Shown in pieces: positions 1 through 49,579 of a stretch of DNA of 49,579 bases. This stretch comes from Ectothiorhodospiraceae bacterium WFHF3C12 (GTDB lineage: Bacteria; Pseudomonadota; Gammaproteobacteria; Nitrococcales; Nitrococcaceae), in the NCBI GenBank assembly GCA_013519935.1, contig JACDUA010000011.1, positions 1 to 49,579 of the forward strand. The letters are read 5' to 3'. Below the pieces are notes generated by a model. The model searched no databases and was not told the DNA's origin. It saw only the letters and a program-made list of their open reading frames with translations. The stretch's first letter is position 1. Each line of letters starts with the position of its first letter. The position numbers were made by a program, and so were the translations under genes.

Positions 1-1644
1 TACGGCTTGCTGCCGGGCAGCGGCGGCACCTCCCCGCCGGCGCTCAACGAGGGCCAGGCGGCAGCCGTGGCGGCCATCCAGGGCAGCCTGGGCGGCTTTC
101 AGGCATGGCTGCTGGACGGCGTCACCGGCAGCGGCAAGACCGAGGTGTACCTCGCCGCCATCGACGCCGTCCTCGCCCACGGCCAGCAGGTGCTGGTCCT
201 GGTGCCGGAGATCGGGCTCACCCCGCAGCTGCTGCGGCGTTTCGCCCGGCGCTTCGAGGCGCCCATGGCGGTGCTTCACTCCGGCCTGTCCGACGGCGAG
301 CGCCTCGGCGCCTGGCTGGCGGCCGCACGGGGCGAGGCCCGGCTGGTCATCGGCACGCGCTCGGCGGTGTTCGCGCCGCTGGCGGAGCCCGGATTGATCG
401 TCGTCGACGAAGAGCACGACCTGTCCTTCAAGCAACAGGACGGGGTGCGCTACCACGGGCGCGACCTGGCCGTGGTCCGGGCGCAGCGCCTGGGCGTGCC
501 CATCGTCCTGGGCTCGGCCACGCCCTCCCTGGAGAGCCTGGCCAACGTGGAGCGCGACCGGTACCGGCGGCTGCACCTGCCGCAGCGGGCCGGCGGCGCG
601 AGCATGCCCACCTACCGGGTCATGGACATCCGCGGCAAGCCCCTGAAGGACGGGCTGTCGCAGCCACTGATCGAGCGCATGCGCACTCACCTCGCCGGTG
701 ACGGCCAGGTATTGCTGTTCCTCAATCGCCGCGGCTTTGCCCCGACGCTGCTCTGCCACGAATGCGGCTGGCTGGCGGAATGCCCGCGCTGCGACGCGCG
801 GCTGACCCTCCATCAACGCCGGATGCGGCTGATCTGCCACCACTGCGACTACCAGCGCGGCGTTGACGAGTTCTGTCCTGACTGTGACAGCGCGGACCTG
901 CGTCCCGTCGGTCAAGGCACGGAGCGGCTGGAACAGGCGCTGGATCTGCACTTCCCGGGCGTCGGCCGCGTGCGCATCGACCGCGACAGCACGCGCCGCC
1001 GCGGCGCGCTGGAGCAGCAGCTGGCCGCGGCGGCGAAGCCGGAGAACCGGATTCTGCTGGGCACGCAGATGCTGGCCAAGGGGCACCATCTGCCTGCCGT
1101 GACCCTGGCCGCCGTGGTGGATGCCGATCAGGGCCTGTTCGGCAGCGATTTCCGCGCCCCCGAGCGCCTCGCTCAGTTGCTGGTGCAGGTCGCCGGCCGG
1201 GCCGGGCGGGCCGATCGCCCGGGAGAGGTCGCCATCCAGACCCATCACCCGGAGCACCCGCTGCTGCAGACCCTGCTCAGCAGCGACTACGCCCGGTTCG
1301 CCCAGGAGGCGCTGGCGGAGCGCCGTGCCATCCGGCTGCCGCCCTACACCGCCATGGCCCTGCTGCGAGCCGAGGCCGTCGACCCGGAGCCGCCCACGCA
1401 GTTCCTCGAAAGCGCGCGGCGGTCGGCGGAACGCCAGGCCGTGCCGGGCGTGGAGCTGCTCGGCCCCGTGCCCGCGCCCATGGAACGCCGCGCCGGGCGT
1501 TACCGGGCCCAGCTGCTGCTGCAGGCCGAACAGCGTGCCCACCTCCAGCAGTTGCTGAGCCGATGGGTGATCGGCCTCGCCGAACTGCCCTCCGCCCGGC
1601 GGGTGCGGTGGTCGCTGGACGTGGACCCGATGGAGATGCTGTAG
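1..1644 (+). CDS. priA: Primosomal protein N' (PriA helicase), 5'-truncated by window edge
   Basis: Superfamily 2 DNA helicase that restarts stalled replication forks by loading the primosome. The window opens inside the gene, so about 547 C-terminal residues are present and the N-terminal DNA-binding part (roughly 190 residues in the E. coli protein of 732) lies outside. Visible are the Walker A motif GVTGSGKTE, the DEEHD box (VVDEEHD), the Zn-binding cysteine cluster (CHECGW..CPRC..CHHC..CPDC), and the late helicase motifs GTQMLAKGHHLP and QVAGRAGRA. The stop TAG is followed by argS on the same strand after about 95 bases. The order priA-argS-SPOR gene matches what I know of Pseudomonas. 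Identity is secure; only the start is missing. Confidence 0.97.
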   Translation, partial: YGLLPGSGGTSPPALNEGQAAAVAAIQGSLGGFQAWLLDGVTGSGKTEVYLAAIDAVLAHGQQVLVLVPEIGLTPQLLRRFARRFEAPMAVLHSGLSDGERLGAWLAAARGEARLVIGTRSAVFAPLAEPGLIVVDEEHDLSFKQQDGVRYHGRDLAVVRAQRLGVPIVLGSATPSLESLANVERDRYRRLHLPQRAGGASMPTYRVMDIRGKPLKDGLSQPLIERMRTHLAGDGQVLLFLNRRGFAPTLLCHECGWLAECPRCDARLTLHQRRMRLICHHCDYQRGVDEFCPDCDSADLRPVGQGTERLEQALDLHFPGVGRVRIDRDSTRRRGALEQQLAAAAKPENRILLGTQMLAKGHHLPAVTLAAVVDADQGLFGSDFRAPERLAQLLVQVAGRAGRADRPGEVAIQTHHPEHPLLQTLLSSDYARFAQEALAERRAIRLPPYTAMALLRAEAVDPEPPTQFLESARRSAERQAVPGVELLGPVPAPMERRAGRYRAQLLLQAEQRAHLQQLLSRWVIGLAELPSARRVRWSLDVDPMEML

Positions 1645-1674
1645 CGGTGCATTGCCGGTCTGCGGTCCACGCCC

Positions 1675-1702
1675 TTGATTCAGGCACCTCACCCGCCATA
1701 AT
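1675..1702 (+). promoter_or_regulatory. Probable sigma-70 promoter for argS
   Basis: TTGATT at 1675-1680 and CATAAT at 1697-1702 are separated by 16 bases and sit 39 bases before the argS start. They match the consensus hexamers at 4 of 6 and 5 of 6 positions. This would start argS independently of priA. Confidence 0.5.
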
Positions 1703-1740
1703 AGTGCGCCTCACGCCGCCCGCATCGCACTGAGCACCTT

Positions 1741-3498
1741 ATGAAGAAGCAGCTCGCCGAACTGGTTCACCGTGCCCTGGAACAGCTCAAGGCCGACGGC
1801 ATACTGCCGGCGGACGCCGTCGTGGACGTGCAGATCGAGCGCGGCCGCGGCGAGGGGCATGGCGATTTCGCCACCAACACGGCGATGCGGCTGGCCAAGC
1901 CGGCCGGACGCCCGCCCCGGGAGCTGGCCCAGGCCCTGGTGGAGGCTCTGCCGGCCCACGAGCACGTCGAGCGGGTGGAGGTGGCCGGCCCTGGCTTCAT
2001 CAACTTCTTCATCAGCCCGGACGCGGCCTTCGCCGTGGTCAGCGAGATTCTCGACGCGGCGGAGCATTTCGGGCGCGGCGAGCCCACGGGTCAGCGCATC
2101 ATGGTGGAGTTCGTTTCCGCCAACCCCACCGGCCCGCTGCACGTGGGCCATGGCCGCGGCGCGGCCTACGGCGGCACCCTGTGCAACCTGCTGACCGCCG
2201 CCGGCCACCAGGTCCACCGGGAGTACTACGTCAACGACGCGGGGCGGCAGATGGACATCCTCGCCGCCAGCGTGCTGATCCGCTACCTGCAGCTCTTCGA
2301 CACCGACCTGCGCTTCCCGGACAACGGCTACCGCGGCGACTACATCCACGCGATTGCCGGGGATCTCAGGGCCCGCGACGGCGAAGCCTATCGGATCGAC
2401 AGCGCCGCGCTCGCCGCCGGGCTTCCGGCGGACGCCAGTGAGGGCGGCGACAAGGAAAAGCACATCGACGCCGTGGTGCGGCGGGCCCGTGAGCTGCTGG
2501 GCGAGGAACGCTACCAGGCCGTCCACCAGGCCGCCCTGGACGCTATCCTCGGCGACATCCGGGACGACCTCGCCGCCTTTGGCGTCGATTACGACGAGTG
2601 GTTCTCCGAGCGTTCCCTGACCGACACCGGTGCCGTGGACCACGCCCTGGGCAAGCTGCGGGAGGCCGGCCACCTCTACGAGGCCGAGGGCGCGCTGTGG
2701 TTCCGCTCCTCCGAGTTCGGCGACGAGAAGGACCGCGTGGTGCGCCGCGCCGACGGGGCCATCACCTACTTCGCCTCCGACATCGCCTACCACCTGAACA
2801 AGCTCGAGCGCGGCTTCGACACCTGTATCGACGTGTGGGGCGCCGACCACCACGGCTATGTGCCCCGGGTCCGGGCCGCCATCCGCGCCTTTGACGCCGA
2901 CGACAGTCGCCTGGAGGTGCGTCTCGTGCAGTTCGCCATCCTCTACCAGGGCGGCGAGCGGCTGCAGATGTCCACCCGTTCCGGCGAATTCGTCACGCTG
3001 CGCGAGTTGCGCGAGGAAGTGGGCGGCGACGCGGCACGCTTTTTCTACGTCATGCGCAAACCGGAACAGCACCTGGACTTCGATCTGGATCTGGCCAAGT
3101 CGGAGTCCTCCGACAACCCCGTCTACTACATCCAGTACGCCCATGCCCGGATCTGCAGCGTGTTGCGGCAGATGGCCGAAAAGGGCCTGACCCACGACGC
3201 CGAACACGGACGCGCCAACCTGTCCCGGCTCACGGAGAGCCACGAGCAGGACCTGCTGACGTCCCTGGCGAAGTACCCGGAGCTGGTGGAGTCAGCAGCG
3301 GCGGCCCGCGAACCTCACCAGCTGGCCCACTATCTGCGGGAGCTCGCCAACGGTTTCCACACCTACTACAACGCCCACACCTTCCTCACCGACGAGCCGG
3401 CGTTGCGCGACGCCCGTCTGAACCTCATCCTGGCCACGCGGCAGGTGATCCGGAACGGGCTCGACATCCTGGGCGTATCCGCCCCGGAGACGATGTAA
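1741..3498 (+). CDS. argS: Arginyl-tRNA synthetase
   Basis: Class I aminoacyl-tRNA synthetase that charges tRNA-Arg in the cytosol. The 585-residue protein has the usual family length. It starts with the Arg-tRNA synthetase N-terminal additional domain (about residues 1-90), then the HIGH-type signature within [15 protein letters not shown] (about residues 123-137). The catalytic core includes [11 protein letters not shown], and the DALR-type anticodon-binding domain fills the last 130 residues. The ATG start is preceded by the promoter-like hexamers at 1675-1702. The stop codon directly abuts the GTG start of the SPOR gene, so the two are almost certainly cotranscribed. Confidence 0.98.
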
Positions 3499-4128
3499 GT
3501 GGCGCGCGACTACAAACGCACCAATCAGGCCAGGAAAAAGCGCAGCGAAGGGCGGTCCCTGCCGGGCTGGGTCTGGGGCATTTCGGGCCTCGCCATCGGT
3601 CTGTTCGTCGCCCTGCTCGTGCACCTGAACCAGCAGAACCCGGGCGGTCCCCAGAGCATTCGCGACTTCCTGGAGGAAACCGCGGGCGGCGGCGGCACGC
3701 AAAGCAGCGCCGACGATGGGCCGGGCCGGGAGGAAACGGCCGACGACGCGAAGCCCACTTTCGAGTTCTACAAGCTCCTGCCCCAGCAGGAAGTGGTGGT
3801 ACCCGACGCCGAGCCGGAAGACGAGACCGGCACTCCGGCCCCCGAGGCCAGCCCCCAGCCCTCGCCGGAGCAGCCTCCGGCGGAAAGCGGAATCCACTAC
3901 CTGCTGCAGGCCGGCTCGTTCCAGAACCACAAGGACGCCGACCGGCTCAAGGCCGAGCTCGCCCTGCTGGGCGTCGAGGCCCACATCCAGACGGTCACCC
4001 TGCAGGGGGGCGAGACCTGGCACCGGGTGCGTATCGGCCCCTTCTCCGACCAGCGCGACCTCAACGGCGTCCGCCACCGCCTGCAGACCAACGGCGTCGA
4101 GACGATTTTGCTCAAGCGGAAAAGCTGA
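3499..4128 (+). CDS. SPOR-domain cell-division protein (FtsN-like)
   Basis: A 209-residue bitopic inner-membrane protein. It has a short basic cytoplasmic tail (MARDYKRTNQARKKRS), one membrane helix at about residues 22-43 (WVWGISGLAIGLFVALLVHL), and a Pro/Glu-rich periplasmic linker. A C-terminal SPOR domain at about 130-207 (HYLLQAGSFQNHKDADRLKAEL, then WHRVRIGPF) would bind denuded septal peptidoglycan. GTG start directly after the argS stop. In Pseudomonas the gene at this place is the FtsN-like SPOR protein and is followed by hslVU; here hslVU is absent and a repeat cluster follows. Role in division is inferred from domain and position. Confidence 0.85.
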   Translation: MARDYKRTNQARKKRSEGRSLPGWVWGISGLAIGLFVALLVHLNQQNPGGPQSIRDFLEETAGGGGTQSSADDGPGREETADDAKPTFEFYKLLPQQEVVVPDAEPEDETGTPAPEASPQPSPEQPPAESGIHYLLQAGSFQNHKDADRLKAELALLGVEAHIQTVTLQGGETWHRVRIGPFSDQRDLNGVRHRLQTNGVETILLKRKS

Positions 4129-4133
4129 AGACG

Positions 4134-4577
4134 GTTGGCCGCGGATGGGACGCTGATTCAAGTCGGGGATTGCGACTAAACCACCTGTAGGAGCGCCGCC
4201 AGGTACGATGGCCGGACCCAGCCCCGCACGGCGAATCGCGGCGCGCCGCTCCTACACGTGCCATAGACCTGCTTTAGGAACGGCCCCGGCCACTAACCGG
4301 CCAATACCCGTCGCCGCGAGGACGCGCCTCCCACACCCGGATTCCGTGCCCCTCGGCCTGTTGACGGTTGTAGGAGCGGCCCCTGGCCGCGAACCGGCTG
4401 GAAAAGATTCGCGACGGGGACGTCGCTCCCACAGGTGCCACGGCTCGCCCTGCGTGGGAGCGGCGACCCCGCCGCGAATGGGATCTCGGCCCGTTTGAGT
4501 GGGAAATTCGCGCCGACGTCGGCGCTCCCACGAAACCCGGCCCTCCAATCAGTGTTCATCCATGTTCATTCGCGGCT
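4134..4577. repeat. Repeat cluster A: REP-like hairpins bracketed by inverted GATGAAC repeats
   Basis: No gene in 4129-4555. The left arm (about 4134-4160) contains GCCGCGGATGGGACGCTGATT. The right arm (4547-4577) is the reverse-complement type, AATCAGTGTTCATCCATG followed by TTCATTCGCGGCTT. Between them lie at least six REP-like units: 4186-4256 (a long hairpin, TGTAGGAGCG to CGCTCCTACA), 4310-4336, 4369-4398 (GTAGGAGCGGCC..GGCCGCGAA), 4406-4435, 4452-4481 and 4505-4532, plus a degenerate copy near 4275-4300. Units occur in both orientations. The right arm overlaps the 3' end of the next gene. Confidence 0.85.
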
Positions 4578-5581
4578 TCCTCACCTTTCCGGCGCCGCTC
4601 AAGGATCTCCAGGCCCTGTCGGCCCGCCGTCAGCAGGAATACCGGGGCGCCCATGATCAGGTAGGAGTGGAAGGTGCAGAAGCGCCACAGGAGCACGGAG
4701 GCGACAATCTGCTCCGGGGGGAGGTAGGGCGCGAGCAGGGCGCCGAAGGTGAGCTCCACACCCACGGTCCCCCCCGGCAGGAAGGTGACGTGGCCCACCG
4801 ACAGGATGATCGCCTGGGAGACGAAGAGATAGCTCCAGGGCACGTCGAACCCGAGGAAATACACCACCATCGGCAACGTGCCATAACGCAGCAGCCACTG
4901 GCCGGCGCAGAAGAAGTAGGTCAGCAGCAGCCGCCGCGCCCCGAGCCTGGCGATGAGGCGGATGCCCTCCCGGAACTGGATCAGCCACCGCGCCAGCCGC
5001 CAGCGCATGCGGTGCAGGAACGGGAGCAACCGCATCAGCTTGCCCAGCCACAGCGCCGCCGGGCGATAGTGCCGCGGCAGCCAGAACAGCAGCGGCACGC
5101 TCACCGCCAGCACGCCCACGAACGCACCTGCCGCCCAGGCAAGGTCGTGGGTACCGGGACCAAGCATGAAGATGAGCAGGGCCACCGGCAGCGCCGTGGC
5201 CATGAACACCAGGTCGGTGAGCTGATCCACAGCCACCACCGCGGCGCTCTGGCCGAAGCGCAGACCCTGACGGGAGAACAGGAACATGTACGTGGCCATG
5301 CCGCCCGTGTAGGCGGGGGTGGCGGCGCCCGCGAACTCGGCGCTGACCACGTAGGCGTAGGACCGCCCCGGTCGCAGCCTCACGCCGAGGCCGTTGACCA
5401 GCACGTACATGCGCGCGGCGTTGAATGCCCAGGCGCCGAGCACCATGGCCAGAATCACCGCAAAGCCGACCAGGCTCAGCTCGCGCAGCTGCTCCAGGCT
5501 CTCCAGCCCGCCGAAGAGCAACGGCAGGGCAATGCTCAGGGCAATGCTCAGCGGTATCAGTAGCAGATAGAGTCTGTTCAC
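4556..5581 (-). CDS. Flippase-like integral membrane protein (UPF0104 / LPG-synthase TM domain family)
   Basis: A 341-residue polytopic membrane protein with about eight hydrophobic helices and no soluble catalytic domain. It resembles the YbhN/AglD2-type transmembrane module (lysylphosphatidylglycerol synthetase TM region), whose members are thought to move lipids or polyprenyl-linked sugars. Features include the N-terminal helix MNRLYLLLIPLSIALSIALP, the segment GGMATYMFLFSRQGL and the C-terminal LPGGTVGVELTFGALLAPYL. It stands alone, convergent to the SPOR gene. The last residues (EEAANEHG) and stop codon are encoded by the right arm of repeat cluster A, so the native C-terminus may have been replaced. 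Substrate unknown. Confidence 0.8.
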   Translation of the reverse strand: MNRLYLLLIPLSIALSIALPLLFGGLESLEQLRELSLVGFAVILAMVLGAWAFNAARMYVLVNGLGVRLRPGRSYAYVVSAEFAGAATPAYTGGMATYMFLFSRQGLRFGQSAAVVAVDQLTDLVFMATALPVALLIFMLGPGTHDLAWAAGAFVGVLAVSVPLLFWLPRHYRPAALWLGKLMRLLPFLHRMRWRLARWLIQFREGIRLIARLGARRLLLTYFFCAGQWLLRYGTLPMVVYFLGFDVPWSYLFVSQAIILSVGHVTFLPGGTVGVELTFGALLAPYLPPEQIVASVLLWRFCTFHSYLIMGAPVFLLTAGRQGLEILERRRKGEEAANEHG

Positions 5582-5754
5582 CGTGCGTCAGCGGTCCTTG
5601 ACGGGTCCACGGAATACGGCCGACGGCCGTGACTGGGGCGCCACTGTACCCCAGAGCGTCAAGGGAGACTATTGCGGCCACGTGAACCCCTGCTGCGGGG
5701 CGGACCGGGCGCCGCCGGCCTCCGCGACGGCGCGTCCCGTGTCGTAATCCGGCG

Positions 5755-6639
5755 TCAGAGGCTCTTCTTGTTGCCCGTCTCGAACAGCTCGCGCTTGGCC
5801 CGATACAACGCCGAGATATCCTCGTCGCCGTGGCCCTCCTCCATGAGCCGCTCGTAGTGCTTGAGCGTCATCTCGACCACGGGCAGGGCCACGTCCAGCT
5901 TGTCCAGCATCTGCCGGCAGATGCTGAGATCCTTGTGGTGAAGGGCCAGCTTGAAGCCCGGCTCGTAAACGCCCTTGGTCATGGTCTTGCCGCGGTGGTT
6001 GACGAACCAGTTGCCGGCGGCGCCGCCGCCGACCACGTCCACCACCTTGTCCATGTCCAGGCCCATGGTCTGGCCGAAGGCCAGCGCCTCGGTCACGGCC
6101 TGGTTGATGCCGGCGGCCATGATCTGGTTGACCGCCTTGGTGGCCTGCCCCTTGCCGGATTCGCCCATGTAGGTCTGGGACTTGCTGATGGCCTCCAGCA
6201 CCGGCAGCGCCCGGTCGAAGGCCTCCCGCTCGCCGCCGACCATCATGACCATGGTGGCGTTGTGCGCGCCTTCCTTGCCGCCGGAGACCGGAGCATCCAG
6301 CAAGCGCGCACCCTTGGCGGCGACAACCTCCGCCGCCTTGTTCACGGTATCCACGCTGACGGTGGACGTGTCCACGACCACCTTGCCCTCGGCAAGGCCC
6401 GGGGCCAGGGCCTCCATCATCTCCAGCACGTCTTCGTCCCGGGAGACGCAGGTGATGATGACATCGCATGCCCGCGCCACTTCGGCGGGATCCGCGGCCG
6501 CGTCCACGCCCAGCTCTTTCGCCCAGTCCTCGGCGACCTGCCGGGTACGGTTCCAGATACTGGCCAGCATGCCCGCCCGGGCCAGATTCTTCGCCATGCC
6601 GGAGCCCATGGCCCCGAGACCGATCACACCTGCTTTCAT
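5755..6639 (-). CDS. NAD(P)-dependent beta-hydroxyacid dehydrogenase (3-hydroxyisobutyrate / tartronate semialdehyde reductase family)
   Basis: A 294-residue soluble oxidoreductase, the usual length for the family. The N-terminal Rossmann fold begins with GVIGLGAMGSGMAKNLARAG (about residues 4-23). The substrate signature DAPVSGGKEGA lies at about 115-125, and the catalytic lysine is in KAVNQIMAAG. It would oxidise or reduce a short 3-hydroxyacid with NAD(P)H. It lies 28 bases downstream of speA on the same strand, so it is probably cotranscribed, although no pathway link to polyamines is evident. Substrate (hydroxyisobutyrate, tartronate semialdehyde or glyoxylate-type acids) cannot be decided from sequence alone. 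Confidence 0.9.
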   Translation of the reverse strand: MKAGVIGLGAMGSGMAKNLARAGMLASIWNRTRQVAEDWAKELGVDAAADPAEVARACDVIITCVSRDEDVLEMMEALAPGLAEGKVVVDTSTVSVDTVNKAAEVVAAKGARLLDAPVSGGKEGAHNATMVMMVGGEREAFDRALPVLEAISKSQTYMGESGKGQATKAVNQIMAAGINQAVTEALAFGQTMGLDMDKVVDVVGGGAAGNWFVNHRGKTMTKGVYEPGFKLALHHKDLSICRQMLDKLDVALPVVEMTLKHYERLMEEGHGDEDISALYRAKRELFETGNKKSL

Positions 6640-6667
6640 GGCTCCATCCTCGTCTGCGTTGTCGTTG

Positions 6668-8548
<1,881 letters not shown>

Positions 8549-8627
8549 GTCGGATGCCAATCGCTATGCGAGGCGGAAAATACTAACATCTGGCCGCAAT
8601 GTTGAATCAGCCCGGTTGGGGAGCCCC

Positions 8628-9485
8628 ATGAGCCTGGACGAACACTGGTTTTCCGAACCCCTGGAGCCCGAGGGCGTCGCCTTCTCGCTGCGGGTGACCG
8701 AGAAGCTCCACGACGAGCGCACCGCCTACCAGCATCTCGAGGTCTACGAGACCGCCCGCTGGGGCCGGCTGATGCTGCTCGACGGCTGCGTGATGCTGAC
8801 CAGCCGCGACAATTTCATCTACCACGAGATGATGAGCCACCCGGCGCTGTTCGCCCACCCAGACCCGCGCGACGTGCTGATCATCGGCGGCGGCGACTGC
8901 GGCACCCTGCGCGAAGTACTGAAGCACCCCGGCGTTAACTCGGCCACCCAGGTGGACATCGACGAGGCCGTGACCCGGGCGTCGGAGCGCTTCTTTCCGG
9001 AGCTCTGCCAGGCCAACGACGACCCGCGCGCCCGGCTGCTGTTCGCGGATGGTGTACGCCACGTGGCCGAGGCCCGGCCGGACAGTCTGGATGTAGTGAT
9101 CGTCGACAGCACGGACCCCGTGGGCCCAGCGGAGGGCCTGTTCGGCGAGCCATTCCTGCGCGATGTCCGACGCGCCCTGAGACCCGGCGGCATCATGGTG
9201 CAACAGAGCGAGTCGCCGCTGTTCCACAGCGAGAGCATCATTGGCGCGCTGCATACGGCCATGGGCAATGCCGGATTCGACACGGTGCGCACGCTGACCT
9301 TTCCGCTGCCCAGCTACCCCGGCGGCTGGTGGTCGGCCACGCTGGGGGGCAAGGGCGCGGACGTGACGGCGCGCCGGCCCCAGGGCGCCGAGCCGGGTTT
9401 CGAGACCCGTTACTACAACGGCGAAATCCACGCGGCGGCGTTCGCGGCGCCGCAGTTCTGCCGGGGGGCCTTCGGCGCGGGCTGA
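8628..9485 (+). CDS. speE: Spermidine synthase (polyamine aminopropyltransferase)
   Basis: Transfers an aminopropyl group from decarboxylated S-adenosylmethionine to putrescine. It has 285 residues from the ATG at 8628, preceded by GGGGAG at 8618-8623. Signature motifs are HEMMSHPALFAHP, the nucleotide-binding GGGDCGTLREVLKH (normally GGGDGG; the second Asp-Gly pair is Cys-Gly here), VDIDEAV, the catalytic DVVIVDSTDPVGPAEGLF, and the C-terminal YYNGEIHAAAFAAP. Divergent from speA over 79 bases. The open frame extends 34 codons further upstream, into the speA start region, but no start there is as well supported. Confidence 0.96.
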   Translation: MSLDEHWFSEPLEPEGVAFSLRVTEKLHDERTAYQHLEVYETARWGRLMLLDGCVMLTSRDNFIYHEMMSHPALFAHPDPRDVLIIGGGDCGTLREVLKHPGVNSATQVDIDEAVTRASERFFPELCQANDDPRARLLFADGVRHVAEARPDSLDVVIVDSTDPVGPAEGLFGEPFLRDVRRALRPGGIMVQQSESPLFHSESIIGALHTAMGNAGFDTVRTLTFPLPSYPGGWWSATLGGKGADVTARRPQGAEPGFETRYYNGEIHAAAFAAPQFCRGAFGAG

Positions 9486-9509
9486 AACGCGGGATCGCTC
9501 CGTGTTCCG

Positions 9510-10007
9510 TCAAGGCGCGACGCTGACGCGGACCGCCCCGGTTTGATCCACCACGTCGATGCGCTCGATACCCGACTTCGGCAACGTGACCATAATACAG
9601 GGGCTGGTCAGCACCTGGGCCAGCATGGCGCCCTCGTCGGGCTCGCGCCACTCCACGGCCACGGTCGCCACGCCGTCCGCGAGGCTCGCGGCCTCCCCGT
9701 CCGCCAGGGCCAGGCCGTAGCCGGCGGTCTGGCGTCGGCCCATGAGCACCAGCAGCACACCCCGGGTGTCGAAGTCCACCTCCGGCAGCTCCGGCGGCCC
9801 CAGCCGGTACTGGCCGAACTGTATGCGCAGGGTCTCCAGCTGCTGCGGGTCGGCAATCCAGCGCGCGCCGGCGTCGGTCTGCGTGCGCCCGCACAGACCG
9901 TCGGCATAGATCTGCTCCGCCCGGATCGGCTGCTGGCCACCCGTCGCGGCACAGCCGCTCAGCGCCGCAATCAGGGCCCCGGCCAGCATCCCTTTCCAGT
10001 ATCCCAT
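9510..10007 (-). CDS. Lipoprotein with PrcB-type C-terminal domain
   Basis: A 165-residue predicted lipoprotein. The signal peptide MGYWKGMLAGALIAALSGC gives a lipobox with acylated Cys19. The mature part resembles the PrcB C-terminal (protease-complex associated) domain, with the typical block FDTRGVLLVLMGRRQTAGYGLAL and a TSPCIMVTLPKSG segment near the end. No protease gene is adjacent: it sits convergent to speE and upstream of, but on the same strand as, nothing closer than fetB (43 bases before its start). Function unknown; the domain assignment is from recalled motif patterns. Confidence 0.72.
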   Translation of the reverse strand: MGYWKGMLAGALIAALSGCAATGGQQPIRAEQIYADGLCGRTQTDAGARWIADPQQLETLRIQFGQYRLGPPELPEVDFDTRGVLLVLMGRRQTAGYGLALADGEAASLADGVATVAVEWREPDEGAMLAQVLTSPCIMVTLPKSGIERIDVVDQTGAVRVSVAP

Positions 10008-10050
10008 CTGTTCATCTCCCGGTTGTTGTCTAGATAGTTGGTCAGCGTGT

Positions 10051-10851
10051 TCAGCGCCGCCGCAGCCGGTCCAGCCGCAACCGTTCCCGGTCGTCGAACA
10101 GCCGCAGGGCGGTCAGCCAGACCGCCAGCAAAGTCCCGAACCCCGTGCCGGCGACGATCAACAGGAAAATCAGCACCTGGTACTTGACCGCCTCCGCAGG
10201 CGGTGCGCCGGCGAGAATCTGGCCGGTCATCATGCCGGGCAGACTCACCACGCCGGCCGCGGCCATGGCGTTGATCATGGGGATCATACCGTTGCGCATG
10301 GCCTGGGCACGAAGACCGCTGATGGCCTCCGACCAGGTCGCGCCCAGCATCAGCCGCGTCTCGATGATCTCACGCTGCTCCCAGGCATCGGTGGTCAGGC
10401 GGTCCAGGCTCAGGGCGATGCCGGTCATGGTATTGCCCAGCAGCATGCCGAGCAGCGGAATGGCGTACTGCGGTTTGAACCAGGGCTCGGGCTGCACCAC
10501 CGCCAGCAGGGCGAACACGGCCATGGCGAAGGACGACAGGAACATGGCGCCGGTACTCAGACCGAAGCCCCACAGCCCCGCCAGCGGACGCTTCTGCCGC
10601 GCCGAGACCTCGCGGCCCGCGACCAGCAGCATCACCAGGGCCATGAGGGCAACCCAGTGCAGCGCGCCGACGCCGAACAGCACCTCCAGCACCAGGCCCA
10701 GGAGACTGAGCTGGATGACCATGCGCACGACGGCGATGGTCATCGTCCGGGCCACCCCTAGCCGGCCGAGCCAGACCACCACCGCCAGGGCAGCCACCAG
10801 GGCGGCGGCCAGCACCAGATCGATGATAGACAGCGAGATTAGCGTGCTCAT
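10051..10851 (-). CDS. fetB: FetB/UPF0014 iron-export ABC permease
   Basis: A 266-residue inner-membrane protein with about seven helices, starting MSTLISLSIIDLVLAAALVAALAVVVWLGRLG. It contains the family hallmarks SLLGLVLEVLFG, LPGMMTGQILAG and PPAEAVKYQVLIFLLIVAGTGFG. In E. coli the FetAB pair exports iron and protects against peroxide stress. Its ATG overlaps the stop of the upstream ATPase gene (ATGA at 10848-10851), which supports translational coupling and a joint transporter. Family identity is firm; metal specificity is inferred from homologues. Confidence 0.92.
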   Translation of the reverse strand: MSTLISLSIIDLVLAAALVAALAVVVWLGRLGVARTMTIAVVRMVIQLSLLGLVLEVLFGVGALHWVALMALVMLLVAGREVSARQKRPLAGLWGFGLSTGAMFLSSFAMAVFALLAVVQPEPWFKPQYAIPLLGMLLGNTMTGIALSLDRLTTDAWEQREIIETRLMLGATWSEAISGLRAQAMRNGMIPMINAMAAAGVVSLPGMMTGQILAGAPPAEAVKYQVLIFLLIVAGTGFGTLLAVWLTALRLFDDRERLRLDRLRRR

Positions 10852-11447
10852 CCGGCAACGAGCCTCCCATCGCGGATCCGGAAGTGGCGGTCGGCCACCC
10901 GCTGGAGCTGGGCGGCATCGTGGCTGACCCAGAGCACGCCGATGCCATCCTGGTCGCGGAAATCCGCCACCAGGGACTCCACGGCGTCACGGTTGCCCTC
11001 GTCCAGGTTGGCGGTGGGCTCGTCCAGCAGCAGAACACGGGGCCTGCGGGAGAGCAATCGAGCCAGGGCCAGGCGCTGACGCTGGCCGGTGGACAGCCGG
11101 CCGACCTCGGCGGCGAGAACCGAATCGTCGAAGCCCAGACGCTCAAGCACGTTCTCCACGCACCGCGGAAAGTGCTCACCCACGGTGTCCGCCCACCAGC
11201 GGCTGTCCGCGGTGAGCAGGCTCACCTGGCGCCGCCAGTCATGGGCCCTCATGCCGCTGCACGCCGCGCCTTCGAGCCGGCACTCGCCGCCGTGGGGATC
11301 CAGGTCCGCGACGGCCCGCAGCAAGCGGGTCTTGCCGGACCCGGACGGGCCGCTGACGCCGACGCACTCTCCGCGGCCGATGGCAAGGCTCACGGGTGTG
11401 ACCACCCCGCAGTCCAGGGCGTCGAGCTCCAGCAGCGGTATGGGCAA
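10848..11447 (-). CDS. fetA: FetA-type ABC transporter ATPase
   Basis: ATPase partner of FetB. I place the start at a TTG at 11447 (LPIPLLELDALDCG), because GAGGAG sits six bases before it and E. coli FetA begins at the same point relative to Walker A; this gives 199 residues. The open frame continues 63 codons further upstream but reads as low-complexity Arg-rich sequence. Motifs: Walker A GPSGSGKT, signature LSTGQRQRL (Thr in place of the usual second Gly/Ser position), Walker B VLLLDEPTANLD and the H-loop VSHDAAQL. Domain order is that of a single ABC module without extensions. Confidence 0.88.
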   Translation of the reverse strand: MPIPLLELDALDCGVVTPVSLAIGRGECVGVSGPSGSGKTRLLRAVADLDPHGGECRLEGAACSGMRAHDWRRQVSLLTADSRWWADTVGEHFPRCVENVLERLGFDDSVLAAEVGRLSTGQRQRLALARLLSRRPRVLLLDEPTANLDEGNRDAVESLVADFRDQDGIGVLWVSHDAAQLQRVADRHFRIRDGRLVAG

Positions 11448-11794
11448 AGACGTCTCCTCGCGGGTCGTGGCAAGAACAGGACCTCGCCGAGCCGTCGGCC
11501 GGCGCGACAGTTGATGACCCCCGGTGCCTCGCCTATCGTGCTCATGGTGCCGGGGGAAACACCGAAGTATTCGCGCCTGGCTCCGACTTTCGGGCGCGTT
11601 CGCGGCCGCTACGCGGCATCCCTGCGGTCTGCGCACCCTCTCCGGCTCACGGCATTGCGGGCCGGACGCCTAAACCGGGACCGGCCCGCGGAGCCTCGGG
11701 AGAATAGTTCAGTGTTTCCCCGGAACGATACGGACAAACGCCGGGGCGGACAATTTACCGGGACGCCGCCCCGCAACCCATGGAGAAGACCCTG
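11448..11794. other. 347-base divergent intergenic region between fetA and apbE
   Basis: No convincing gene. It must hold the promoters of fetAB (leftward) and apbE (rightward), but I cannot pick clear hexamers. An imperfect dyad, CCCCGG at 11519-11524 and CCGGGG at about 11550-11555, is visible. No metal-regulator box is recognisable by eye. Confidence 0.4.
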
Positions 11795-12796
11795 ATGCCG
11801 CGGTGTCGCGCTGCCCCCTCCCTAGGATGGAAAACGCTCCTGTCGGCCTGCCTGTTGGTGGCTGCGGTACAGGCGCACGCCGAGTGGATCTACCACCGCG
11901 GGGACATGATGGGCACTTCCCTGCGCCTGACCGTATGGCATGCCGACCGGCCGGCCGGCGAATCCGCCATCGCGGCCGTGATCGCTGACATGCAGCGCAT
12001 CAATGCGCTGATGAGCCCGTACGTTGCCGATAGCGAGCTCTCCCGGCTGAATTCGCGCGCGGCCGGCGCGCCGGTCGCCGTCTCCCCCGAGCTGATTCGT
12101 CTGCTGCAGCAGGCACGGGCCATATCCGAGCTCACCGGCGGGGCCTTCGACGTCACCTATGCCAGCGTGGGCCATCTCTACGACTACCGCCGCGGCGTGA
12201 AACCGGACCGGGACACCGTGGACCAGCGCCTGCCCGCCATCGACTACCGCCACGTGACCATCGACCCGGAAGCTGGCACCGTTCGCTATGAACGCCCCGG
12301 TGTCCGGATCGACCTGGGCGGTATTGCCAAGGGCTACGCGGTGGAAAGGGCGGCGGATATCCTGCGCCAGCACGGCGTGGGCCACGCCCAGGTTTCCCTG
12401 GGCGGCGACACGCGCCTGGTGGGAGATCACCGCGGCCGACCCTGGGTCATCGGCATCCGCGATCCACGCGATCCCGAGGCCACCGCGGTGCGGGTGCCGC
12501 TGGTGGATGAGGCGGTATCCACGTCCGGGGACTATGAGCGCTACTTCGAGGAAGGCGGCATTCGCTATCACCACATAATCGATCCGGACACGGGCCAGTC
12601 GGCGGATGCGGTGCAGAGCGTAACCATCCTGGGACCCAATGCCACCCGGACGGACGCTTTCTCCACCAGCGTGTTCGTCATGGGCGTAGAGCGCGGGCTG
12701 TCCTTCATCAACGCGCGGGACGGCTTCGAGGCCGTTATCGTGGATAGCCGCGGCACGCTCCATTACAGTGCGGGCCTGAGACCCGGCGGAGAATGA
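11795..12796 (+). CDS. apbE: FAD:protein FMN transferase (ApbE family), secreted
   Basis: Covalently attaches FMN to Thr/Ser of exported flavoproteins such as NqrB/C or RnfD/G. I prefer the ATG at 11795, which has GGAGAAG six bases upstream, over the ATG at 11780; this gives 333 residues. A signal peptide ends near AVQAHA (residue 29). Motifs: GGAFDVTYASVG, the flavin-binding IDLGGIAKGYAVERA, VSLGGDTRLVG, STSGDYERYF, HHIIDPDTGQ, and TDAFSTSVFVMG in place of the usual TADALSTA. No Nqr, Rnf or other FMN-accepting protein is encoded nearby, so its client is elsewhere in the genome. Confidence 0.94.
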   Translation: MPRCRAAPSLGWKTLLSACLLVAAVQAHAEWIYHRGDMMGTSLRLTVWHADRPAGESAIAAVIADMQRINALMSPYVADSELSRLNSRAAGAPVAVSPELIRLLQQARAISELTGGAFDVTYASVGHLYDYRRGVKPDRDTVDQRLPAIDYRHVTIDPEAGTVRYERPGVRIDLGGIAKGYAVERAADILRQHGVGHAQVSLGGDTRLVGDHRGRPWVIGIRDPRDPEATAVRVPLVDEAVSTSGDYERYFEEGGIRYHHIIDPDTGQSADAVQSVTILGPNATRTDAFSTSVFVMGVERGLSFINARDGFEAVIVDSRGTLHYSAGLRPGGE

Positions 12797-12991
12797 CTAC
12801 CGCCACCGGCGACCGATCAATCGACGTCGCCGCCAAGCGTGATGCCGTTCGCGGTAAAGCGGGTCGGTAATGGGCCAAGCTGTCGGGACCTACGGCTTGC
12901 GCCGCCACCGCGCGGCCGCGCCATGCCAGTCACACGAAACGGAATGCCATAAGAAACCCGCGGCAGCGGGCGTCAAGGACAGGGGCACACA

Positions 12992-13540
12992 ATGCGCAAG
13001 GCCAGCCTTCTCCTCTCCATCGCGGTAGTCGCCGCTCTGGTTCTGGGCACCGGAGTGGCGCTCGCCCAGGACGATGATGCCGCAACCGGAGGCGACAGCG
13101 CCCTGGAGCAGGAAATCCAGGATCTCAGGCAGGAGGTCATGAACCTCAACCGGGACCTGTTCATCCTGGAAGAGGAGCTGCTCTTCCCCTCCAACACTCA
13201 GGTCCAGTTCTTCGTCGCGATGGACAGCGGCAACTTCTTCCGGCTCGACTCGGTGCAGCTCCACGTCGACGGCAAGGAGGTGAGCAATTACCTCTACACC
13301 GAGCGCGAAGTGGCCGCCCTGAAACGTGGCGGCGTCCACCGGCTGCACCTGGCGAACCTGTCCACCGGCGAGCACGAGGTGGTGGCTCACTTCACCGGCG
13401 TCGGCCCCAAGGGCCGTGACTACCGCCGGGCCGCGGAGCTCACGGTGAACAAGACCCTTGGGCCGCAGTACGTGGAGATCACCATCCGCGACGACTCGGC
13501 CAGCCAGCAGCCCGAATTCGCCATCCGTCAGTGGCAGTGA
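12992..13540 (+). CDS. Secreted coiled-coil protein, first gene of the ExbBD/TPR operon
   Basis: A 182-residue protein with a clear signal peptide (MRKASLLLSIAVVAALVLGTGVALA, cleavage near residue 25) and a short acidic coiled coil at about 38-62 (LEQEIQDLRQEVMNLNRDLFILEEELL). A beta-rich domain follows (QVQFFVAMDSGNFFRLDSVQLHVDG; VHRLHLANLSTGEHEVVAHFTG). I do not recognise a named family; the beta region looks like an Ig-like or surface-binding fold. ATG start with AGGGG upstream at about 12981. Its stop overlaps the next start (TGATG), placing it at the head of the operon. Probably a periplasmic component of the energised complex encoded downstream. Confidence 0.82.
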   Translation: MRKASLLLSIAVVAALVLGTGVALAQDDDAATGGDSALEQEIQDLRQEVMNLNRDLFILEEELLFPSNTQVQFFVAMDSGNFFRLDSVQLHVDGKEVSNYLYTEREVAALKRGGVHRLHLANLSTGEHEVVAHFTGVGPKGRDYRRAAELTVNKTLGPQYVEITIRDDSASQQPEFAIRQWQ

Positions 13541-15387
13541 TGCTCGGCCGCCTTCGCACGCTGATCGCGCTGGCGCTCGCCGTGCTGTCGAGCACCTCCG
13601 GCGCGGCACCGGCTCCGGCGGCCGAGCTGCATTACCGTGCGGTGCTGTTCGACTTCTATCAGGACGACTATTTCAACGCCAGCACCCGCAGCCTGGCCTA
13701 CGAGGACCAGAAGGTGCTCGGCGAGCGCCGGCGCGACGCCGAGCTGCTGCGCGGCGGCATGTTCCTCTCCTATGGGCTGTTCGATGCCGCCGCGGGGACC
13801 TTCCGCGAGCTGCTGGACGATGCGCTCGCCCCATCCGTTCGCCAGCGGGCCTGGTACCACCTGGGGCGGCTGGCCTATCAGCGCAACGACCTGGAAACCG
13901 CCGAGGACGCGCTGGAGCGGGTGGGCGACGATGCCAGCGTCCGCCGCGGCAATCAGCGCGACCTGTTGCTGGGGCTCATCGCCATGCGACGCGGCGACCA
14001 CGAAGGCGCGTTGCGACGCCTGAGCGCCGGCGAAAGCGGTGAGCAGACCAGCTGGTACGCCGTCTATAACATGGGCATCGCGGCCCTGCGAGCCGGCGAG
14101 AGGGACCGCGGCCGGGCCCTGCTGATGGACATCGCCGAGCTCGACGTGGCGGATAGCGAGCTGCTGGCACTGCGCGACCGCGCCAGCATCGCGCTGGGCT
14201 TTCATGCGCTGGCCGCGGGCGACGCCGCGGGCGCCGCACCGATGTTCGACCGGGTTCGCATCACCGGACCGTTCGCCACCCAGGCGCTACTGGGCGCCGG
14301 CTGGGCGGCCAGTAGTGATGGGGCCCACCGCCGCGCCCTGGTTTCCTGGCGAGCCCTGATGGAACGGGACATCACGGCACCGGCAGTTCAGGAGGCCTAT
14401 CTCGCCGCGCCCCACGGGCTGCTTCAGCTCGGCGCCGAGCGTGAGGCGGCCCAGGCCTACCGGGACGGCATCGAAGCCTATGCCAGGGAGCTCGGCCGCC
14501 TGCGACGCGCCATCGAGAGCGTGCGCAGCGGCGAAATGGTCCGGCGCCTGCGCGTCGCTTCCATGCGTAGCCGCGGCGAGGAATGGCCCCTGCAGGTCAT
14601 GCGCGAGACCCCCGGCGGCGAATACCTCCCCGAGCTGCTGGCCGGCCATGATTTCCAGCGCGCCGCGGCCAATTTCCGCGACCTCTATGCGCTGCGGCGC
14701 CATCTCAACTACTGGGCCGAGAGCATGGACGGCTTCGGCCGCATGCTGGAAACGCGCCGGCGGCGCTACGAGAACAACGTCACCCGGGTCGAGCAGGCAA
14801 TGGCGGAGCTGGACCTGGAGGCCCTCCAGGCCCGGCGCGAGGCGCTCGCCGGCCGCGTCGAACGTATCGCGGCCACCGAAGACGCACTCGCCCTCGCCAC
14901 CACCGATGAGCGCCGGCGCCTGGAACAGCTGGATGAGCTCGAACGACGGCTCGACGCACTCCCGGCGCAGGAGCGCGAGCCGCTGGCCCAGCGCCGACAC
15001 GTGCTCGCCGGTTTCCAGCGCTGGCGCATCGCCACGGACTTTGCGCCCCGGCTCTGGGAAGCCCGAAAGGCCCTCGGCGCGCTGGACGAGAGGATTGCCG
15101 AGCTGCGCGAACAGCGCCGCTCCCTGATTCGGGCCCGGAGCTCGGCGAGGCAGCGTTTCCAGGGTTTCGCGGAGCGCATCAGGCTGGCTCGGGCCCGGGT
15201 CGCCACCCTGCTGCCCCGCGTCAACGATGCCATCGAGCGCCAGCGCGACCGTCTCGAGACCCTCGCCGAAGCAGCCCTAGTTGAGCGTGAGCAGCGCCTG
15301 CGTGGCTATCTCGCCCAGGCCCGTTTCGCGCTGGCACAGCTCCATGACCGGGCCCGCAACCGCCGGACATCGGGGGATGCGCAATGA
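13540..15387 (+). CDS. Large periplasmic TPR / coiled-coil protein
   Basis: A 615-residue protein from the ATG at 13540 that overlaps the previous stop; an in-frame GTG lies nine bases earlier. It has a signal peptide up to about APAPAA (residue 26). TPR-like helical repeats fill about residues 35-300 (FLSYGLFDAAAGTFRELLDD; WYHLGRLAYQRNDLETAEDALERVG). A long charged coiled coil runs at about 400-590 (VEQAMAELDLEALQARREALAGRVERIAATED). No enzymatic motif. Its stop overlaps the next start as ATGA. A scaffold role in the periplasm is inferred from repeats and operon context. Confidence 0.82.
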   Translation: MLGRLRTLIALALAVLSSTSGAAPAPAAELHYRAVLFDFYQDDYFNASTRSLAYEDQKVLGERRRDAELLRGGMFLSYGLFDAAAGTFRELLDDALAPSVRQRAWYHLGRLAYQRNDLETAEDALERVGDDASVRRGNQRDLLLGLIAMRRGDHEGALRRLSAGESGEQTSWYAVYNMGIAALRAGERDRGRALLMDIAELDVADSELLALRDRASIALGFHALAAGDAAGAAPMFDRVRITGPFATQALLGAGWAASSDGAHRRALVSWRALMERDITAPAVQEAYLAAPHGLLQLGAEREAAQAYRDGIEAYARELGRLRRAIESVRSGEMVRRLRVASMRSRGEEWPLQVMRETPGGEYLPELLAGHDFQRAAANFRDLYALRRHLNYWAESMDGFGRMLETRRRRYENNVTRVEQAMAELDLEALQARREALAGRVERIAATEDALALATTDERRRLEQLDELERRLDALPAQEREPLAQRRHVLAGFQRWRIATDFAPRLWEARKALGALDERIAELREQRRSLIRARSSARQRFQGFAERIRLARARVATLLPRVNDAIERQRDRLETLAEAALVEREQRLRGYLAQARFALAQLHDRARNRRTSGDAQ

Positions 15388-18182
15388 CCCGCCGTCTTGG
15401 CTCGATCGGGCTGGCCCTGCTGCTCGCCGGTTGCGGCACGTCTCCGGTGGATCGCTCCGAGACGGTCGCCAGTCTGCGCGACGAGCCGTTACCCCGCGTC
15501 GAGCCCAGCCGGCTGGAAACCACGCCCGAAGGCACCGCAACGCTATACCGCGACTTCCTCGACGACGCCGAAGGCGACCCGGCCCTCAAGGCGGAGGCCA
15601 CCCGGCGCCTGGCGGACCTGCAACTGGAGGCCGAGGAAGGGAGCGGAGAAGACATCGAGGCGGCCGAAACCACCGTTTCGGAAGTCATCGCCCTGTACCG
15701 GAGCCTTCTGGAGAATTACCCGGACTATCCGCGCAACGACCGGGTGCTCTACCAGCTCGCCCGGGCGTACGAATACGCCGGACGCCGCGAAGAGGCCCTG
15801 GCGACCCTGGATCGCTACACCCGCCGCTACCCGGAGGGCGAGCGCTACACCGAGGTCCAGTTCCGCCGCGGCGAGATGCTGTTCGTCGAGCAGCGCTACG
15901 AACCCGCCGTCAACGCATACGAAGCGGTGCTGGAGCAGGGGGCGGACAGCGGCTTCCACGCCCACGCGCTCTACAAGCAGGGTTGGGCCCAGTTCAAGCT
16001 CAACCGCTATGAACGGGCGGTGACGCCCTTCGTGGACCTGGTGGCACTGGAGACGGACAACGGCAAGCGGGCACCGTCGGAGGTCGGCGGGGCGCAGGGG
16101 GAGCGACTGGAGGACACGCTAAGGGCGACCGCGCTCAGCTTCTCCGCGCTGGATGGCGCGGCCAGCGTACGCCGCTACTTCGACGGCCGGGGAGAGCGAC
16201 CCTTCGAGGACCTCCTCTACGAACGCCTGGGTGAGCACTACCTGGACCGGGAGCGCTGGACGGATGCGGCCAACGCCTTCCAGACCTTCACCGATGCGCA
16301 CCCCCTGCACCTGCGCGCACCGGTTTTCAAGGCGCGGGTGATCGAGACCTACGAGCAGGGTGGCTTTCCGTCGCAGGTGCTGGAGACCAAGGCCGGGCTT
16401 ATTGCCGCCTATGGCCTGGACCAGCCCTACTGGGAAAGCCGCCGCGCAGCCGACCACCCGGAAGTGGCAACCCTGCTCCAGACCAATCTGGCGGACCTGG
16501 CCCGGCACCATCATTCCAGGGGCCAGGAACAGCAGAGCGACGCCGACTTCGAAGCCGCAGCGGGCTATTACCGGAACTACATCACCTGGTTCCCGGAGGA
16601 CGCGGAGACGCCGCGGATGCACTTCCTGCTGGCCGAGCTGCTGTTCGAACGCGGCCGCTTCGCCAGCGCGACACGGGCCTACGAAGCCACGGCCTATGAC
16701 TATGGCGAACATCGCCGCGCCGCCGAGGCCGGCTACGCCGCCCTGCTCGGCTACGACAAGCACGCGCCCGCTCTGGACGGCGAAGCGCTGTCGCGGTGGC
16801 AACGACGCGCCACCGAATCCGCCCTGCGCTTCGCGGAGACCTTCCCGGAACACCCCGAGGCGGCCGGGGTCCTGCTGGGCGCGGCCAGGGAGCTCTACGC
16901 CCGCGGCGACTATCTGCGCACCCTCTCGGCCACTGAGGCGCTGCTGACGCGTTATCCCCAGCTGGATCGGGAAGACCGCCTGGCCACCCAGCGGCTGCGC
17001 GGTCATGCCGCGTTCGACCAGGGTTTCTACGGCGTGGCGGAGACCGCTTACCGCGAAGCGCTCATGCTCTATCCCGAGCGCGAGCTCACCAAGGCGCAGC
17101 AAAAGTCGCGAGAGGAACTGACCGACAACTATGCCGCGGCCATCTACAAACAGGGCGAGAACCACCGCCAGGCCGGCAAGCTGGAGCTGGCCGCCGAGGA
17201 TTTTCTGCGGGTGGGCGAGCTGGCCCCGACGGCAGGCATCCGTGCCACGGCCCATTACGACGCCGCCGCCGCCCTGCTGGCCCTGGAAGCCTGGTCGCGG
17301 GCCGCTTCGGTTCTGGAGGATTTCCGGCGGCTGTTCCCGGACCACGAGCTGCAGGGCGAAACCACGCGGCGGCTCGCGGTGGCCTACCTGAACAGCGGCC
17401 AGGGCGAGGCGGCGGCGGTGGAGTTCGAACGTCTCGGCAACAGCGCGGATATCGAGCCCGAGCGTCGCCGCCAGGCCCTGACCCAGGCCGCCGAGCTCTA
17501 CCAGGAGAACGGCGACCTGCGGAAGGCCGCTCGCACCCTGGCGACACTGGTGGAGACCTTCAAGCGGCCGGTGGAGGCGCGGGTGGAGTCCATGAACCGG
17601 CTCGCCGAGATCCATGGCGAGCTCAACCAGCCCGCGCAGCGCCGGCGCTGGCTGGAAGCCCTCGTCGAGGCCCACGGCAGCGCGGGACCGGCGGCGACGG
17701 AGCGCACCCGTTATCTGGCGGCCCAGGCCTCCATGACGCTCGCCCGGGACAGCTTCGATGCCTACAGCGCCGTGGAGCTGGTCACACCGATTCAGCGCAA
17801 TCTCAAGCGCAAGAAGACACTGATGGAGCAGACCCTGGACGCCTATGAGCGCGCGGCGGACTACGGTGTCGCAGATGTGACGACATCCGCAACGTACCAC
17901 ATCGCCGCCGTTTACTATGACTTCAGTCAGGCCCTGCTCGATTCCGAGCGGCCGGACGATCTCAGTGACATGGAACTGGAGCAGTACAACCTGCTCCTGG
18001 AAGACCGCGCTTTCCCCTTCGAGGAGAAGGCGATAAAGATCCACGAACTCAATACCGGTCGGGTCACGGAAGGCATTTACGATGAGTGGGTGCGCAAGAG
18101 CTTCCAGCAGCTGGCCCAGCTGTTCCCCGCCCGTTACGCCAAGAGCGAGCGCAATGGAGATGTCGCCCGGAATCTGCGTTAA
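15384..18182 (+). CDS. Very large TPR lipoprotein
   Basis: A 932-residue lipoprotein: the signal MTRRLGSIGLALLLAGC gives lipobox Cys17. The rest is a near-continuous array of TPR/TolA-binding-like repeats, for example YPDYPRNDRVLYQLARAYEYAGRREEALATLDRYTRRYPEGE, with the tandem pattern of YbgF/BamD-type proteins but far longer. ATGA overlap with the gene before; the 3' end overlaps the next gene by 29 bases. Likely an outer-membrane or periplasm-facing scaffold that binds the transmembrane energiser genes downstream. The name adventurous-gliding-type protein is sometimes applied to such genes; no motility role can be shown here. Confidence 0.85.
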   Translation: MTRRLGSIGLALLLAGCGTSPVDRSETVASLRDEPLPRVEPSRLETTPEGTATLYRDFLDDAEGDPALKAEATRRLADLQLEAEEGSGEDIEAAETTVSEVIALYRSLLENYPDYPRNDRVLYQLARAYEYAGRREEALATLDRYTRRYPEGERYTEVQFRRGEMLFVEQRYEPAVNAYEAVLEQGADSGFHAHALYKQGWAQFKLNRYERAVTPFVDLVALETDNGKRAPSEVGGAQGERLEDTLRATALSFSALDGAASVRRYFDGRGERPFEDLLYERLGEHYLDRERWTDAANAFQTFTDAHPLHLRAPVFKARVIETYEQGGFPSQVLETKAGLIAAYGLDQPYWESRRAADHPEVATLLQTNLADLARHHHSRGQEQQSDADFEAAAGYYRNYITWFPEDAETPRMHFLLAELLFERGRFASATRAYEATAYDYGEHRRAAEAGYAALLGYDKHAPALDGEALSRWQRRATESALRFAETFPEHPEAAGVLLGAARELYARGDYLRTLSATEALLTRYPQLDREDRLATQRLRGHAAFDQGFYGVAETAYREALMLYPERELTKAQQKSREELTDNYAAAIYKQGENHRQAGKLELAAEDFLRVGELAPTAGIRATAHYDAAAALLALEAWSRAASVLEDFRRLFPDHELQGETTRRLAVAYLNSGQGEAAAVEFERLGNSADIEPERRRQALTQAAELYQENGDLRKAARTLATLVETFKRPVEARVESMNRLAEIHGELNQPAQRRRWLEALVEAHGSAGPAATERTRYLAAQASMTLARDSFDAYSAVELVTPIQRNLKRKKTLMEQTLDAYERAADYGVADVTTSATYHIAAVYYDFSQALLDSERPDDLSDMELEQYNLLLEDRAFPFEEKAIKIHELNTGRVTEGIYDEWVRKSFQQLAQLFPARYAKSERNGDVARNLR

Positions 18183-18798
18183 CGGCGCACCAAGGGGCCC
18201 ACGCCTGCTTCTGCGCTTAGCCGCCGCCGCGGTCCTGACGCTGGGGCTGGGTGGCTGTGCCCTGTCGCCGGCGCCGGAACCCGAAGAGAAAGCGCAGGCG
18301 GAGGACGAGGAGCCGGCTGTCTCCGAACAGACAAGAGCCACGTTCCGGGCCGCAGTGACCGACCTGCAGGCCAAGCGCTACGAGCGGGCGGCCCGGAGGC
18401 TGGAACCGCTCATCGACCATGAGCCGCCACTGCCGGGGGCCCAGCTCAACCTGGGTATCGCTTACCGCCATCTCGAGCGGTTCGAGGAGGCCGAGGGTGC
18501 GCTGCGTACGGCCATTGGCCAGCGGCCCGATTGGTCCAAGCCCCATGTGCAGCTCGGCATCGTGCTGCGTCACCAGGGCCTTTTCGGCGAGGCGCGCGAG
18601 CACTACGAAAAGGCGCTCGCGCTCGACAGCGACAACGCGACGGCGCACGTCAATCTGGGCGTGCTCTGCGACCTGTACCTCCGGGATCTGCGCTGCGCGG
18701 TGGATCACTACGAGCGTTATCAGGCCCTGACCGCGGAGGAGGATCAGCAGGTGAAGCTGTGGATTGCGGATCTCAACCGCCGCATGGAGGCCGAGTGA
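18154..18798 (+). CDS. Small TPR lipoprotein
   Basis: A 214-residue lipoprotein from the ATG at 18154; a second in-frame ATG lies at 18160. A hydrophobic signal segment precedes the lipobox LGLGGC (Cys35), followed by an acidic linker and three to four TPR units (LNLGIAYRHLERFEEAEGALRTAIG; PHVQLGIVLRHQGLFGEAREHYEKALALD; AHVNLGVLCDLYLRDLRCAVDHYERY). The start lies inside the 3' end of the preceding gene, and its stop overlaps the next start (TGATG). It resembles PilF/NlpI-like helper lipoproteins in length and layout, but it belongs to this operon rather than to a pilus cluster. Confidence 0.83.
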   Translation: MEMSPGICVNGAPRGPRLLLRLAAAAVLTLGLGGCALSPAPEPEEKAQAEDEEPAVSEQTRATFRAAVTDLQAKRYERAARRLEPLIDHEPPLPGAQLNLGIAYRHLERFEEAEGALRTAIGQRPDWSKPHVQLGIVLRHQGLFGEAREHYEKALALDSDNATAHVNLGVLCDLYLRDLRCAVDHYERYQALTAEEDQQVKLWIADLNRRMEAE

Positions 18799-19067
18799 TG
18801 CGAACCCTCACATGCCTCGTCGCGTTGCTCGCCCTGGCCGGGGGTGTCGCCGATGCCCAGGAGGATCAGGGGCGGCGGCTGCAGGGCATGTCCATCATCG
18901 GTAACGAAGAGCTGCCGAAGTCGCTCTACATCATTCCCTGGAAGGAATCCGGCTACGTGGACATCGCCGGACGGCCGCCCCGGGGACTGATCGACGAGGC
19001 CCTCTCGCCCGTCGATCCGGAGGTGTTCCGGCGCGAGCTGCGGTACCGCCGGGCCATGGAACCGTAA
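18798..19067 (+). CDS. Small secreted conserved-looking protein (89 aa)
   Basis: Begins at the ATG overlapping the previous stop (18796-18800 TGATG) and gives 89 residues, within a longer out-of-context open frame. A signal peptide MRTLTCLVALLALAGGVADA is followed by a compact mature part of about 69 residues. This contains the striking block GMSIIGNEELPKSLYIIPWK and PPRGLIDEALSPVDPEVFRREL. I do not recognise a named domain. Its tight position between the TPR lipoprotein and exbB argues that it is a genuine component of the complex, perhaps a small partner of a TPR protein. Confidence 0.75.
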   Translation: MRTLTCLVALLALAGGVADAQEDQGRRLQGMSIIGNEELPKSLYIIPWKESGYVDIAGRPPRGLIDEALSPVDPEVFRRELRYRRAMEP

Positions 19068-19100
19068 CAAACAGAGCAGATCGATAATCAGGGGATCGAC

Positions 19101-19751
19101 ATGGAGTACATCGAAAGCATGTTGCGCTTCTTCCAGCAGGGGGGCGCGTTCATGGTGCCCATCGCCATCGTGCTGGGCCTGGGCCTGGCCATAGCGCTGG
19201 AACGATACATCTACCTGTCGCTGGCGAAGGCCACCAACCGCCGGGTCTGGAACCAGATCATGCCCATGCTGCAGCAGGGCAAGTTCCGCGAGGCCGTCAA
19301 CAAGGCCAACAGCTCCAAGGCGGCCATCGGCAAGATCATGAGCTACGGTCTCAACCGCATGGGCGCGACACGGCGCCGTGAGGACGTGGAGCTCGCCATG
19401 GAGGAAGGCCTGATGGAGGCGATCCCGCGGCTGGAGCGTCGCACTCACTACCTGGCCACTCTGGCCAATATCGCCACGCTCCTCGGGCTGCTGGGCACCA
19501 TCATCGGCCTGATCAACGCGTTCACCGCGGTGGCGGAGGCCAATCCGGCGGAGAAGGCCGACATGCTCTCGGCGAGCATCTCGGTGGCCATGAACACGAC
19601 CGCGTTCGGGCTGATGGCCGGTATTCCGCTGCTGCTCATCCACTCGGTGTTGCAGACCAAGGCCACCGAGGTTGTGGACAGCCTGGAGATGGCCTCGGTC
19701 CGCGTCATGAACATGCTCATGGAGCGGGGCCGCCAGGAGGCCTCGGCGTGA
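19101..19751 (+). CDS. MotA/TolQ/ExbB-type proton channel subunit
   Basis: A 216-residue inner-membrane protein with three helices: about 15-37 (GAFMVPIAIVLGLGLAIALERYI), about 117-140 and about 160-183. The channel-lining signatures of TolQ/ExbB are present: LATLLGLLGTIIGLINAF and NTTAFGLMAGIPLLL. With the two ExbD-like proteins downstream it should form a pentamer around an ExbD/TolR dimer and use the proton gradient to do work in the periplasm. Its stop overlaps the start of the first exbD gene by four bases. Not assigned to TolQ or ExbB proper because no tolA/tolB or tonB-receptor genes are adjacent. Confidence 0.93.
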   Translation: MEYIESMLRFFQQGGAFMVPIAIVLGLGLAIALERYIYLSLAKATNRRVWNQIMPMLQQGKFREAVNKANSSKAAIGKIMSYGLNRMGATRRREDVELAMEEGLMEAIPRLERRTHYLATLANIATLLGLLGTIIGLINAFTAVAEANPAEKADMLSASISVAMNTTAFGLMAGIPLLLIHSVLQTKATEVVDSLEMASVRVMNMLMERGRQEASA

Positions 19752-20254
19752 GTCTGCGCCGCCACGGCCGCCGGTCGCGCAACCAGGAAACGGCCGAGAT
19801 GAACGTCACGGCGTTCATGAACCTGATGGTCGTCCTAGTGCCGTTCCTGCTGATCATGGCGGTGTTCTCGCGCATCACCATCCTGGAGCTGAACCTGCCC
19901 AGCGGCGACGGCGGCGCGGCCGAGGATACGCCCGAGCTGCAGCTGGAAGTCATCGTCCGCAAGCAGGGCATCGAAGTGGCAGGCCGGCGCATCGGCACCA
20001 TTGAGCGGGTGGGCACCAGCGAGTCCGGCTACGACCTGCAGGCCCTGTCGGGCGCGCTGAAGGACCTCAAGGCCCGGTATCCGGACAAGACCGACGTCAC
20101 CATACTGCTGGAGCCGGACATCCCCTACGAGCAGGTGGTCGCCGTCATGGACACCGTCCGCGTGACCAGGGTCTCCCAGGCCGGTGACCTGGTGACGGCC
20201 GAGCTCTTCCCCGACATCAGCATCGGCGACGCGCCGGAGGGAGCCGGAGGATGA
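19748..20254 (+). CDS. ExbD/TolR-like protein 1, with Asn at the proton-carrying Asp position
   Basis: A 168-residue protein with a basic cytoplasmic N-tail, one membrane helix (about residues 22-43) and a periplasmic domain. Aligned by eye to E. coli ExbD (INVTPFIDVMLVLL), its NVTAFMNLMVVLVPFLL places Asn25 where ExbD has the essential protonatable Asp25; the neighbouring Pro is Ala. The codon is AAC at 19820-19822. The second ExbD-like protein keeps the Asp, so the predicted heterodimer would carry only one protonatable site in the membrane. Start GTG at 19748 overlaps the exbB stop; its stop overlaps the next start. Confidence 0.9.
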   Translation: MSLRRHGRRSRNQETAEMNVTAFMNLMVVLVPFLLIMAVFSRITILELNLPSGDGGAAEDTPELQLEVIVRKQGIEVAGRRIGTIERVGTSESGYDLQALSGALKDLKARYPDKTDVTILLEPDIPYEQVVAVMDTVRVTRVSQAGDLVTAELFPDISIGDAPEGAGG

Positions 20255-20757
20255 AAAAGTCGCGCCGGGCCAAGCGCATGGAGCGGCATCATCAGCGCAA
20301 CCGGCGCCGGGTGGGCCTAAACCTGGTTTCGCTGATGGATATTTTCACCATCCTGGTGTTCTTCCTCCTGGTGAACAGCTCCGATGTCCAGGAGATGCCC
20401 AGCCACAAGGCCATCAAGCTGCCCGAGTCCGTCGCCGAGCAGAAGCCGCGCGAGACGGTCACCGTGATGGTCACCGCGGATGACATCCTCGTCCAGGGCC
20501 GCCGCGTGGCCGGCACGGCCGAGGCGCTGGCCGCCGAAGCGCTGGTCATTGAGCCCCTGAAGGCCGCCCTGGAGGATCAGGCCGAGCGCCGGCTGATCAA
20601 GTCCGACGACCCCAACGCATCGCGCGGCGAGGTCACCGTGATGGGTGACAAGTCGATCCCCTATCGCGTGCTCAAGCGGGTCATGGCCACGGTCACCGAG
20701 GCGGGCTACGGAAAGGTTTCGCTGGCGGTGATGCAGAAAGGCGAACAGAAAGGCTGA
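20251..20757 (+). CDS. ExbD/TolR-like protein 2 (canonical Asp present)
   Basis: A 168-residue partner of the previous protein. The very basic N-terminus (MKKSRRAKRMERHHQRNRRR) precedes the single helix LNLVSLMDIFTILVFFLLV, with Asp30 at the position equal to Asp25 of E. coli ExbD. The periplasmic domain includes MVTADDILVQGRRVAG and the ExbD-type ending VTVMGDKSIPYRVLKRVMATVTEAGYGKVSLAV. ATGA overlap with exbD1 and three bases before the AgmX-like gene. Together with the MotA/TolQ/ExbB protein it forms the energiser core. Confidence 0.93.
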   Translation: MKKSRRAKRMERHHQRNRRRVGLNLVSLMDIFTILVFFLLVNSSDVQEMPSHKAIKLPESVAEQKPRETVTVMVTADDILVQGRRVAGTAEALAAEALVIEPLKAALEDQAERRLIKSDDPNASRGEVTVMGDKSIPYRVLKRVMATVTEAGYGKVSLAVMQKGEQKG

Positions 20758-20760
20758 TCC

Positions 20761-21732
20761 ATGGCGAGCACCTACTACAACGCGCCGATGCTGCCGTGGA
20801 ACTTCGGGCATGAAGACGACCGGCGCTTCCGCAGAATCGTCGCCATCGTGCTCGGGGTGACGCTGCTGTTCTCGGCCCTGATTCCCTTGATACCGCTCAG
20901 CGAGCGGGAGCAGGAGACCCGGGAGGTGCCGCCGCGGCTGGCGAAACTGGTTATCGAGCAACGCAAGCCCGAACCGAAACCGGAGCCCAAGCCGGAACCC
21001 AAGAAGGAGGAGGAGCCGGAGCCCAAACCCGAACCGAAGCCCGAACCGAAGCCCGAACCCAAACCGGAGCCCAAACCGGAACCTGAGCCCGAACCCGAGC
21101 CGGAACCGCGGAGCACGGTGGAGAAGGCGCGGGAGAAGGCCAGCAAGTCCGGTGTCCTGGCGTTCAGCAACGATCTGGCCGATCTGGAGGAGCGTGACGT
21201 TTCCGAATCCATCGCCCGTGAGCAGCCGTTATCGAAGTCCGGCGCCTCCGCCAGCGAGACCGAGCGGGAGATCGTGACATCCAAGGTGGACACGGGCAGC
21301 CAGGGCATAGACACCAGCGGCCTGAGCCGCGACTCCGGGGGCGAGAAACAGCTCCAGGAGCGCGAGACGACACGGGTGGAGAGCCCGGTGGAGTCGGAGC
21401 AGCAGCAGGTAGCCAAGCGCACACGGCAGCAGCAAAGCGCCGGTGTACGTTCCGACGAGGAGATACAGCTGGTATTCGACCGTCACAAGAGTGCGTTCTA
21501 TCGGCTCTATCGGCGCGCCTTGCGCACCGACCCGACGCTGCAGGGCACCGTTGTCGTGAAGCTCACCATCGCGCCGTCCGGGGAGGTCACCAAGGCCGAG
21601 GTCATCGACAGCGAGCTCGGCGACGACGGCCTGGAGCGGCGGATCGAGCTGCGGGTGATGCAGCTCGATTTCGGCGCCCAACAGGTCAAATCCACCACAG
21701 TTAAGTACCCGATCGACTTCTTCCCGTCCTGA
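20761..21732 (+). CDS. TonB-like protein with AgmX/PglI C-terminal domain
   Basis: A 323-residue bitopic protein. It has a short cytoplasmic N-tail and a membrane helix at about 24-44 (RIVAIVLGVTLLFSALIPLIPL). A Pro-Glu-Lys linker of PEPKPEPK repeats runs at about 70-116, followed by a polar region and a C-terminal domain at about 232-323 (EEIQLVFDRHKSAFYRLYRRAL; LQGTVVVKLTIAPSGEVTKAEVIDSELGDDGLERRI). That ending is the AgmX/PglI (myxobacterial gliding-type) tail, related in layout to TonB/TolA. It would span the periplasm and transmit force from the ExbB/ExbD motor. Last gene of the operon; no terminator hairpin seen directly after it. Confidence 0.9.
   Translation: MASTYYNAPMLPWNFGHEDDRRFRRIVAIVLGVTLLFSALIPLIPLSEREQETREVPPRLAKLVIEQRKPEPKPEPKPEPKKEEEPEPKPEPKPEPKPEPKPEPKPEPEPEPEPEPRSTVEKAREKASKSGVLAFSNDLADLEERDVSESIAREQPLSKSGASASETEREIVTSKVDTGSQGIDTSGLSRDSGGEKQLQERETTRVESPVESEQQQVAKRTRQQQSAGVRSDEEIQLVFDRHKSAFYRLYRRALRTDPTLQGTVVVKLTIAPSGEVTKAEVIDSELGDDGLERRIELRVMQLDFGAQQVKSTTVKYPIDFFPS
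20968..21108 (+). repeat. In-frame tandem repeat encoding the PEPK linker
   Basis: Variants of the six-base words CCGGAG/CCCGAA and CCCAAA/CCGAAA alternate for about 140 bases and encode (PEPK)n then (PE)n. Because the unit is a multiple of three, slippage would change linker length without a frameshift. Confidence 0.75.
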
Positions 21733-21908
21733 GGAGCAGAACGTCGTCACGGAACGGAAGGCGCAAGGATTGGAGAATCTTCATACAGCATAGTAATCTA
21801 GCCGTGACTTCTACGAACTTACTGAAACAAAAACAGGTAAAGGGGTCGTCCGCGATCGCCGATATCCGCGGACCGGTTTCGACAAGACGCAGAACAAGGA
21901 TCCATCCG

Positions 21909-22541
21909 ATGAAGACGTCAAAAGCTTTCTCTGGGGCCGTGCTAGCGTTGACGCTCGCTTTGCCCTATTCCATCGCGCAGGCTGAACCCGGCGCCGCCAA
22001 TCTGAATCTGTTCGCCGGCCAGAAGCAGCTGGATAGTGATGACTGGTCACCGATCGATGAGCAGACTAGTGTCGGGATATCCATTGACTACGAGCCGGAA
22101 GGCTGGTGGCTCGGCGCCACCGTGGGCGTTTATAACGGTACCGCGGATGAATCGGTCACCTTCGCAGATACCACCGGCGGCGCGAACCCGAACCCCGGCG
22201 AACTGACCAGCGACACCTGGGAGCTATCTATTGGGCCGAAAAAGGTCTTCAAGATCCCCGGGGCCCCGGTTCGGGCGTACGTGGGCGGCGGCTACTCCTA
22301 CATGAGCGTTACCTACGTCGAACGCGAGTTCGACACCGATACGAGCACCTCCTACAAGCGCAGGGCCTCGGATTCCGGTCACGGCGTCTGGGCCAGCACG
22401 GGCGTGTTCGTCACCCTGGCGGAAACGATCAACCTGGGCCTGGAAGGACGTATCTCCCGCGGTGAGGTCGACCTCAACGGCTTTGACGCCGAGGCCGGTG
22501 GCGATTACCTGGGTGCGATAGTGGGCCTGCATTTCCAATAA
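21909..22541 (+). CDS. Small outer-membrane beta-barrel protein
   Basis: A 210-residue protein from the ATG at 21909, with AAGGA nine bases upstream; the open frame extends 35 codons earlier, but without a plausible signal. The signal peptide MKTSKAFSGAVLALTLALPYSIAQA is followed by alternating amphipathic strands (GISIDYEPEGWWLGATVGVYNG; VRAYVGGGYSYMSVTYVEREF; INLGLEGRISRGEVDLNGF). It ends on an aromatic residue pattern, VGLHFQ, typical of barrel proteins. Likely an eight-stranded OmpA/OmpW-like porin or membrane-stabilising barrel. Monocistronic, with a strong terminator hairpin after it. Function unknown. Confidence 0.82.
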   Translation: MKTSKAFSGAVLALTLALPYSIAQAEPGAANLNLFAGQKQLDSDDWSPIDEQTSVGISIDYEPEGWWLGATVGVYNGTADESVTFADTTGGANPNPGELTSDTWELSIGPKKVFKIPGAPVRAYVGGGYSYMSVTYVEREFDTDTSTSYKRRASDSGHGVWASTGVFVTLAETINLGLEGRISRGEVDLNGFDAEAGGDYLGAIVGLHFQ

Positions 22542-22604
22542 ACGCGTCCATGTCGCGACGCATCCCGCACCGGCGGGGTGTGAAGCGTAAGGCAGCAGCC
22601 ATGA

Positions 22605-22642
22605 GAGAATGCCGCTTCCAAAGGGAAGCGGCATTCTGCGTT
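22605..22642 (+). terminator. Rho-independent-type terminator of the outer-membrane barrel gene
   Basis: A perfect 14-base stem, AGAATGCCGCTTCC at 22606-22619 with GGAAGCGGCATTCT at 22624-22637 and a four-base loop, is followed by GCGTTT. The U-tract is short but the hairpin is strong. Confidence 0.8.
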
Positions 22643-22730
22643 TAGACATTCCGGACCTGCCCCCTCCGCCGCATTGAAGCCGGTCCGATCAGGCGCAACT
22701 CACGGTGCCGTCACGGCGTTACATACGGAC

Positions 22731-22763
22731 AAAAAAAAGCCGCCAGGCTTGGGGGCCGGCGGC
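22731..22763 (-). terminator. Terminator downstream of the phasin gene
   Basis: Read leftward, GCCGCCGG and CCTGGCGGC pair around a C-rich loop and are followed by eight T (A-run at 22731-22738). Two further hairpins lie between it and the phasin stop: ACTCCC/GGGAGT at 22767-22785 and AGGCCGG/CCGGCCT at 22805-22824. Confidence 0.85.
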
Positions 22764-22833
22764 AAGACTCCCTTTGGAAGGGAGTGGAGGAGGAGTCGTT
22801 TGAAAGGCCGGCCTGGACCGGCCTCTCGAATCC

Positions 22834-23202
22834 TTATTTCGCGGCGGTGGCCGGAACGAAGCTGGAGGCGTTGCTCTGGGCCAGCTTCTGGGCCTTGTCC
22901 GCGTAATCCTTGCTCAGGGTGACGACCTTCTGGGCGTCTTCCTGGACCCGCTTGCTGACCGTGTTCACGGTCTCGCCCTGGGCCTTCACGTAATCCTGCA
23001 GACCCTGCACGTCGCTGACGGAGGTCGCGGCGCGCACCTGCTTGAGGCCGAGATCGGCATAGGCCTTGGCCGCGTCCATCTGAAGCTCGGCCACCTTCTC
23101 CAGGTAGTCGACGTTCAGGGTGGCCATCTCGCGCATCGGGCCGAAGAACTTCTCGGCACTCTCGCTGAACTTGCCGAACTGGCTCATGAAATCGTTAGTC
23201 AT
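22834..23202 (-). CDS. Phasin family protein (polyhydroxyalkanoate granule)
   Basis: A 122-residue all-helical protein from the ATG at 23202, preceded by GGAGGG eight bases upstream; the longer open frame upstream lacks support. The sequence MTNDFMSQFGKFSESAEKFFGPMREMATLNVDYLEKVAELQMDAAKAYADLGLKQVRAA is of the Phasin_2 type, whose members coat PHA granules and limit their size. The C-terminal half continues as an amphipathic helix with an Ala/Lys-rich end (FVPATAAK). No phaC, phaA or phaB gene is in the window, so it is an orphan relative to the synthase locus. An unusually long 3' region with three hairpins follows. Confidence 0.88.
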   Translation of the reverse strand: MTNDFMSQFGKFSESAEKFFGPMREMATLNVDYLEKVAELQMDAAKAYADLGLKQVRAATSVSDVQGLQDYVKAQGETVNTVSKRVQEDAQKVVTLSKDYADKAQKLAQSNASSFVPATAAK

Positions 23203-23265
23203 ACTAGGTTCACCCTCCAAGGTGCTGTTTTGTTCAAAGGAGCGTTTGCTCATCTGTTGCGTTGC

Positions 23266-23294
23266 AGCATAGCAAGGGTTTTGACGCGATGCAA
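23266..23294 (-). promoter_or_regulatory. Possible phasin promoter
   Basis: Read leftward: TTGCAT (23289-23294), a 17-base spacer and TATGCT (23266-23271), about 64 bases before the start codon. Hexamer matches are 3 of 6 and 4 of 6. Several TTGC/GCAA words overlap it (TGTTGCAT, TGCTGCAACGCAACA) and could be an operator, for example for a PhaR-type repressor; that link is speculative. Confidence 0.35.
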
Positions 23295-23329
23295 CATTCG
23301 ATTTCATACCGTTCGTCGGGAACTGCTTC

Positions 23330-23700
23330 AGGCGCGAATGAACGCAGATAAGCACCAATGAATTCGTCCTGATAGACCGCGCCAGATGCCACTTGGTTCC
23401 AGGCCGGTGTCCGGAATTAAGACCACAGTGGTTGTGCTCGGGTAGTCACCATGACTTGATCCCGGGCACCGTGGGAGCGGCGTCCTCGCCGCGACTGGGT
23501 GAAGACGATTCGCGCCGGATACGACATCCCCGCATGCGGCTGACGGTGCGGGTGCCAACTTGCCGGTGTGGGAGCCTCATCCCCGTTATGCGGCGAAGCC
23601 CGCGCAATCGCGGCGGGGACGCCGCTCCCACGCGGGCTTCGTTAGTCTCCTTGCAGGCTTCGAAGGCAATCGGTGTCCATCCGTGTTCATCTGTGGCTAA
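23330..23700. repeat. Repeat cluster B: REP-like units between inverted GATGAAC arms
   Basis: No gene here. Left arm about 23330-23361 (GCGCGAATGAACGCAGATAA..). Right arm 23668-23700 (AATCGGTGTCCATCCG then TGTTCATCTGTGGCTAA). Inside are REP-like hairpins at 23470-23496 (GTGGGAGCGGCG..CGCCGCGA) and 23606-23637 (opposite orientation), plus degenerate fragments. The amtB terminator begins three bases after the right arm. Confidence 0.8.
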
Positions 23701-23702
23701 CA

Positions 23703-23737
23703 CAAAAAAAGCGGGCGCCCGTGATAGGCGCCCGCTG
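23703..23737 (-). terminator. Terminator of glnK-amtB
   Basis: Read leftward: stem AGCGGGCGCC / GGCGCCCGCT around the loop TATCACG, followed by seven T (A-run at 23703-23709... on the plus strand). It lies 29 bases after the amtB stop. Confidence 0.88.
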
Positions 23738-23766
23738 ACAGATCGAGGGATCAATGCGTTGTGTGC

Positions 23767-25038
<1,272 letters not shown>

Positions 25039-25065
25039 TTTGGAACCTCCGTCGTTGCCCGGCGT

Positions 25066-25638
<573 letters not shown>

Positions 25639-25724
25639 CTACAATGTCAGGCGGCTGCGGACAGGCCACCACGGCACCCGCGCGTTCGATCATGCCCGCG
25701 CACCGGGCTGCGAGGAGAATTGCC

Positions 25725-26024
25725 ATGCTCGACCCGAAGCAACTCGACGACCTGGCGCGCCGGTTCACGGAGAACCTCCCGTCCGGTGTCAGGGAGTTCC
25801 AGCAGGAAATGGAGAAGAACGTTCGCACGGCCATGCAGGCCGCCTTCTCGCGCATGGATCTGATTACCCGCGAGGAGTTCGATGCCCAGGCCAAGGTACT
25901 GGCCCGCACCCGCGCCCAGCTCGACGAGCTCCAGGAACAGATCCAGGCCCTGGAAGGCCAGCTCGAAGCGAAGAGCGGGAAGAGTGCCACCAAGAGCGGC
26001 AGCGGGAAGTCCAGCGCTTCCTGA
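25725..26024 (+). CDS. ubiK: Ubiquinone biosynthesis accessory factor UbiK (YqiC/BMFP family)
   Basis: A 99-residue protein from the ATG at 25725, with GAGGAG nine bases upstream. It matches the BMFP/YqiC family: an N-terminal amphipathic helical part (MLDPKQLDDLARRFTENLPSG) and MEKNVRTAMQAAFSRMDLITREEFDAQAKVLARTRAQLDELQEQIQALE, a trimerising coiled coil. A Ser/Lys-rich low-complexity tail ends the protein. In E. coli it helps UbiJ in aerobic ubiquinone synthesis. Upstream of comM on the same strand with a 54-base gap. Confidence 0.9.
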   Translation: MLDPKQLDDLARRFTENLPSGVREFQQEMEKNVRTAMQAAFSRMDLITREEFDAQAKVLARTRAQLDELQEQIQALEGQLEAKSGKSATKSGSGKSSAS

Positions 26025-26078
26025 ACGCACCGAGCCGCAAACCGGACAACCGGATCGCGACGACCAGGGAGGGTTATC

Positions 26079-27587
26079 GTGTCTGTCGCCGTTATCAACG
26101 CCCGCGCCGCCGTAGGCGTGGAAGCTCCATCCGTTACGGTGGAGGTGCATCTCGCCAACGGGCTTCCCGCGCTGTCGGTGGTGGGCCTGCCGGAGGCCGC
26201 GGTCAAGGAGAGCAAGGACCGCGTCCGCAGTGCCATCGTCAATAGCGGCTTCGAGTTCCCCGCCCGCCGCATCACCGTCAATCTGGCACCCGCCGATCTG
26301 CCGAAAGAGGGCGGACGGTTCGACCTGCCCATCGCACTGGGTATCCTGGCGGCGTCCGGACAGCTGCGAAAGGCGGATCTCAGCACCTACGAGTTCATCG
26401 GAGAGCTGGCGCTGACCGGCGCCCTGCGGCCGGTCAACGGCGTTCTGCCCTCGGCCGCCCAGTGCGCCGGCAGCGGCCGGGCCATGGTCGTGGCCGCCGA
26501 CAATGCCGGAGAAGCCGCCCTGGTGAAGGGCCTCACTGGCTATGCGGCCCCGGACCTGCTCGGCGTCTGCCGCCACCTGATCGGCGAAGATCGCCTGCCC
26601 GAGGCAGTCACCGACGCGGTCACCCCGGGCGCCCGATACCCGGACCTCGACGAGGTGCGCGGTCAGCACCAGGCGAAGCGCTGTCTGGCCATTGCCGCCG
26701 CTGGTGCCCACAGCATCCTGTTCATGGGACCACCGGGCACCGGCAAGAGCATGCTGGCCAGCCGCCTGCCGGGCATACTGCCGCCCATGACCGATAAGGA
26801 AGCCCTGGAGTCCGCCGCGGTGCAATCCGTCAGCGGCGGCGGTTTCGACCCGAGCCGCTGGGGTCAGCGCCCCTACCGCACGCCCCACCACAGCGCCTCC
26901 CACGTCGCACTGATAGGCGGCGGCGCCAGACCCCGACCAGGCGAGGTCTCGCTGGCCCATCACGGCGTTCTCTTCCTGGACGAGCTGCCGGAGTTCTCAC
27001 GCCTCGCGCTGGAGGCGCTGCGCGAGCCGCTGGAAACGGGCCGGGTGACCATCGCGCGGGCCGCGGCGCACACGGACTACCCGGCATCCTTTCAGCTGGT
27101 GGCCGCCATGAACCCCTGCCCGTGCGGTTACGCCGGCGACCCCAAAGCTCAGTGCCGGTGCACCCCAGAGCAGACCTCGCGCTACCGCGGACGGCTGTCC
27201 GGCCCGTTGCTGGACCGTATCGACATGATCGTGGAGGTCCCGCGGCTGCCGGCCAGTGAGCTGGACCGGGCCTCCACGGGCCCGTCCAGCAGCGAGATCC
27301 GGGGCCGCACGGAGTCGGCCCGGGCGCGCCAGCACCAACGCGCCGGCTCCCCCAATGCCCATGTCCCCGCCGGCCGCCTCAGCGAGGACGCGGCCCTGTC
27401 CAGCGCCGACCGGACGCTCCTGGCGAGCGCCATCGACAGGATGGGCCTCTCGGCCCGCGCCTATCACCGGATACTGAGGGTCGCCCGGACTATCGCCGAC
27501 CTGGACGGCAGCCCCAGGGTGCACCGCCCCCACCTGACCGAAGCGCTGGGCTATCGCCGCATCGATCCGTCCCGGCAGGCGGCATGA
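26079..27587 (+). CDS. comM: ComM/YifB family Mg-chelatase-like AAA+ ATPase
   Basis: A 502-residue hexameric helicase-like ATPase; ComM promotes branch migration during natural transformation in Vibrio and Acinetobacter. GTG start at 26079 with AGGGAGGG upstream. The N-terminal Lon-protease-like ChlI domain (about 1-170, VEVHLANGLPALSVVGLPEAAVKESKDRV) is followed by the Walker A motif GPPGTGKSM, Walker B VLFLDELPEF, the C4-type region NPCPCGYAGDPKAQCRC and the C-terminal Mg-chelatase domain (LSARAYHRILRVARTIADLDG). Full length and intact. Whether the organism is transformable cannot be read from this window. Confidence 0.95.
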   Translation: MSVAVINARAAVGVEAPSVTVEVHLANGLPALSVVGLPEAAVKESKDRVRSAIVNSGFEFPARRITVNLAPADLPKEGGRFDLPIALGILAASGQLRKADLSTYEFIGELALTGALRPVNGVLPSAAQCAGSGRAMVVAADNAGEAALVKGLTGYAAPDLLGVCRHLIGEDRLPEAVTDAVTPGARYPDLDEVRGQHQAKRCLAIAAAGAHSILFMGPPGTGKSMLASRLPGILPPMTDKEALESAAVQSVSGGGFDPSRWGQRPYRTPHHSASHVALIGGGARPRPGEVSLAHHGVLFLDELPEFSRLALEALREPLETGRVTIARAAAHTDYPASFQLVAAMNPCPCGYAGDPKAQCRCTPEQTSRYRGRLSGPLLDRIDMIVEVPRLPASELDRASTGPSSSEIRGRTESARARQHQRAGSPNAHVPAGRLSEDAALSSADRTLLASAIDRMGLSARAYHRILRVARTIADLDGSPRVHRPHLTEALGYRRIDPSRQAA

Positions 27588-27622
27588 GCTCATCGCCACA
27601 GCAAAGCGAAGGGAAAACCTCG

Positions 27623-28127
27623 TTTAGCCGCAGATGAACGCTGATTCGTGCCCTTCGCGGCCGCGGGGCCGCTCCTACGGATCTTTCGGTCTCCTGTGGG
27701 AGCGGCGTCCTCGCCGCGAATTACTCATTTCCGGGATGCATACTCCCGCGCCCAAGGCCGGGAACCGACCGGAAGGCAATCGCCGCGGGGACGCGCCTCC
27801 CACGGGCCCTTCATGCCCTGCGGTATTTCGTTGTGGGAGCGGCGTCCTCGCCGCGAAAGGGTGAGGTCCGAAGACGGACCTGTCGCGCCGGAGTCCGCGT
27901 TCTACGACTGCGTTGCCGTCGTGGGTGCGGCGCGGGCGGCGTAGGAGCTCAGCTCTGCTGGGCGAACCGCCCTTGCCTCTCTCTCGGCCGGCGAAGCCGG
28001 GCTCCTACAGCCGTTCGGCGTGAGGGCGCCGTCGGCAGGATCGCGCTCGCGGCGCTCCTACAGGTGCCGTGGCCGACCTGCGCGCTCCCGCCACATCTGC
28101 GTTCATCCGCGTGCATTCGCGGCTGAA
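27623..28127. repeat. Repeat cluster C: longest REP array, with inverted GATGAAC arms
   Basis: No gene in 27588-28131. The left arm 27623-27646 contains AGCCGCAGATGAACGCTGATT; the right arm, about 28093-28127, contains CATCTGCGTTCATCCG followed by CGTGCATTCGCGGCTGAA. Seven hairpin units are seen: about 27653-27679, 27697-27722, 27780-27802, 27831-27858, 27940-27975, 27980-28013 and 28045-28065. Both subtypes are present, GTGGGAGCGGCG..CGCCGCGAA and the CTCCTAC type. The cluster separates the convergent comM and acyl-CoA ligase genes. Confidence 0.85.
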
Positions 28128-28131
28128 TCTT

Positions 28132-29955
28132 TTACGCCGCGCCAGCCTCGTCGTACAGGGACTCGATCAGGTCCCGGTATTTCTCGTAGATGTTGGAGCG
28201 GCGCACCTTCATGGTGGCCGTGACCTCATCGTCGTCGTGGTCCAGCTCCTTGGTCAGCAGCGCCACGCGCTTGACCTGGGCCACCCGGGGGAGCTGCTCG
28301 TTGGCCTGGGCCACCTCCCGGTCCACCAGGGCGCGAACGCGCTCGTTCTCGGCCAGGCTGCGGAAGGTGGTATAGGCAATCCCCTGCTCCTCCGCCCATT
28401 TCGAGACCGTCTCGAAGTCGATCTGGATCAGCGCCGCCACATAGCGGCGGCGCTCGCCCACCACCACGCATTCCTTGATGAACGGACTGGCCTTGACCGT
28501 GTTCTCTATCTCGGACGGCGAGAGGTTCTTGCCGCCGGCGGTGATCATGATGTCCTTCTTCCGGTCCACCATACGCACCTGGCCGTCGGTGATTTCCACT
28601 ACGTCGCCAGTGTGCAGCCAGCCGTCCCGGATGGTCTCCCGGGTCGCCTGCTCGTTCTTGTAGTAGCCCATGAAGACCATGCCGCCGCGCACCAGCAGCT
28701 CGCCGTCCTCGGCCACCTTGAGCTCGGTGCCCACGGTGGCCTCGCCCACGGTGCCGGGCATGAAGGCATCGACGCGTTGCCCGGTGACCATGCCGGTGGT
28801 CTCGGTCTGGCCATAGACCTCCAGCAGGGGAATGCCGATGGTCCGGAAGAAACGGATGATGTCCGGGGCAATGGGCGCCGCCCCGGTCACGGCCGCGCGG
28901 CAATCGCGCAGGCCGACGAAGTTCTGCAGGGCGCGGAATACCAGCAGGTACCAGAACCCGAAGACGAGCCGCTGTCGCAGACTCAATGCGCTGTGCGGCA
29001 GCAGATGCATGGGCTCGCAGTCGGCCATGGCCCGCCGGTAGAGCCAGCGCCGCAGTCGCCCGCTCTCCAGCATCTTGATGTGGATGGCGGAATGCAGCTT
29101 CTCCCAGATGCGCGGCACACCCAGAAAGACCGTGGGAGCGACCTCGCGCAGGTCCTCCTGCACCGTTCGCAGCGACTCGCCGAAGTTGACCAGCATGCCG
29201 AGATACACCGGCGCGAAATTCGTCGTGGCCTGCTCCGCCACGTGGCACAGCGGCAGATACGACAGCAGCGTGTCGTCGGCGGTCAGGCCCAGCCGTCCGA
29301 TGATCCCCGGCGCGGCATCGTGGATGTTGCGGTAGCTGATCATCGCGCCCTTGGGCTTGCCGGTGGAGCCCGAGGTGTAGATCATCAGCGCCAGATCCTC
29401 CATGGACTGCTCATCCAGCAGCGTCCCGGCGAGCTGCGGCTGTTCCGCGTCCAGCTCGGCCCCCATGCCCTCGACGTCCTCGAACGAGAGCAGATCCGGC
29501 TCGTCGTAGCGATGCAGCCCCTTCATGTCGACGACGACGATCTTGCGAAGCTCGGGCAGATCCGGCCAGGCCTCCAGCACCTTGTCGGCCTGCTCCTGAT
29601 CCTCGCAGACGGCGATCTGGACGTCGGCGTGGCCCAGCACGTAGCTCACCTCGGGCGTCGGGCTGGTGGGATAGACACCGACCGTGACGGCACGAACGAT
29701 GCCGGCCCCCATCTGCGCGAGCACCCACTCGCTGCGATTCTCGGAGATCACGCCCAGATGCCCGCCGGGCGCCAGACCGATACGGCGCAGGCCGAGACCG
29801 AAATGCCGCGCGCGGCGGTAGTAGTCGGCCCAGGTGATGGGATGCCAGATACCAAAGTCCTTCTGCCTCAGCGCCACCCGGTCGGGGTGGTGCCGCGCAT
29901 GGTGCCGCAGCATCTGCGGCAGGCTCAGGTTCGGCAGATCCAGTTGCTCCGACAT
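28132..29955 (-). CDS. AMP-dependent long-chain acyl-CoA ligase
   Basis: A 607-residue ANL-superfamily enzyme that adenylates a carboxylic acid and transfers it to CoA. The AMP-binding signature YTSGSTGKPKG is at about residues 193-203, followed by LPLCHVAEQ, the acyl-binding VTGAAPIAPDIIRFFRTIGIPLLEVYGQTET and the hinge/C-terminal motifs GWLHTGDVVEITDGQVRMVDRKKDIMITAGGKNLSPSEIE. ATG with GGAGG eight bases upstream. It lies 35 bases after livF as the last gene of a Liv-type ABC operon. This linkage suggests that the transporter brings in an organic acid that this enzyme activates. Chain length or aromatic preference is not decidable. Confidence 0.92.
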   Translation of the reverse strand: MSEQLDLPNLSLPQMLRHHARHHPDRVALRQKDFGIWHPITWADYYRRARHFGLGLRRIGLAPGGHLGVISENRSEWVLAQMGAGIVRAVTVGVYPTSPTPEVSYVLGHADVQIAVCEDQEQADKVLEAWPDLPELRKIVVVDMKGLHRYDEPDLLSFEDVEGMGAELDAEQPQLAGTLLDEQSMEDLALMIYTSGSTGKPKGAMISYRNIHDAAPGIIGRLGLTADDTLLSYLPLCHVAEQATTNFAPVYLGMLVNFGESLRTVQEDLREVAPTVFLGVPRIWEKLHSAIHIKMLESGRLRRWLYRRAMADCEPMHLLPHSALSLRQRLVFGFWYLLVFRALQNFVGLRDCRAAVTGAAPIAPDIIRFFRTIGIPLLEVYGQTETTGMVTGQRVDAFMPGTVGEATVGTELKVAEDGELLVRGGMVFMGYYKNEQATRETIRDGWLHTGDVVEITDGQVRMVDRKKDIMITAGGKNLSPSEIENTVKASPFIKECVVVGERRRYVAALIQIDFETVSKWAEEQGIAYTTFRSLAENERVRALVDREVAQANEQLPRVAQVKRVALLTKELDHDDDEVTATMKVRRSNIYEKYRDLIESLYDEAGAA

Positions 29956-29990
29956 GCCAGCTACCTCCGGAATCGGGCCGCGCCTGGCGG

Positions 29991-30806
<816 letters not shown>

Positions 30807-30835
30807 GGGCACCTTCCAAACGGTCCTGTCGGGTC

Positions 30836-32011
30836 TCAGTCCAGCTCGATCCAGTCGGACACGGGCACCATACGGCCCTCGGATACATCCGCCCGGTAGA
30901 TCCGTCCCACCGGTATGGAGTTGCCGCTGAAGCTGAACTTCTTGCCGATCAGCCCGCCGGTGTCGATGTTCTCCATCTCCTCGATGCTCTTGCGCATGTT
31001 GGTGCCGTTGAGCTCACGGCCGGCGTCCAGGGTGTGCTCGGCGATACGCTGCATGAGAATCCCGGCCACCCAGCCCTGGGTATAGGTGGTCGCCTGGTAC
31101 TCGTCGTGCATCTCGCGGATGGTCTGCAGCAACGGGGCCTCATCGGCGTTTTCGTCGTAGTAATAGCGATAGGGCATCACGCCGAGGAAGCCTTCAGCGG
31201 TCTCGCCCATCTGGTCGATGATGCCCTGCTCCATGGTGTAGATGGTGCCCATGAAGCGGGTGTCCAGGCGCATCTGCCGGGCCTGCTCGATGAACGCCGG
31301 GATGGGCGAGAGGACATAGCCGTGCATGATGGCGTAGTCCGGCCGGGCGCGGCGCAGCTCCAGCGCGGCGGCGGAGACGTCGGCGCTGCCGGGCGGCGTG
31401 ACGATGGTCGTGGCCACCTCCAGCCCCAGATCCTCGGCCATCTTCTTGCCGCCCTCGATGGGATCACGGCCGAACTCCGTGTCCGAGTGGATGAAGGCCA
31501 CGCTGGCGCCGGGGTTCTCGTCGGCGATGTACTCCAGGAGGATGCCCACCTGCTCACCGTAGTCCGGCCCGAGCAGGAACTGCATGGGGTACTCCTCGGG
31601 GTTGTTGATCTCCGAAGCGAAGGAGGCGCCGGTCATCAGGATGTCCCGCCGTTCCAGCTCCGGCTCGATGGACTGCTGGAAAGCCGTGGAATCGCCGAAG
31701 TAGAAGGTCACGTCCTCGCTACTGGTGATGCGCCGGAACACCGCCACGGACTGGTCGGCGTCGTAGCCGGTGTCCTCGCCGATGTAGCGCACCTGCCGGC
31801 CGCGGATGCCGCCCTGGCTGTTGACCCATTCCACGTAATCATTGATACCGCGGTTGAACTGGATGCCCGCGAACGCGAACGGGCCGGTCATGGGCACGGA
31901 CGCGCCGATGACAATCTCTTCCTTGTCCTGGGCACCGGCACTGCCGGCCACCATCATGGCGGCGGCGGCCACCGGCCAGATCATGACTGCGAGCTGCTTT
32001 CTTATCGACAT
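30836..32011 (-). CDS. Liv-type periplasmic substrate-binding protein
   Basis: A 391-residue secreted protein from the ATG at 32011, preceded by GGGGAGGG. The signal peptide MSIRKQLAVMIWPVAAAAMMVAGSAGA is followed by the type I binding fold (EIVIGASVPMTGPFAFAGIQFNRGINDYVEWVNSQGGIRGRQVRYIGEDTGYD). It carries the typical FYFGDSTAFQQSIEPELE and SVAFIHSDTEFGRDPIEGGKKMAEDLG blocks. The frame stays open for 330 codons upstream across livM, but that part is a shadow. In the family, ligands range from branched-chain amino acids to aromatic and short fatty acids. The acyl-CoA ligase in the operon favours a carboxylic acid. Confidence 0.9.
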   Translation of the reverse strand: MSIRKQLAVMIWPVAAAAMMVAGSAGAQDKEEIVIGASVPMTGPFAFAGIQFNRGINDYVEWVNSQGGIRGRQVRYIGEDTGYDADQSVAVFRRITSSEDVTFYFGDSTAFQQSIEPELERRDILMTGASFASEINNPEEYPMQFLLGPDYGEQVGILLEYIADENPGASVAFIHSDTEFGRDPIEGGKKMAEDLGLEVATTIVTPPGSADVSAAALELRRARPDYAIMHGYVLSPIPAFIEQARQMRLDTRFMGTIYTMEQGIIDQMGETAEGFLGVMPYRYYYDENADEAPLLQTIREMHDEYQATTYTQGWVAGILMQRIAEHTLDAGRELNGTNMRKSIEEMENIDTGGLIGKKFSFSGNSIPVGRIYRADVSEGRMVPVSDWIELD

Positions 32012-32031
32012 ATCGCTACCCTCCCCACCGT

Positions 32032-33075
32032 TCACGTACGGAACGGCCACAAGTGGAAGAAACGCCGGATCCGGCGCCAGATTTCCGCGAGCCCGAGGGG
32101 CTCGAAGAGCAGAAAACCCACGATCAGCAGTCCGAATACCACGGTCCGCACCGGTGACAGCACCGCCGATGCGTTCTCCATGAAAAGCCCCAGGAAATCG
32201 ATGCCGTAGCGGAGCAGTTCCGGCACCAGGGTCATGAATATCCCGCCCAGGATACTGCCGAGCATGCTGCCCATGCCGCCCACGATCACCGCCGCAAGCA
32301 GGAATATGGACATCAGCAGCGGGAAGCTCTCGGGATTGATCGAGCCGAAGAAATAGGCATAAAGCCCGCCTGCCATGCCGGCGTAGAAGGCGGAGATGCC
32401 GAAGCTCATGAGCTTGTAGCGGGGCAGGTCGATCCCCAGCACCGAGGCGGATATGTCCCGGTCGCGTATGGCAATGAAGGCCCGGCCGATCCGGGTGCGG
32501 AACAGGTTCGAGGCCAGCAGCAGCATGACCACCGTCACGGGTACCACCAGCCAGTAGAAGGTATCCGGATTCTCCAGGGCCACGCCGAAGGCTGACGGGG
32601 GCTCTATGCCGATGCCCCGTGTGCCGTTGGTCACGCTTTCCCAGTTCTTGAAGATGAACAGCAGGATGAAGGAGGCGGCGATGGTGGCAATGGCGAGATA
32701 CAGCCCCTTCACGCGCAGGCTCGGCAGTCCCGCGATCAGCCCGACGCCGGTCGCCACCACCGACCCCGCCAGCAGGTTCACGGGAAACGGGCTGCCGGTG
32801 TGATTCTCCAGCCAGGCCACCGTGTAGGCACCAACGCCCATGAAAGCCGCCTGCCCCAGGCTGACTTGCCCCGTGTAACCGGTGAGCACGTTGAGGCCCG
32901 TCACCGCGATGACGTTGATCGACACCAGGCAGACCAGGTAGAGCCAGTAGAGATTCGCGACGAATGGGAACCCCGCGAGCGCCGCCAGCAGCACGCCGAA
33001 CCACGCCCACTGCGTCCGCGTGCGGAACAGGGCCTCGTCGGCCGCGTAGGTCTCCTTGGGTGATCCGATGCGCAT
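32032..33075 (-). CDS. livM: Liv-type ABC permease (LivM)
   Basis: A 347-residue inner-membrane permease from the ATG at 33075 (MRIGSPKETYAADEALFRTRTQW). About ten helices; family signatures are NVLTGYTGQVSLGQAAFMGVGAYTVAWL near the start and AFIAIRDRDISASVLGIDLPRYKLMSFGISAFYAGMAGGLYAYF in the cytoplasmic loop. It starts 28 bases after the livH stop and is followed after 20 bases by the binding protein. A weak, distant AGGGGAG upstream leaves the start less certain. Confidence 0.92.
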   Translation of the reverse strand: MRIGSPKETYAADEALFRTRTQWAWFGVLLAALAGFPFVANLYWLYLVCLVSINVIAVTGLNVLTGYTGQVSLGQAAFMGVGAYTVAWLENHTGSPFPVNLLAGSVVATGVGLIAGLPSLRVKGLYLAIATIAASFILLFIFKNWESVTNGTRGIGIEPPSAFGVALENPDTFYWLVVPVTVVMLLLASNLFRTRIGRAFIAIRDRDISASVLGIDLPRYKLMSFGISAFYAGMAGGLYAYFFGSINPESFPLLMSIFLLAAVIVGGMGSMLGSILGGIFMTLVPELLRYGIDFLGLFMENASAVLSPVRTVVFGLLIVGFLLFEPLGLAEIWRRIRRFFHLWPFRT

Positions 33076-33103
33076 TGACTCGCTGCCGCTCCCCTGCCGT
33101 CGC

Positions 33104-33982
33104 CTACAAACGCTCGATCTCGCGCGTGCCGAACAGGCCCCAGGGCCGGACCAGCAGCACCACCAGCAGAATGCTGAAGGTGAAAAGCTGCTCGTACTCA
33201 CCGCCAAGATAGACGCCGGCCACCGATTCCACCCAACCGATCAACACGCCGGCCAGGAGCGCCCCGAGCACACTGTCGAGCCCGCCGACGATCACCACCA
33301 CCAGCACGGTGAGGCCGAATACGCCCATGCTGGATGAGGCGCCGCTGATGGCACCCAGCAATATCCCGGCGCCCGCCGCCAGCAACCCGGCCAACGCCCA
33401 GGCCAGGCTGTACACCGCGGGGACGTTGATGCCCATCGCATATGCGGCCCCCTGGTCTGAAGCGGTCGCACGCAACGCCACGCCGCCACGCCAGAAGCGG
33501 AACAGCAGTAGAAAGACGGCGATCACACCGGCGGCGATAACGAAGCTCCAGAAGGTCTTCGGCGCGACGAAGGCGTCGCCGATGAAGATAGGGTCCCGCG
33601 GCAACAAGTCCGGGAGACTGCGCGGGTTCGCGGTCCAGATGATCTCCACCAGCCCGACCAGCACGCTCGACAGCCCGATGGTCACCATGAACACCGAGAT
33701 GGGGTTCTCCCCCAGCAACGGGCGGATGGCCGTGCGCTCCAGGACGAAACCCAGCAGCGCACCCCCCAGCAGGGCGAGGATGACGGCGAGCCAGAGCGGC
33801 AGCGCCATGCCGGCGCCGAAGCCGATGAACAGATAGGCACCCACCATGAGCATCTCGCCGATGGCGAGATTGATCACCCGCGTGGCCTTGTAGATCAGGA
33901 CGAAGGCGACACCCGTGAGGGCGTAGAGCCCGCCCCGGCCCAGGCCGGCCAGGCTGACCTCGAACAGGAACAGCCAGTCCAT
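33104..33982 (-). CDS. livH: Liv-type ABC permease (LivH)
   Basis: A 292-residue inner-membrane permease. The ATG at 33982 overlaps the livG stop (ATGA), which settles the start (MDWLFLFEVSLAGLGRGGLYALTGVAFVLIYKATRVINLAIGEMLMVGAYL). The conserved cytoplasmic loop GGVALRATASDQGAAYAMGINVPAVYSLAWALAG and the terminal GGEYEQLFTFSILLVVLLVRPWGLFG are typical. It forms the channel with LivM. Confidence 0.93.
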   Translation of the reverse strand: MDWLFLFEVSLAGLGRGGLYALTGVAFVLIYKATRVINLAIGEMLMVGAYLFIGFGAGMALPLWLAVILALLGGALLGFVLERTAIRPLLGENPISVFMVTIGLSSVLVGLVEIIWTANPRSLPDLLPRDPIFIGDAFVAPKTFWSFVIAAGVIAVFLLLFRFWRGGVALRATASDQGAAYAMGINVPAVYSLAWALAGLLAAGAGILLGAISGASSSMGVFGLTVLVVVIVGGLDSVLGALLAGVLIGWVESVAGVYLGGEYEQLFTFSILLVVLLVRPWGLFGTREIERL

Positions 33983-34794
33983 CAGGCCGCCTCCGATTCG
34001 CCGCGCAGGCGCCGGCGCAGGGTGGTCATGTCGTCGGTGCCCAGATAGGCCTCGATGACCTCCGGGTTCGCCTGCACCGTCTCCGGCCGGCCGCTGGCGA
34101 TCACCTGGCCGAAGTTGAGCACGTAGACCTGATCGGAGATGTCCATCACCATGCCCATGTCGTGCTCGACCATGAGAATGGTCACGCCCCATTGCTCCTT
34201 CACGTCCAGGATGAACCGGGCCATATCCTCCTTCTCCTCCCGGTTCATGCCCGCCACCGGCTCGTCCAGCAGCAGCAGCCGCGGCCGCATGGCCAGTGCC
34301 CGGGCCAGCTCGACGCGCTTCTGCAGGCCGTAGGGCAGGGCCGCCACGGGGTGCCGGCGAATGTGGTCGATCTCGAGGAAGTCGAACACTTCCCGCTCGA
34401 TCTGCTCACGGATCTGCGTTTCCTCGCGCCGGGCACGCCCCAGATACCACAGGGCCGAGAACAACCCAGTGCGGGTCCGCACGTGGGCCCCGAGCTTGAC
34501 GTTGTCCAGCACGGTCATGCCCCGGAACAGGGCAATGTTCTGGAACGTCCGGCCGATGCCCAGCGCCGCCCGTTGCGGGCAGCGCAGCGCGCTGATGTCG
34601 CGCCCCTCGAACAGGACACGCCCCGCCTGCGGTCGGTAGAAGCCGGAGACGGCATTGAACAGCGAGGTCTTCCCCGCGCCATTCGGGCCAATAAGCGCCG
34701 TGATGCCGCCGGCCTCCACGGTCACGCTGACCGCGTTAAGGGCGTTCACGCCGCCAAAGGACAGGCTGACATTGTCGACTTCCAGGGTGCTCAC
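33982..34794 (-). CDS. livG: Liv-type ABC transporter ATPase (LivG)
   Basis: A 270-residue ATPase with a GTG start at 34794; the ribosome site is weak. Motifs: Walker A GPNGAGKTSLFNAVSG, Q-loop GIGRTFQNIALF, a degenerate signature ALPYGLQKRVELARAL (LSYG-type, normal for LivG), Walker B LLLLDEPVAGMN and H-loop MVEHDMGMVMDISD. First gene of the operon livG-H-M-binding protein-F-acyl-CoA ligase. The 367 bases upstream contain an AT-rich palindrome and a possible short leader peptide. Confidence 0.94.
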   Translation of the reverse strand: MSTLEVDNVSLSFGGVNALNAVSVTVEAGGITALIGPNGAGKTSLFNAVSGFYRPQAGRVLFEGRDISALRCPQRAALGIGRTFQNIALFRGMTVLDNVKLGAHVRTRTGLFSALWYLGRARREETQIREQIEREVFDFLEIDHIRRHPVAALPYGLQKRVELARALAMRPRLLLLDEPVAGMNREEKEDMARFILDVKEQWGVTILMVEHDMGMVMDISDQVYVLNFGQVIASGRPETVQANPEVIEAYLGTDDMTTLRRRLRGESEAA

Positions 34795-34867
34795 GGGAGC
34801 TGTCTACCCCTATCCGAAACCGTGGACGGAATCGCTCCCGCAGCGCACGGGAGCGGGCCGATGCCTC

Positions 34868-34969
34868 TTACGACGGCCGGCGGCTCCTGCAGGTCTCGAT
34901 GGGATCGGGCAGCGCTCTGAGAGTCGAATCGTCCGGAAAGGCGGACACGTACGCGACAATTGCCAACAT
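34868..34969 (-). CDS. Possible 33-residue leader peptide upstream of livG
   Basis: ATG at 34969 with GGAGGAG seven bases upstream, one of the better ribosome sites in the window. It encodes MLAIVAYVSAFPDDSTLRAL and ends with TAA at 34868-34870, 73 bases before livG. It has no run of regulatory codons that I can interpret and may be chance. Confidence 0.25.
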   Translation of the reverse strand: MLAIVAYVSAFPDDSTLRALPDPIETCRSRRPS

Positions 34970-34987
34970 CGGGAATCTCCTCCACTA

Positions 34988-35019
34988 CATAATTGTTATT
35001 CTTAATAATAGCTATTATG
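34988..35019. promoter_or_regulatory. AT-rich imperfect palindrome, probable operator
   Basis: CATAAT at 34988-34993 and ATTATG at 35014-35019 bound a dyad in which about 13 of 16 positions pair. With about 80% A+T it stands out in a window of very high GC. Position between two divergent transcription units suggests a transcription-factor site (TetR-, GntR- or FadR-like size). Confidence 0.55.
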
Positions 35020-35161
35020 TCAGGAGACTACTCAGGGCCGTAACCCCCCGTCAATCGTCGAATCCGACGATAGGAACGGCACCCGGTGCCGTCGATTAAG
35101 GCTCTCCCGGCCGGAATGATAGTCTTGTGTCAGTGTTCTCCCTCGCGCCAAGGAACCTTGC

Positions 35162-36430
35162 ATGCATGTCGTCGTAGTCGGCGGCGGTTTGATCGGCACG
35201 CTTTCGGCCTATTTCCTGCACCGCGGCGGCCTGCAGGTCACGTTGATCGAGCGCAACGCCGACCTGGCCGCCGAGTGCAGCTTCGCCAACGGCGCCATGC
35301 TTCACGCCAGCCATGGCGAGCCTTGGAACTCGCCCGCCGCCATACGCCAGCTTCTGGGCTGGATGGGCCGCGAGGCCTCCCCCATGCTGCTACGGCCGAC
35401 CCGCCTGCCCTACCTGCTGGGCTGGGGGGTGCGCTTCCTGGCCAACAGCACCTCCCGCCGGCACCGGGAGGCCACCCTGGCCAACACCCGGCTGGCACGA
35501 TACAGCCAGGCCCGCATGGAAGAGATTCGCGACCATGCGGATATCCAGTACGACCAGGCCCGACGTGGCATCGCCAAGGTCTTCTGGGACCAGGCGGCGC
35601 TGTCCGAGGCGCTCTCCCTGTCCCGGATCATCGAGCCGCTGGGCATCCCTTTCGAGACCTGGTCGGCCCAGGCACTGGTGGACGCCGAGCCGGCCCTGGG
35701 CGCCAACGCCCGGCACCTGGCCGGCGCCATCTACTACCCGGACGACGAAACCGGCGACCCGCACCTGTTCACCACCGGGCTCGGGGCGTTCTGCGCGGCC
35801 CTGGGCGTGGACCTACGCACGGGCGTGACCGCCCGCCGGCTTGTTCTGGAACGCGGGCGGGTTGCCGGGGTCGAGACGGATCAGGGCGCGATTCCGGCGG
35901 ATACCGTCGTCCTGGCCACGGGCGCGGAGGCGCCGCGGCTTGCCCGGGATGTCGGAATCCGGCTGCCCATCGAACCGGTGAAGGGCTACTCCGTGACCGT
36001 GGACGGTGCCGGACTCGACGAACTCCCCCGGCTGCCCCTCATCGACGATCACCACAAGGTGGTCCTGACGCGCCTGGGCGAGCGCCTGCGGGCTGCCGGC
36101 ACGGCGGAGTTCACCGGCCTGGACACGGCGATCAACCGCGAACGCATTCAGCTGCTTATGCACCAGCTTGGTGCGATCCTGCCGGGGCTGCGCGACCCGC
36201 TCTTCGCGGCGCCACGCAGTGAGTGGGCGTGCCTGCGCGCCATGACGCCGGACGGCCCGCCCATTGTCGGCCGCACCCGGGTGGACAACCTCTGGGTCAA
36301 TGTCGGCGCCGGGCACATGGGCTGGACATTTGCCGCCGGTATGGGCGCCCTGCTCGCCGACCTGCTGACCGGCCGTTCCCCCGGACTCGATCCGGAACCC
36401 TATCGCCCCGACCGCTATCGCGGACTGTGA
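35162..36430 (+). CDS. dadA: FAD-dependent D-amino acid dehydrogenase (DadA family)
   Basis: A 422-residue flavoprotein of the DAO family that oxidises D-amino acids and feeds electrons to the respiratory chain. ATG at 35162 with AAGGA eight bases upstream. The N-terminal dinucleotide fold reads MHVVVVGGGLIGTLSAYFLHRGG. The DadA-specific SFANGAMLHASHGEPWNSP follows at about 40-58, the second FAD-binding segment ADTVVLATGAEAPRLARDVG at about 243, and the C-terminal PDGPPIVGRT and NVGAGHMGWTFAAGMGALLADLL. No alanine racemase (dadX) or Lrp-type regulator gene is adjacent, so the exact substrate is open. Confidence 0.9.
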   Translation: MHVVVVGGGLIGTLSAYFLHRGGLQVTLIERNADLAAECSFANGAMLHASHGEPWNSPAAIRQLLGWMGREASPMLLRPTRLPYLLGWGVRFLANSTSRRHREATLANTRLARYSQARMEEIRDHADIQYDQARRGIAKVFWDQAALSEALSLSRIIEPLGIPFETWSAQALVDAEPALGANARHLAGAIYYPDDETGDPHLFTTGLGAFCAALGVDLRTGVTARRLVLERGRVAGVETDQGAIPADTVVLATGAEAPRLARDVGIRLPIEPVKGYSVTVDGAGLDELPRLPLIDDHHKVVLTRLGERLRAAGTAEFTGLDTAINRERIQLLMHQLGAILPGLRDPLFAAPRSEWACLRAMTPDGPPIVGRTRVDNLWVNVGAGHMGWTFAAGMGALLADLLTGRSPGLDPEPYRPDRYRGL

Positions 36431-36451
36431 GGGCGCGGCCGGCCGCGGCGC

Positions 36452-37243
36452 TCAACCCAGTTGGTAAGCCTGGCGCCAGAGCACCTCGTCCAGGAACCCC
36501 GCACGGTGGTAGAGCCGCTCCACGGCCGGATCGGGCACCACCACGACACTCTCGGCGCCCTCCGCGTAGCTGCGCGCCAGCACGGCGTCCACCAGCGCGC
36601 GGGCGATGCCGCGGCCTCGGTACGGGACGCGGGTGACCAGCAGATTGAGAAAATAGTCCGCCCCGGCGCGAAAGAAGCTCACGCCGGCCACTGCCGACGC
36701 GCCGTCGTAGGCGAGCAGAAAGGCCCCGCAATGGCGGAGCTCGCCCAGCCGGCGGGCCCGCTCGGCACGCAGGCTGTCGGTACTGGGCAACCGCTCGGTG
36801 GACATGAACGCCTGCTGCTTGACCCGCACGAAGTCGTCCAGCTGCGGCTCACCGCCTTCGACGAGACTCAGCCCGGCCGGCAGCGGCAACGGTTCGGACG
36901 GGGCACCGCCATGATGCGCCATGTAACGCGCCTCGAACGCCGGCCGGGCACCCTGGTTGCAGAGCGCGTGCCGCAACCGGGTATCGCGGACGCGTTCGTC
37001 CACCCATAGGGTCAGGGGGCCGGTGGGAAAATGGCAACGGCACTCCGCCAGCGCCGCGGGCAGGGCGTCGGCATGAAGCTGGTCGGCCAGCGTCACGACG
37101 CCAAAGGGGAGGTCGTCCTGGCGGTACCAGCCGTAGCGCCCTTCAGCGAAACGGTAGCCCGCCGGGTCCTGCTGCCGGGTCCATAGCCGGATGCGTCGGG
37201 CAATACGCTCGGTGCGTGCTTCGTGTTCGATGGGCGCTTCCAT
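36452..37243 (-). CDS. GNAT family N-acetyltransferase
   Basis: About 263 residues from the ATG at 37243 (MEAPIEHEARTERIARRIRLW); an ATG at 37258 and a TTG at 37288 are in frame upstream but have poorer ribosome sites. The catalytic GNAT module is in the C-terminal half, with FLLAYDGASAVAGVSFFRAGADYFLNLLV and the acetyl-CoA loop VPYRGRGIARALVDAVL. It ends YHRAGFLDEVLWRQAYQLG. The N-terminal 120 residues may be a degenerate second GNAT domain. Convergent with the dadA-like gene. Substrate unknown. Confidence 0.85.
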   Translation of the reverse strand: MEAPIEHEARTERIARRIRLWTRQQDPAGYRFAEGRYGWYRQDDLPFGVVTLADQLHADALPAALAECRCHFPTGPLTLWVDERVRDTRLRHALCNQGARPAFEARYMAHHGGAPSEPLPLPAGLSLVEGGEPQLDDFVRVKQQAFMSTERLPSTDSLRAERARRLGELRHCGAFLLAYDGASAVAGVSFFRAGADYFLNLLVTRVPYRGRGIARALVDAVLARSYAEGAESVVVVPDPAVERLYHRAGFLDEVLWRQAYQLG

Positions 37244-37555
37244 GTGGGTTTCCGGCATTGGCTGCAGCGCTATGTTGCACCGCGCCAATCAACGCCGCAA
37301 GCGGCGGACTGGCGCGCCGACATCGTGGTCGGGCGGACTACACTCAGGGAAAAGGCCCGGCAGCCGGCATATCTCGCCGAATCGTTCCGGCGGCGGCGCT
37401 CGCGGCAGGCGTTGCGAAGCTACGCTTTTGCGGGGACCGACGCAACCTGCCCGACGCGCCACGCACCGTCGGCTCGCATTCGCGCAGAGCCGGACGGACC
37501 GGACCGGCAATCGCCGACGCCGACGGACAAGGACGGAACAACGAAGAGGCCGCGC
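37244..37555. other. 312-base divergent intergenic region
   Basis: Lies between the GNAT gene and the antiporter gene. Only a small GCCGC/GCGGC dyad near 37294-37306 and a TACACT word near 37338 are visible. No gene is supported, although the antiporter frame is open across it. Confidence 0.4.
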
Positions 37556-39532
37556 GTGGAGAAGCTGGAAGACGTCCTGATACTCCTGACGGCTTCGGTA
37601 CTGGTGGTTGCCGTATTCCGGCGGCTCTATCTGCCGCCCATCATCGGCTACCTGTGCGTCGGCGTCGTCCTGGGCCCGTCCGTGACGGGCCTGCTTGGCG
37701 GTGTGGAGGACGTCCGGCTGCTGGCCGAGTTCGGCGTCGTATTCCTGCTCTTCACCATCGGCCTGGAGTTCTCCCTGCCCCAGCTCATTGCCATGCGGAT
37801 GACCGTGATGGGCCTGGGCGGCGCCCAGGTGCTGATCACCAGCGTCGTGACCGGCGCCGTCGCGTATGCCATCGGCGCGAGCTGGCAGAGCGCGATCGTC
37901 GTCGGCGGCGCGCTGGCGCTCTCATCAACGGCGCTGGTTACCAAGCAGCTGACCGAGCAATTCGAGGTGCATACCCGGCACGGCCGCAACGCCGTGGGCG
38001 TGCTGCTGTTCCAGGATCTCGCCGTGGTACCCCTGCTGGTTATCATCCCCATCCTCGCCTCGGGGGATCCCGAAAGACTTGGCGCCATGCTCGCCTGGGC
38101 GATCCTCAAGGGCCTGGGCGCGTTCCTGGCCATGCTGCTCATCGGTCGGTGGGCGCTGCGCCCGCTGTTCCACGAAGTGGCGGCGGCACGCTCCACCGAG
38201 CTGTTCACCCTGGCCGTGCTCCTGGTGGCGTTGACCGCCGCCTGGGCCACCCACCTGGCCGGGCTCTCACTGGCGCTGGGGGCTTTCCTCGCCGGAGTCA
38301 TGCTCGGCGAGACCGAGTACCGGCACCAGATCGAGGCGGACATCCGCCCGTTCCGGGACATCCTGCTCGGCCTGTTCTTCATCAGCGTCGGCATGCTGCT
38401 GGACCTCGCGGAGCTCGCGGCAACCTGGTACTGGGTGGTGCTCGCACTGGCCGGACTGGTTCTGTTCAAGGGGGCCGTCATCTACGCCGTGGTCCGGCTC
38501 TTCGGCGAGGACCGCCGGGTCGCGGCGCGCACGGCCATCGTGCTGGCCCAGGGCGGTGAGTTCGGCTTCGCCGTGCTCTCCCTGGCCCTGCCGGTCGGCG
38601 TGGTCGGCGAAACAGCCGCCCAGGTGGTGCTGGCGGCCATCGTACTGAGCATGGTGCTGGCGCCCGTCCTGATCCGGCACAACGAGGGCGCGGCCCACCG
38701 GCTGGCCCGGGCGGGTTTCGCAAGCCACGGCCCCGGTGCGGCGGCGGCGGTGCGCCAGCTTGCCGAGCCGCTGACCGACCATGTGGTGATCTGCGGCTAC
38801 GGGCGGACGGGTCAGAACGTCGCCCGCTTTCTGGAGAACGAGGGCATTCCGTACCTGGCACTGGACCTGGACCCGGCGCGGGTGCGCGAAGCCCAGGCCG
38901 CCGGTGAGCGGGTGCAGTTCGGCGATGCCACTCACCGAGAGATCCTAGAGGCCACCGGCCTTGGGAACGCGCGGCTGCTGGTACTGACCTTCGAGGACCC
39001 CCAGGCGGCGCTGAAGGTCCTGCGCCACGCCCGCGAGCAGCGCCCCGACATACCGGTGACCGTGCGCACCCGGGACGACGTCTACCTGGAGCGTTTCCGC
39101 GAGGAAGGCGCGACGGAGATCGTTCCCGAGACCCTGGAGGCCAGCCTGATGCTCGCTTCCCACACCCTGGCCATGCTGGAGGTTCCGCTGTCGCGGGTCT
39201 TTCGCTACGTCCGCGAGGTCCGGGCCGACCGTTACAGGGTATTGAAAAGCTACTTCCATGGCCGCGAGCGTCAGGACCCACAGAAGCTGGCGCGGTTTCG
39301 CGAGCAGCTGCACGCGGTGACACTCCCCGAGGAGGCCCATGCCGTTGGGCGCCAGCTGGCGGAGCTTGACCTGGAGGGCCTGGGCGTCACCGTCACAGCG
39401 GTACGACGAGGCGGGATCCGCGGTCCGCAGCCGGAACCCGAGACGGTTCTGATTTCGGGGGACGTGCTGGTGCTGTACGGCGTGCCCGAGGCCCTGGAAC
39501 GGGCCGAGAGCGTATTGCTCACGGGACAGTGA
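37556..39532 (+). CDS. Kef/YbaL-type monovalent cation:proton antiporter with RCK domain
   Basis: About 658 residues from a GTG at 37556, with AAGAGG upstream (VEKLEDVLILLTASVLVVAVFRRLYLPPIIGYLCVGVVLGP). The CPA2 membrane domain (about 1-385, 12-13 helices) shows FLLFTIGLEFS, ALSSTALVTKQL and the AFLAGVMLGETEYRHQIEADIRPFRDILLGLFFISVGM signature. It is followed by a TrkA-N/RCK domain at about 408-525 (HVVICGYGRTGQNVARFLENEGIPYLALDLDP) and a TrkA-C-like domain at about 570-655. It would exchange K+ or Na+ for protons under nucleotide control. No KefF/KefG ancillary gene is nearby. Confidence 0.92.
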   Translation: MEKLEDVLILLTASVLVVAVFRRLYLPPIIGYLCVGVVLGPSVTGLLGGVEDVRLLAEFGVVFLLFTIGLEFSLPQLIAMRMTVMGLGGAQVLITSVVTGAVAYAIGASWQSAIVVGGALALSSTALVTKQLTEQFEVHTRHGRNAVGVLLFQDLAVVPLLVIIPILASGDPERLGAMLAWAILKGLGAFLAMLLIGRWALRPLFHEVAAARSTELFTLAVLLVALTAAWATHLAGLSLALGAFLAGVMLGETEYRHQIEADIRPFRDILLGLFFISVGMLLDLAELAATWYWVVLALAGLVLFKGAVIYAVVRLFGEDRRVAARTAIVLAQGGEFGFAVLSLALPVGVVGETAAQVVLAAIVLSMVLAPVLIRHNEGAAHRLARAGFASHGPGAAAAVRQLAEPLTDHVVICGYGRTGQNVARFLENEGIPYLALDLDPARVREAQAAGERVQFGDATHREILEATGLGNARLLVLTFEDPQAALKVLRHAREQRPDIPVTVRTRDDVYLERFREEGATEIVPETLEASLMLASHTLAMLEVPLSRVFRYVREVRADRYRVLKSYFHGRERQDPQKLARFREQLHAVTLPEEAHAVGRQLAELDLEGLGVTVTAVRRGGIRGPQPEPETVLISGDVLVLYGVPEALERAESVLLTGQ

Positions 39533-39720
39533 TTATGGCCTCACGCCAAGGCGTCGAGCTTGATGTGACGCCAATGCCGGCTCTGGCCCGTATCGTTGAA
39601 CGACGCCACCCGAAGCGGCGGAAGACGCAGCGGCTGGTGGATTGCGGCTGCCGCCTGATCCATCTTACAGGCTCTGCCCTGGCTCACCCTGTATGGCGCT
39701 TCGCGCCTTTGCGTGAGGCA
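39533..39720. other. Non-coding gap between antiporter and cytochrome c5 genes
   Basis: 188 bases. A 60-codon minus-strand frame (39541-39723) exists, but it has no ribosome site and looks like chance. The sequence has no recognisable hairpin apart from the cytochrome terminator that follows. Confidence 0.4.
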
Positions 39721-39746
39721 CAAAAAACCCCGGTCGTGCCGGGGTT
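39721..39746 (-). terminator. Terminator of the cytochrome c5 gene
   Basis: Read leftward: ACCCCGG / CCGGGGT stem with a five-base loop, then a run of six T (A-run at 39722-39727). It lies 26 bases after the stop codon. Confidence 0.88.
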
Positions 39747-39771
39747 CTGGCGGGCGGCACGGCGTACACCG

Positions 39772-40263
39772 CTACTCGCCAAGCTGAACGCCGCTCTCCT
39801 CGGCCATGTGGATGACGGCCTTGCGGATCTCGTCCTCGCTGGCCGAGCCACTCTGGGCCGGCATGTTGCCAAAGCCGTTGACGGAATGGTCCACGAGGGT
39901 CGCAAGCCCCTTGTCGGCGCGCTCGGCCCACGCCTGCTCGTCACCGATCTGCGGTGCGTTCTGGAAATCGTTGGCATGGCACGCGGCGCACACGGCCTGG
40001 GTGACTTCCTGGCCGGAGCGCGGCTCTGCGGGCTCCTGGGGCGCCGCCTGGGCGATCTCCGGCATGGGCTCGCCGGAGACACGAACCTGCCCGACCGGTT
40101 CCAGACGCTGGGCGGTTCGTTCCTCGATAAGCTCGGCGTAGTCCTGGTCCTCGTCACCCACCGTCATGCTGGCGACGACGATGAGGAAAATCGTCAGGAC
40201 CACCAGAAAAATAATGACTCCGACGAAGGTCTTGATGAACGCCTGATCTTGTTCCCGACTCAC
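39772..40263 (-). CDS. Membrane-anchored cytochrome c5-type monohaem protein
   Basis: A 163-residue protein from a GTG at 40263 (VSREQDQAFIKTFVGVIIFLVVLTIFLIVVASM) with GGGGGA upstream. One uncleaved N-terminal membrane helix (about 10-33) anchors a Pro/Glu-rich linker. The c-type domain carries the haem motif CAACH (Cys92, Cys95, His96) and the axial Met in GNMPAQSG (Met134), matching the c5 family. A periplasmic electron carrier, probably delivering electrons to a terminal oxidase or reductase. Monocistronic, with its own terminator and a TATACT promoter word upstream. Confidence 0.92.
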   Translation of the reverse strand: MSREQDQAFIKTFVGVIIFLVVLTIFLIVVASMTVGDEDQDYAELIEERTAQRLEPVGQVRVSGEPMPEIAQAAPQEPAEPRSGQEVTQAVCAACHANDFQNAPQIGDEQAWAERADKGLATLVDHSVNGFGNMPAQSGSASEDEIRKAVIHMAEESGVQLGE

Positions 40264-40472
40264 CGCGGTCCCCCGAATCTGCTGACATGCCTGACGGCCG
40301 GCACGAGGCCAGCCGCCGAATGAATTCCGTGATGGTGCCGCTGACGCAGCCCGGACCCGCAAACTTCACCCTTCCGCGTTGCGGTCCCGGATGGCAGCCC
40401 TCTCCACGCCCTTGCTTCACTACCCGGACAGACTCGCGGGCGCGTATAACGGCTGGTTACAACGAGGTGCAG

Positions 40473-40501
40473 AGTATAGCGACATTGCCGGCAGGCGAAA
40501 A
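40473..40501 (-). promoter_or_regulatory. Candidate promoter of the cytochrome c5 gene
   Basis: Read leftward: TTTTCG (40496-40501), a 17-base spacer and TATACT (40473-40478). The -10 is strong (5 of 6), the -35 weak (3 of 6). It gives a leader of about 200 bases before the GTG. Confidence 0.35.
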
Positions 40502-40522
40502 CTACCCGTCGCGCAACGGGTT
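40497..40522 (-). terminator. Candidate terminator of the urt operon after urtE
   Basis: Read leftward: ACCCGT (40516-40521) and ACGGGT (40504-40509) form a six-base stem followed by AGTTTT. It lies about 20 bases after the urtE stop and overlaps the possible -35 box of the next gene. Confidence 0.5.
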
Positions 40523-40541
40523 CTGCGCGCGGCCCGGTCCG

Positions 40542-41231
40542 TCACACGGTCAGATGGTTCTTGACCAGCTCGTCACTGAGCTCACCCATGGCCCCGGTCG
40601 CCATGACTCGCCCGCGATCCAGGATCGTGAAGTTGTCCGCTACCCGCCTGGCGAACGGCAGCTTCTGTTCCACGAGCAGCACGGTCAGTCCCTGCTCGCG
40701 GTTGAGCCGGCGAATGATGTCGCCGATCTCGCGCACGATATTGGGCTGGATGCCCTCGGTGGGCTCGTCCAGGATCAGCAGCTTGGGCTCCAGGCACAGG
40801 GCCCGGCCAATGGCGAGCTGCTGCTGCTGCCCGCCGGAGAGGTCGCCGCCCCGGCGATGGCGCATCTCCCGCAGAACCGGGAATAGCTCGTGGACGATGG
40901 ACGGGATATCCCGGCCACCGATAGACGTGCGCGCCAGCCGCAGGTTCTCCTCGACGCTGAGCAACGGGAAGATCTCCCGGCCCTGGGGCACATAGCCGAT
41001 GCCGGCGCGGGCCCGTGCCTCCGGCGTGCGCTTCTGTATGGCTTGCCCGTCGAAGCGGATCTCCCCGGAGGCCGCGGGCAGCATGCCCATGACGGTCTTC
41101 AGCGTCGTGGTCTTGCCGACCCCGTTGCGCCCCATCAGACAGGTGCAGGACCCGGTGGGCACGTCCAGGTCCACGTCCCAGAGCGTGTGGCTCTCGCCGT
41201 AATACTGGTTCAGTCCGCTGATGGACAGCAT
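40542..41231 (-). CDS. urtE: Urea ABC transporter ATPase UrtE
   Basis: A 229-residue ATPase of the high-affinity urea importer. Typical UrtE sequence: MLSISGLNQYYGESHTLWDVDLDVPTGSCTCLMGRNGVGKTTTLKTVMG, Walker A GRNGVGKTTT, VPQGREIFPLLSVEENL, signature LSGGQQQQLAIG and Walker B LLILDEPTEGIQPN. The last gene of urtBCDE in order, but separated from urtD by 420 bases of repeats instead of the usual few bases. Whether it is still cotranscribed is therefore unclear. Confidence 0.96.
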   Translation of the reverse strand: MLSISGLNQYYGESHTLWDVDLDVPTGSCTCLMGRNGVGKTTTLKTVMGMLPAASGEIRFDGQAIQKRTPEARARAGIGYVPQGREIFPLLSVEENLRLARTSIGGRDIPSIVHELFPVLREMRHRRGGDLSGGQQQQLAIGRALCLEPKLLILDEPTEGIQPNIVREIGDIIRRLNREQGLTVLLVEQKLPFARRVADNFTILDRGRVMATGAMGELSDELVKNHLTV

Positions 41232-41254
41232 TGCCGGTCTCCTAAACCCTTATT

Positions 41255-41645
41255 CCAGCCACAGATGAACACGGATAGACACCGATTCTGGTACTTTTCC
41301 GCCGTGGGCCACTCCGGCAGAGGGGCTTGTCGAAGCCCGCGTGGGAGTGGCGTCCTCGCCGCGATTCCCTGGCGGCCCATTCGCGGCCAGGGGCCGCTCC
41401 TACAGCGGGGCCGTGGGAGCGCCGACCCCGGCGCGAACGGATCGAGTGCCGTATTCCGTCCATTCGCGGCGACGTCGCCGCTCCCACGCGGGCCTCGACA
41501 GGCCGAGTCGTAGGAGCGGCCCCTGGCCGCGAATGGCCGGTGTTCAGCACCCTGCCCAACCGGAGCCGTCGCGCCTCGCGGCGCTCCTGCCCGTGCCCGT
41601 CCGCCCTCAGGGAATCCGTGTCCATCCGTGTTCATCTGTGGCTAA
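41255..41645. repeat. Repeat cluster D: best-preserved inverted-arm REP composite, inside the urt operon
   Basis: Left arm 41255-41287 starts with CCAGCCACAGATGAACACGG. Right arm 41613-41645 is its inverse; 29 of 33 positions agree. Between the arms are six REP-like hairpins: about 41340-41370, 41380-41405 (CGCGGCCAGGGGCCGCTCCTAC), 41409-41440, 41463-41493, 41509-41540 (GTAGGAGCGGCC..GGCCGCGAA) and a degenerate one at 41566-41590. There is no gene. It fills the gap between urtD and urtE. Confidence 0.9.
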
Positions 41646-41651
41646 ACGAAC

Positions 41652-42488
41652 TCATTCGCCCAGGTACACCTCGACCACCTTCGGATCATTCTGCACCTGG
41701 TCCATGGTGCCCTCGGCCAGGACGCTACCCTGGTGGAGCACCGTCACCTGGCGGGCAATGGAGCGCACGAACTCCATGTCGTGCTCCACCACCACCACGG
41801 AGTGTTTGCCCGCCAGGCCGGTGAGCAGCTCGGCCGTGCGGTCCATCTCCTGGTGGGTCATACCCGCCACGGGTTCGTCCACCAGCAGCAGCCGCGGGTT
41901 CTGCATCAGCAGCATGCCGATCTCCAGCCACTGCTTCTGACCGTGCGAGAGCTGCCCCGCGGCCTGGTACGCCTCGGCCGTCAGGCCGATGGTTTCCAGC
42001 GCTTCCTCGATGCGGCCGCGCTGCTCGCCGGAGAGCCGCGCCAGCAGGGTCGGCCACACCCGCTTGTCCGCCGCCATGGCCAGCTCCAAGTTCTCCAGCA
42101 CCGAGTGGTTCTGGAACACGGTGGGTTTCTGGAACTTCCGGCCGATGCCGCCACTGGCGATCTCGGTCTCGTCGAGCCGCAGCAGATCGATGCGCTGGCC
42201 GAACCAGACCCGGCCCTGCTCGGGCCGGGTGCGGCCGGTGATAACGTCCATCATGGTGGTCTTGCCGGCACCGTTGGGCCCGATGATGCAGCGCAGCTCG
42301 CCGTCGTCCACGTACAGGGTCAGCTCGTCGAGGGCCCTGAAACCGTCGAAGCTGACGGTCACGTCCTCGACGTAAAGAATCGGCCCGTGGCTGGTGTCCA
42401 GCCGCTGCGAGAAGTCGGCGCTGGGCATCATCCAGTCGAAGACGCGATCCCGGCGCATGGTCTCCCGGGTCTGTTCGAGCATGCTCAT
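41652..42488 (-). CDS. urtD: Urea ABC transporter ATPase UrtD
   Basis: A 278-residue ATPase. Its ATG at 42488 overlaps the urtC stop (ATGA), so the longer open frame upstream is a shadow. UrtD-type N-tail MSMLEQTRETMRRDRVFDWMMP, then ILYVEDVTVSFDGFRALDELTLYVDDGELRCIIGPNGAGKTTMMDVITG (Walker A), GIGRKFQKPTVFQNHSVLENLELAM, signature region LSHGQKQWLEIGMLL, Walker B LLLVDEPVAGM and H-loop VVEHDMEFVRSIA. Its stop lies only seven bases from the right arm of repeat cluster D. Confidence 0.96.
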   Translation of the reverse strand: MSMLEQTRETMRRDRVFDWMMPSADFSQRLDTSHGPILYVEDVTVSFDGFRALDELTLYVDDGELRCIIGPNGAGKTTMMDVITGRTRPEQGRVWFGQRIDLLRLDETEIASGGIGRKFQKPTVFQNHSVLENLELAMAADKRVWPTLLARLSGEQRGRIEEALETIGLTAEAYQAAGQLSHGQKQWLEIGMLLMQNPRLLLVDEPVAGMTHQEMDRTAELLTGLAGKHSVVVVEHDMEFVRSIARQVTVLHQGSVLAEGTMDQVQNDPKVVEVYLGE

Positions 42489-43639
42489 GAGCCTGCTTCC
42501 TTCTTGTCCTTGCGGCGGCGGATGAGGCCGACTATGCCCCGGGGCAGGAACACGGTGACCACCACGAACAGCGCGCCCAGGGCGAAGGTCCAGCCCTCGG
42601 GCCAGACGCCGGTGAACACGGTCTGGGCATAGTTCACCAGGACGCCGCCGCCGGCCGCGCCGAACAGGGTCCCGCGGCCACCGACCGCCACCCAAACCAC
42701 CACCTCGATGGAATTGAGCGGCGAGAACTCGCTGGGATTGATGATGCCCACCTGGGGCACGTAAAGGGCCCCCGCCACTCCCGCGAGCATGGCGGAGACA
42801 GTCCAGACCCAGACCTTGTAACGGTCCACCCGGTAGCCGATGGATCGCACCCGCGGTTCGGCGTCCCGTACGGCGGTGACCACGCGCCCGAGCTTGGAGC
42901 CGACGATGAACCGGCAAAGCACGTACGCGACGCCCAGGGCGATGACCGAGGCCATGAACAGCGCCAGGCGGGTCCCGTCGGCCTGCAGGTCGTAGCCGAG
43001 AATGTCCTTGAAATCAGTCAGGCCGTTGTTGCCGCCAAAGCCCATTTCGTTGCGGAAGAAAGCCAGCATCAGCGCATAGGTCATGGCCTGGCTGATGATG
43101 GACAGGTACACCCCGGTCACCCGCGAACGGAAGGCCAGCCACCCGAATACGAAACCCAGCATGCCCGGGGCGAGCAGCACCATGAGCATGGCGAACCAGA
43201 ATATGTCGAAGCCGTACCAGTACCAGGGCAGCGACTCCCAGTTGAGGAATACCATGAAGTCCGGCAGCACCGGGTCGCCGTAGACGCCCCGGGTGCCGAT
43301 CTGGCGCATCAGGTACATGCCCATGGCGTAGCCGCCCAGGGCGAAGAACGCCCCGTGCCCCAGGCTGAGGATGCCGCAGAAGCCCCAGACCAGATCCACG
43401 GACATCGCCAGCAGCGCGAAACACAGGTATTTACCCAGCAGGGTGACCGTGTAGGTGGGCACATGCAGCGCCGAGCCCGGCTCGGTGAGGAGGTTCAGCG
43501 CCGGCACCAGGATACCCACGGCCAGCAGCACGCCCAGGAAGATCTTGCCGCCGGTGTCGCCGTAAAGGATGCCACTCAGGCCACCGCGCATGACCGGACG
43601 TTCGCTTGCGGCCACACTGTTTACCGTCTCTGTCGTCAT
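42485..43639 (-). CDS. urtC: Urea ABC transporter permease UrtC
   Basis: A 384-residue inner-membrane permease with about ten helices. UrtC hallmarks: YLCFALLAMSVDLVWGFCGILSLGHGAFFALGGYAMGMYLM, then VFLNWESLPWYWYGFDIFWFAM and AVRDAEPRVRSIGYRVDRYKVWVWTVSAMLAGVAGALYVPQVGIINPSEFSPLNSIE. Translationally coupled to urtD by an ATGA overlap. A 163-base gap to urtB holds a mini inverted-repeat element. Confidence 0.96.
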   Translation of the reverse strand: MTTETVNSVAASERPVMRGGLSGILYGDTGGKIFLGVLLAVGILVPALNLLTEPGSALHVPTYTVTLLGKYLCFALLAMSVDLVWGFCGILSLGHGAFFALGGYAMGMYLMRQIGTRGVYGDPVLPDFMVFLNWESLPWYWYGFDIFWFAMLMVLLAPGMLGFVFGWLAFRSRVTGVYLSIISQAMTYALMLAFFRNEMGFGGNNGLTDFKDILGYDLQADGTRLALFMASVIALGVAYVLCRFIVGSKLGRVVTAVRDAEPRVRSIGYRVDRYKVWVWTVSAMLAGVAGALYVPQVGIINPSEFSPLNSIEVVVWVAVGGRGTLFGAAGGGVLVNYAQTVFTGVWPEGWTFALGALFVVVTVFLPRGIVGLIRRRKDKKEAGS

Positions 43640-43683
43640 ACAGATGCCCCAGTTTTGACCGCCGGCCCGAAGGACACGGCCGA

Positions 43684-43776
43684 TAGCCGCGAGATGGACG
43701 CGAATCCCCCGCGAAATGGCTTTGCAGGGAGCGAAATCCCCGTTTCGCGTTCATTTCGCGTGGATCTCGCGGCTGA
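43684..43776. repeat. Mini inverted-repeat element between urtC and urtB
   Basis: Arm TAGCCGCGAGATGGACGCGAA at 43684-43704 (written here in full at 21 positions only by its key parts AGCCGCGAGAT and ACGCGAA) faces its inverse TTCGCGTGGATCTCGCGGCT at 43755-43774, with two mismatches. This is a variant of the arms of clusters A-D, only 93 bases overall and without a REP hairpin inside. Confidence 0.7.
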
Positions 43777-43802
43777 AAGAAGGATTTCCATGATCACCCC
43801 GC

Positions 43803-45410
43803 CTAGCCTTCCGAGGCGGCGCGGCCGCGCTGGGGGAATAGACCCTGCGGGCGCTTCTGGATGAACAGGATGATGAACACCAGCACCAGCACCTTGGCCA
43901 GCACGGCACCCGTGGTCGGCTCCAGGAACTTGTTGAGCACGCCCAGCGACAGGGCCGCCGTCAGGGTGCCGAAGAGGTTGCCGACGCCGCCGAAGACCAC
44001 CACCAGGAAGGAGTCGACGATATAGGCCTGGCCCAGGTTTGGTCCCACGTTGGTGATCTGGGACAGGGCTACCCCACCCAGGCCGGCGATGCCGGCGCCC
44101 AGGCCGAAGGTCATGGCGTCCACCCACTCGCCGCGCACGCCCACGGCCCGGGCCATGCTCCGGTTCTGGGCCACGGCGCGGACCTTCAGCCCGAGGGTGG
44201 TGCGATTCATGATCAATAGCAGGCCGATGAACACCAGCAGGGCGAAGGCGATGATCACCAGCCGGTTCATGGTCAGCGACAGGACCGGATTGATGACGAT
44301 GGAGCCGCTCATCCACTCCGGCGTGGTGACCGACCGGTTCAACGGCGAAAAGACGGTTCTGACGAGCTGCTGCAGGAACAGGCTCACGCCGAAAGTCGCC
44401 AGCAGCGTCTCCAGCGGCCGGCCGTAGAGGAAACGGATCACGCCCCGCTCCAGCGCCACGCCGAAGGCCCCCGCCACGAGGAAGGCCGCCGGCAGCGCCA
44501 CGAACAGGGACAGGCCGATGTGGTTGGGCATCAGCTGCTGGACGACGAAGGTGGTGTAGGCCCCCAGCATCAGGAACTCGCCGTGGGCCATGTTGATGAC
44601 GCCCATCACACCGAAGGTGATGGCGAGGCCGATGGCGGCCAGCAGGAGCACCGAGCCCAGCGACAGGCCGAAGAAGACCTGCTCGAGGCGGTCGTAGAAC
44701 GCGACCCGGGATTCCACCGTCTCCAGCGCGGTGGCCGCCGCCTCCTGGACGGCGGCCGGGTTGTCCTCCTCGCCCGCGGCCTGGCGCAGGGCGTTGCGCG
44801 CCTCGTTCTGCAGGCTCTCGCCCAGTACCTCGACGGCCTCCAGCTGCTGGGCCTCCTCGCCGCTGTCCAGCAACGCCAGCGAGGCGGCCACCCGGAGCGC
44901 GTCGCGGACGCGATCGTTGTCTTCCTTCTCCAGCCGCGCCCGGATCATGGCCACGTCGTCCGGTGCCAGCTCACCATACATGGCCTTGGCGGCCGCCAGT
45001 CGCTCCTCCGGGTCCGGGCTGGCGAGGCGCAGCCGGGCGATGGCCGGCCCCATCTGGCGGCGCATCAGGATATTCACCCGAATCTTCTCGAGACTGCCCG
45101 CCTCGGCAATGGGCTTGCCGCTGGTCGCGTCCACCACCGGGCCCTGACGGTCCTGCTGGATCACGATGCGTCCGTCGGATTGGTGGACGTAGAGGTTGCC
45201 GTCCTTGAGCGCGCTGAGCACCGCTGCCGCCCTGGGATGGCCGGAATCGGCGATCTGCTCGGCCACATCCATCTTGGTGCGGAAGTTTCGCGTGTCGAGC
45301 TCCTGGAGCAGGTCCGAGAAGTCCTCCGCCCCGGCCGGGGCGGCGACCAGGGCGCAGAGCAGCAGCGCCGCCACCACATGAAAGACCTTGACCGCTTTTG
45401 GGGAAATCAC
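43803..45410 (-). CDS. urtB: Urea ABC transporter permease UrtB with N-terminal periplasmic domain
   Basis: A 535-residue protein with a GTG start at 45410 (GGGAG about eight bases upstream). The long form of UrtB: a signal-like helix (VFHVVAALLLCALVAAPAGAEDF), then about 200 residues of HEAT-like helical repeats (DAASGKPIAEAG-like DATSGKPIAEAGSLEKIRVN; LRLASPDPEERLAAAKAMYGELAPDD). The permease part begins near SLGSVLLLAAIGLAITFGVMGVINMAHGEFLMLGAYTTFVVQQLMP and ends FIQKRPQGLFPQRGR. Transports urea with UrtC. Preceded by an apparent sigma-54 promoter at 45485-45500, so urtBCD can be transcribed separately from urtA. Confidence 0.95.
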   Translation of the reverse strand: MISPKAVKVFHVVAALLLCALVAAPAGAEDFSDLLQELDTRNFRTKMDVAEQIADSGHPRAAAVLSALKDGNLYVHQSDGRIVIQQDRQGPVVDATSGKPIAEAGSLEKIRVNILMRRQMGPAIARLRLASPDPEERLAAAKAMYGELAPDDVAMIRARLEKEDNDRVRDALRVAASLALLDSGEEAQQLEAVEVLGESLQNEARNALRQAAGEEDNPAAVQEAAATALETVESRVAFYDRLEQVFFGLSLGSVLLLAAIGLAITFGVMGVINMAHGEFLMLGAYTTFVVQQLMPNHIGLSLFVALPAAFLVAGAFGVALERGVIRFLYGRPLETLLATFGVSLFLQQLVRTVFSPLNRSVTTPEWMSGSIVINPVLSLTMNRLVIIAFALLVFIGLLLIMNRTTLGLKVRAVAQNRSMARAVGVRGEWVDAMTFGLGAGIAGLGGVALSQITNVGPNLGQAYIVDSFLVVVFGGVGNLFGTLTAALSLGVLNKFLEPTTGAVLAKVLVLVFIILFIQKRPQGLFPQRGRAASEG

Positions 45411-45484
45411 ATCGGCGCTCCCGTTGGCCGGGGCGGCATGAGCGCCCCGTAGTGGGTCGTTCCCGGATTCTGGAGCAAAGCGTT

Positions 45485-45500
45485 TGCAGGCACCGTGCCA
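45485..45500 (-). promoter_or_regulatory. Sigma-54 promoter of urtBCD
   Basis: Read leftward: TGGCACGGTGCCTGCA, exact TGGCAC and GG-N10-GC spacing, about 75 bases before the urtB GTG. Confidence 0.78.
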
Positions 45501-45564
45501 GCATGCACGGCGCCTTTGCGTTCAGTGACTTAGCCGGGGCCGTCCCGAAACCGGGAGCAACCGC

Positions 45565-45606
45565 TGCACCAACGGGGAACATACCGGTGCAGACCGGCGC
45601 ACCATC
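45565..45606 (-). promoter_or_regulatory. NtrC-like words upstream of urtB
   Basis: TGCACC at 45565-45570 within TGCACCAACGGGGAACA, GGTGCA at 45586-45591 and GCGCACC at about 45598-45604. They lie roughly 65-105 bases upstream of the -24 box; spacing is imperfect compared with the glnK site. Confidence 0.45.
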
Positions 45607-45689
45607 CCGATGCGGCCCGCTGCCTCCTCGCCCGGACATGTCACCGACGCGCTCGAGCGACTTCCGTGACCGGGGCACTAGGTGGATGC

Positions 45690-45796
45690 TGAGGAATCGC
45701 GGCGGGGACGACGCTTCCACGCGGGCTTCGGCATGCCGAGTCGAAGGAGCGGCCCATGGCCGCGAACCGGATGGGATCTGTATCCATCGGTGGCTG
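45690..45796. repeat. Repeat cluster E: two REP-like units with a single GATGAAC-type arm
   Basis: Degenerate REP units at about 45695-45725 (ATCGCGGCGGGGACGACGCT..) and 45744-45770 (GGAGCGGCCCATGGCCGCGAA), then one arm at about 45767-45796 (GGGATCTGTATCCATCGGTGGCTGAA). No matching left arm was found. Lies between the urtA terminator and the urtB regulatory region; the rest of 45501-45690 shows no gene. Confidence 0.65.
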
Positions 45797-45805
45797 AATA
45801 AAGAA

Positions 45806-45837
45806 AGACCGGGGCACAGGGCACCCGGCCTTATACT
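45806..45837 (-). terminator. Candidate terminator after urtA
   Basis: Read leftward: GGCCGGG and CCCGGTC pair (one G-U) around TGCCCTGTGC and are followed by TTTCTTT. About 32 bases after the urtA stop. It would separate torF-urtA from urtBCD. Confidence 0.6.
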
Positions 45838-45868
45838 CACCTGGTTGGAGGAGTCACTGAGTGAGCGC

Positions 45869-47182
45869 TTACTCGTAGTTCTGGCCGGAGCATTCGGCCT
45901 GGGTCACATCGTAGTTGCCGCAGGCCAGGGGATCGCGCCAGTCGGCGATGATCTTGGCGCTCTCCGGCAGGAAGTCCGACCAGGCGTCGCCCGCCACCAG
46001 CCCGGGGGTCTCCCAGACCACCGAGTACTGACCGTCTTCCTGGATCTCACCGATGAGCACCGGCTTGGTGATGTGATGGTTGGGCATCATCGACGCGTAG
46101 CCGCCCGTCAGGTTGGGCACGGACACGCCCACCATGGCGCCGGTCACCGCCTCGGGCTCGGAGGTTCCGGCCTTCTTGACGGCCTCGACCCACATGTTGA
46201 AGCCGATGTAATGGGCCTCCATCGGATCGTTGGTCACCCGGTCGCTGTCGTCCATGTACGCCTGCCACTTCTTGATGAAGGCGTCGTTCTCCGGCGTCTC
46301 CACGCTCTGGAAGTAGTTCCAGGCGGACATGTGGCCGACGAGCGGGCCGGTGTCGATGCCGGAGAGCTCCTGCTCACCCACGGAGAAGGCGATCACCGGA
46401 ATATCCACCGCGGAGATGTTCTGGTTGGAAAGCTCCTTGTAGAAGGGCACGTTGGCGTCGCCGTTGATGGTGGAGACCACCGCCGTGGGTTTGCCCTGGG
46501 AGCCGAACTCCTTGATGCGGGAGACCTCGCTCTGCCAGTCGGAGAAACCGAAAGGCGTGTAGTTGACCAGGATGTCCTCCTCCGCCACGCCGCGATCCAT
46601 GAGGTACTGCTTCAGGATCTTGTTGGTGGTGCGGGGATAGACATAGTCCGTGCCCTCGAGCACGAAACGCTCGATGCCGAGCATGTTGCGCAGGTAATCC
46701 ACCGCGGGGATGGCCTGCTGGTTCGGCGCGGCACCGGTGTAGAACACGTACCTGGACGATTCCTCACCCTCGTACTGCACCGGATAGAACAGCGGCACCT
46801 CCAGCTCCTCGACCACCGGAAGTACGGACTTGCGGGACACCGAGGTCCAGCAGCCGAAGATGACGTCCACACCCTCTTCCTCGATGAGCTCGCGGGCTTT
46901 CTCGGCGAACAGCGGCCAGTCCGAAGCCGGGTCGACTACGACCGGCTCCAGCATGCGCCCGTCGATGCCGCCTTTGGCGTTCTGCTCCTCGATGAGCATC
47001 AGCATGGTGTCTTTCAGGGTGGATTCGCTGATGGCCATGGTGCCGGACAGCGAGTGCAGAATCCCGACCTTGATCGGGTCATCCTCGGCGTGGGCCGGTC
47101 CGGCGAAAACGCCGGCCGCCATGGCGATGCCGGCAGCTGTTCCCGCTACGCGGCGCAGGCTGCGTTTGAGTTGTCCCAACAT
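45869..47182 (-). CDS. urtA: Urea-binding periplasmic protein UrtA
   Basis: A 437-residue secreted binding protein from the ATG at 47182, with AAGGAG nine bases upstream. The N-terminus LGQLKRSLRRVAGTAAGIAMAAGVFAGPAHA is a signal peptide. UrtA-specific blocks are KVGILHSLSGTMAISESTLKDTMLMLIEEQNAKGG, FGCWTSVSRKSVLPVVEE, LFYPVQYEGEESSRYVFYTGAAPNQQAIPAVDYL, DYVYPRTTNKILKQYL and NYDVTQAECSGQNYE-like ending. Lies 106 bases after torF on the same strand with no terminator in between, so it may be driven by the sigma-54 promoter at 48140-48155. Confidence 0.96.
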   Translation of the reverse strand: MLGQLKRSLRRVAGTAAGIAMAAGVFAGPAHAEDDPIKVGILHSLSGTMAISESTLKDTMLMLIEEQNAKGGIDGRMLEPVVVDPASDWPLFAEKARELIEEEGVDVIFGCWTSVSRKSVLPVVEELEVPLFYPVQYEGEESSRYVFYTGAAPNQQAIPAVDYLRNMLGIERFVLEGTDYVYPRTTNKILKQYLMDRGVAEEDILVNYTPFGFSDWQSEVSRIKEFGSQGKPTAVVSTINGDANVPFYKELSNQNISAVDIPVIAFSVGEQELSGIDTGPLVGHMSAWNYFQSVETPENDAFIKKWQAYMDDSDRVTNDPMEAHYIGFNMWVEAVKKAGTSEPEAVTGAMVGVSVPNLTGGYASMMPNHHITKPVLIGEIQEDGQYSVVWETPGLVAGDAWSDFLPESAKIIADWRDPLACGNYDVTQAECSGQNYE

Positions 47183-47288
47183 GGCTTGGTTCTCCTTGAG
47201 GCGTTGGAGTCGTTCGAGTCGTTGTCGATGCGGCCCGGCCATCCCTGGCCGACGTCCGACGGTCGCTGCCGGTGGCCGCGGTAGCGCT

Positions 47289-48050
47289 TTACATCGCGTC
47301 GAAGCCGTAGCTCAGGCCCAGCACCACCGTGTCTTCCTGCTCGTTGCCGTCACGGTCCTCACCGCCGACCACGTACGTGATGCTCATGTCGGCGCCGGTA
47401 TCACCGATCGGGTGAGAGAGGCTCAGGTCCAGGTGACGGAACGCGGAGTCGTTCTCCGTGGCGGAGATGAACTCGCCCTCGTCCGTATAGAGGTAGTAGC
47501 CGAGGGTCGCGCCGAACGAGAAGCCGGCGGGCAGGGGCGCACCGCCGCTCAGGGTGATATAGGTATCGCCCTCGTTACCCCAGACCACGTCGTCGAGCAG
47601 GTACTTCGCGCCGAGGCTGACGGGCCCCCAGCCGACGCTGGCGGCCAGCTCCGGGGCGTCGGCGTCGTCGATGCTCATGTAGTAGTAGTAGATGGCACCG
47701 ACGTCGTAGCTGAAGTCACCGATGCTTCCCGCGTAACCGGCGTAGAAGTCGTTCTCGAAGCCGGATTCGGCGTACGGCGCATCCGGGTCGCCGCTGGCGT
47801 CCGCATAGCTGAGGCTGGAACCCCAGTACCCGGCGTAAATGCCGCTGGAATGGCCCCAGTCCAGGCCGCCCTGGACCGCCGTGCCGTTGTTCTCCATCGC
47901 CGACGTGATGCCGCGCAGCACATAGTTGGAGACCACGCTGATGTTGCCGCTCACCTCGGCGCTGGCCGGGGTCGGGGCGGCCAGGGTGGCACCACCCAGC
48001 GCTACAACCGCCGACAGGGCATACAGGTTCTTGGTCATCGCTTGCTTCAT
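47289..48050 (-). CDS. TorF family putative outer-membrane porin
   Basis: A 253-residue barrel protein with ATG at 48050 (GGGAGA upstream). The signal peptide MKQAMTKNLYALSAVVALGGATLAAPTPASA is followed by the family signature EVSGNISVVSNYVLRGITSAMENNGTAVQGGLDWGHSSGIYAGYWGSSLSY. Repeated aromatic beta strands lead to a C-terminal VVLGLSYGFDAM. Proteins of this kind (TIGR02001/TorF) often sit beside urea or amide ABC transporters. Together with the sigma-54 promoter in front, this suggests that it is the outer-membrane entry for urea; that role is inference. Confidence 0.88.
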   Translation of the reverse strand: MKQAMTKNLYALSAVVALGGATLAAPTPASAEVSGNISVVSNYVLRGITSAMENNGTAVQGGLDWGHSSGIYAGYWGSSLSYADASGDPDAPYAESGFENDFYAGYAGSIGDFSYDVGAIYYYYMSIDDADAPELAASVGWGPVSLGAKYLLDDVVWGNEGDTYITLSGGAPLPAGFSFGATLGYYLYTDEGEFISATENDSAFRHLDLSLSHPIGDTGADMSITYVVGGEDRDGNEQEDTVVLGLSYGFDAM

Positions 48051-48139
48051 TGCCTATCTCCCGTAGAGGTACAGAAATCGTCTCGGCGCGCCGCGAGCCA
48101 GCAGTTTCTGGCCGCGCTTCGCTGCACCGCGCCATCCTT

Positions 48140-48155
48140 TGCAGGGGATGTGCCA
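48140..48155 (-). promoter_or_regulatory. Sigma-54 promoter of torF(-urtA)
   Basis: Read leftward: TGGCACATCCCCTGCA, exact TGGCAC with GG-N10-GC, about 90 bases before the porin start codon. Confidence 0.78.
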
Positions 48156-48261
48156 ATGGCTGTTTCTTGTTTTTATTCAATAACCTAAAAGCCATTACGA
48201 GTTGCGCCGGGAAAAACGCTTTTCCCAGGGAGGGCCTAAATGGGGCGTGGCGAACCGGGTT

Positions 48262-48278
48262 TGCTCCATTTCGGTGCG
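48262..48278 (-). promoter_or_regulatory. NtrC-like enhancer site for torF
   Basis: TGCTCCATTTCGGTGCG fits TGCACC-N5-GGTGCA at 10 of 12 defined positions, about 107 bases upstream of the -24 box. A further GGTGCG half-site follows at about 48285-48290. Between this and the promoter there is also a GGGAAAA/TTTTCCC hairpin (about 48211-48229). Confidence 0.5.
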
Positions 48279-48464
48279 GGAATTCGGTGCGTCGCGGCCG
48301 AAGCCGGGGCGAGGCGGAGAACGGCGGGGGCCATGTTGCGCCACAGCAACAGGCGTATGGGCAGCAAGAAACGCGGCCCTGACGGCGAGGCGCCCGCCGC
48401 AGGCTGCGCGTCTTGGGAACGCCCCCCGGCGCGAAAAACGTGGTGCCGGAATCAGGCGGATCGC

Positions 48465-48868
48465 GGCGAGGACGCCGCTCCCAGAGCACATTGCCAGCAA
48501 GTGCTGCCGCAGGACTGTGGGAGGCGCGTCCTCGCGGCGATAGGTGGGCTACCGGTTCGCGGCCAGGGGCCGCTCCTACGGCGAGGGGCCACGGCACCTG
48601 TAGGAGCGGCGCAAGCCGCGATCCGGCGTCGAGTCGGCACCGGCCATCGCGCCTTACGGCACTCCCAAACCTTCACGTCGGCGGCGCCGGCATTCCGTGA
48701 CCGAAAGCCGGATGGCACGCCCATCCGATCTCCGCCCGGCGTCGCCGACAAGACCTCTCCCCTGGCGGAACGGACTCTGGGAGAGGGAAGCGGCATCGCG
48801 GCGAGGACGCCGCTCCCGGGCGGGCTTCGACCAGGCCCGTCGTAGGAGCGGCCCCTGGCCGCGAACAC
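48465..48868. repeat. Repeat cluster F: REP-like hairpins without bracketing arms
   Basis: The torF-ureG gap (48051-48889) holds no supported gene. REP-like units are at about 48465-48495, 48518-48545 (GTGGGAGGCGCG..), 48553-48580 (CGCGGCCAGGGGCCGCTCCTAC), 48598-48625, 48791-48820 and 48840-48868 (GTAGGAGCGGCC..GGCCGCGAA). No GATGAAC-type arm was found on either side. The segment 48626-48790 between units looks non-coding. Confidence 0.8.
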
Positions 48869-48889
48869 CATTGCGGAAGTGAGCAGGCT

Positions 48890-49510
48890 TCAGGCCGCCT
48901 CGGTCAGCAGGCCCTCGCGCAGGATGAAGTCGATGATCTGCTGCAGCCCTTCCTCCCGGGCGATGCTCGCGAAGACGAAGGGCTTGTCGCCGCGCATCTT
49001 GCGGGCATCCCGGTCCATGACGTCCAGGGACGCACCGACATGGGGCGCCAGGTCGATCTTGTTGATCACCAGCAGGTCGGAACGCGTGATGCCCGGCCCG
49101 CCCTTGCGGGGAATCTTGTCACCCGCGGAGACGTCGATCACGTAGATGGTGAGATCCGAGAGCTCGGGACTGAACGTGGCGGCCAGGTTGTCGCCGCCGC
49201 TCTCGATGAATACCACGTCCAGGTCCTGGAACTTGGAGTGCAGATCCGCCACCGCGCTGAGATTCATGGAGGCGTCTTCCCGGATGGCGGTGTGCGGGCA
49301 TCCGCCCGTCTCCACACCCACGATGCGCTCGGGGGGCAGCGCCTCGTTGCGGGTCAGGAACTCGGCATCCTCCCGTGTGTAGATGTCATTGGTCACCACG
49401 GCGATGGAGAGCCGGTCGCGAAGTGCACGGCACAGGGCCAGCGTCAGCGCCGTCTTGCCCGAGCCCACCGGGCCGCCGATGCCGACTCGCAGGGGGTCGC
49501 GTTGGGTCAT
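48890..49510 (-). CDS. ureG: Urease accessory GTPase UreG
   Basis: A 206-residue SIMIBI-class GTPase that delivers nickel to urease with UreD/F/H. The P-loop [14 protein letters not shown] is at about residues 10-23. The Ni/Zn-binding [18 protein letters not shown] (CPH motif) is at about 66-83, followed by [19 protein letters not shown], the GTP-specificity [10 protein letters not shown] and [20 protein letters not shown] at 49510 with GGAGG seven bases upstream. Other urease genes would lie just beyond the right edge. The link to the urt importer is functional: urea enters and is hydrolysed. Confidence 0.97.
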
Positions 49511-49532
49511 GTCTGTTCCTCCGAAGATTGAT

Positions 49533-49559
49533 TGTGGGAGCGGCGACCCCGCCGCGAAT
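49533..49559. repeat. Single REP-like unit upstream of ureG
   Basis: TGTGGGAGCGGCGACCCC followed by GCCGCGAAT, matching the units of clusters A-F. It sits 22 bases before the ureG start, in the gap to the gene beyond the window. Confidence 0.75.
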
Positions 49560-49579
49560 AGTTTATTCGAAACCGTTCG

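Follow-up and report, generated by a model that had tools for sequence, protein, structure and literature searches.

We propose that the TorF-family porin encoded directly upstream of urtABCDE in Ectothiorhodospiraceae bacterium WFHF3C12 is a small outer-membrane pore that is induced through NtrC and sigma-54, cotranscribed with urtABCDE, and eases the passage of urea. Taken as a whole, this account is probable, and its individual parts are graded below. The DNA analyzed, called the window throughout, is a stretch of 49,579 nucleotides (contig JACDUA010000011.1, positions 1 to 49,579).

A TorF-family porin gene precedes urtABCDE

The initial annotation of the window had placed a TorF-type porin at the head of a urea-uptake unit, and profile searches agreed with this assignment. 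The 253-residue protein scored 115.2 bits against the TorF profile TIGR02001 (cut-off 47.15) and 100 bits against Pfam PF09694, Gcw_chp (cut-off 24), and its gene is followed by urtABCDE. Its N terminus, judged by eye, resembles a signal peptide. The family name presumably derives from torF of Shewanella oneidensis (SO4694). The seven proteins scanned (the porin, UrtA, UrtB, UrtC, UrtD, UrtE, and UreG) all passed their NCBIfam cut-offs, and the features of the locus are as follows:

48890-49510, minus strand: ureG, urease accessory gene (NCBIfam profile), ahead of the porin in the same orientation
48278-48262, minus strand: NtrC-like enhancer site CGCACCGAAATGGAGCA, 10/12 of the consensus
48155-48140, minus strand: putative sigma-54 promoter element TGGCACATCCCCTGCA, 10/12 of the consensus, with GG and GC at the usual spacing
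47289-48050, stop codon included, minus strand: TorF-family porin, 253 aa (TIGR02001 and PF09694 profiles)
47183-47288: 106-bp gap from the porin stop to the likely urtA start
45869-47182, minus strand: urtA, urea-binding protein (TIGR03407, 534 bits); the reading frame is open to 47242
43803-45410, minus strand: urtB, permease (NCBIfam profile)
42485-43639, minus strand: urtC, permease (NCBIfam profile)
41652-42490, minus strand: urtD, ATPase, the 3' part of the reading frame 41652-42917; start approximate, set by eye
40542-41231, minus strand: urtE, ATPase (NCBIfam profile)

The likely start of urtA is the ATG at 47182, which has an AGGAG motif ahead of it. No terminator-like site was found on the minus strand from 45826 to the end of the window, the porin-urtA gap included, in line with the earlier statement that urtA follows the porin without a terminator. 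The genome holds a single TorF match, namely the one at urtA.

Several further features of the locus and of the genome were recorded. Between ureG and the porin lies a dispersed repeat (48454-48870; words such as GTAGGAGCGGC), and a search of the organism's own genome with 47000-49579 returned 142 matches, the query itself included, nearly all of them within this repeat stretch. In UrtB, about 240 residues precede the part covered by the model, which spans residues 243-530 of 535. The long gap between urtA and urtB (45485-45591, minus strand) carries a sigma-54 match at 45500 (11/12) and NtrC-like matches at 45565 (10/12) and 45575 (9/12), and a second promoter ahead of urtB is possible there. 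After urtE comes a small c-type cytochrome gene (39772-40362, minus strand; Pfam Cytochrome_CBB3); a search of 286 loci, some few of them overlapping, found comparable genes in 25, several of these near TorF, whereas none of 20 shorter OmpW loci had one. The window also contains glnK-amtB at about 25.0-25.6 kb (minus strand), with its own sigma-54 match at 25493 and NtrC-like match at 25590 (11/12 each). Finally, a pair of UrtA-like genes scoring below the UrtA cut-off is found elsewhere in the same genome (G000:C136:64165-67815, L055), with an 11/12 sigma-54 match between them.

Sigma-54 and NtrC-like sites are conserved upstream of TorF genes

The sigma-54 element lies about 90 bp ahead of the porin start, which is a fitting distance, and the NtrC-like site about 120 bp upstream of the element. 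Both were scored against consensus strings for such sites. In the whole window, however, matches of at least 10/12 numbered 7 versus 5.7 expected for sigma-54 and 9 versus 7.8 expected for NtrC-like sites, and a promoter call from the window alone was rejected, as such matches are near chance there. A sigma-70 promoter for the porin was rejected as well, since no sigma-70-like site was found in 40300-49579. The genome encodes both regulators, with scores above cut-off (NtrC, 746 bits; RpoN, 488 bits).

Because a lone site is near chance, relatives of the porin were compared. TorF was sought in 59 related genomes, of which 22 have it, and in 232 genomes of the class, of which 126 have it. The 146 TorFs analyzed comprised 106 from 100 class regions, 13 that were urt-linked or urt-near, 26 from the relatives, and the window porin. 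The class regions were mostly the stronger rows of the match list, the weaker rows and a small number of higher-ranking ones being omitted; 156 profile matches were reduced to 146 by dropping gene-repeating loci and one fragment, while an 85-residue fragment (L119) was kept. Start codons were set by profile alignment and the 250 bp upstream were searched for sigma-54 sites in 145 genes, one TorF being omitted because its upstream sequence was missing.

A sigma-54 site of at least 10/12 was found in 78 of the 145 TorFs versus 2.2% of 2900 random windows from the same loci, and one of at least 11/12 in 39/145 versus 0.7% of the random windows. At other gene starts in these loci the corresponding counts were 9/529 and 2/529 (Fisher p 9e-51 for TorF versus other starts at 10/12 or better), and among OmpW control genes, some of whose starts are uncertain because the match begins inside the protein, the site was seen in 1/20. 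Furthermore, an NtrC-like match of 10/12 or better was present upstream of 56 of the 78 TorF sigma-54 sites, the background rate being 3.6% in 780 windows. Of the 10 TorFs that have urtA (at L054, a urtA-like gene) as the next gene, every one has a sigma-54 site and 8 have an NtrC-like site, and among the 17 TorFs linked to urt genes or near them, 16 show a sigma-54 match of 9/12 or better within 400 bp. The class rows alone gave 60/119 with a site of at least 10/12, and 48/105 after removal of the urt-linked fetches; TorFs in no recognized nitrogen context gave 22/56. In an even sample of the phylum, from which the 30 strongest loci were retained (four of them, from G064, G065, G175, and G200, shared with the class set), 7/30 had a sigma-54 site, accompanied in 3 cases by an NtrC-like match of 10/12 or better.

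This is the site pattern of an NtrC-controlled family, though not a universal one, and the conservation across TorF genes makes a convincing case that the signals at the porin stand well above chance. The sites that the initial annotation had recognized ahead of the porin are borne out by this comparison.

TorF genes accompany several kinds of nitrogen genes

The commonest recognized neighbor of TorF was glnK-amtB, which lies directly downstream on the same strand in 59/146 cases. In 10/146 the next gene is urtA (in one of these, L054, a urtA-like gene below the UrtA cut-off), and ureG is found within 900 bp upstream in 9 of these 10 loci, including that of the window. The remaining TorFs were near urt or ure genes (8), near glnK or amtB in another order (10), at a locus end (3), or in no recognized context (56). 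A second set, retrieved with the window's clade, consisted of 80 named loci whose contigs are partly shared with the first set and for which a 360-bp upstream window was used. In this set, urtA was the next gene in 24 cases; 10 further TorFs were near urt or ure genes, 3 preceded glnK-amtB, and 43 stood elsewhere. A sigma-54 site was present in 20 and an NtrC-like site in 14 of the 24 TorFs before urtA, and the 43 unlinked ones, mostly Burkholderiales by record title, had a sigma-54 site in 11 cases.

Rows that combine TorF with amide or urease genes were also observed. At L164, ureG is followed in turn by TorF, a formamidase (776 bits), an FmdB-type protein, UrtA (531 bits, exceeding its cut-off), and a gene resembling urtB, and at L051 TorF is ahead of a formamidase (769 bits). 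At L053 TorF precedes urease genes, ureG, and urtA, and an aliphatic amidase (709 bits) is encoded some 3 kb away; at L052 a single gene separates TorF from the urease genes behind it (in both loci, ureD, A, B, and C were named by eye from translations). In Guyparkeria sp. WRN-7 (L209, 4248-12308), a formamidase (776 bits), an FmdB-like protein (assigned by eye), TorF, and urease genes (read by eye; ureG by tblastn) stand in a row; the upstream region of this TorF had no sigma-54 site, its best match being 7/12. In two Herbaspirillum genomes, TorF is followed by a P-II gene and then amtB, and its upstream region holds a sigma-54 site (11/12) and an NtrC-like site (10/12); the P-II protein scanned (L241) is slightly below the curated cut-offs (175.5 versus 181 bits).

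The link to urea drawn in the initial annotation is therefore a recurrent one (10/146 TorFs before urtA, and 24/80 in the second set), but urea does not emerge as the job of the whole family. Likewise, the proposed linkage survey turned up urtA, formamidase, and urease rows, but glnK-amtB is the commonest partner, and the expectation that TorF would be tied chiefly to amide or urea transport failed, with 59/146 before glnK-amtB and 56/146 in no recognized context.

UrtA was detected at an E value of 1e-90 or better in 60 class genomes, 36 with and 24 without TorF, and a comparison of gene places put TorF directly upstream of urtA in 9 of the 36. The 24 genomes without TorF indicate that the pore is not required for urea uptake in general. 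In 20 of these TorF-less genomes, the 600 bp before the UrtA model start were examined and a sigma-54 site of at least 10/12 was found in 6, with a background of 56/1000 windows. Among the relatives, G004 (L058) has an 11/12 sigma-54 site just before urtA and G003 (L057) has none. Judged from these sites, the urt promoter of TorF-less operons is sometimes, not always, of the sigma-54 type, and TorF may have been inserted behind an existing urt promoter.

The window porin belongs to a clade with its own motif

In a quick tree, the window porin falls into a clade of 15 rows (SH-aLRT 96), of which 7 have urtA as the next gene, 4 are close to urt or ure genes, 1 precedes glnK-amtB, and 3 are in other contexts; 4 rows of its sister clade of 5 are glnK-amtB-linked. 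Direct urtA linkage takes 7 changes on this tree, at least 4 of them forced by well-supported branches, which means that TorF entered urt operons, or dropped out of them, on several occasions. The motif WGNxGD occurs in 15/15 members of this mainly urt-linked clade and in 0/131 other TorFs, with the proviso that the alignment where it was first spotted already included 11 of the 15. It is carried by the clade members in no nitrogen context (L134, L148, and L140) and by the glnK-amtB-linked L147, and is lacking in the urtA-linked TorFs outside the clade (L044, L049, and L054).

The porin is predicted to form a 12-stranded barrel

AlphaFold2, supplied with an alignment of 97 TorFs, predicted a 12-strand barrel (pLDDT 87.5, pTM 0.81), and it is by this prediction that the porin is counted among outer-membrane β-barrels. 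As is usual in such barrels, longer connections follow strands 1, 3, 5, 7, 9, and 11 of the model, and turns of 2-5 residues follow the others. WGNxGD lies between predicted strands 7 and 8, presumably in an external loop.

The best solved match to the model was the KdgM porin 4fqe (Z 17.0, rmsd 2.4, 164 aligned, 12% identity) and the next was NanC (Z 16.0, rmsd 2.9, 183 aligned, 11% identity). This ranking was taken from VIA-align 2, which gave the clearer order, while Foldseek matches were scattered over barrels of several sizes. The resemblance to KdgM, whose entries are titled oligogalacturonate porins, and to NanC is one of fold: Gcw_chp was the sole Pfam family matched at an E value of 0.001 or better, with no match to a KdgM or NanC sequence family. 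A sequence search of solved structures gave 4 matches up to an E value of 1, and the best of them (0.0068), to part of a general porin, was not accepted as a relative.

Proposed role of the porin

What can be read directly from the DNA comprises the gene family, the gene order, the signals and their conservation, the recurrence at urt, amt, fmd, and ure loci, and the fact that the genome encodes NtrC and RpoN. On this basis we suggest the following mechanism. Under nitrogen shortage, phosphorylated NtrC bound near 48270 would activate sigma-54 RNA polymerase at 48155-48140, giving a single transcript of the porin gene followed by urtABCDE. The product would be a small 12-stranded outer-membrane pore that increases the permeability of the outer membrane to small nitrogen solutes, here urea foremost, and the periplasmic high-affinity UrtA system would thereby be freed from the diffusion limit at low urea. 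Other TorF porins would act likewise ahead of AmtB or of an amide ABC system. Judging from the conserved sites, regulation through NtrC and sigma-54 is very likely, and expression of the porin is expected to depend on nitrogen; it is equally likely that the protein forms a pore. That urea passage is a relevant role at this locus is slightly favored. General porins already let urea through, so that the gain from TorF may appear only at very low urea.

It is an even question whether the porin is instead a general nitrogen-starvation pore which admits ammonium, amines, amides, TMAO, and urea without preference and which came to stand before urtA by chance as operons were assembled. The predominance of glnK-amtB over urtA as the following gene (59 versus only 10 of 146), the 7 tree changes in urtA linkage with at least 4 well-supported, and the annotation of Shewanella torF as a TMAO-system porin (PMC5955497) all fit such a pore, but the window's clade of 15, mostly urt-linked and with a motif of its own, leaves room for specialization. 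Carried to its end, that specialization would yield an outer-membrane channel tuned to urea in the mainly urt-linked clade. The clade's linkage and the strict confinement of WGNxGD to it (15/15 versus 0/131, between predicted strands 7 and 8) agree with this, and we nevertheless consider it unlikely, because L134, L148, and L140, in no nitrogen context, and L147, before glnK-amtB, share the motif, while the urtA-linked L044, L049, and L054 lie outside the clade and lack it. Strict urea selectivity is less likely on present evidence, and the clade motif makes the question worthwhile. The account preferred here, too, has a point against it in that glnK-amtB is a more frequent partner of TorF than urea genes are.

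Two other readings would remove either the regulation or the pore. If the sigma-54 and NtrC-like signals at this porin were a coincidence, with another promoter driving expression, the near-chance statistics of the window (7 versus 5.7 expected) would be as observed; the matches of 9/12 or better within 400 bp in 16/17 urt-linked or urt-near TorFs, the enrichment in the family with NtrC-like sites at fitting distance, and the lack of any sigma-70-like site in 40300-49579 make this very improbable. TorF might also alter the outer membrane under nitrogen starvation in a structural or signaling capacity with no solute passing through it. The literature surveyed by title and abstract, mainly open-access, reports no pore activity of TorF, which suits such a role, but we find it rather improbable given that the predicted 12-strand barrel is nearest to the small channels KdgM and NanC and that TorF is repeatedly paired with uptake genes.

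We therefore retain the NtrC-induced pore that eases urea passage as the preferred reading for this locus. For the family, the gene contexts look like those of a nitrogen-starvation pore coupled to various nitrogen operons. A broader proposal, which we put forward tentatively and at somewhat less than even confidence, is that TorF serves Gammaproteobacteria as their general gate in the outer membrane for nitrogen scavenging, that is, a modular NtrC-controlled pore heading varied uptake operons (glnK-amtB, urtABCDE, formamidase/amide, and urease), with the WGNxGD clade adapted to urea. TorF (Gcw_chp) is common, being present in 126/232 class genomes, and the literature searched by title and abstract (mainly open-access) contains no functional study of it: no function is assigned there to a TorF porin, and none is joined to urea uptake. 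Passage across the outer membrane is, in our view, a little-studied part of nitrogen scavenging, and the conserved NtrC-like signals and operon partners give the TorF family a concrete and testable role.

Comparison with known systems

The nlmA-glnK-amtB operon of Herbaspirillum seropedicae is described as NtrC-dependent and 21 times more highly expressed when nitrogen is limiting, and NlmA, although detected in membranes, was placed most probably in the periplasm (PMC3023670). Its likeness to TorF consists in the gene order and the sigma-54 and NtrC-like sites of TorF in the two other Herbaspirillum genomes, and it is from the gene order in these two congeners that we infer NlmA to be a TorF protein. 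If it is, the nlmA-glnK-amtB data point, by analogy, to nitrogen-responsive expression of TorF, and the older NlmA observation becomes linked to a porin family. However, NlmA precedes an ammonium transporter and the window TorF a urea transporter, the window's own glnK-amtB being about 22 kb away from the porin, and NlmA is not termed a porin in the available part of that report (PMC3023670).

According to two reports, BCAL3473 of Burkholderia cenocepacia is a nitrogen-responsive porin with sigma-54-like elements and lower expression in an ntrC mutant; its deletion had no effect on the use of urea or ammonium, and biological amines are its proposed substrates (PMC5491218, PMC10117139). It resembles the window porin in the sigma-54-like elements and in the nitrogen response expected of the latter, a likeness drawn from descriptions rather than from sequence. 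The torF gene of S. oneidensis (SO4694), a porin annotated for TMAO reduction (PMC5955497), is likened to the window porin by name; it belongs to a TMAO system, whereas the seven proteins scanned in the window include no tor gene.

A porin within a urea/amide cluster has been described in Methylophilus methylotrophus, namely FmdC of fmdCABDEF (PMC10781810, PMC7078480), which is given as 19% identical to ExtI (PMC5877670). The gene setting at L164, where TorF precedes a formamidase, an fmdB-type gene, and a UrtA gene, is similar to that of FmdC by the gene row alone. At the window locus, the row of formamidase and amide ABC transporter typical of FmdC was not found, and none of the seven proteins scanned in the 40.5-49.5 kb region (TorF, UrtA-E, and UreG) is a formamidase. 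Since FmdC is reported to stand in a urea/amide cluster, a porin in urea uptake is already known in kind, and the TorF version is a variant of it.
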